A stretch of 25,430 nt of DNA from a virus, in IMG/VR virus record IMGVR_UViG_3300031276_000014, positions 1-25,430 of that record. One strand, given 5' to 3'. Made by a program: the position numbers and the translations under genes. Positions 1 through 25,430 of the stretch are shown one piece after another. Under the pieces are notes generated by a model. That model worked only from the letters and a program-made list of their open reading frames with translations. It searched no databases and was not told the DNA's origin. Numbering within the stretch: position 1 is the stretch's first letter; each line of letters starts with the position of its first letter.

Positions 1-363
1 TCCCTTGTACCTGATGATCTTCCCGATGATGTTCCCGTCCTCGTCGGCGATGTGCCAGCCGCGCCGGCCGGGGATAAGTTTCGGGCCGATGATGTACGAC
101 TGGTAGTCGAGGTCGAACGTGATGAAAAAGTCGCCGTCGAGATGGGCGATCACATCGTACTTGAACTCCTGATAGTTTCCCGGCGTTCCGGTGAGCTCGA
201 GCATAATCGCAAGCGCGAGTTGTGCAGGTCCGCTTCCGCAATATCCCCAGTTGAACCCGTCAGGGGAATGATTTCTGATCCCCTGGCTTCTTATAGGGTC
301 GAGCCGCTGCCCGTCGAGGAAGACCTCGCGGGTCGATGCGATTCCTTTCAATGTGTGTTTCAA
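1..363 (-). CDS. DUF6166-like protein, 3' end cut by window edge
   Basis: The frame is open for 121 codons from a TTG start to the left edge, so the C-terminus lies outside the window. TTG is chosen because AAGGAGG sits five bases upstream and no ATG fits. The product reads as a DUF6166 family member: residues near 30 to 50 hold the hallmark string HSPDGFNWGY followed by GSGPAQLALAIM, then an EFKYDVIAHL segment. The function of DUF6166 is unknown; such proteins are common in phages, plasmids and mobile regions. The gene follows the preceding one by 10 bases and probably belongs to the same early transcript. The family call rests on motif recall, not a search. Confidence 0.8.
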   Translation of the reverse strand, partial: MKHTLKGIASTREVFLDGQRLDPIRSQGIRNHSPDGFNWGYCGSGPAQLALAIMLELTGTPGNYQEFKYDVIAHLDGDFFITFDLDYQSYIIGPKLIPGRRGWHIADEDGNIIGKIIRYKG

Positions 364-373
364 CCTTCCCTCC

Positions 374-613
374 TTATTGTTGGCGGTCGCCATTTTCGCA
401 GTTTATGAACACGTACTGCGGGACGCGGTAGCACGTCATCGTCGGAACTGCCGGCCATGTCCATGGCGGCGCCTGATTGACGTGCACCTTCTTTCTAGGG
501 ATGACTTTCGCGTTCGCGAACAACCAGCATTCCCCGTCGATCGAGTTGCCCGGTTTGTTATAATGGTCGTTGTAACACCCGGCGCACATTTTCTTGCTTT
601 TTTCTTTTGCCAT
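374..613 (-). CDS. Small Cys-rich phage protein, possible metal binder
   Basis: A 79-residue protein of unknown function. It opens with a Lys-rich stretch, then has CAGCYNDHYN near residues 10 to 18 and further cysteines in the middle (ECWLF, MTCYR) and near the end (INCEN). This pattern is compatible with one zinc site, but that is inference. The segment around RKKVHVNQAPPW resembles small early proteins seen in other phages, without a named function. The ATG is supported by GGAAGGA seven bases upstream. It stops 10 bases before the DUF6166-like gene. Its leader contains the repeated hairpin element described separately at 629 to 757, so its translation may be controlled by RNA structure. 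Confidence 0.75.
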   Translation of the reverse strand: MAKEKSKKMCAGCYNDHYNKPGNSIDGECWLFANAKVIPRKKVHVNQAPPWTWPAVPTMTCYRVPQYVFINCENGDRQQ

Positions 614-628
614 ATGTTTGTCCTTCCC

Positions 629-757
629 GAGCCTTCGGCTCTTGCTGCGCTCGACGCTTAGACGATTGTAATGGGGCCAGTCGTCGAAACCCCATGCCGA
701 TTCGCACGGCGCACTATGTCGAGCGCAGCAGGAGCCGCCCCGGTAATGCGGGGCGGC
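629..757 (-). promoter_or_regulatory. Structured leader RNA element, copy A
   Basis: Read on the minus strand, the leader of the gene starting at 613 has three parts. First is a 9-bp GC hairpin with a six-base loop (757 to 734). Second is a 20-bp inverted repeat with one mismatch, arms 737 to 718 and 655 to 636, enclosing 62 bases with an inner ATGGGG/CCCCAT stem. Third is a short hairpin GAGCC-GAA-GGCTC (641 to 629) just before the Shine-Dalgarno. GAGCC can pair with the upstream arm or with the downstream GGCTC, so the last two structures exclude each other. The same layout recurs at 2563 to 2681. The structure is seen in the sequence; a regulatory role is inferred. Confidence 0.6.
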
Positions 758-763
758 CGATGG

Positions 764-949
764 TCATCCTGCGACTTTATTTCCGTCGGCGACCAATTTC
801 TTCTTCAGGTCTGCGATCGCAGCGACGAGTTCGGTGTTCACCATCTTGTGATCGACTTCCGTCTCGTCAACGTACTCCACAGTGACGTCGACCTGGAACG
901 TTCCATTCGCGAGCTGCTTCGCATTGGCCCTCACTCTTTTCTCAGGCAT
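764..949 (-). CDS. Small hypothetical protein
   Basis: A 61-residue protein, MPEKRVRANA at the start, followed by a beta-like TFQVDVTVEYVDE segment and a helical tail (LVAAIADLKKKL). I do not recognise a family. The ATG at 949 is chosen over the upstream in-frame extension because AGAGAGG lies three bases before it, and because the extension would translate a hairpin leader and a perfect palindrome. It is the distal gene before leader copy A; a 9-bp GC hairpin begins seven bases after its stop. It lies between other small unknown early genes, and its role cannot be deduced. Confidence 0.65.
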   Translation of the reverse strand: MPEKRVRANAKQLANGTFQVDVTVEYVDETEVDHKMVNTELVAAIADLKKKLVADGNKVAG

Positions 950-964
950 AAAGCCTCTCTTTCT

Positions 965-978
965 GAGCCTTTCGGCTC
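965..978 (-). promoter_or_regulatory. RBS-proximal hairpin GAGCC-GAAA-GGCTC
   Basis: A 5-bp stem with a GAAA (GNRA-type) loop on the minus strand, ending six bases before the AGAGAGG Shine-Dalgarno of the gene starting at 949. It belongs to the same short hairpin family as those at 629, 2563, 3522 and, in reduced form, 5797. Confidence 0.5.
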
Positions 979-1044
979 CGGAGACGGGGAGAGGTGGCGA
1001 GGGTAGATTCGCTGCGCCATTTCGCCCCTTCCCGCCCGCGGAGA

Positions 1045-1064
1045 CGTCCCCCTGCAGGGGGACG
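1045..1064. repeat. Perfect 20-bp palindrome between two genes
   Basis: CGTCCCCC-TGCA-GGGGGACG is a perfect palindrome of 20 bases, seven bases after the stop codon of the gene ending at 1072. As RNA it gives an 8-bp stem with a four-base loop. No T-run follows on the minus strand, so a classical intrinsic terminator is unlikely; an mRNA 3'-end stabiliser, a processing site or a protein-binding site are alternatives. Confidence 0.6.
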
Positions 1065-1071
1065 CTCATTC

Positions 1072-1386
1072 TCAGTGATGTGGATCTCCTTTCACCATTT
1101 GGTTGATCCTGTTGACCACTTCCGGTGGAAGACGTTTTCTTGCGATCAGCGCGCGGTGCGCCGACATGAAACCCTTCACTGCAAGGTACAACAGAAAACC
1201 ATGGTCCGCGCTGTTCTCGAGCAGGCTCAGGATCGCCTCACAGTAGTCGTGGTTGCCCGAGATCAGGCGCTCGACCGTCTGCCAAAATTGATCGGTCTTC
1301 GGGTCGCTTACGTTGAACCTGTCGCTTACGCCCTTCCCCTTCGGGTCGTAGGTGAACCGGATCGTAACTTCTTTTTCTTCGTTCAT
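1072..1386 (-). CDS. Hypothetical early phage protein
   Basis: A 104-residue protein. The N-terminal 40 residues look beta-rich (EVTIRFTYDPKGKG, then DRFNVSDPKTDQFW) and the C-terminal half looks helical with basic residues (RALIARKRLPPEVVNRINQM). I do not recognise the family. The ATG is preceded by GAAGGGG and overlaps the stop codon of the 44-codon gene upstream (ATGA at 1383 to 1386), indicating translational coupling in a three-gene string: the DUF932 gene, the small gene, then this one. It is followed by the perfect palindrome at 1045. Confidence 0.75.
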   Translation of the reverse strand: MNEEKEVTIRFTYDPKGKGVSDRFNVSDPKTDQFWQTVERLISGNHDYCEAILSLLENSADHGFLLYLAVKGFMSAHRALIARKRLPPEVVNRINQMVKGDPHH

Positions 1387-1517
1387 GTTGCCCCTTCTTC
1401 CTCATCCGATTCGGTTATGATTTCGCAGAGCTTCGCAGGGTCAAAAGGAAAGGCCACCTCTTCGGTGGCCTCCCTCTGCGTTTTTTGCTCTTCGATGTAC
1501 TTGTCGAGCCAGCTCAT
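1383..1517 (-). CDS. Small acidic protein gene linked by ATGA overlaps
   Basis: A 44-residue ORF beginning MSWLDKYIEEQ and ending in a very acidic tail (ESDEEEGAT). Both ends overlap their neighbours by ATGA: its start overlaps the stop of the DUF932 gene, and its stop overlaps the start of the next gene. The fit of both junctions, and a gap of otherwise unexplained length, support a real coupled gene. No strong Shine-Dalgarno is visible, consistent with coupling. The coding sequence contains an 8-bp hairpin (1451 to 1471) followed on the minus strand by TTCCTTTT, which looks terminator-like. Function unknown; a short acidic phage protein could be an anti-host factor, but nothing in the sequence proves it. 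Confidence 0.6.
   Translation of the reverse strand: MSWLDKYIEEQKTQREATEEVAFPFDPAKLCEIITESDEEEGAT
1451..1471 (-). terminator. Terminator-like hairpin inside the 44-codon gene
   Basis: AGGCCACC and GGTGGCCT form an 8-bp stem around a five-base loop. On the minus strand it is followed by a pyrimidine-rich TTCCTTTT stretch. Being inside a translated frame, it would act only when translation stalls or is uncoupled; it may equally be incidental. Confidence 0.3.
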
Positions 1518-2548
1518 GCCGCGACGTCTTTCCATTCGGTCGCGTGCTGGACGATGTCATCGCCCGCCTTCTCGAACTCAAATTGCTTGTCGCGATCCTC
1601 GGTGGAGTGCGCGAGCGCGGTGACCGCATTCGCCAGGTTCCACACCGTCCCACCTTCCTTGACCAGGTTGTTCAGGATCGCATCACCATCCTCGTCGGTG
1701 AATGAATAGTGCCGCGTGACTTCCTCGACAGTCGCTTTCACGTCTTCAACTTCCAGGCCCGCGGCTTTCTTCATCTGTATCAGTGAATTGGCGAAAGCCG
1801 CTTCACTGACCGCGCCCGCCATGACGTCGCGCAATCTGAGCTGAAAACTCTTGAGCTCCGCTTGGATGGTATCGCTCTTGTACACGTCGTAGTCCTCGGG
1901 GCTTTCCCCGATCTTGCGCCCGACGTGCCGGCGCCGCATGATGCTTTCCCCGACCATTCCATTCAGGCAGCGCAGCCGCCAGAACGATGTCAGGATGTCA
2001 ACTGCCCCCTGGCCGGTTTCTGAGTTGGTGAGCGTGATACCGGACTGAACGATGTCACCCTTCGTCACCTCGCCCTGGATCCTTGGGAAGAAGACCTGGA
2101 CGTAGAGCCGTGACTCCGTCAGGGCGATCGCGTTGACTGATACCTCACCAAGCCCTTTCAAGACGGGAAGGAATGCGTTCATGATCAAGATGTTGTCGAT
2201 CGGTTTGAACTTGTCGCTGAGGATCGCCCGGACGTCTTTCGCCAGGGTCCTGACCATGTGCTTCTCCTCACTCTTTTGGAGCCAGGCATTGACGTTCTCG
2301 GACCTGAGACCCGGGACCGCAACCATCCGGTCGTAGTAATTTTTCGGGATGCCGAGCTTCGTCGCGAGCTGGGAGTGCGTGTTCGCGTTCACCCGCCAGT
2401 CGCCTTTGAGTTTTACCGTGTCCACTGCGATGATCTCGTCATCGCGCATGGTGAGGTCCTTCGCCGGTACGATGAAGTCCCGTTTCTGTGCGTCGAGCTG
2501 AAGGAGTTGTTCCTTCAAGTCATCGATCGTTTTCAGTGTTCCTTGCAT
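1514..2548 (-). CDS. DUF932 family phage protein
   Basis: A 344-residue protein recognised as DUF932 (the phage/plasmid-like TIGR03299-type family). Visible hallmarks are the N-terminal DLTMRDDEIIAV region, the THSQLATKLGIPKNYYDRM helix, RAILSDKFKPIDN in the middle, and the conserved TLTNSETGQGAVDI followed by FWRLRCLNGM. The C-terminal 100 residues are helical and charged. DUF932 proteins are widespread on phages and plasmids and lack an agreed function; a role in DNA metabolism is often guessed from context, and here an SSB gene lies in the same block. The ATG at 2548 is chosen over upstream in-frame starts because AAGGAGG lies five bases before it and the longer frame would translate the structured leader. 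Its stop overlaps the next small gene. Confidence 0.85.
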   Translation of the reverse strand: MQGTLKTIDDLKEQLLQLDAQKRDFIVPAKDLTMRDDEIIAVDTVKLKGDWRVNANTHSQLATKLGIPKNYYDRMVAVPGLRSENVNAWLQKSEEKHMVRTLAKDVRAILSDKFKPIDNILIMNAFLPVLKGLGEVSVNAIALTESRLYVQVFFPRIQGEVTKGDIVQSGITLTNSETGQGAVDILTSFWRLRCLNGMVGESIMRRRHVGRKIGESPEDYDVYKSDTIQAELKSFQLRLRDVMAGAVSEAAFANSLIQMKKAAGLEVEDVKATVEEVTRHYSFTDEDGDAILNNLVKEGGTVWNLANAVTALAHSTEDRDKQFEFEKAGDDIVQHATEWKDVAA

Positions 2549-2562
2549 AGTAGCCTCCTTGT

Positions 2563-2681
2563 GAGCCATTCGGCTCTTGCTGCGTTCTTTCAGCCGCATG
2601 GACTGTAACCGGTGCACCGGTATAACGTGCTTGGTTTCGCCATCGTAAAGAACGCAGCAGGAGCCGCCGTCGATGACGGCG
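2563..2681 (-). promoter_or_regulatory. Structured leader RNA element, copy B
   Basis: The leader of the DUF932 gene repeats the layout of copy A. On the minus strand there is a 7-bp hairpin CGCCGTC-ATC-GACGGCG (2681 to 2665), a 20-bp inverted repeat with one mismatch (arms 2666 to 2647 and 2590 to 2571), and a short hairpin GAGCC-GAAT-GGCTC (2576 to 2563) two bases before AAGGAGG. The 56-base interior contains the perfect palindrome ACCGGTGCACCGGT. The outer part of the arms is the same as in copy A, but the inner six base pairs differ in a compensatory way, which argues for a selected RNA stem. A switch between long stem and short hairpin is inferred. Confidence 0.65.
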
Positions 2682-2703
2682 ACCCTTAGCACAATACACG
2701 CAA

Positions 2704-2716
2704 GGGCCAACGGCCC
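2704..2716 (-). other. Small GC hairpin after the stop at 2725
   Basis: GGGCC-AAC-GGCCC forms a 5-bp stem eight bases past the stop codon of the gene ending at 2725. No T-run follows, so it is not a clear terminator; it continues the pattern of a GC hairpin after each early stop codon. Confidence 0.35.
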
Positions 2717-2724
2717 AGTCTGAT

Positions 2725-2904
2725 TTAATAAACTTTCGCCATCGTCTTGATTTCCTTCTCGAGGCGGGCGATGCGCTTCGCCTCCTCCGGGACGTCCGGC
2801 TCATCATAGTCGAGAACCTCAACCTCGATATTGCGGATCAGGGAACAATGGACGGATTGAATCGTCCCGCCTCGATTTACGACAATAATTTTCACGTTCT
2901 CCAT
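2725..2904 (-). CDS. Small hypothetical protein
   Basis: A 59-residue protein starting MENVKIIVVNRGG, with a beta-like first half, an acidic middle (DYDEPDVPEEAK) and a basic helical end (RIARLEKEIKTMAKVY). No family recognised. Two in-frame ATGs lie two codons apart. The second, at 2904, is preferred because AAGGAG sits six bases before it, whereas the first ATG follows the AAGGAG immediately. The first ATG forms an ATGA overlap with the stop of the tentative small gene upstream. Leader copy B follows downstream. Confidence 0.65.
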   Translation of the reverse strand: MENVKIIVVNRGGTIQSVHCSLIRNIEVEVLDYDEPDVPEEAKRIARLEKEIKTMAKVY

Positions 2905-2906
2905 AA

Positions 2907-3023
2907 TCATCTCCTTCCCGTAAAACTTCCGAGAAGACGGACGATGCCATGGATCATTCTTGCCTCAATCTCCATGGTCGTCCGCTCCCTCGGCGGTTTG
3001 ACGCCGATCACTTCATGGGCCAC
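2907..3023 (-). CDS. Tentative small basic protein (GTG start)
   Basis: A 38-residue ORF fills the gap between the beta-barrel-like gene and the gene starting at 2904. The product starts MAHEVIGVKPPRERTT and ends MIHGIVRLLGSFTGRR. The composition looks protein-like and basic, and its stop overlaps the next gene's first ATG (ATGA). The weak point is the start: GTG lies almost directly on the AAGGGG motif. An internal ATG at 2975, with GAGGGAG upstream, would give a 22-residue form. No function can be suggested. Confidence 0.4.
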   Translation of the reverse strand: MAHEVIGVKPPRERTTMEIEARMIHGIVRLLGSFTGRR

Positions 3024-3030
3024 CCCCTTC

Positions 3031-3510
3031 TCAGAAAAGCAGCACGCTTCCCTTGAAGCTGATGTAGAGCTGATTGTATCCGCCCTCGAACATTACGTCT
3101 CCGGAACCGTCCAGAGCAAGGAATGGCATGACCGGGTGGTAACAGAAATGCCGGAAACCGATCTCAAGGCCGCCGAGCCTGATGCCCGCGTTCAGCCCGT
3201 AGTACATTTCCGACGGGGAAAATGACGGCAGACCCTCGTAGGTCAGGGCCGACATGTCGACCTGCATACTGCCGCCGACGAAGAACAGGAAGGGATTGAG
3301 AACCTCGAGCACAACCTCGGCCTTCATCGTGGCGTAGAAGTCCAGCCCCTGGCCGGTGTATCTCGTGGTATGGATGATCCACTCATTCCCCGGGAGCCAG
3401 CCGATTTCCATCTCATAGTTGAAACGGAGGATGCCGGTCTCCTTCTTTTCCTGAGCGAATGACGTCGCCGCCGCAAGGGCGAGGATCGCTGCTAAAAATA
3501 GCTTTTTCAT
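3031..3510 (-). CDS. Secreted, outer-membrane beta-barrel-like protein
   Basis: A 159-residue protein with a clear Sec signal peptide: MKK, a hydrophobic core, and a probable cleavage after SFA at residue 19. The mature part alternates polar and aromatic/hydrophobic residues as in beta strands (ILRFNYEMEIGW, LDFYATMKAEVVLEV, MYYGLNAGIRLGGLEIGFRHF, YNQLYISFKGSVLLF). It ends in phenylalanine, with hydrophobic residues at alternating positions before it, like a BAM-recognised outer membrane signal. An 8-strand-like small barrel or periplasmic beta protein is inferred. In an early phage block such a protein could modify the host surface, for instance in superinfection exclusion, but this is unproven. 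The start has GGAGGC before it, next to a GAGCC hairpin. The Sec signal and barrel suggest a diderm host. Confidence 0.7.
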   Translation of the reverse strand: MKKLFLAAILALAAATSFAQEKKETGILRFNYEMEIGWLPGNEWIIHTTRYTGQGLDFYATMKAEVVLEVLNPFLFFVGGSMQVDMSALTYEGLPSFSPSEMYYGLNAGIRLGGLEIGFRHFCYHPVMPFLALDGSGDVMFEGGYNQLYISFKGSVLLF

Positions 3511-3521
3511 AAAATGCCTCC

Positions 3522-3629
3522 GAGCCTTTTCGGCTCCGGCTGCGCCCCCCTCGGTCGCCTCGCTCTTGTAGTTACGGATTTACGGGGTTCCTTTGGGAGG
3601 GCGCATTCAGAGACGGCCGGCGCACCGGC
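3522..3629 (-). promoter_or_regulatory. Structured leader RNA element, divergent copy C
   Basis: Upstream of the secreted protein the same order of parts appears. On the minus strand there is a hairpin GCCGG-TGCG-CCGGC (3629 to 3616), then a 10-bp stem with one G-U pair (arms 3605 to 3596 and 3550 to 3541) around 45 bases, then CGCAGC directly before GAGCC-GAAAA-GGCTC (3536 to 3522), then GGAGGC. The 3' strand matches copies A and B (CGCAGC, two variable bases, GAGCCGAA), but the outer end of the long stem pairs poorly here. I treat it as a diverged member. Confidence 0.45.
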
Positions 3630-3742
3630 TGGCTCTCGGTTTCTGGATTGCGGGATCATACTTTTTGGGATCGAGCTGCCCCTCGCGAGGAGCGCATGGA
3701 CCGCGAATTACTCTGACGTCGCGTCCACAAGTATTAGATAAA
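3630..3742. other. Unassigned part of the 309-base gap 3511 to 3819
   Basis: This middle part of the gap holds no convincing gene on either strand, no tRNA and no repeat that I can see. The gap as a whole is otherwise occupied by leader copy C (3522 to 3629) and the large hairpin pair at 3743 to 3806. Confidence 0.5.
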
Positions 3743-3806
3743 GGCCCGCGGACCGGTCGGTGTCAGGTGACAATCGACCGGCCCGTGGGCCGCCGCCGAC
3801 GGCGGC
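3743..3806 (-). terminator. Large hairpin pair after the stop at 3820, terminator candidate
   Basis: Two structures follow the stop codon at 3820. The first is GCCGCC-GTC-GGCGGC (3806 to 3792). The second is a large imperfect inverted repeat (arms 3743 to 3765 and 3768 to 3791) with only two loop bases: a block of about 17 pairs with one mismatch and one G-U pair, an internal loop, then a 5-bp tip TGTCA/TGACA. On the minus strand the long stem is followed directly by TTTATC, giving a moderate intrinsic terminator. The fold is seen; termination is inferred. Confidence 0.5.
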
Positions 3807-3819
3807 AGCCCGGAGGCAA

Positions 3820-4143
3820 TTATCGGCGGCCTCCCTTGTCAGGAGCCGCGTCTGTTTCTGTCTCAGTGAGGTCGTCAAGTGCTACGCCCCTTTGCAGTGC
3901 GATTTTATCCAACGCGTCCAGAACGATCCGGTCGGCGTTGTCCTGACCGATCGAGCGCGCGAGGGCGGTGATGTCTACCGGCACCGTCACACCGATCGGC
4001 GCGATCGGCTCTCCCCATTCCGTGATGGAGTAGAGGACGCCGTCGCCTTCGACGTCGACGTAGTTTATCCCGGTGGCGGTGTCATTCCAGACGTCCCTGC
4101 TCCACTCATCGGAGCCGATCTTTTTGAAGTCTTTTTTGTTCAT
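3820..4143 (-). CDS. Hypothetical early phage protein
   Basis: A 107-residue acidic protein starting MNKKDFKKIGSDEWSRD. The first 50 residues look beta-rich (GINYVDVEGDGVLYSITEWG); a PVDITALARSIGQDNADRIVLDALDKIAL helix-rich segment follows, and the tail is charged (DDLTETETDAAPDKGGRR). I do not recognise the family. The start overlaps the stop of the preceding 45-codon gene (ATGA at 4140 to 4143), so the two are probably translated in a coupled way. The large hairpin pair downstream probably marks the end of this small transcript segment. Confidence 0.7.
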   Translation of the reverse strand: MNKKDFKKIGSDEWSRDVWNDTATGINYVDVEGDGVLYSITEWGEPIAPIGVTVPVDITALARSIGQDNADRIVLDALDKIALQRGVALDDLTETETDAAPDKGGRR

Positions 4144-4277
4144 GATTTCCTCTTTTCAAAAATGAAATAAACTTTTTCCCATCCATCCCAATATTGGACC
4201 TCCAGGAAGGATATCCATTTTGATAATTTTTTCCATAAGCGTACTTTTTTTCTATCTCCTCGAATTAGGATTTTCAT
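4140..4277 (-). CDS. Small basic aromatic protein
   Basis: A 45-residue protein rich in Lys/Arg and aromatic residues: MKILIRGDRKKVRLWKK at the start and KVYFIFEKRKS at the end, with WISFLEVQYWDGW in between. The ATG at 4277 is chosen because GGGGAGGC lies before it. A longer in-frame reading from 4472 would overlap the upstream gene and translate the hairpin leader. The local AT content is visibly higher than in its neighbours, suggesting a different origin. It could be a nucleic-acid-binding or host-directed peptide, but there is no family match I can name. Its stop overlaps the next start by ATGA. Confidence 0.6.
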   Translation of the reverse strand: MKILIRGDRKKVRLWKKLSKWISFLEVQYWDGWEKVYFIFEKRKS

Positions 4278-4288
4278 AAATGCCTCCC

Positions 4289-4326
4289 CGGTCTGAATGA
4301 CCGCCTCGCGGCCCCGTAGGGCCGCG
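4289..4326 (-). promoter_or_regulatory. Two-hairpin leader with UNCG-type loop
   Basis: On the minus strand there is an 8-bp hairpin CGCGGCCC-TACG-GGGCCGCG (4326 to 4307), then a 5-bp hairpin CGGTC-ATTCA-GACCG (4303 to 4289) directly before GGGGAGGC and the ATG at 4277. The C(TACG)G loop fits the very stable UNCG tetraloop class. The same two-part layout occurs at 4989 to 5031 and 5199 to 5240. Confidence 0.5.
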
Positions 4327-4392
4327 CCGTAGTAGTTCAGGTCGGAGATCTTGTTGTCCCCATGGTGCGCCTGATCAGGGCGCCAGGGACCT

Positions 4393-4626
4393 TTAATTTC
4401 TGATCTCCTCAAGGAACTGGATCCCGCCGATGACCCGGTCGAGTTCAGTCTCCGCCCGCTGCTCCGTAGCATAGGAATTGTTCCATTTCACGTTGTCGCG
4501 CGCGTCCGTGTTCAGGGTCCTGGTCTGAGCCTTCCTCAGTTTGGTGATCGCGTTGATGAGCATCGCGCATCCGGGACAGCCTTTCGTCGGGAGAAGTTTT
4601 TCTTCATTCACTTTTTTTTGATTCAT
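4393..4626 (-). CDS. Hypothetical protein with CPGC motif
   Basis: A 77-residue, mostly helical charged protein. Its only marked feature is GCPGCAMLI near residue 17, a CxxC-type pair that could bind metal or be redox active. Only one such pair is present, so a zinc site would need a partner molecule. The start overlaps the last 23 bases of the SSB gene in another frame, with AAGGAAG upstream, so the two genes are co-expressed and perhaps functionally linked to single-stranded DNA handling; that link is inference. A hairpin leader follows downstream before the next gene. Confidence 0.65.
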   Translation of the reverse strand: MNQKKVNEEKLLPTKGCPGCAMLINAITKLRKAQTRTLNTDARDNVKWNNSYATEQRAETELDRVIGGIQFLEEIRN

Positions 4627-4975
4627 GATTTTCTTCCTTTCTTACTTCTGGTTTGAAAATGACGTGGTCAGCGACGATGTAGACCTTGGAATGTATTTTC
4701 CCTTTGGGTCCTTCCCAACGGTCTTGCTTCAGCCTGCCGATGATGCGCACACCGCGACCCTTCTTCAGATTACTGGCGCAGTTATTTGCGAGTTCAGTCA
4801 AAGCAGTGATGTCGAAAAAAGAAACCTCTTTTTGAAATTCGTCATTCAGTTTTTCTCTGATGAACCGATTCGATGCAACTGAAAATGTGCACACTGCCGT
4901 TCCATCAGTCGTGTGACTGAGTTCAGGGTTTTTCACCAATTTTCCTTCGATGAGAACCTGATTCAAGTTGTTCAT
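4604..4975 (-). CDS. ssb: Single-stranded DNA-binding protein
   Basis: A 123-residue SSB with an OB fold over about residues 1 to 110. Diagnostic features are the opening NLNQVLIEGKLVKNPELSHT, the CTFSVASNRFIRE strand, the FFDITALTELANNCASNLKKG segment and VRIIGRLKQDRWE. It would coat single-stranded phage DNA during replication or recombination. It is shorter than the bacterial protein. The tail after residue 110 is basic and mixed (RKEENHESKKSE), and it lacks the acidic DDDIPF-like tip through which cellular SSBs recruit partner proteins. The start is supported by CAGGAGGC. A two-hairpin leader (4989 to 5031) precedes it. Confidence 0.93.
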   Translation of the reverse strand: MNNLNQVLIEGKLVKNPELSHTTDGTAVCTFSVASNRFIREKLNDEFQKEVSFFDITALTELANNCASNLKKGRGVRIIGRLKQDRWEGPKGKIHSKVYIVADHVIFKPEVRKEENHESKKSE

Positions 4976-4988
4976 AAATTGCCTCCTG

Positions 4989-5031
4989 ACCGCCGGTGTT
5001 CGGCGGTTCCTCTCCGGCCCCGCAGGGCCGG
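4989..5031 (-). promoter_or_regulatory. Two-hairpin leader of the SSB gene
   Basis: On the minus strand there is CCGGCCC-TGCG-GGGCCGG (5031 to 5014), then ACCGCCG-AACAC-CGGCGGT (5007 to 4989), abutting CAGGAGGC. The first stem has a UNCG-class loop like those at 4307 and 5223. A 7-bp stem directly before the Shine-Dalgarno could affect ribosome access or protect an RNA 5' end. Confidence 0.5.
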
Positions 5032-5038
5032 GAAGGAA

Positions 5039-5185
5039 TTAAAATCCGATGTCTTCCGCATCCTCGAGTTCTGTAATCAATCCATCGTGATCCTCATTCG
5101 GTCCTAAAGCATCTGCTAAGACATATACTTTAGAACCATACACCTCTGCCAAACCGTCAAGATATTCTTGCCGTTCCTTCGTCAT
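5039..5185 (-). CDS. Small acidic protein
   Basis: A 48-residue protein, MTKERQEYLDGLAEVYGS at the start and ELEDAEDIGF at the end, with VYVLADALGPNEDHDGLI between. It is strongly acidic in its second half. The ATG has AAAGGGGA upstream and a GCAA-loop hairpin before that, and the frame exactly fills the gap between two structured leaders. No family is recognised. A small acidic phage protein next to SSB could mimic nucleic acid or modulate a host enzyme; the sequence does not establish this. Confidence 0.6.
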   Translation of the reverse strand: MTKERQEYLDGLAEVYGSKVYVLADALGPNEDHDGLITELEDAEDIGF

Positions 5186-5198
5186 AAAATCCCCTTTC

Positions 5199-5240
5199 CA
5201 CCTGTTGCCAGATGTTTCCCCTCGCGCCCCGTAGGGCGCG
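5199..5240 (-). promoter_or_regulatory. Two-hairpin leader with UNCG and GNRA loops
   Basis: On the minus strand there is CGCGCCC-TACG-GGGCGCG (5240 to 5223), then CATCTG-GCAA-CAGGTG (5214 to 5199, one G-U pair), followed by the Shine-Dalgarno of the 48-residue gene. It has the same layout as the leaders at 4289 and 4989. Confidence 0.45.
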
Positions 5241-5248
5241 GAAGGAAA

Positions 5249-5596
5249 TCAGTTTAATGTCAGTTCTTTGTGATAATGAGCGATGCTGTCTTCAGCAGCC
5301 AGGACCATCATTTTCCAGTTGGTCAGATCGTATCCGGCCGAAAGTATTTCATCGCGGAAATAATAAAAGGGAATTGCCCAATCGCAATCTTCTTCCCAGT
5401 AGGTCCATGATCTCAGGAAGTTCACCACGTTCGGGCACAACTTCTTGAGTTGGGCCGCATGTTTTCGGTCAAGCCAGATTCCGCCGTGTCCTGGTGTCGA
5501 TAAAGACCAGATGCCATCGGAGTACTTTTTCTTCCAGTCGACGTGCCCCCAGGGGGAATTGTCGGGCGGGCTGACGATCGTTCTGATGTTGTTCAT
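5249..5596 (-). CDS. Hypothetical protein resembling DUF7007
   Basis: A 115-residue protein with a recognisable string: SLSTPGHGGIWLDRKHA near residues 31 to 47, then SWTYWEEDCDWAIPFYYF near residues 64 to 81. The combination of an STPGHGG block and a tyrosine/tryptophan-EEDC-W block recalls the DUF7007 type of phage and plasmid proteins, which have no known activity. The paired His, Cys and acidic residues might form an active or metal site, but this is inference. The start overlaps the upstream stop by ATGA, so it is coupled to the 63-residue gene before it. The assignment is from memory of the motif only. Confidence 0.65.
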   Translation of the reverse strand: MNNIRTIVSPPDNSPWGHVDWKKKYSDGIWSLSTPGHGGIWLDRKHAAQLKKLCPNVVNFLRSWTYWEEDCDWAIPFYYFRDEILSAGYDLTNWKMMVLAAEDSIAHYHKELTLN

Positions 5597-5784
5597 GATG
5601 TGATCCTTTCCACGAAGATTTTTTTTCCGTCCTTCGCTTTGTATGCGTAATAGCCGACTGCCTTCAGGCATTTCAGTCTTAACATCGTGTGCCCGTTCGG
5701 GTTCACAATGAATTCGGTTGCTGCCTGTTTTTCGGTCATGGTCTCGACTCGATCGGCCAGGGCCTTAATTTTAAATCTTGTCAT
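5593..5784 (-). CDS. Small basic hypothetical protein
   Basis: A 63-residue basic protein, MTRFKIKALADRVETM at the start, then AATEFIVNPNGHTMLRLKCLKAVGYYAYKAKDGKKIFVERITS. The beta-rich basic second half would fit a small nucleic-acid or protein-binding fold, without a family match. The ATG at 5784 has GAGGAGGC upstream and a reduced GCC-GAAA-GGC hairpin before that. The longer in-frame reading from 5925 would translate the hairpin leader and is rejected. Its stop overlaps the next start by ATGA. Confidence 0.65.
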   Translation of the reverse strand: MTRFKIKALADRVETMTEKQAATEFIVNPNGHTMLRLKCLKAVGYYAYKAKDGKKIFVERITS

Positions 5785-5796
5785 AATTGCCTCCTC

Positions 5797-5857
5797 GCCT
5801 TTCGGCTCTCTCATCCCTCCCGATGCCCCCGGCGCCGGCGGGTCGCCCCGCCGCATC
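5797..5857 (-). promoter_or_regulatory. Hairpin leader between the genes at 5861 and 5784
   Basis: On the minus strand a two-tier hairpin comes first: outer GATGC/GCATC (5857 to 5853 with 5826 to 5822) enclosing GGCGGG-GCGA-CCCGCC (5852 to 5837), a GNRA-type loop. A short GCC-GAAA-GGC hairpin (5806 to 5797) follows and lies against GAGGAGGC. It has the same overall plan as the other early leaders. Confidence 0.45.
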
Positions 5858-5860
5858 GCG

Positions 5861-6052
5861 TCAGAAACCAAAAAGCTTTTTTGATTCTTGAAATCCGACC
5901 CATCGCCCATCGGCGTTCTGTCCACGGTTCGCCAGTTCTTTTTTGGCGAGCCTGAAGACGTCGATTTTCCCGAGGACGATGTCGCTCAGCAGTTTCGTGT
6001 TCGTCCCGCTGAATATGTATTCCGGATTTAAAGTGTCTTTCAGATTGCTCAT
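5861..6052 (-). CDS. Small hypothetical protein, first clear early gene
   Basis: A 63-residue protein, MSNLKDTLNPEYIFSGTNTK at the start, then LLSDIVLGKIDVFRLAKKELANRG and a QNADGRWVGFQESKKLFGF tail. The helix LSDIVLGKIDVFRLAKKELANRG followed by DGRWVGF is shared in style by many small phage proteins of unknown role. The ATG at 6052 is taken as the start; the upstream extension would translate a leader with hairpins. The Shine-Dalgarno (GGGGGG) is weak. It is the first well-supported gene downstream of the putative early promoter near 6270. Confidence 0.65.
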   Translation of the reverse strand: MSNLKDTLNPEYIFSGTNTKLLSDIVLGKIDVFRLAKKELANRGQNADGRWVGFQESKKLFGF

Positions 6053-6104
6053 TTTTGTTGCCCCCCGCGCCTGAGCGCCGGGAGCATCGGATAAGGATGG
6101 AAGA

Positions 6105-6126
6105 GCCGGACAATTGCTTGCCCGGC
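6105..6126 (-). promoter_or_regulatory. 9-bp hairpin with GCAA loop in the early leader
   Basis: GCCGGGCAA and TTGTCCGGC on the minus strand pair over nine positions, including one G-U, around a GCAA (GNRA) loop. It lies about 50 bases upstream of the gene starting at 6052. No T-run follows. Confidence 0.45.
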
Positions 6127-6131
6127 GCCAT

Positions 6132-6254
6132 CTACTTTTTCGGCTTCCCTTGCGGTATCGCGTCACCCCCGACGCTCGCCCCCCTGATTCCCCTTCTCAA
6201 TCGCCGATTTTTCTTTCCGGGTTTCCCCGTACTCCGTACCGGCTCGCTCAACAT
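6132..6254 (-). CDS. Tentative small basic protein next to early promoter
   Basis: A 40-residue ORF, MLSEPVRSTGKPGKKNRRLR at the start and ending DAIPQGKPKK, with about a third Lys/Arg. The ATG is preceded by TAGGA at a suitable distance and lies about 15 bases downstream of the -10 element, so it would be the first frame on the early transcript. Composition would suit a nucleic-acid-binding peptide. Against it, the leader would be very short, GC-rich DNA readily yields Arg-rich chance frames, and no family is known. I keep it as a candidate. Confidence 0.3.
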   Translation of the reverse strand: MLSEPVRSTGKPGKKNRRLRRGIRGASVGGDAIPQGKPKK

Positions 6255-6268
6255 TTTGTCCTACTTAT

Positions 6269-6297
6269 AATATATACTATTAGTATAATAATAGCAA
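6269..6297 (-). promoter_or_regulatory. Putative early sigma70-like promoter
   Basis: On the minus strand, -35 TTGCTA (6297 to 6292) and -10 TATATT (6274 to 6269) are separated by exactly 17 bases, in the only strongly AT-rich intergenic stretch of the window. It points toward the early genes and follows the late-block terminator. The match is 4 of 6 and 5 of 6 to consensus. Confidence 0.55.
6273..6287. promoter_or_regulatory. 15-bp palindrome in the promoter spacer, operator candidate
   Basis: TATACTA-T-TAGTATA is a perfect inverted repeat of 7-base arms around one base. It covers most of the spacer and touches the -10 of the putative early promoter, a classic repressor position. The repressor gene itself is not in the window. 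Confidence 0.45.
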
Positions 6298-6309
6298 CAT
6301 ATTTCGGGG

Positions 6310-6370
6310 TTTATTCTCTGATTTTAAGCGTGGATTTATTCCCCATTTTGGCCTGAATTTATTCCTATTT
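6310..6370. repeat. Three direct repeats upstream of early promoter
   Basis: TTTATTC occurs at 6310, 6335 and 6358, each followed within two to four bases by ATTTT. On the minus strand each unit reads AAAAT, a short purine-rich gap, then GAATAAA. Spacing of 25 and 23 bases is close to two helical turns. They lie just upstream of the -35, so they could be activator or repressor sites, or origin iterons. Confidence 0.5.
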
Positions 6371-6372
6371 TC

Positions 6373-6387
6373 GGGGTGGGGGTGGGG
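6373..6387 (+). other. Three G-runs
   Basis: Runs of four, five and four G separated by single T bases. With only three long runs a four-tetrad quadruplex cannot form, though a two-tetrad fold is possible. Reported as a compositional feature of the control region. Confidence 0.3.
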
Positions 6388-6460
6388 AATTATGCTGGAA
6401 AGGCCGAAAAGCCCCGTCCTGGCCCGCCTCGCAAGGCTGAGGGGGTATTTTAAAGTCGTC

Positions 6461-6491
6461 AGACAAACCGACCGGGGTTTCCCCCGGCCGG
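6461..6491 (-). terminator. Intrinsic terminator of the late block
   Basis: On the minus strand CCGGCCGGGG and CCCCGGTCGG form a 10-bp stem with one G-U pair and a GAAA loop (6491 to 6468), followed by TTTGTCT. It lies about 40 bases after the last late stop codon at 6530, exactly where the structural and lysis transcript should end. Confidence 0.75.
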
Positions 6492-6508
6492 ATAAAATGG
6501 AGGTTCTC

Positions 6509-6522
6509 CCTGCTTTCGCAGG
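6509..6522 (-). other. CCTGC-GAAA-GCAGG hairpin after the last late gene
   Basis: A 5-bp stem with a GAAA loop begins eight bases after the stop codon at 6530, ahead of the main terminator. It may protect the 3' end of the late mRNA. Confidence 0.4.
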
Positions 6523-6529
6523 AAGGCCG

Positions 6530-6940
6530 TCAATTGTTCAGGTAGATGACCAGGCGGATCACCCCTGAACCGGCCATGGCGACGCCGCCGATGATCGATC
6601 CCGGGTCCGCCTTGAATATCCCGTAAATGAGCAGTCCGATCCCGACGAGGGGCACGCCGATCCAGACGAGGGTGTTCTCCAGCTGCAGGCCGCGGAGTTC
6701 GGCCTGGAACGTCGCGATGTAATTCGCGAACCGTGCGTCATTCTCAGCGATGAGTTGCGCCCGTAATGCCTGCCACTTCGCGTTGAATATTTCGCCATAC
6801 CCGTAGATCAGGTCAATGACTTCCGCTCTGCTGTAGGTATCTTGTGAGGGCAGCGCGGAGTTGATCTCGTCCTTCGTCAAAAGCTGTGCCGATGCCGGCA
6901 CTGCCAGAGTTAAGAGAAGCAACATTGCCAGTATTCGCAT
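6530..6940 (-). CDS. Signal-peptide protein with two C-terminal membrane helices
   Basis: A 136-residue protein. Residues 1 to 18 form a Sec-type signal peptide ending PASA, with Q next. The middle (about 20 to 88) is a soluble helical segment with NAKWQALRAQLIAENDARF. Two membrane helices follow at about 90 to 109 and 115 to 133. It is the last gene of the late block, after holin-like and endolysin genes, so a lysis role (spanin-like or antiholin-like) is plausible. It does not match a classical spanin: there is no lipobox cysteine. Its first 128 bases overlap the end of the preceding gene in a different frame. Start supported by GAGAGG five bases upstream. Confidence 0.7.
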   Translation of the reverse strand: MRILAMLLLLTLAVPASAQLLTKDEINSALPSQDTYSRAEVIDLIYGYGEIFNAKWQALRAQLIAENDARFANYIATFQAELRGLQLENTLVWIGVPLVGIGLLIYGIFKADPGSIIGGVAMAGSGVIRLVIYLNN

Positions 6941-7133
6941 TTTTTCCTCTCTTTTTAATCACGATGAAAATCGCTACAACGACTGCTGCCGCAGTGAGCA
7001 CGCCGAGTGCGACGCCGAGTCCGACGACTTTCAAAGCGTCGATCAAAGGTATCTTCTTCGTGATCGTAATAATGATGGTCGCTGTGATGACGGCCGCAGC
7101 CAGTATTCCGATGATGATGAGCAACCAGATCAT
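6813..7133 (-). CDS. Small two-helix membrane protein, holin or spanin candidate
   Basis: A 106-residue protein. Residues 2 to 24 and 36 to 59 are strongly hydrophobic helices with the basic patch KKRGK straight after. A roughly 45-residue soluble tail follows (FDEGRDQLRAALTRYLQQ), which could be amphipathic. The start overlaps the stop of the preceding holin-like gene by ATGA. The soluble tail is encoded by DNA that also encodes the signal peptide and N-terminus of the next gene, an out-of-frame overlap of 128 bases. This nesting recalls Rz/Rz1 spanin gene pairs, but the topology differs. Holin subunit, antiholin or spanin-like partner are all possible. Confidence 0.65.
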   Translation of the reverse strand: MIWLLIIIGILAAAVITATIIITITKKIPLIDALKVVGLGVALGVLTAAAVVVAIFIVIKKRGKNANTGNVASLNSGSAGIGTAFDEGRDQLRAALTRYLQQSGSH

Positions 7134-7582
7134 ATCCTGCCCACCTTTTGCGTGATCTCCGAGGCGGTGGCGTACCCGATGAAGGCACTGGCGAGCTCGG
7201 CGACTCCTATCATGCCCGCGTCCTTGCGGAGGACCATGACCAAGATCGCGAGCTCGAGGGCGACGATGATCGCGGCGATCTTGAGAATGCGGCCGAGATC
7301 CAGTTTCCCGGTTTCGTCATCGAGAACTCCGGCCGGGGGCACGGGTTCGTCCGTTGAGGATGGGGACGGCTGTGCGGGCCTCGGCGGCTTCCCCTGGAGC
7401 GCCTGGCCGATCTGCCCGCCGGCCACGGGCACGAGAAACGCCGCGGTCGCGAGCGCGAGCTGCCCGATGTCCATCCCCAGGATCACCCCGAGGTTGCCGA
7501 CGATCGCCGCGGCGACGAACATGATGATCATCATCAGTATCCCGCTCGAGCGGTCGTTCCATTTGTCGTTGAGCAGTTTCAT
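7130..7582 (-). CDS. Holin-like membrane protein with four helices
   Basis: A 150-residue protein with predicted membrane helices at about 14 to 35, 40 to 58, 98 to 118 and 123 to 141. A proline-rich linker separates the pairs (PPRPAQPSPSSTDEPVPPAG). It follows the probable endolysin by 13 bases and precedes other small membrane proteins, so a holin role, forming inner-membrane lesions that release the endolysin, is the best guess. Four helices and 150 residues are on the large side for a holin. The ATG at 7582 is chosen because AGGAGG lies six bases before it; the longer in-frame extension upstream is Arg/Ser-rich noise overlapping the peptidase gene. Confidence 0.65.
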   Translation of the reverse strand: MKLLNDKWNDRSSGILMMIIMFVAAAIVGNLGVILGMDIGQLALATAAFLVPVAGGQIGQALQGKPPRPAQPSPSSTDEPVPPAGVLDDETGKLDLGRILKIAAIIVALELAILVMVLRKDAGMIGVAELASAFIGYATASEITQKVGRI

Positions 7583-7595
7583 TTCGAACCTCCTG

Positions 7596-8279
7596 TTACG
7601 GCTTGAAATAGATAACCGTCTGAGTGACGGGTGAGAATTCCGCGCGCGTGAGCGGCTGTAGGAAGCCGTCGCCGTTCCACTCGGGCTTGCGGTTTCCCCA
7701 TGAGTCCTTGATCCGGAGGTCACCGGTGTCCTGGTCCACGACCCCGGTCGAGACATAGTGGTGAGGGAGGAGGATGCCGGCAGAATGACCGGCCTCGACC
7801 GCCTGGTAAACCTCGTCATAGGTTCTCTTCATCCGCCAGATTCCGGAGACATTGAAGAGCGCCTTCGCAGCCAGGACGTGGAGCTGCATGTACCGGTTCT
7901 CCATGACGTCGTCGCCGTGCAAGCCGGGGATTGTCTTCTGCCAGAGGATGAGGTTGTCGGGGTCGGAGAAGAAGAGCATAACCGCGTCGTCGAGCTGGAT
8001 CCCGCGTTTCCAGTTCGGGAACACCGAGGCCAGCTCCTTCGACCCGGGCAGGTCCGGCCCGAGCAGGTTCCCGCAAGCATTCACCATCGAGTCGGCGCCG
8101 CAGCTCTCGAGGTAGCCGCGCATGTGCGCCGCGTCGAGGACGGCCTTTGAGACGCCGGCCTCAAGGAGCTTCTCGTATACCTCCGCCTTGATCGCGCGGA
8201 TGATGTACTCGACGCAGTTCCTGGTTTGCTCCCAGAAGTACGTCCGGTCGCAGCCATATTTCGTTCCAACGAATTTCAT
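7596..8279 (-). CDS. C39-like cysteine peptidase, probable endolysin
   Basis: A 227-residue protein. Around residue 60 the string LESCGADSMVNACGNLLG matches the catalytic-Cys block of C39-like, papain-fold peptidases (CGxxSM type). Histidines at 173/174 in PHHYVSTGVV and Asp192 in RIKDSWGN supply the His and Asp of the triad in the right order. Such domains cut peptide bonds, and in phages can act on peptidoglycan cross-bridges or stems. Position between a membrane coiled-coil protein and a holin-like protein supports an endolysin role. There is no signal peptide, so it would need a holin. An alternative is a virion-associated or capsid-maturing protease. The start shares one base with the previous stop (TGATG), with GGAGGC upstream. 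Confidence 0.7.
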   Translation of the reverse strand: MKFVGTKYGCDRTYFWEQTRNCVEYIIRAIKAEVYEKLLEAGVSKAVLDAAHMRGYLESCGADSMVNACGNLLGPDLPGSKELASVFPNWKRGIQLDDAVMLFFSDPDNLILWQKTIPGLHGDDVMENRYMQLHVLAAKALFNVSGIWRMKRTYDEVYQAVEAGHSAGILLPHHYVSTGVVDQDTGDLRIKDSWGNRKPEWNGDGFLQPLTRAEFSPVTQTVIYFKP

Positions 8280-8626
8280 CAGTTGCCTCCCCCCATGTGC
8301 CGACGCACGTCTTCCTTCAAGTCTCTCACGTTCTGATTAATATAACCAAGATTCGTATTCAGGTCTTTTGATAGATTGTCAATGGCAGTCTTCACTTCAG
8401 CGACGGAGTTTTTCGCATCGGCGGCAGAGTTCTCGGCCGCTTGCGCGCTATCTTTTGCCTTCTGGATTTCCGTGCGCATGGCTGAGTCCCGGGCGTCGAA
8501 ATACGCCATGATCGCCAGGATGCCGCCGATGAACACGACCACGGCGCCGGCCCATTTTAAATACTTGGATGGTTCACGGCGTCGTTCTCTGGGATTTCGT
8601 TTATCAACAATCTGGACTTCCGACAC
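8279..8626 (-). CDS. Single-pass membrane protein with coiled coil
   Basis: A 115-residue protein starting at GTG with AGGAGG five bases upstream. The N-terminus is basic (KRNPRERRREPSK), a single membrane helix spans about residues 25 to 43, and the rest is a long heptad-like helix (QKAKDSAQAAENSAADAKNS, then VAEVKTAIDNLSKDLN). The layout, short cytoplasmic N-terminus, one helix, periplasmic coiled coil, matches that of an inner-membrane spanin subunit, and it opens the lysis cassette. I cannot exclude a virion-associated or holin-accessory role. The gene begins nine bases after the tail fibre gene. Confidence 0.65.
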   Translation of the reverse strand: MSEVQIVDKRNPRERRREPSKYLKWAGAVVVFIGGILAIMAYFDARDSAMRTEIQKAKDSAQAAENSAADAKNSVAEVKTAIDNLSKDLNTNLGYINQNVRDLKEDVRRHMGGGN

Positions 8627-8635
8627 CCGAACCTC

Positions 8636-10648
8636 CTATTTAAACCTGTATTTTATCCCAGCGTCTTCTCCGATTCCCATCGCCTGATTGAACCGCGTTG
8701 AGAAAACATCGATTATCCATTGATTGGTGACAGACTCGACGATCTTGTAAATCGTAACGTAGGGGGAAGTTGCGTGAGCGATGGCTAAATAAACCATATT
8801 TATCGAGAATGAACACCCCGTTGCATTGCCTGTCGGCAAAGTTCCTGGATTCGCAATCTTAGTGTATGAATCATTGTCTGCTTTATAAAGAGTAAAATAC
8901 GGTGAATTGGTATGCGCCACTGAAAGGTAGGTTCCATCTTCTGAGAATGAGCATCCGTTCCCATCTGCAGCTGGAAGCGTAAGAGGTTCAGTCGTCTTTA
9001 AAAAAATATCTGTTCCAGCCGCGCGTCTGTATATGGTAATATAAGGAGATGTGTTATGCGCAACTGCCAGGCCCGAACCGTCTGGCGTAAAGGCACACCC
9101 ATTCCCAGTACCTGTAGGCAACACTCCAGGGTCTGCAACCTTTGAAAAAACATCTCTGATTATTCTATAAATGGTAACGTAAGGAGACGTGACGTGTGCG
9201 ACGGCAAGATATGACCCATTTCGAGAAAAAGATACTCCATGCCCAACTCCTGTTGGAAGTGTTCCTGGGTCGGCAAGTTTGACAAACGTGTCCGTCCCTG
9301 CCGTTCGTTTGTAGATCGTGACATAAGGGCTCGTACTGTGCGCGACAGCAAAAAATATCCCATTCGGAGAAAACGCACAACTTAACACTGCACCTGCCGG
9401 CATGGCTGCCGCATCCGCTATTTTCACGAAAGTATCCGTCTCTGCCGTGCGTTTATAAATAATATAATAAGGAGGTACCAAACACCCGATTCCTAAATAC
9501 GTTCCATCGCGTGAAAATGCGGGACCATATGCGGTGTTTCCGGGAATTGTTGCCGGATCATCGAGCTTGACAAACGTGTCCGTCCCTGCCGTCCGTTTAT
9601 AGATCGTAATAAATGGAGTTGTAGAATGAGTGACGGCACAATATCTGCCATCTTCTGAAAATGCGCATCCGTTTCCAGTTCCAGCCGGGAGTGCAGCCGG
9701 ATCAGCTATTTTTACGCCAGGTTCTATTCTGCTCTGCCCAATCCCCTTATACGTCATTTTCAATCGTTCACCGGCAAGCATCTGAATGCACCCGGTTACT
9801 GACGAACTCGGTGGCGGAATTCCGACACCCTTCGTCGTGTAATATTTTTTCAGGTATTCAATCGAGCTTCCCGCGAGAGGCTGAAGGAGCCATCCAGTTG
9901 CATCCGCGATCACCACGATCGCATCCCCGGGCGATGCAACTTCCGGCAGGGTTAACCGAGTGCATCCCTCGCTCATGAGATATCGTCTGAGAGGATACAG
10001 GCGCGTGTCAAGATTGTCACTCTTGATGATCGTGTGCTTTGCGATTCCCGGCAGGATGCTGTTGACCGGGGTGACGGTCAGGAACGAGGCCCCATCTCCA
10101 ACGACGGTCGCGATAGTGAGCTCCTTCGCTGTCGCGGCCGCTGCCGTGCAAGTGAGGACATATGATTTCGACTGGGCGTAATAGAACGATCCCGTCGCAT
10201 ACTCCCTGGACCTGGTCATGATGGGCGTCTCGGCGTAGGCCAACTTGAGATAGTTCGGGGTCGCTCCGTTGAGCGTTGCACCAGCCGCCGCCAGGTCGAA
10301 TCCGGCGATCGTCGGAAGTTCAACCAAAACATGGATCTGTCTGGTCATTTTCGTTTGCGGCTGGATCCACGGGAGATCATCGTTTCCGACCTCGACGTCG
10401 AACTCGATGACGCCAGTGTGCGGTTCGATGTTCAGGGTCGTCCATGATGCAACTGCGATCGCACCTTGCTTGAGGAGCCCGGTGTTTTCGTTCAGGAGTT
10501 CGTACATCGCCTTTCCGACCATACCCTGCAGGTACCGAAAATCGCGTACGAGGTCCACGCCGTAGAGCCTGTCCCCGACCTGTTCGGGGAGATCATCGAC
10601 TCCATCATTGAAGAATTTCCAATCATGGAAATATTTGTGCTCTGACAT
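8636..10648 (-). CDS. Tail fibre with seven-repeat beta-propeller domain
   Basis: A 670-residue protein directly after the gpI-like gene, the usual place for the tail fibre. Residues 1 to about 110 probably attach to the baseplate. A middle region to about 310 contains a beta-rich module (SKSYVLTCTAAAATAKELTI). Residues 312 to about 645 hold seven repeats of 46 to 48 residues with the pattern ADPGTLPTG, then GCAFSxDGxYLAVAH, then TSPYVTIYKRTAGTDTF. The SPDG-like turn, small residues and strand spacing indicate a seven-bladed WD40-like beta-propeller. A short tail (STRFNQAMGIGEDAGIKYRFK, split here by position 650) ends the protein. The domain is probably the receptor-binding part. Start supported by AGGAGG. 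Confidence 0.85.
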   Translation of the reverse strand: MSEHKYFHDWKFFNDGVDDLPEQVGDRLYGVDLVRDFRYLQGMVGKAMYELLNENTGLLKQGAIAVASWTTLNIEPHTGVIEFDVEVGNDDLPWIQPQTKMTRQIHVLVELPTIAGFDLAAAGATLNGATPNYLKLAYAETPIMTRSREYATGSFYYAQSKSYVLTCTAAAATAKELTIATVVGDGASFLTVTPVNSILPGIAKHTIIKSDNLDTRLYPLRRYLMSEGCTRLTLPEVASPGDAIVVIADATGWLLQPLAGSSIEYLKKYYTTKGVGIPPPSSSVTGCIQMLAGERLKMTYKGIGQSRIEPGVKIADPAALPAGTGNGCAFSEDGRYCAVTHSTTPFITIYKRTAGTDTFVKLDDPATIPGNTAYGPAFSRDGTYLGIGCLVPPYYIIYKRTAETDTFVKIADAAAMPAGAVLSCAFSPNGIFFAVAHSTSPYVTIYKRTAGTDTFVKLADPGTLPTGVGHGVSFSRNGSYLAVAHVTSPYVTIYRIIRDVFSKVADPGVLPTGTGNGCAFTPDGSGLAVAHNTSPYITIYRRAAGTDIFLKTTEPLTLPAADGNGCSFSEDGTYLSVAHTNSPYFTLYKADNDSYTKIANPGTLPTGNATGCSFSINMVYLAIAHATSPYVTIYKIVESVTNQWIIDVFSTRFNQAMGIGEDAGIKYRFK
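8714..9715 (-). repeat. Seven tandem coding repeats of about 143 bases
   Basis: The beta-propeller part of the tail fibre gene consists of seven tandem units of about 138 to 144 bases. Some segments are nearly identical at DNA level, for example the GTGTCCGTCCCTGCCGT block near 9284 and again near 9575. Such similarity makes unit number prone to change by recombination. Confidence 0.8.
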
Positions 10649-10656
10649 GGTTCCTC

Positions 10657-11301
10657 CTACTTAATTACGCCGTTCGCATAAACTACGAATTTCCCTGCCG
10701 ACATATATCCCAGAACAATAATTTCATAACTTGGTATTGAGTTGACCAGTTGGGCTTTCAGGTCCTCAACTTCCTCCGCCGTCAAAGTCGAACTGTCGAC
10801 GTCGATCGACACGACACCCTTGATCCCTCGTTCAATCCCTTTTCCGTAAATGTAAATTCCATAAGGGAGGGCGGCGCTCTTCCCCCCTACGCCCGCCCAG
10901 TAGTACGACGCCGGCTCGTTCCCCTTGCCGCACACGATGAAATCATCAAACCCGACGAACGACAGGATATTCGAGTCTCCCCCGACGATGCTGTCAACAA
11001 TGAGCTTCACTGATCCCTGCCAAGTGCCGCCGTTTTTATGACCCTTGATCGCCGTCGCGATCTTTCTCCTTTTGACTGCTTCAGTATCGAGGTTCTCGAG
11101 GCCTGCGTGCAAGTAGTAACCGAGTTCCTCCAGGAGCCAGGCTGGGCACCGCAATGCATCATGAAGATTTCCTAGTCCAGTAATGTCGGCCTTCACTGCT
11201 GCGATGATTTCATTCATTTTGTTCGCGAGCGCAATCGTCGAAAGTTCATTCTTTTCGACATACACCCGCGGGAAAAGTTGTTTCACATCGGAAGGTATCA
11301 T
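10657..11301 (-). CDS. Tail protein I (P2 gpI-like)
   Basis: A 214-residue protein. The segment at about residues 44 to 86 is typical of the gpI family: LHDALRCPAWLLEELGYYLH, a Glu/Asp link, VKRRKIATAIKGHKNGGTWQ. In P2-like tails gpI completes the wedge tip and connects tail fibres to the baseplate, agreeing with its place between the J-like gene and the fibre gene. The C-terminal half (from about 120) is beta-rich and likely carries the fibre interface. The start overlaps the stop of the J-like gene by ATGA. Confidence 0.85.
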   Translation of the reverse strand: MIPSDVKQLFPRVYVEKNELSTIALANKMNEIIAAVKADITGLGNLHDALRCPAWLLEELGYYLHAGLENLDTEAVKRRKIATAIKGHKNGGTWQGSVKLIVDSIVGGDSNILSFVGFDDFIVCGKGNEPASYYWAGVGGKSAALPYGIYIYGKGIERGIKGVVSIDVDSSTLTAEEVEDLKAQLVNSIPSYEIIVLGYMSAGKFVVYANGVIK

Positions 11302-13049
11302 AGTTCAATCACCGTCATCGTCCCGGCCGCGGTGATCGCATCAGCAGCGAGCACGATCGGGAAAGCAGGAATGGTCACAATCACGTAGTTGACTCCATCC
11401 ACCTCACTGTCGATATATCCGAGGATGTCTGATTCTTGGATGTCATCGCCGAAGTCGCGCGTTCCGAGTGCATCTAAAAGCCGAGCAATTTGGTCGTAAT
11501 CGGCGATGGTAAATGCAGTGGTCCATTTCGCATTCAACCAGGTGACGGCCGCCTCGATGCCTGACACGATGTACAGGTCTTTGATTTCGTCTCCGCATTC
11601 TGTGAGCGCCAGGCGCAAAGCAAGTTCGACTAAAGGTTTGACATCTGCGAACGCATACCCGGCCTCAATATTTATTCCGACCGAAACATCGATCGATGTG
11701 ATCGTTGCATCGACGAATCTGACGTCCACACTCTCGAGGACGGTTTTTGAAATGAGATATTCTTGGATGAGTGTTTTAAGCCCTGCGCTGGGGTTCCCTC
11801 CGCCTGTTGCGATACCTATTACTCGCGCGCTCAGGACACCGTAGAAGTTCGACGTTATCATGACCTTCGAGAGCCCCCCATAATTCAGCGCAAGCGCCTC
11901 ACCGTCGCCAGCGGTCACGAACCGGTCACGCGCCTTGAGGAGGAGGGGTGCTGTCCTCTGGATCGAAACGAGCGATTCTTCATCCGCCCCCCCGCTCATA
12001 GCGGCCGGATTGTAAACTCCGTCGATGTTCACATCTCCACCGGCATACAAATTGACCGCGCCGACAACGGAGACATTCGAATCTACTCCGCCGCCGTTCG
12101 CATACGCTATATAAATATCAAAAGCCCCGGGGATCGCTCCATAGATTCCATTGCCGAACTGGATGATGCAAGTCCCATCAGTATTGAAAATCACCTTGTA
12201 ATGAGTATCCACTGATGAACTGTCGATGAAAGTCGTCACTGGATCCCACGTCACTGCATTGATGGTGATCACGATAGTGTCGCGCAAGATGTTTTTGTCA
12301 GGGCAATAGAATTCTTGCCACAGGGTTGAACCATCGCTTCGTCCGAGTATGAACTGATTCCTTGCGTTTTGCTGGTAGCATGTGACCTGGATCGAAAACA
12401 GGTGAGCAGTCTGTACTCCGACCCCAGCGTCTGTGATGTCGATATACGTTCCGGCGTAGGCCAGGGCGAGCGATGATGCAAGACGGATGTGCGTTGCGTC
12501 GACGTAAATTGCGTAATACTCGGTGTCGATCGCGAGCGGTGCCGGCAGCGTATTGGTCGTCGTGAGTCGGACCCTTTCCCCTGTCGTGTAGGATCGGGCG
12601 ACGACAAGCCAGTCATCTCCAGCCGAAGCCGTGAAAGTTTCATTCGTTTCCGCCGCCTGAGCGTATGGTAATCTTGCCTCAAACCGCTTCGAGGAAACTG
12701 TGATTGTCCCGGCTGTGAGGGCCGTCAGATCGCTGATGTCGATTGCCAGCGGATAGGCCACGGCACTGTTCAGATAAAAAAGTAAGATCCCGCTTGCCGT
12801 CATCCGCGGGGTCGGTTCGTAATCGATCATGCGTGCAGCGTCGACGATCTTTCTTCTGGTGAACGCGGTTCCGAGAAAAGATTGATTTGCCTCGGCGGTG
12901 ACGATCACTGAAAATACATCTCCCAGCCCGGCGATCAGTCGTTTGAACCAACTCGGCTTATCAATGAGTTCAGCTTCTGAATTTATGTCTGCGAGGATTG
13001 AGTTGAACGTCCTGCTTGTGTACCTGATCGGGTTCCTCAGTGTGATCAT
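11298..13049 (-). CDS. Baseplate J-like wedge protein
   Basis: A 583-residue protein of the gpJ/gp6 type, the wedge component that forms the inner ring of contractile baseplates. The N-terminus (NPIRYTSRTFNSILADINSE) and the block EANQSFLGTAFTRRKIVDAA, then YEPTPRMTASG are typical. The C-terminal half has ARDRFVTAGDGEALALNYGG and the later DVRFVDATITSIDVSV core. Residues about 130 to 215 hold an inserted module (TGERVRLTTTNTLPAPLAI, then EYYAIYV) of a type found in many phage structural proteins. The protein is thus longer than P2 gpJ. The start shares one base with the preceding stop (TAATG). Confidence 0.85.
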   Translation of the reverse strand: MITLRNPIRYTSRTFNSILADINSEAELIDKPSWFKRLIAGLGDVFSVIVTAEANQSFLGTAFTRRKIVDAARMIDYEPTPRMTASGILLFYLNSAVAYPLAIDISDLTALTAGTITVSSKRFEARLPYAQAAETNETFTASAGDDWLVVARSYTTGERVRLTTTNTLPAPLAIDTEYYAIYVDATHIRLASSLALAYAGTYIDITDAGVGVQTAHLFSIQVTCYQQNARNQFILGRSDGSTLWQEFYCPDKNILRDTIVITINAVTWDPVTTFIDSSSVDTHYKVIFNTDGTCIIQFGNGIYGAIPGAFDIYIAYANGGGVDSNVSVVGAVNLYAGGDVNIDGVYNPAAMSGGADEESLVSIQRTAPLLLKARDRFVTAGDGEALALNYGGLSKVMITSNFYGVLSARVIGIATGGGNPSAGLKTLIQEYLISKTVLESVDVRFVDATITSIDVSVGINIEAGYAFADVKPLVELALRLALTECGDEIKDLYIVSGIEAAVTWLNAKWTTAFTIADYDQIARLLDALGTRDFGDDIQESDILGYIDSEVDGVNYVIVTIPAFPIVLAADAITAAGTMTVIEL

Positions 13050-13477
13050 TATCTCTGCGCCCCCACGCCCGCCGGGAACACGACTGATTGTATCTTCGCG
13101 TAGTCGGCATATGGTATGTAACTGACTCCGACATCAACCTCTCCGGCCTTGCTATCGGTTCCGACATCCACTGAGATCGTGCTTTGTGAAACTGCGACGC
13201 GCCTGTCAGGATATCCGGCATTTCCCTTCGACACTTCACCGTTTCGCCTGCTTACCCACATTGCAATCGAATACCGAAGATCGACCTGCAGGACGAGACT
13301 GCCCGGGTAGTTCTCATATTCTCCGACGCCGGCGCCGTCATTCCGGTCGTAAAAAAGTGATCGCTTCGGCTGTAGCAGGCCGACGACCATGTCGTGTTTC
13401 GTTTCCTCGTCGAGGGGGGAAAGGCCGTAGTAAAAAAAATAATCGATGGTCTTGAGTTCCTCCGTGGCCCTCTCCAT
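13049..13477 (-). CDS. Baseplate wedge protein, gp25/gpW-like
   Basis: A 142-residue protein between the spike and the J-like gene, the standard position for the gp25/gpW wedge subunit that anchors the sheath to the baseplate. Short leading helix, then SPLDEETKHDMVVGLLQPKRSLFYDRNDGAG (given here as the region 19 to 49) and the strand VLQVDLRYSIAMWVSRRNGE. Direct similarity to gp25 is weak by eye, so the call leans on position and size. The C-terminal segment is beta-rich. It overlaps the stop of the spike gene by one base and the start of the next by one base. Confidence 0.6.
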   Translation of the reverse strand: MERATEELKTIDYFFYYGLSPLDEETKHDMVVGLLQPKRSLFYDRNDGAGVGEYENYPGSLVLQVDLRYSIAMWVSRRNGEVSKGNAGYPDRRVAVSQSTISVDVGTDSKAGEVDVGVSYIPYADYAKIQSVVFPAGVGAQR

Positions 13478-14097
13478 TATTCCCCCTTGATCTTGTCGCT
13501 CAAGATATTGTTATAGTTCCCTAATGTCTTGGTCAAGAATCCAGCCGTCAGTATCGTTTTGAGTGCCAGTCCTCCATCGGTAGGTACGGGAACCCAAGCG
13601 GCAAGATCGATCTTGAGTTGTGTGAGCGCAGCATTGTCCAGGTCAAATTGCGTTTTCGCTTCATCTCCCCGGACAAATTTCTGATCGGCTGCCCCGATCT
13701 TATATTCCTCGGCTGCAGAGTCATACACGACTGCATCACCGGTCTTTCTGTTTTCATGAAGGACGTCCGTCGTCTCATCTTTGTATTCGGTGAGGAGATT
13801 GTCTTTCACCTCGGCGGCGATTCCAAGCCACACTGGTCGGCCGTGGTCGCCGTTGATGAAATACACCTCGACCCAGTCGCCGACTTCCGGTACCCGGATA
13901 CCACTGATGTAACGTGGATTGCACCAAGGGGAATTTGCTTTAGTGTCCCAGTGAAGTTCATAAATCGCGACGAGTAATCGCCCCTTCTTGAGCTCGTCCT
14001 TATTATCGAGGACCTCACCCACGTAATGCCGATAGAAAATCATTTCTTGCCGAATGATTTCCTTGATGATTCCGTATTCAGATTTTTCGACGTCCAT
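13477..14097 (-). CDS. Baseplate spike / puncturing protein (gpV or gp5-like)
   Basis: A 206-residue protein. The OB-fold of membrane-puncturing spikes is visible at residues 20 to 95: RHYVGEVLDNKDELKKGRLL, then ISGIRVPEVGDWVEVYFING and GRPVWLGIAAEV, which is the usual gp5/gpV signature. Residues from about 105 form a short linker and a helical/beta region (TQFDLDNAALTQLKIDLAAW). No long beta-helix repeat is present, so the needle is short or provided by another protein. It follows the hub gene, as expected for a hub-spike complex. Confidence 0.8.
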   Translation of the reverse strand: MDVEKSEYGIIKEIIRQEMIFYRHYVGEVLDNKDELKKGRLLVAIYELHWDTKANSPWCNPRYISGIRVPEVGDWVEVYFINGDHGRPVWLGIAAEVKDNLLTEYKDETTDVLHENRKTGDAVVYDSAAEEYKIGAADQKFVRGDEAKTQFDLDNAALTQLKIDLAAWVPVPTDGGLALKTILTAGFLTKTLGNYNNILSDKIKGE

Positions 14098-14098
14098 A

Positions 14099-15367
14099 TT
14101 ACTGCCCCGTCAGTGACAACACCTGGCCGGTCGGTGAGAATACATACGCATCAGCGAGCTCATGCTGGCAAAAGTACCCATTCGCTCCGAGGCTATGCGC
14201 CACTTTCCGGATGTAGACCTTGACGCCCTTCTGCCTGAGCCTGTCCGGAAACCCGGCACCGAGTTCTGCTTCCAGGCCGACCGTGTAGAGCGGGCTCCCG
14301 AGTGTCCTGATATTCGTAATGAGTCCGGTTCCCTGGGGCGCCGTCTCCTGGGTGACTGGCTTAAAATATCTCTTGATCTCCTCAAACGTCTTTGCTTTCA
14401 ACCATTCTCCAACAAGTTCCGCTTGACTCAGGAGATCACCACGCCGTTTCAATTCCGCCCTCATCTTATCCTGATCGAGTTCCCACACCGTTACTGATTG
14501 TGTTTCAGCGATGTACCGAATGAAAACAGGTTTCCCGTTTATCCAACGCATCTGAACATTATCGCCAGTCCCTGACTCTCCGCTTTGATCCTTCCAGTCA
14601 TAATTCAGAACATTCGCGACGGTCACGGGCTTCGATTCCTCCGCGTAATTCCCTCCGTACTCGTAGAAGACGTTGGTCCGGATGCCGGTCAGACTTTTAT
14701 TGAGTGCCGATGATGATATGAGCCATGGGTCAACGAAAAATCCTACCAACCTGCCTTCTTGATTGTATCCAATGCGAAACGTGGCGCGCCATTCAAAAGA
14801 ATATCTGACGAGGCAGCGAAAATCGCTTTCCCATTGCATGATCTCAGTGTCAGGAGTTATTTTTTCGCTCATCCGCTGGAAGTTGATTTCCCGACTCTCA
14901 ACTCCGAGTCGGTCGAACACCTGGGAAACCATGTCCCCCTTTGTTCCAGATTTGTACCGTATGAAATTTTCTCCGCCCCTCATGTCCAGAGCAAGAAAAT
15001 TGCATTTGTATAGGATGGCTCCCGATTCATCTCCGCTTCCGCCCGGGCTTGTTACGAACACCTTGAGACCGCGGCGCTCGAGCGGATCGGAAAAAACGTC
15101 TGAATTGAAAATGTTCGTTGGGATTGAAAGATCGGCGTTCCGTTTGGCGTATCCCCAAATTAATTTCAGGGTGACGCCAGTGCGCAGTATGCGAGAATAA
15201 TAGTGATTTGGGTCTTGAAATGTTATCGTTCCTGAATCCATTTTCGCGAGTTCTTCATTGACAGTCAGATCAATGATGTCCTCAGTGAGTACTTGCTTTT
15301 CCAGATTTACATCGTCGCTTTCGATCGTGAAAAAGGAAAAATCTTTATTGGTCAGTCCCACGCCCAT
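14099..15367 (-). CDS. Baseplate hub protein (gpD / gp27-like)
   Basis: A 422-residue protein in the place of the P2 gpD or T4 gp27 hub, which closes the tail tube and carries the spike. N-terminal features are IIDLTVNEELAKMDSGTITF followed by QDPNHYYSRIL and a GVTLKLIWGYA strand. The middle has the block QVFDRLGVESREINF and the later MQWESDFRCLVRYSFEWRAT, typical of hub proteins that read as LysM-adjacent late control D family. The C-terminus has IRKVAHSLGANGYFCQHEL, then a final strand. The start lies one base after the previous stop, with GCAGGTG upstream. Confidence 0.8.
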   Translation of the reverse strand: MGVGLTNKDFSFFTIESDDVNLEKQVLTEDIIDLTVNEELAKMDSGTITFQDPNHYYSRILRTGVTLKLIWGYAKRNADLSIPTNIFNSDVFSDPLERRGLKVFVTSPGGSGDESGAILYKCNFLALDMRGGENFIRYKSGTKGDMVSQVFDRLGVESREINFQRMSEKITPDTEIMQWESDFRCLVRYSFEWRATFRIGYNQEGRLVGFFVDPWLISSSALNKSLTGIRTNVFYEYGGNYAEESKPVTVANVLNYDWKDQSGESGTGDNVQMRWINGKPVFIRYIAETQSVTVWELDQDKMRAELKRRGDLLSQAELVGEWLKAKTFEEIKRYFKPVTQETAPQGTGLITNIRTLGSPLYTVGLEAELGAGFPDRLRQKGVKVYIRKVAHSLGANGYFCQHELADAYVFSPTGQVLSLTGQ

Positions 15368-15368
15368 G

Positions 15369-15644
15369 CTACACCTGCGGTATTTTCAGAGTCTTGAGCC
15401 GGGACAGGTCGTACCCAGCGTCCGCGATTGCGACGGCATTGTGATCGAAAATCTTGTATGCCAGGACCTCGGCTTCATCACCGTAAACAGTCTTTCGAGT
15501 GGCGATCTCATCAATCGCGTCTCCCATCCGAAGGTTCATTTCGAGCATTGTCGTTAACACCTCAAGGCGCCTGGTCTCTTTGATTTCGTATGACTGGCCG
15601 CTGCGATCCGTGAATATTACTGTCGGTTCCCTGATGTATCTCAT
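15369..15644 (-). CDS. Small baseplate hub-associated protein
   Basis: A 91-residue protein between the junction protein and the hub. It begins MRYIREPTVIFTDRSGQSY and ends AVAIADAGYDLSRLKTLKIP. The ending recalls the small LysM-like gpX proteins that sit at tail-baseplate interfaces and usually finish in an LxIP motif; that relation is inferred from size, position and ending. It probably helps to join tube and hub. The start overlaps the stop of the upstream gene by ATGA. Confidence 0.6.
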   Translation of the reverse strand: MRYIREPTVIFTDRSGQSYEIKETRRLEVLTTMLEMNLRMGDAIDEIATRKTVYGDEAEVLAYKIFDHNAVAIADAGYDLSRLKTLKIPQV

Positions 15645-16237
15645 ACAGTTTTATCTCCCGTGATCGCCCGCCTCACGACGTCATACCCATTGAGGATCAT
15701 ACCGGCGATCGCCTGCATCTTCCGGTATGCCTCCTCAGCCTTGTAGAGCGGGTCAGTCTCATCGAGAGTGAGTTCAATTTCAACGTCGCTATATTGTGGA
15801 TTTCCGAACGCATTAACCTGCGCGCCATGATGATTAAACTCGCATTTCGTGACCCAGTAAACGAGAGGGATCGACCCCGTCCCCCAATAGTAGAGCACCT
15901 TCGGGTTCGGGCTGAACTGCTTCGGCAGGATGTTCAGGAAGCCGGCGCTTTGGTTGCGTAGCAGCTCGAATTGTTTGAGGAGTAAAACATTTCCGACGGT
16001 GTTGTTTCTTTTTAGGAGTTTGAGCCCGAATGATATTTTTCGGTTCTCATTCCCCCCCTGGTGAACTGGCTGAAAATTACGACCAGGTATTTGTGTTTCA
16101 ACGAATGCGATTCCCTTTGCATCCTTAATCTGTTCAGGAACCGTCGACACCGTGATGAGCTGCTGATTGTCGAGGTCATACATCCACCAAGGAACGTTCG
16201 CGCCGAACTTCGGGATGTTTTGAAAAGTCAAGGCCAT
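15641..16237 (-). CDS. Tail tube-baseplate junction protein
   Basis: A 198-residue protein immediately after the tape measure. Recognisable strings are IAFVETQIPGRNFQPVHQGG, then NRKISFGLKLLKRNNTVGNV and LLLKQFELLR, followed by YSDVEIELTLDETDPLYKAE. These occur in myovirus proteins that cap the tail tube at the baseplate. It plays the role taken by T4 gp48/gp54 or by the LysM protein of simpler tails. No enzymatic motif is visible. A GGGGGAAG stretch precedes the ATG, and its stop is coupled to the next gene. Confidence 0.65.
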   Translation of the reverse strand: MALTFQNIPKFGANVPWWMYDLDNQQLITVSTVPEQIKDAKGIAFVETQIPGRNFQPVHQGGNENRKISFGLKLLKRNNTVGNVLLLKQFELLRNQSAGFLNILPKQFSPNPKVLYYWGTGSIPLVYWVTKCEFNHHGAQVNAFGNPQYSDVEIELTLDETDPLYKAEEAYRKMQAIAGMILNGYDVVRRAITGDKTV

Positions 16238-16247
16238 CGCTTCCCCC

Positions 16248-17441
16248 TCAGTACCCAGTTCTCACCATGTCACTGATGATCCCAGAGCGCAAACCAGTAT
16301 CAACGCCTTGCGCGAAATTCTTTCCGGCCGCCATTGCATTCCCCTCGGTGACCATAACAGTGACGGGGATCGTAATGAATACACCTCCGCGTCCGCCTGG
16401 ATTCTTGGTCGCGATGATATAGTCATCCGGATCAGTGTGGATGACCTCCCCCCTCTTCGTGATGATGGCGTCCTTTACGCCTTTCGGTTTTTTCTCAGGT
16501 TCTTCGATCAGTGCCTTCAGCGCCTCGACGCTGGATCCGACATTTGTCCAATATCCAGCGACTCGCTTTCCATAAGATTCCCAGACTTTGAACGGAGACT
16601 CGGGCATAGGAGCACCCTTTAGCAGATGCTCTTTTAACTTACGGCTGTAATCGGCAGCTTCGACTATAAATTGAATGAGGGTGATGATTGCGTCTATGAC
16701 GGTCAGAACGACAGCAACGATCGCAGACAAGACGACACCGATGACTCCTCCGAAAATCTTCCATGCTTTCGTGCTGTCTCCGGTGAGCCCGAGCAATTTT
16801 AGCAAGTGACCGATAAATTCTCCGATGCCTTTGAGCGCCGGCCCGAATGTTTTCCCAAGCCCTTCAAATATTGCACCGATAACTTTTCCGATTCGCTCAA
16901 GGATGCCGCTGAGAAACAGGACGACGGCATTCACTTTGAACGTGATGATGTTCAGAGTCTCATCGACATTTTTTCCGGCAAGCCCGATCCCCTTCATGAT
17001 TCCACTAATAATGGATTTGATCGCTCCGAAGATGGCTTTCACAAGTGTAATCACGGCCTTGAAGATGTTCGCAATATATTGGCCCCATCGAACGAAAGCG
17101 GCCCGATTGTCCCGGACCCAGTTGAGGATACCTTGTAAAATCGGCATGAGCATTTTCCGGAGAGGCCAAAGGAGATTCCGGAACATGATGTCTTTCGCGA
17201 TCGTGAACGCCTGGCCAACTTCAGGGATCTGTTGCATGAGCTTTTTAAGACCGAGGAACGCAATTCCGATTTTCGCAAAAAACCCCATGCCTTTCTTCAC
17301 GCCACTGGCGACTTTCTTCGACATGTCGTAGGTATTTTTCCCTACATTGGCAATTCCTTTGTTGAGGTCTGTGAAAAATTTCTTTAATTGTTCGCCGTTG
17401 AATGTGAAGACCGCATCCTCGCCACCTGCGGGTTTAGCCAT
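16248..17441 (-). CDS. Tail tape measure protein
   Basis: A 397-residue protein located directly after the frameshifted tail chaperone, the invariant position of the tape measure. The N-terminal 60 residues are helical, the middle is a series of hydrophobic helices (ILNWVRDNRAAFVRWGQYIA, GVIGVVLSAIVAVVLTVIDA), and the C-terminus has the phage-typical KDAIITKRGEVIHTDPDDYI followed by IATKNPGG. At roughly 1.5 angstroms per residue it would set a short tail near 60 nm. The start codon lies within the last codons of the -1 frame extension, with GGAGG eight bases upstream. Confidence 0.88.
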   Translation of the reverse strand: MAKPAGGEDAVFTFNGEQLKKFFTDLNKGIANVGKNTYDMSKKVASGVKKGMGFFAKIGIAFLGLKKLMQQIPEVGQAFTIAKDIMFRNLLWPLRKMLMPILQGILNWVRDNRAAFVRWGQYIANIFKAVITLVKAIFGAIKSIISGIMKGIGLAGKNVDETLNIITFKVNAVVLFLSGILERIGKVIGAIFEGLGKTFGPALKGIGEFIGHLLKLLGLTGDSTKAWKIFGGVIGVVLSAIVAVVLTVIDAIITLIQFIVEAADYSRKLKEHLLKGAPMPESPFKVWESYGKRVAGYWTNVGSSVEALKALIEEPEKKPKGVKDAIITKRGEVIHTDPDDYIIATKNPGGRGGVFITIPVTVMVTEGNAMAAGKNFAQGVDTGLRSGIISDMVRTGY

Positions 17442-17691
17442 TTCCTGTTCCTCCCGGGTTAGCCAGTTTTTTTCTCATCTTCTCGAGCGACTCTCTCACA
17501 ATGAGATATTCATCATATCTCAAGGTCCGCCACCTGTCGTAACTCATAAAGCCGAAAGTCATGATCGAGTAGCCTACCCATTCAGCAGCGAGGACGGCCG
17601 AAGTAAGATCGATGTACTTCAGGGCCTCAAAAAGCCAGTGCTCCTTTTTTATGCTCTGCCAGTTGTTGAGCCCGACTGCAGAGCGGAAGCG
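17434..17691 (-). CDS. Tail chaperone -1 frame extension (gpGT-like)
   Basis: The -1 frame is open for 85 codons after the slippery site and stops at 17434, overlapping the tape measure start. The peptide begins RFRSAVGLNNWQSIKKEHWL and ends LEKMRKKLANPGGTGNG. It contains no good start codon with a Shine-Dalgarno, so expression as a fusion with the upstream chaperone is the natural reading, giving a 360-residue gpGT-like protein. In lambda and many other tailed phages such a G/GT pair bridges tube protein and tape measure during tail assembly and is absent from the virion. Its placement here is canonical. Confidence 0.85.
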   Translation of the reverse strand, partial: RFRSAVGLNNWQSIKKEHWLFEALKYIDLTSAVLAAEWVGYSIMTFGFMSYDRWRTLRYDEYLIVRESLEKMRKKLANPGGTGNG

Positions 17692-18515
17692 AAAAAAGAT
17701 GAGGTGTTAATCGTCTCCTTCCATCGCTTGAGACATTTCGGACATGTTTTCTCAATCGTGTTCACGACTCCATAACGGGAAATCATTTCCCCGAGCTTCT
17801 TGATGTCGCTCTTCCCGCGCATGTTCTCGAAAACCTTCATGCCGAATTCATTGCGATCCTTGCTTGAAACCGGTTCATCATTCAGGGAAACGAGCGCCTC
17901 GATGTAATAAGCAAATTGCTGTCTTGTCTCATCGCTCGCTCCATATTTCCCTTGACCGTTTATTCCGTCCCTGATGGTCGGATGTCTGAGCTCTATTTTC
18001 TGGATCTCGATTCCCACCATTTCGTCCGTCACTCGGCTTTTCCCGCCGATTTTGATGGGTTTGTCGAGCGTGATGATGACGGTGTCTTCCGGTTCATCAG
18101 CGCAATTGATAGTGAGGTCGCTGATGCTGTCCCTTGTATCCTGATCAGGGGTGTACTCAGCGACCAGTTCGGTTCCGCATAAAGGGCACGTATAAATGCC
18201 CTCGACCTTGTCGTCCTCGTTGTACTCCAGGGCGATCGCCATCGCGAGCGTCTCGGCACTCTGGATGGACATGTCGAAGCCGACACGCTTGATCTCCGCG
18301 GGGTCGTCGACCCTCGCGCCCTGGTCGTCGATGTAGGCGGTCACCCCGCCGTCGATCCACGTTTTCACAGCCCGATACAGACTCTTGCTTGCATTTTTCT
18401 GAGTGTCTGCGATCGCTCCCAGGCTGGGGCTTTCATATTCAGCAGAATAAATAACTTTATCTCCCGCCCTGAACGGCAGCGGTAACCTCATCGGATTACT
18501 AAATTTTACCTCCAT
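17649..18515 (-). CDS. Tail assembly chaperone (gpG-like) with Cys pairs
   Basis: A 288-residue protein between tail tube and tape measure. The ATG at 18515 is preferred to the GTG five codons upstream because GGAGG lies eight bases before it. It binds the tape measure and tube subunits during tail assembly, by analogy with gpG. Two CxxC pairs, YTCPLCGTEL (C110, C113) and KTCPKCLKRW (C258, C261), look like a split zinc ribbon. The helical region between them includes ETRQQFAYYIEALVSLNDEP. The last 13 residues are read only without frameshift; at residues 274 to 275 (two Phe) ribosomes can shift -1. It is longer than lambda gpG. Confidence 0.75.
   Translation of the reverse strand: MEVKFSNPMRLPLPFRAGDKVIYSAEYESPSLGAIADTQKNASKSLYRAVKTWIDGGVTAYIDDQGARVDDPAEIKRVGFDMSIQSAETLAMAIALEYNEDDKVEGIYTCPLCGTELVAEYTPDQDTRDSISDLTINCADEPEDTVIITLDKPIKIGGKSRVTDEMVGIEIQKIELRHPTIRDGINGQGKYGASDETRQQFAYYIEALVSLNDEPVSSKDRNEFGMKVFENMRGKSDIKKLGEMISRYGVVNTIEKTCPKCLKRWKETINTSSFFASALQSGSTTGRA
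17653..17697 (-). promoter_or_regulatory. Programmed -1 frameshift signal
   Basis: On the minus strand the heptamer T-TTT-TTC (17697 to 17691, zero frame marked) is followed by a six-base spacer and a stem-loop (17684 to 17653). The stem is GCTCTGC/GCAGAGC plus three further pairs past one bulged G, with an 11-base loop. Loop bases GCTC could pair with GAGC just downstream, giving a pseudoknot. All parts fit X-XXY-YYZ frameshift rules. Confidence 0.85.
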
Positions 18516-18531
18516 TTTTTCGGCCTCCACC

Positions 18532-18945
18532 TTATTTTACCGGGATGATGTCCCATGGCAGGATCGTGAGCTGATACTGCATGTACGTTGGCGTCAATGC
18601 GTCATACGCCGGCGCGCTCTTTTTGACGAGCTCGCATGACGTCCAGAGTTCACGACGGAACTCAAGGCCGTGTCCGTCCGTGTAAATGACCGTAACGTCC
18701 TTGATCTCATCATTGTCCCACCACGCATCGAAGAATTTCTGTGTCTTCGTGTCCCGGTCGAGTCGGTAGACCAGATCAAGTGCGGGGATGGTCGTCACAC
18801 CATCGCTGATCTTCCGTTTCACCTTAAACTCGGGTACCTCGATCTGTCCTTTTTCAAGAACAACGTCGCTGACGTTGACGAGCCCCGGGATTTCATCCCC
18901 GTCGAATTGCAATTTCCTTTTATCGGCCTGCGCGTTTTTCTGCAT
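18532..18945 (-). CDS. Tail tube protein
   Basis: A 137-residue protein right after the sheath gene, matching the size and order of contractile tail tube subunits, which polymerise into the inner tube. The beta-rich course is clear: KLQFDGDEIPGLVNVSDVVL, then GQIEVPEFKVKRKISDGVTT and IKDVTVIYTDGHGLEFRREL, ending YMQYQLTILPWDIIPV. The MQYQLTILPWDI ending resembles the last strand of tube proteins. Start supported by GAGGAGGGC. Confidence 0.83.
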   Translation of the reverse strand: MQKNAQADKRKLQFDGDEIPGLVNVSDVVLEKGQIEVPEFKVKRKISDGVTTIPALDLVYRLDRDTKTQKFFDAWWDNDEIKDVTVIYTDGHGLEFRRELWTSCELVKKSAPAYDALTPTYMQYQLTILPWDIIPVK

Positions 18946-18955
18946 GGTGCCCTCC

Positions 18956-20779
18956 TCAGCTTCTCAGCAGGATGCCGACGCCGATCCGGATCGATCCTCC
19001 AGGGGCCGGGAACGAGAAGTGCGTATCCAGGTTCCTTTCCCCGTCGTCAATCTTGTCCTGCGGATTATTGGTGATGTCGGCCTTGACCTCGAAATGCTCT
19101 TCAGGTTTCGTGGCCGATCCATCGGCATGGACGCCCTGGCCGAATGTCTCTCCGATTGGAACGCTTCCGGTACTCCCTTTGTTCCAAAGTTCATATAGGA
19201 ACCCGAGGATCGCCATCCGGTCGCTTTGGATGCGTCCGAGAGAATTTGGCGTGTTCTCCGCATCCTGCAGGGAGTCCTTAGCGGATACTTTGATAAACTC
19301 CCTCATCAAAATGCCGTTGGCGAACTTGAATTCTTTTGCGATCGACGGGGTGAAAAAATTGCGTACGACGATTCCGTATCCGGTCAAGTCTTGCAGGACG
19401 TTGATCCCGGCCTCCGCGAGCTCGGTCCTGTCGATGTCGCTCAGGAACGTGTCGCCGACCAGAGAGTTGAAGCCGTAGATCGGGTTCGTCTTGACCGCCG
19501 GAATAAAGTGTACGCCGTTGATCCCGATGCTTCGGATCCAGTTCCCCATGATGTGCCCGACGTTCGGGACCTCGCGGTCGGGGGATAGGGGTGACGTTCC
19601 GAACGGGTCCGTGACCTTCCCCCAGTTTGCGACATTCACCTGGAGGACGTCGTTGCTTCGCTGGAAGTTCTGCCCGATCGTTATGAGCTGCGCCTTGGTC
19701 TGGTTGGCGGGAAGGTTGGCGACCACCTTCGGATTGTCATCCCTGGCCCGGGCGTAGGTTTCCATCGCCTTCTGTATCGCCTCGACAGTCGTTTCCGGGT
19801 TCGCAATAAACCGGACAGGCAAATTGTCGAGTCTGGTGAGCGCGTTATTCCAGTGAGCAGCGGTCGTCGGGGCAGTGCCGTCGGCACCGGCAGCAAGATA
19901 GGTGATCGTCGCAACGTCAATCGGGAAAGTCAGGTCGAGTGTCGCCGGCGTGGTTACGAGCCTGGTGACTGTCGCCCATTTGCTCGTGCTGAACACGTTC
20001 TGTACATAGAAGTCAGTGACCAGAGCCTCGGTCGTACAAAAGATTTTTCCGAGTTCGGTGTCAACTTCACTGACCACGCCCTTGGTGTCCTTGCGCCAGA
20101 TGCGGAGCCTGAACCCCGGGACGCTGACGATGTCGTCGAGCGCGAGCGTCGAGGTGGCGTGCAGCACCGAGTCGGTCCAGGTGATCGACTTGGCGCCCTC
20201 ATCGACGGCCGTAATTTTGTGGTATGCGGTCACAGGCGCGCCGCCAGTCAAAGCAAACTTGACGATGTCACCGACTTTGATTCCGATGACACTGTCCAGG
20301 AAACAGGTATAAGCGGATGCCAGGGCCGTGGCCGACGCGGCGGTCGTGAACCTGGTCCCGTTGGTGATCGTATATCCCGTTCGGTTCCCGCTGATTCCAT
20401 ATTCAAGTTCCCCTTGATACGCCGCATCGATCCGGATAACTGCCTCCGGAGTGCCATCGACTGGGGACGCTGTCGCGACGACTGCATCGATCGCGACGCC
20501 AGTGTGTCCGACATGCGAGCTCACATAGAGCTTAGCGTTCACCCCGACGACGTTATCGAAGAAACCTTTTACGGAATCCGGGCCGTAGAAGTTCGGGTCG
20601 ACGTGGCTCCCGAATATTTCCAAGAACTCCGTCGGGTTGTTGACCGCGAATGCTTTATTGAATTTGCGTTCAAACTTTCCGACGATTCCGCCGATCAAAA
20701 AATCGCTTGCGGTTACTGTCCTGCTTTTCTTGGTCGGCAAGCTTTCATTGTATACCCCGAGCCGTCTCATGTTCGGCAT
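18956..20779 (-). CDS. Contractile tail sheath protein
   Basis: A 607-residue sheath subunit that contracts to drive the tube into the host. The N-terminus (GVYNESLPTKKSRTVTASDF, IGGIVGKFERKFNKAF, NNPTEFLEIFGSHVDP) is typical. A beta-rich insertion at about 110 to 280 probably faces outward. The conserved C-terminal part includes IRSIGINGVHFIPAVKTNPI, then ELAEAGINVLQDLTGYGIVV and the helix region FANGILMREFIKVSAKDSLQ. The final GSIRIGVGILLR segment is the strand that links sheath subunits. It is long for a sheath, explained by the insertion. The start is supported by GAGGTG. It is the strongest marker of a contractile tail here. Confidence 0.92.
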   Translation of the reverse strand: MPNMRRLGVYNESLPTKKSRTVTASDFLIGGIVGKFERKFNKAFAVNNPTEFLEIFGSHVDPNFYGPDSVKGFFDNVVGVNAKLYVSSHVGHTGVAIDAVVATASPVDGTPEAVIRIDAAYQGELEYGISGNRTGYTITNGTRFTTAASATALASAYTCFLDSVIGIKVGDIVKFALTGGAPVTAYHKITAVDEGAKSITWTDSVLHATSTLALDDIVSVPGFRLRIWRKDTKGVVSEVDTELGKIFCTTEALVTDFYVQNVFSTSKWATVTRLVTTPATLDLTFPIDVATITYLAAGADGTAPTTAAHWNNALTRLDNLPVRFIANPETTVEAIQKAMETYARARDDNPKVVANLPANQTKAQLITIGQNFQRSNDVLQVNVANWGKVTDPFGTSPLSPDREVPNVGHIMGNWIRSIGINGVHFIPAVKTNPIYGFNSLVGDTFLSDIDRTELAEAGINVLQDLTGYGIVVRNFFTPSIAKEFKFANGILMREFIKVSAKDSLQDAENTPNSLGRIQSDRMAILGFLYELWNKGSTGSVPIGETFGQGVHADGSATKPEEHFEVKADITNNPQDKIDDGERNLDTHFSFPAPGGSIRIGVGILLRS

Positions 20780-20780
20780 A

Positions 20781-21023
20781 TTACACCTCCCTCACGGTGA
20801 AGTAGCGAGCCTGTTGCTGGAAGTCCGGGTGGTCAAGTTCTTTCTTGTTCAGGATGTGCGTTCTGTTCCCCGTCCCGAACAAGAAAGTCTTTCGCCCGAT
20901 CCTGAGCTCGAAGCTCCGGTTCTGCGTGAACTGGATCTCGAACCTGCGGTCGTGCTCCTTTTCCACCGTGGTATTTCTTTCCGGCTTCATCTCGCCGCTG
21001 TATTTGTTGTTCTTCTCATTCAT
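20781..21023 (-). CDS. Small hypothetical structural-block protein
   Basis: An 80-residue highly charged protein upstream of the sheath gene. The first 25 residues are polar (MNEKNNKYSGEMKPERNTTV), followed by FEIQFTQNRSFELRIGRKTF and a KELDHPDFQQQARYFTVREV ending that suggests a compact beta fold. Small genes at this position occur in many myoviruses with no assigned function. The start overlaps the preceding stop (ATGA) and the gene lies one base from the sheath gene, so co-translation is likely. Confidence 0.65.
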   Translation of the reverse strand: MNEKNNKYSGEMKPERNTTVEKEHDRRFEIQFTQNRSFELRIGRKTFLFGTGNRTHILNKKELDHPDFQQQARYFTVREV

Positions 21024-22225
21024 ACGATGTCCCCCTGTTCGATGACGTTCACGGCGAGCGTCGCCGCCAGTGCTTTCACCCTACTCTCATTCGAGAGTAC
21101 GTCCTCCACTATTTCGATGTCAATCAGATAGTTCATTTTAGGCATGATCCCAACTGCTTCCGCCGGGATTTCCTCGACTGGTATCTCCTGCCACATTATG
21201 TCGAAATCGCGGCCGTTCAACCATACGACGCACCGACTCAAATATTTTCGGACGAACCTGGTCATGTCCGCGATGTTCTCCGGGTCGCGCGCCTCGACGT
21301 CGATGACGATCCGCCAGGCCTCACTCATGCCACCGCGCTTGAACTGGAACTTGTTATTGTTGAACGCTTTGATCGTCTCGTCCTTGAGCGGAGTATGCTG
21401 AAACGGAGTCGGAACGAATCCCCAGATAGCCACCCCGGGAAGGATGGCCTCAGCCGCGTACCGACCGAACTCGATCGGATATTGGAGATAAACCTTCGCC
21501 GCCGTGTAAGAATGTAATAAGGCTTCTCCATCGTATAAATGGGAAAAGTGATACGTCGCGCCGGCGCCATTCACGAGCATGTGCGTCTCCGTGTTTGTAT
21601 CGTCCTTGATTTTGATTACTGCATTCTCAGACAGAAAATCTCGATCTCCGTCGAACGTCACTTCAGTGGCACCCACGACAGCCGTCAGTGTCGCAACCTC
21701 AGGTCCTCCATCGGGCCAATTCTCGAGCCTGACCTTTTCCAAACCATCTTTGAAAGCCTCGAAGATGTCGGCAGGGATTTCATCGGTGACTGCAACCATG
21801 TATGACATGACGATGAAATCATCATGGTTGTGATTCGCAATGATCCTTATTCTATCGATCGATGTGATGGCCGAGATGTCGATGCTGATCTGGGTGAACG
21901 TCGGCCAGGCAGGAATATGAAATTGCTGCCCGGCGCCGAGGTCCAGGATGTAGGGAAAGTCCGCGGCAGTCCTGTAGTCGTGATTGCTGCGCCTGAGCGA
22001 CCAAAGGCTGACCACGATTTCATTATATGCAGTAACGTCGATCGCTGGGGCGACAGTCTTTCCGATGTACTCTCCAACGGATCCAGACTCAAAATGGAAT
22101 ATCAGGGATTTCGTTAAACCGCCGGCGACAAAGTCAAGATGTTCGTTCTCATCGTGCACGGTGACACCGGCGACCGATCCGGCCCACCCTGCTGCGCTAT
22201 CAAAGGCGTCGATGATCTGTTTCAT
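21020..22225 (-). CDS. Neck/tail-terminator-position protein with extra beta modules
   Basis: A 401-residue protein between the gpG-like neck gene and the sheath, where the tail terminator usually lies. Residues 1 to about 160 read as a jelly-roll or carbohydrate-module-like beta sandwich (SLIFHFESGSVGEYIGKTVA, FTQISIDISAITSIDRIRII). Residues about 185 to 255 hold a second small module (ATLTAVVGATEVTFDGDRDF). The C-terminal 140 residues (EAWRIVIDVEARDPENIADM, RFVRKYLSRCVVWLNGRDFD) could be the tail terminator fold, which has about that size. A fusion of terminator plus decoration or neck fibre modules is inferred. The start shares a base with the previous stop, with GGAGGGTGA upstream. Confidence 0.6.
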   Translation of the reverse strand: MKQIIDAFDSAAGWAGSVAGVTVHDENEHLDFVAGGLTKSLIFHFESGSVGEYIGKTVAPAIDVTAYNEIVVSLWSLRRSNHDYRTAADFPYILDLGAGQQFHIPAWPTFTQISIDISAITSIDRIRIIANHNHDDFIVMSYMVAVTDEIPADIFEAFKDGLEKVRLENWPDGGPEVATLTAVVGATEVTFDGDRDFLSENAVIKIKDDTNTETHMLVNGAGATYHFSHLYDGEALLHSYTAAKVYLQYPIEFGRYAAEAILPGVAIWGFVPTPFQHTPLKDETIKAFNNNKFQFKRGGMSEAWRIVIDVEARDPENIADMTRFVRKYLSRCVVWLNGRDFDIMWQEIPVEEIPAEAVGIMPKMNYLIDIEIVEDVLSNESRVKALAATLAVNVIEQGDIV

Positions 22226-22839
22226 TAATCACCCTCCCGATCATGACCGCCATATCGTTTTCTGATTCTCCTGAACAAGTCGGTATGACCGGTGTTCACG
22301 AATTGCTTGGCCGCCTTCATCACCTCACGGCTTCCACTCTTCTTCGCGGTCTTTCGCATGTACGCCTCATACGCGAAGTAAAACGTCGGCCGCGGAGGGA
22401 TACGAATATAAATCCCGAGTCCGAATCCGTTCGTGATCGTGCAGCCGAATTCATGCACCACGAACAGGTCTCTTAATTTCAACTTTGATTTGTGATGACC
22501 TTTACGACCTGGAGCGACTTTGTAGCCGTTTTTAAGTTTATACAATCGCATCATATTGATATAAGTGTGCGTGTCATCGTCTCCAAGTCCATACAATGGT
22601 GTCATCGGCCTTGAATATCCTGCACGTTCTTTCGCTCTGACTGTTGCCGGCTTTAGCCGACGTAACATGTACGCATCGGTCCTCAACATACCCTGCCAGT
22701 ATATGATAAAGCCTCGTGCCTTTGACTTTGTCATCAGACGAATTGAGTCAGCTGCATACTGAGGGAGTTTGTCGATTCTTTTCTGCTTGTCGCGGAGGTT
22801 GCTTGTTTTTTTCAGGTGGACGGAGGGAAGGCGATTCAT
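22225..22839 (-). CDS. Virion morphogenesis / tail completion protein (gpG or HK97 gp10-like)
   Basis: A 204-residue basic protein. The string VVHEFGCTITNGFGLGIYIR followed by IPPRPTFYFAYEAYMRK matches the end of Mu gpG-like and HK97 gp10-like proteins, where a hEFG motif and an IPxRPF motif are diagnostic. These proteins complete the head-tail joining region. The N-terminal 90 residues are helical and basic (KPATVRAKERAGYSRP). It overlaps both neighbours by a few bases, placing it firmly in the neck operon. Confidence 0.75.
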   Translation of the reverse strand: MNRLPSVHLKKTSNLRDKQKRIDKLPQYAADSIRLMTKSKARGFIIYWQGMLRTDAYMLRRLKPATVRAKERAGYSRPMTPLYGLGDDDTHTYINMMRLYKLKNGYKVAPGRKGHHKSKLKLRDLFVVHEFGCTITNGFGLGIYIRIPPRPTFYFAYEAYMRKTAKKSGSREVMKAAKQFVNTGHTDLFRRIRKRYGGHDREGD

Positions 22840-23279
22840 AACGCCCTCCCACCGAGGACGATGTATAGGAAGGTGTCCCCTTGCTGATCGAACTCTTTCT
22901 TGTCAGAAATTTCATATTCACGTCCCTCAATTTTCATGCGCCACCGGATGAGGTCAATGTCCTCGATCGTTATCCCGAGGTCCTCCCATGATTGTAGTGG
23001 AGTGAACGCCACGATCTTGATGTCATCGGAGAAACCGACCTTCTCAAGCAAGTACCGGGACGGATTAAAATCGATCGGGAAAGCGTACACGGAAAGATTC
23101 GGAGTAAGGGAGCGTGACTTGATGCTATTGTACTTACTGCGATTCAAGTTCGCTTCATCAGGAACGTAAAAAAGGATGGACTGTCCGCGCTCTTGAGCGG
23201 TCGCCTGGACGTCATGCTTCGCTGCGGCCGCCTCAAACGCCACGCCATCCCTGGCGATCGGGGAATGAAAGTCACTCAC
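22836..23279 (-). CDS. Head-tail connector region protein
   Basis: A 147-residue protein between the head-completion gene and the gpG-like gene. It starts MSDFHSPIARDGVAFEAAAA and ends in beta strands (DLIRWRMKIEGREYEISDKK, TFLYIVLGGRAL). The C-terminal part, an IEGREYEI-type strand followed by a GDTFLYIVL strand, resembles small stopper proteins that close the neck, but I cannot name the family. ATGA overlaps at both ends show tight coupling. Confidence 0.6.
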   Translation of the reverse strand: MSDFHSPIARDGVAFEAAAAKHDVQATAQERGQSILFYVPDEANLNRSKYNSIKSRSLTPNLSVYAFPIDFNPSRYLLEKVGFSDDIKIVAFTPLQSWEDLGITIEDIDLIRWRMKIEGREYEISDKKEFDQQGDTFLYIVLGGRAL

Positions 23280-23893
23280 GGTCCGACCACCCCGGTCGTA
23301 TACCGGGACAGGATTGCATGGCTATCTCGATCAATTTCATTCAGGAGCGTAGTGTATTTTCCTCTGGATCCGAACGCACGGCTGAACGCCTGAGAATTGA
23401 CGTCGCCTCCGCCTGTTCTCGCAGCGACGAAGACGAGGGCCTTGCGGGCGACCTGATATGTGATGAGTTCGGTCAGTTCATCGTTGAGCCCGCCGACCGT
23501 GTAGACTGCCTTGATGTTCTTGGTCCCCTTCGAGAAAATCGATGTCTTCACGACGCCACTGGATGAATACCCTTTCGCGATGAGCATTCCACCTTTGAGA
23601 TTCACCTCGACCGAATCTTTGAGACTCGCGGTCGGATCGATGTCGGTGGTGTAAGACAGGGTGACGAGGGCCGTGATCGGCCGGCGGCTCAGCATGAGCA
23701 CGCCCTGCCCATTCCCCGACAAGTACTCGGTCAGCGTTTCACCGAGCACGAAGTCGTACCCGATGATCCCCTTGAGCACTGGAACAACCAGGTTGTCGCG
23801 CCGAGCAGTGATCCAGTCATCGGTGATGATGGCGACTGTAACACCGTATCCCTCGAGATATGCCCGGATGTCTGCGGGTTCAGGCAGCGGCAT
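23276..23893 (-). CDS. Head completion / adaptor protein
   Basis: A 205-residue protein just after the capsid-associated protein. The opening PADIRAYLEGYGVTVAIITD, the segment VVPVLKGIIGYDF, then the SRRPITALVTLSYTTDIDPT strand and the helix LTELITYQVARKALVFVAAR are in the style of gp6-like head-tail adaptors, which bind under the portal. It is larger than the usual 100 to 150 residues, mainly by the extra C-terminal 35 residues. Position and order support the role more than motif identity. Start supported by GAGGAG six bases upstream. Confidence 0.65.
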   Translation of the reverse strand: MPLPEPADIRAYLEGYGVTVAIITDDWITARRDNLVVPVLKGIIGYDFVLGETLTEYLSGNGQGVLMLSRRPITALVTLSYTTDIDPTASLKDSVEVNLKGGMLIAKGYSSSGVVKTSIFSKGTKNIKAVYTVGGLNDELTELITYQVARKALVFVAARTGGGDVNSQAFSRAFGSRGKYTTLLNEIDRDSHAILSRYTTGVVGP

Positions 23894-23896
23894 GGT

Positions 23897-24391
23897 CTAC
23901 TCCTCGTAGAATTCTGCATTGATGGACGCCGCGGTGGTCGCGCCGTCGGCCGTGAAGAGAAACGTGTAGGTCGTGTTCTTCTTGAGGTTCCACTCGGTGT
24001 CGTTCCTGATGTGCCCCATCGATCCGACGACCCCGGGCGCGGCGATGACGAGCGTCCGAAGGGTCGTGCCGGGGGTGTCCCTTGTCGCGTCCTTCTTCAA
24101 CGTCCCGGCGTAGACGGTCTCCGAGCTCCTGTTCATGTTCACCGCCGTGACCGCCGACCCGACGGAGATGACGTCGCCCTCGGCGAGGATCGCGACGCCC
24201 GCCTTGTTCGAGTCGATCGCGACCTTGATGTGCGTCTTTGCCTTGGTATCCGGGGTCGTGATGCTCAGGGCCAGGGTGCCGGCGGCGCCGATCGCGGCGT
24301 TGGAGACTGACGCGCTGTACATCCTTTCAGCATGAACCTTGTGGTGGTCATTCGAGAGAAACACCTGCGCGCCGTATTTGTCGATTTTCAT
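23897..24391 (-). CDS. Capsid-associated (decoration-like) protein
   Basis: A 164-residue beta-rich protein with low Cys and Trp content and many Ala/Thr/Val residues: SVSNAAIGAAGTLALSITTP, then THIKVAIDSNKAGVAILAEG. The MSNAAIGAAGTLALSI-style opening and the strand pattern suggest a head decoration or minor capsid protein. The ATG at 24391 (MKIDKYGAQVFL) is preferred over one four codons upstream because GGAGG lies five bases before it. It is the first gene after the terminator-like hairpin at 24412 and could be expressed at a different level from the gene upstream. The capsid gene itself must lie beyond the right edge. Confidence 0.55.
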   Translation of the reverse strand: MKIDKYGAQVFLSNDHHKVHAERMYSASVSNAAIGAAGTLALSITTPDTKAKTHIKVAIDSNKAGVAILAEGDVISVGSAVTAVNMNRSSETVYAGTLKKDATRDTPGTTLRTLVIAAPGVVGSMGHIRNDTEWNLKKNTTYTFLFTADGATTAASINAEFYEE

Positions 24392-24402
24392 CCTGCCCTC
24401 CA

Positions 24403-24448
24403 TAAAAAGTCAGGGGCGGGGCCGGCTCGCCGGGTTCCCGCCCCTTTT
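24403..24448 (-). terminator. Intrinsic terminator inside the structural block
   Basis: On the minus strand AGGGGCGGG and CCCGCCCCT form a 9-bp stem (24445 to 24412) with an inner GC mini-hairpin, followed after GAC by TTTTT (24408 to 24404). The plus strand also has TTTT after the stem, so it could work both ways. It follows the stop at 24467 by about 20 bases, and its T-run lies about 13 bases before the next start. Confidence 0.75.
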
Positions 24449-24466
24449 CAATTGGGTATTTCTTCT

Positions 24467-25430
24467 TTAGGCTTCCCTGGTTATCAACCCGCTTTCATTG
24501 TAATTGTCAATCATGAAAACGGTCGTCGGGATTTTCGCCTTCGCCTTCGCGGCACCGTACCCGGTCGCAGTCGTGGTGTCGGCGAACTTGTTATGCGCCA
24601 CGATCCCACCGACGCATCCGGTCAGATCCATGAAAACGTGATTCACTGCGGAACCGATTGCCGGCAACGCTGTGAAATAATTGTCGATGATGATCGGGCC
24701 GAGCATTCCCGATCCGCCGGCCAGATAAATATTGCAGTCGACGGAAGCCGCCGGTCCACCGAAAATATTTTTCTCGATGATGACGTCCTGTGGAATGGAG
24801 GTCCCGGTACCGATGAGGACAATGTCTCCGACGTTCTTGAAGAACCGGTTCCCGTAGATGAGCGTCTGCCAGGCTCCACCGTTCGTGCCCCACATGATCG
24901 CACCGCCGGTTGCAGCGTCGAGGGGGTCCGTTCCCGCACAGTTCTTGAAATGGCAGCTGGCGATCGTGGTCCCGAACGCGGACTTCGTGGCCGCATCGTC
25001 TTCGAGCAAAATGCCCCCGCCCGTCGACCCGGCGCCGTTGATGCCGATGTACGCGATGAGGCACCCGGGCGCGCGGATGGTGATCATCGGAACGGCCCCG
25101 GCCCCGATCTTGATCTGAGGCAGACCGCCCTGGGTGCGTCCCCTATTCACGCCGACAATCGTCAGGCCCGGCTTGGTGGCTGGGATGATGACGGTTTCCG
25201 CGTAACTGACGGGATCGCTCGCACCGGCAGAAGGTTTCCTGGGAATGACGACGATCGTGTCTCCGGCAGCCGACTTGTCGACGGCGTTCTGGATTGATTT
25301 CGTCGCTTCCTCTTCACTGAGACCAGTGTTGGTGATGTCCACACCCGTGTCGCCTTGAACGTAGAACTTGCGCCCCACGCCGACGACGTTGACCAGCGCG
25401 AATCTAATCTGCTCGCCGACCCTGTATACC
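24467..25430 (-). CDS. Right-handed beta-helix head fibre-like protein, 5' end cut
   Basis: The frame is open from the right edge to a stop at 24467, giving at least 321 residues. The visible part starts VYRVGEQIRFALVNVV, then GRKFYVQGDTGVDITNTGLS. A GTG at 25378 could be an internal start, but the frame upstream looks coding, so I take the gene as truncated. Residues after about 45 show the pectate-lyase-like pattern of parallel beta-helices: DTIVVIPRK, TIVGVNRGRTQG, ASCHFKNCAG, LIYGNRFFKNV, VIIEKNIFGG, IIIDNYFTAL, VAHNKFADT. Such proteins form trimeric fibres or decorations on virions; near capsid genes, a head fibre is likely. A strong hairpin follows its stop. Confidence 0.75.
   Translation of the reverse strand, partial: VYRVGEQIRFALVNVVGVGRKFYVQGDTGVDITNTGLSEEEATKSIQNAVDKSAAGDTIVVIPRKPSAGASDPVSYAETVIIPATKPGLTIVGVNRGRTQGGLPQIKIGAGAVPMITIRAPGCLIAYIGINGAGSTGGGILLEDDAATKSAFGTTIASCHFKNCAGTDPLDAATGGAIMWGTNGGAWQTLIYGNRFFKNVGDIVLIGTGTSIPQDVIIEKNIFGGPAASVDCNIYLAGGSGMLGPIIIDNYFTALPAIGSAVNHVFMDLTGCVGGIVAHNKFADTTTATGYGAAKAKAKIPTTVFMIDNYNESGLITREA

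Follow-up and report, generated by a model that had tools for sequence, protein, structure and literature searches.

Two intercistronic inverted-repeat elements with compensatory changes in a virus record, tentatively read as mRNA-processing sites

Genes and features of the record

The window analyzed here is the whole of IMG/VR record IMGVR_UViG_3300031276_000014, a complete virus record (25,430 bases) whose minus strand carries most of the genes. A tail/baseplate block extends from about 7 to 25 kb, and Tail_P2_I and Phage_base_V domains were found there. One of the encoded proteins matches an annotated tail protein of Leptospira phages LE3 and LE4 at 36%, and from its size and place we read it as the sheath. 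The sheath-like protein at 18956-20779 shares 47 to 58% identity with those of a group of uncultured phages (L038, L039, L040, L041, L043, and L044; records of 22 to 66 kb); a more distant likeness (36%) extends to LE3/LE4. The block from 0 to 6.3 kb consists of small genes, including those for a DUF932 protein, an SSB, and a DUF7007 protein, a content that suggests an early block. The boundary between the two blocks is likely marked by a terminator-like hairpin on the minus strand (6468-6491, CCGGCCGGGGGAAACCCCGGTCGG with TTTGTCT) and a promoter-like site (6297-6269, TTGCTA-17-TATATT).

Two minus-strand genes of the small-gene block are each preceded by a structured element: a 79-aa gene (374-613) lies downstream of copy A, and the DUF932 gene (1514-2548) lies downstream of copy B. 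Close relatives of the DUF932 protein were absent from the viral and genome contigs, and the phage records gave only distant ones. Both elements have same-strand genes on both sides, and a scan found no promoter-like site at either of them, so they are more likely intercistronic than leaders, the term used in the preliminary description, which is probably wrong. A scan for intrinsic terminators, defined as a GC hairpin followed directly by a U-tract, gave 0 matches in copy A and only two marginal, mutually overlapping matches with interrupted T runs in copy B (2654-2669); in the region as a whole, 12 were found versus 8.1 expected.

Structure and statistics of copies A and B

Copy A (629-757, minus strand) and copy B (2563-2683, minus strand) are each built of three helices in the same order, namely, a hairpin near the upstream stop codon, a long stem, and a hairpin abutting the Shine-Dalgarno sequence. 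In copy A, positions 718-757 hold the stop-proximal GC hairpin (734-757, 9 bp) and the 5' arm of the long stem (718-737). They are followed by an enclosed region of 62 nt (656-717) and the 3' arm (636-655); the stem is perfect over 13 bp (643-655/718-730), after which come a C.A mismatch and the pairing of GGCTC with GAGCC. The GAGCC-GAA-GGCTC hairpin (629-641) then leads to the Shine-Dalgarno sequence GGAAGG of the 79-aa gene (622-627). Copy B repeats this plan, with a GC hairpin at about 2663-2683 and the 5' arm at 2647-2666 (together 2647-2683), an enclosed region of 56 nt (2591-2646), a 3' arm (2571-2590) with 13 perfect base pairs (2578-2590/2647-2659) and the same C.A mismatch, a GAGCC-GAAT-GGCTC hairpin (2563-2576), and the Shine-Dalgarno sequence AAGGAGG of the DUF932 gene (2554-2560). 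The arms (636-655/718-737 in A, 2571-2590/2647-2666 in B) are 20 nt long and 95% complementary in each copy.

Both structures are real and lie where they had been reported, and their long stems exceed those of all shuffled sequences. At 13 bp each, these stems are longer than any other perfect inverted repeat in the entire 25-kb record, the next being 11 bp. Among 300 shuffles per element, the longest stem never reached 13 bp (maxima of 10 and 9), and the folding energies were well below those of the shuffles (z of -5.1 for A and -4.5 for B).

The central claim of the preliminary description, that the inner six pairs differ between the copies and yet stay paired through at least four compensatory changes, holds in a hand alignment, in which 4 of the 13 pairs, all among the inner six, are changed on both sides (from A to B, C-G to U-A, G-C to U-A, A-U to U-A, and C-G to U-A). 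An automatic alignment counts just 2 double-sided changes because it splits the inner arm. The outer part of the stem is nearly identical, as had been described: A and B share the outer 7 pairs as well as the C.A mismatch that separates the 13-bp stem from the outer GGCTC/GAGCC pairs. The enclosed regions are alike only at chance level (local p of 0.28, global p of 0.13). The motif TTACA(A/G)TC, which had been pointed out in both copies, is indeed present in both, but we give it no weight because a similar shared 8-mer appears in 15% of shuffled pairs.

The existence of a paired element that has been kept up in both copies is well supported. The stronger claim, that selection for an RNA stem explains the changes, fared less well: pairing has been maintained, but matched changes could also arise from a DNA hairpin or from correction of one arm by the other through template switching, and the comparison is limited to two copies. 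The kept pairing, the kept mismatch, the common orientation, and the direct contact with the Shine-Dalgarno sequence indicate an RNA role, and A and B probably act as RNA.

The GAGCC of either copy has two potential partners, the upstream GGCTC, which lengthens the long stem, and the downstream GGCTC, which forms the end hairpin. The fold with three separate hairpins is predicted to be lower in energy by 1.2 kcal/mol in A and 3.1 kcal/mol in B. The Shine-Dalgarno sequence takes part in neither pairing, and the predicted ensemble leaves most of it unpaired; both points speak against simple sequestration. This is less clear for copy A, in which it is predicted to be partly to mostly single stranded and may in part form weak pairs with the far 5' end.

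Hairpins across the small-gene block

The end hairpin is more widespread than the long stem. The sequence GAGCC-GAA(N0-2)-GGCTC, with a loop of 3 to 5 nt, is found at four sites in the window (629, 965, 2563, and 3522), each just before a Shine-Dalgarno sequence, whereas its expected count from 100 shuffles is 0. The two additional sites define weak copies on the minus strand: copy C (3522-3629), with GAGCC-GAAAA-GGCTC (3522-3536) before the gene starting at 3510, and copy D (965-1066), with GAGCC-GAAA-GGCTC (965-978) before the gene starting at 949. Copy C, already named in the preliminary description, has the end hairpin in common with A and B, but its long stem is at chance level (7 bp perfect, equaled in 70 of 300 shuffles; z of -1.3), and copy D is like it in both respects. 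A covariance model built from A and B scored 146 bits on A, 135 on B, 22.5 on C, and 15.4 on D. A four-copy family with a common long stem was dropped because C and D have stems that do not exceed chance. The GAAAA pentaloop of copy C presumably recalls lambda boxB, a likeness not kept in A, B, or D.

A listing by eye of the gaps of 60 nt or more between same-strand genes below 5.3 kb gave eight. The gap at ~6.05 to 6.5 kb, above the first gene of the block, was excluded because of the terminator-like and promoter-like sites there. All eight gaps have a stop-proximal hairpin (perfect stem of at least 5 bp, starting at most 25 nt from the upstream stop), compared with a mean of 1.07 and a maximum of 5 in shuffles that preserve base composition only. 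A hairpin abutting the Shine-Dalgarno sequence (ending at most 23 nt from the start) is present in six of the eight (mean of 0.89 and maximum of 4 in the same kind of shuffles), and four of these six are GAGCC-GAA(N0-2)-GGCTC. A and B are the strongest case of this block-wide hairpin plan. The plan also occurs without the long stem, before the SSB gene starting at 4975 (4990-5030, minus strand; stop-proximal hairpin at 5015-5030, Shine-Dalgarno-proximal hairpin at 4990-5006) and before a small gene starting at 4277 (4289-4383, minus strand; 4367-4383 and 4289-4303, respectively). The small gene starting at 5186 is preceded by a gap with a stop-proximal hairpin of the CGCGCCC-UACG-GGGCGCG type (5224-5239, minus strand). 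The hairpins of the block mostly do not have U-tracts.

Several stop-proximal hairpins between 3.5 and 5.3 kb on the minus strand have UNCG-type cores (CCC-UACG-GGG or CCC-UGCG-GGG, at 4311, 5017, and 5226), with outer bases that differ and stay paired. At 3743-3815 on the same strand, a long imperfect hairpin (GGCCCACGGGCCGGTCG...CGACCGGTCCGCGGGCC) is followed by TTTATCT and stands directly after a GCCGCCGTCGGCGGC hairpin; it is possibly the terminator of the gene at 3820-4143.

In Leptospira phage LE4, stop-proximal hairpins are moderately enriched (5 of 10 gaps versus 1.4 expected), and Shine-Dalgarno-proximal hairpins are not (2 of 10 versus 1.05 expected).

Search for relatives

The preliminary description knew of no named RNA class with this plan, and no Rfam family reached its gathering threshold in the window; at lax thresholds, a search of positions 400 to 6600 gave weak matches only, with 0 on A or B. 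Pattern scans of the viral contigs with the arms or the end hairpin found no element like A or B. The matches to an arm pair, or to one arm plus the end hairpin, were judged to be chance, had no comparable inverted repeat, and were mostly inside open frames, as was an arm-pair match in L004/L006, which lies in a coding frame. The end hairpin together with a Shine-Dalgarno sequence was found at 34 loci in viral contigs, mostly inside long open frames, and 0 of them had the A/B structure. One pattern run against 84,980 species genomes returned no copy. In BLAST searches, copy A had no match in phage records; copy B hit an unrelated 30-mer and gave weaker matches, on plasmids only, and the 30-nt match, on a Rhodanobacter plasmid (E value of 8e-4), has no inverted repeat.

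The A/B covariance model was further run over 0.41 Mb that included six related phage records, reached via the sheath alignment. These relatives (L038 to L044, 47 to 58% identical in the sheath-like protein) are without long stems. A Zixibacteria locus scored 20 bits and proved to be only two hairpin copies ~600 bp apart, and 132 genomes from the Zixibacteria phylum gave no match to the model. The preliminary description had named covarying homologues upstream of varied early genes as support for a new RNA family. None was found in the viral contigs, phage records, genome sets, Rfam, or the six related phages, the outcome that it had itself named as counting against a family; the term RNA family is therefore unproven.

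Comparison with known systems

The pnp (PNPase) mRNA leader of E. coli is cut by RNase III. Jarrige et al. (2001, cited in PMC3997798) reportedly described how its double-stranded structure is handled by ribonucleases. A and B resemble it, by description and not by sequence, in having a double-stranded structure upstream of a gene, but the pnp leader belongs to a host autoregulatory system and is not a phage intercistronic repeat.

Another parallel is site R1.1 of phage T7, located between genes 1.0 and 1.1 (PMC6121014). Like it, A and B would be intercistronic in a phage message, with a long imperfect stem and an expectation of protected ends. Twelve base pairs are enough for single-strand cleavage by E. 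coli RNase III (PMC8708148), and an intercistronic stem of at least about that length in a polycistronic phage message is present here, with 13 bp plus 5 bp past the mismatch, if a single transcript spans the block. R1.1 differs in being ~60 nt long with an internal loop, whereas in A and B the region inside the stem already measures ~60 nt, and separate hairpins flank the stem.

The nearest named start-associated repeats are SAS and ESAS of cluster K mycobacteriophages. SAS is a 13-bp asymmetric sequence, GGGATAGGAGCCC, that overlaps the ribosome-binding site ahead of several nonstructural gene starts, with an inverted repeat just upstream in about half of the cases; this repeat, ESAS, has 17-bp arms and in most sites a spacer of 4 to 13 bp, and its arm differences do not support RNA pairing (PMC3203893). 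In contrast, the repeated sequence here is the GAGCC-GAA(N0-2)-GGCTC hairpin upstream of the Shine-Dalgarno sequence, and the arms of A and B are 20 nt long, with spacers of 62 and 56 nt and pairing kept through changes. The put RNAs of phage HK022 are about 70 nt long with two stem-loops, one RNA downstream of each early promoter (PMC9378689). putL and putR are, like A and B, a related pair of structured RNAs within a single phage genome, but A and B differ in size, helix number, and position; the two kinds are set apart by description, and the Rfam and phage-record searches gave no match.

Interpretation

We tentatively favor the reading that A and B are RNase III processing stations like those of T7 and that the hairpins on either side protect the mRNA ends so created. 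The small-gene block would be transcribed as one polycistronic message, with A and B as maturation elements within it. The long stem would be cut by a double-strand-specific ribonuclease, e.g., host RNase III, after which the stop-proximal hairpin would cap the upstream mRNA at its 3' end and the GAGCC-GAA-GGCTC hairpin would cap the new 5' end, leaving the Shine-Dalgarno sequence open. Emory et al. (1992, cited in PMC3997798) reportedly found that a 5'-terminal stem-loop can stabilize mRNA. The outcome would be that stability and dosage of the neighboring genes are uncoupled, as with the T7 RNase III sites.

Processing is favored by long stems above all shuffles, by the hairpins at eight of eight stops and six of eight Shine-Dalgarno sequences, by a Shine-Dalgarno sequence that is free in both pairings together with the lower energy of the three-hairpin fold, and by the lack of a promoter-like site at either copy. 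The order of 3' hairpin, long stem, 5' hairpin, and Shine-Dalgarno sequence also fits what cutting and protecting would need, with T7 R1.1 as a precedent. Against it, A and B have the same sequence in the outer 7 bp and at the mismatch, beyond the needs of a sequence-tolerant nuclease, although a recent duplication might account for this. A long stem of this kind is missing from the other gaps, where cutting would need another route, and LE4 shows the bracketed plan weakly at most.

The identical outer sequence, together with four GAGCC-GAA hairpins of identical stem, suggests sequence recognition, and A and B could instead be cis-regulatory RNAs, in which a phage protein or small ligand binds the end hairpin or the enclosed region and controls translation downstream, with GAGCC perhaps switching by branch migration between pairings that are within 1.2 to 3.1 kcal/mol of each other. 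We consider this rather unlikely, given a Shine-Dalgarno sequence outside both pairings, enclosed regions without a conserved aptamer core, and a loop of variable length; if it were nevertheless true, one phage protein could control several genes. It is likewise unlikely, in our view, that the elements act at the DNA level as a duplicated inverted repeat (a protein-binding or cruciform site, or a small nonautonomous mobile element) whose arms are kept alike by template-switch correction and which has no RNA role. The repeat does look like a pair of terminal inverted repeats, concerted correction of the arms is conceivable with only two copies, and the start-associated inverted repeats of cluster K mycobacteriophages were judged likelier to be DNA-binding sites (PMC3203893). 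However, the arms match within copies and differ between them, the C.A mismatch is kept in both, contrary to correction of whole arms, the orientation to the gene start is the same, and the flanking hairpins seem positioned to serve mRNA ends.

Chance, in the form of ordinary structure in GC-rich intergenic DNA together with a small duplication, would account for two copies in one record, for the stems of C and D, and for the failure to find homologues. We think this improbable, because 13-bp perfect stems with changed inner pairs occur in both copies above all shuffles, and hairpins are present at eight of eight gaps; the shuffles already make chance unlikely. Most doubtful of all is an antiterminator of the HK022 put kind, a folded nascent RNA that binds RNA polymerase and brings about read-through of the block hairpins. 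Two related structured copies in one phage, as in putL and putR, and many stable hairpins downstream would suit it, and copy A contains a -10-like TACAAT, reminiscent of the pause sequence of putL, which is likewise -10-like (PMC9378689); but the copies are 121 to 129 nt long with three helices, lie deep in the gene block, and directly abut the Shine-Dalgarno sequence, and the hairpins to be read through mostly do not have U-tracts.

To return to processing, A and B probably represent a variant form of an mRNA-maturation signal already known from phages. That they belong to a new phage scheme seems unlikely; in such a scheme, cistrons would be bracketed by stop-proximal and often Shine-Dalgarno-proximal hairpins, with a covarying stem like that of A and B at selected junctions, and the elements would form a new class of intercistronic maturation RNAs with relatives in unsampled phages. 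If the processing reading is true, a phage with tail genes related to those of LE3/LE4 independently uses the T7 trick, its message being cut into units that are hairpin capped at both ends, and the elements would provide compact parts for balancing the expression of genes in an operon.

Observations in other genomes

In L065 and L066 (record G008), several gene starts have a hairpin 1 to 5 nt before AAGGAG, at or just downstream of promoter-like sites of the TTGAC or TTGAT type, and the mRNA 5' end itself may there be a hairpin beside the Shine-Dalgarno sequence. In a Devosia nanyangense metagenome-assembled genome (L019, L023, and L026), two contigs together carry at least four copies of an intergenic repeat, GGGGAGGGTAGCGCAGCT(C/T)GAGCCGAAGGCTCGTAGCGAAGCTGGGGAGGGGGG.
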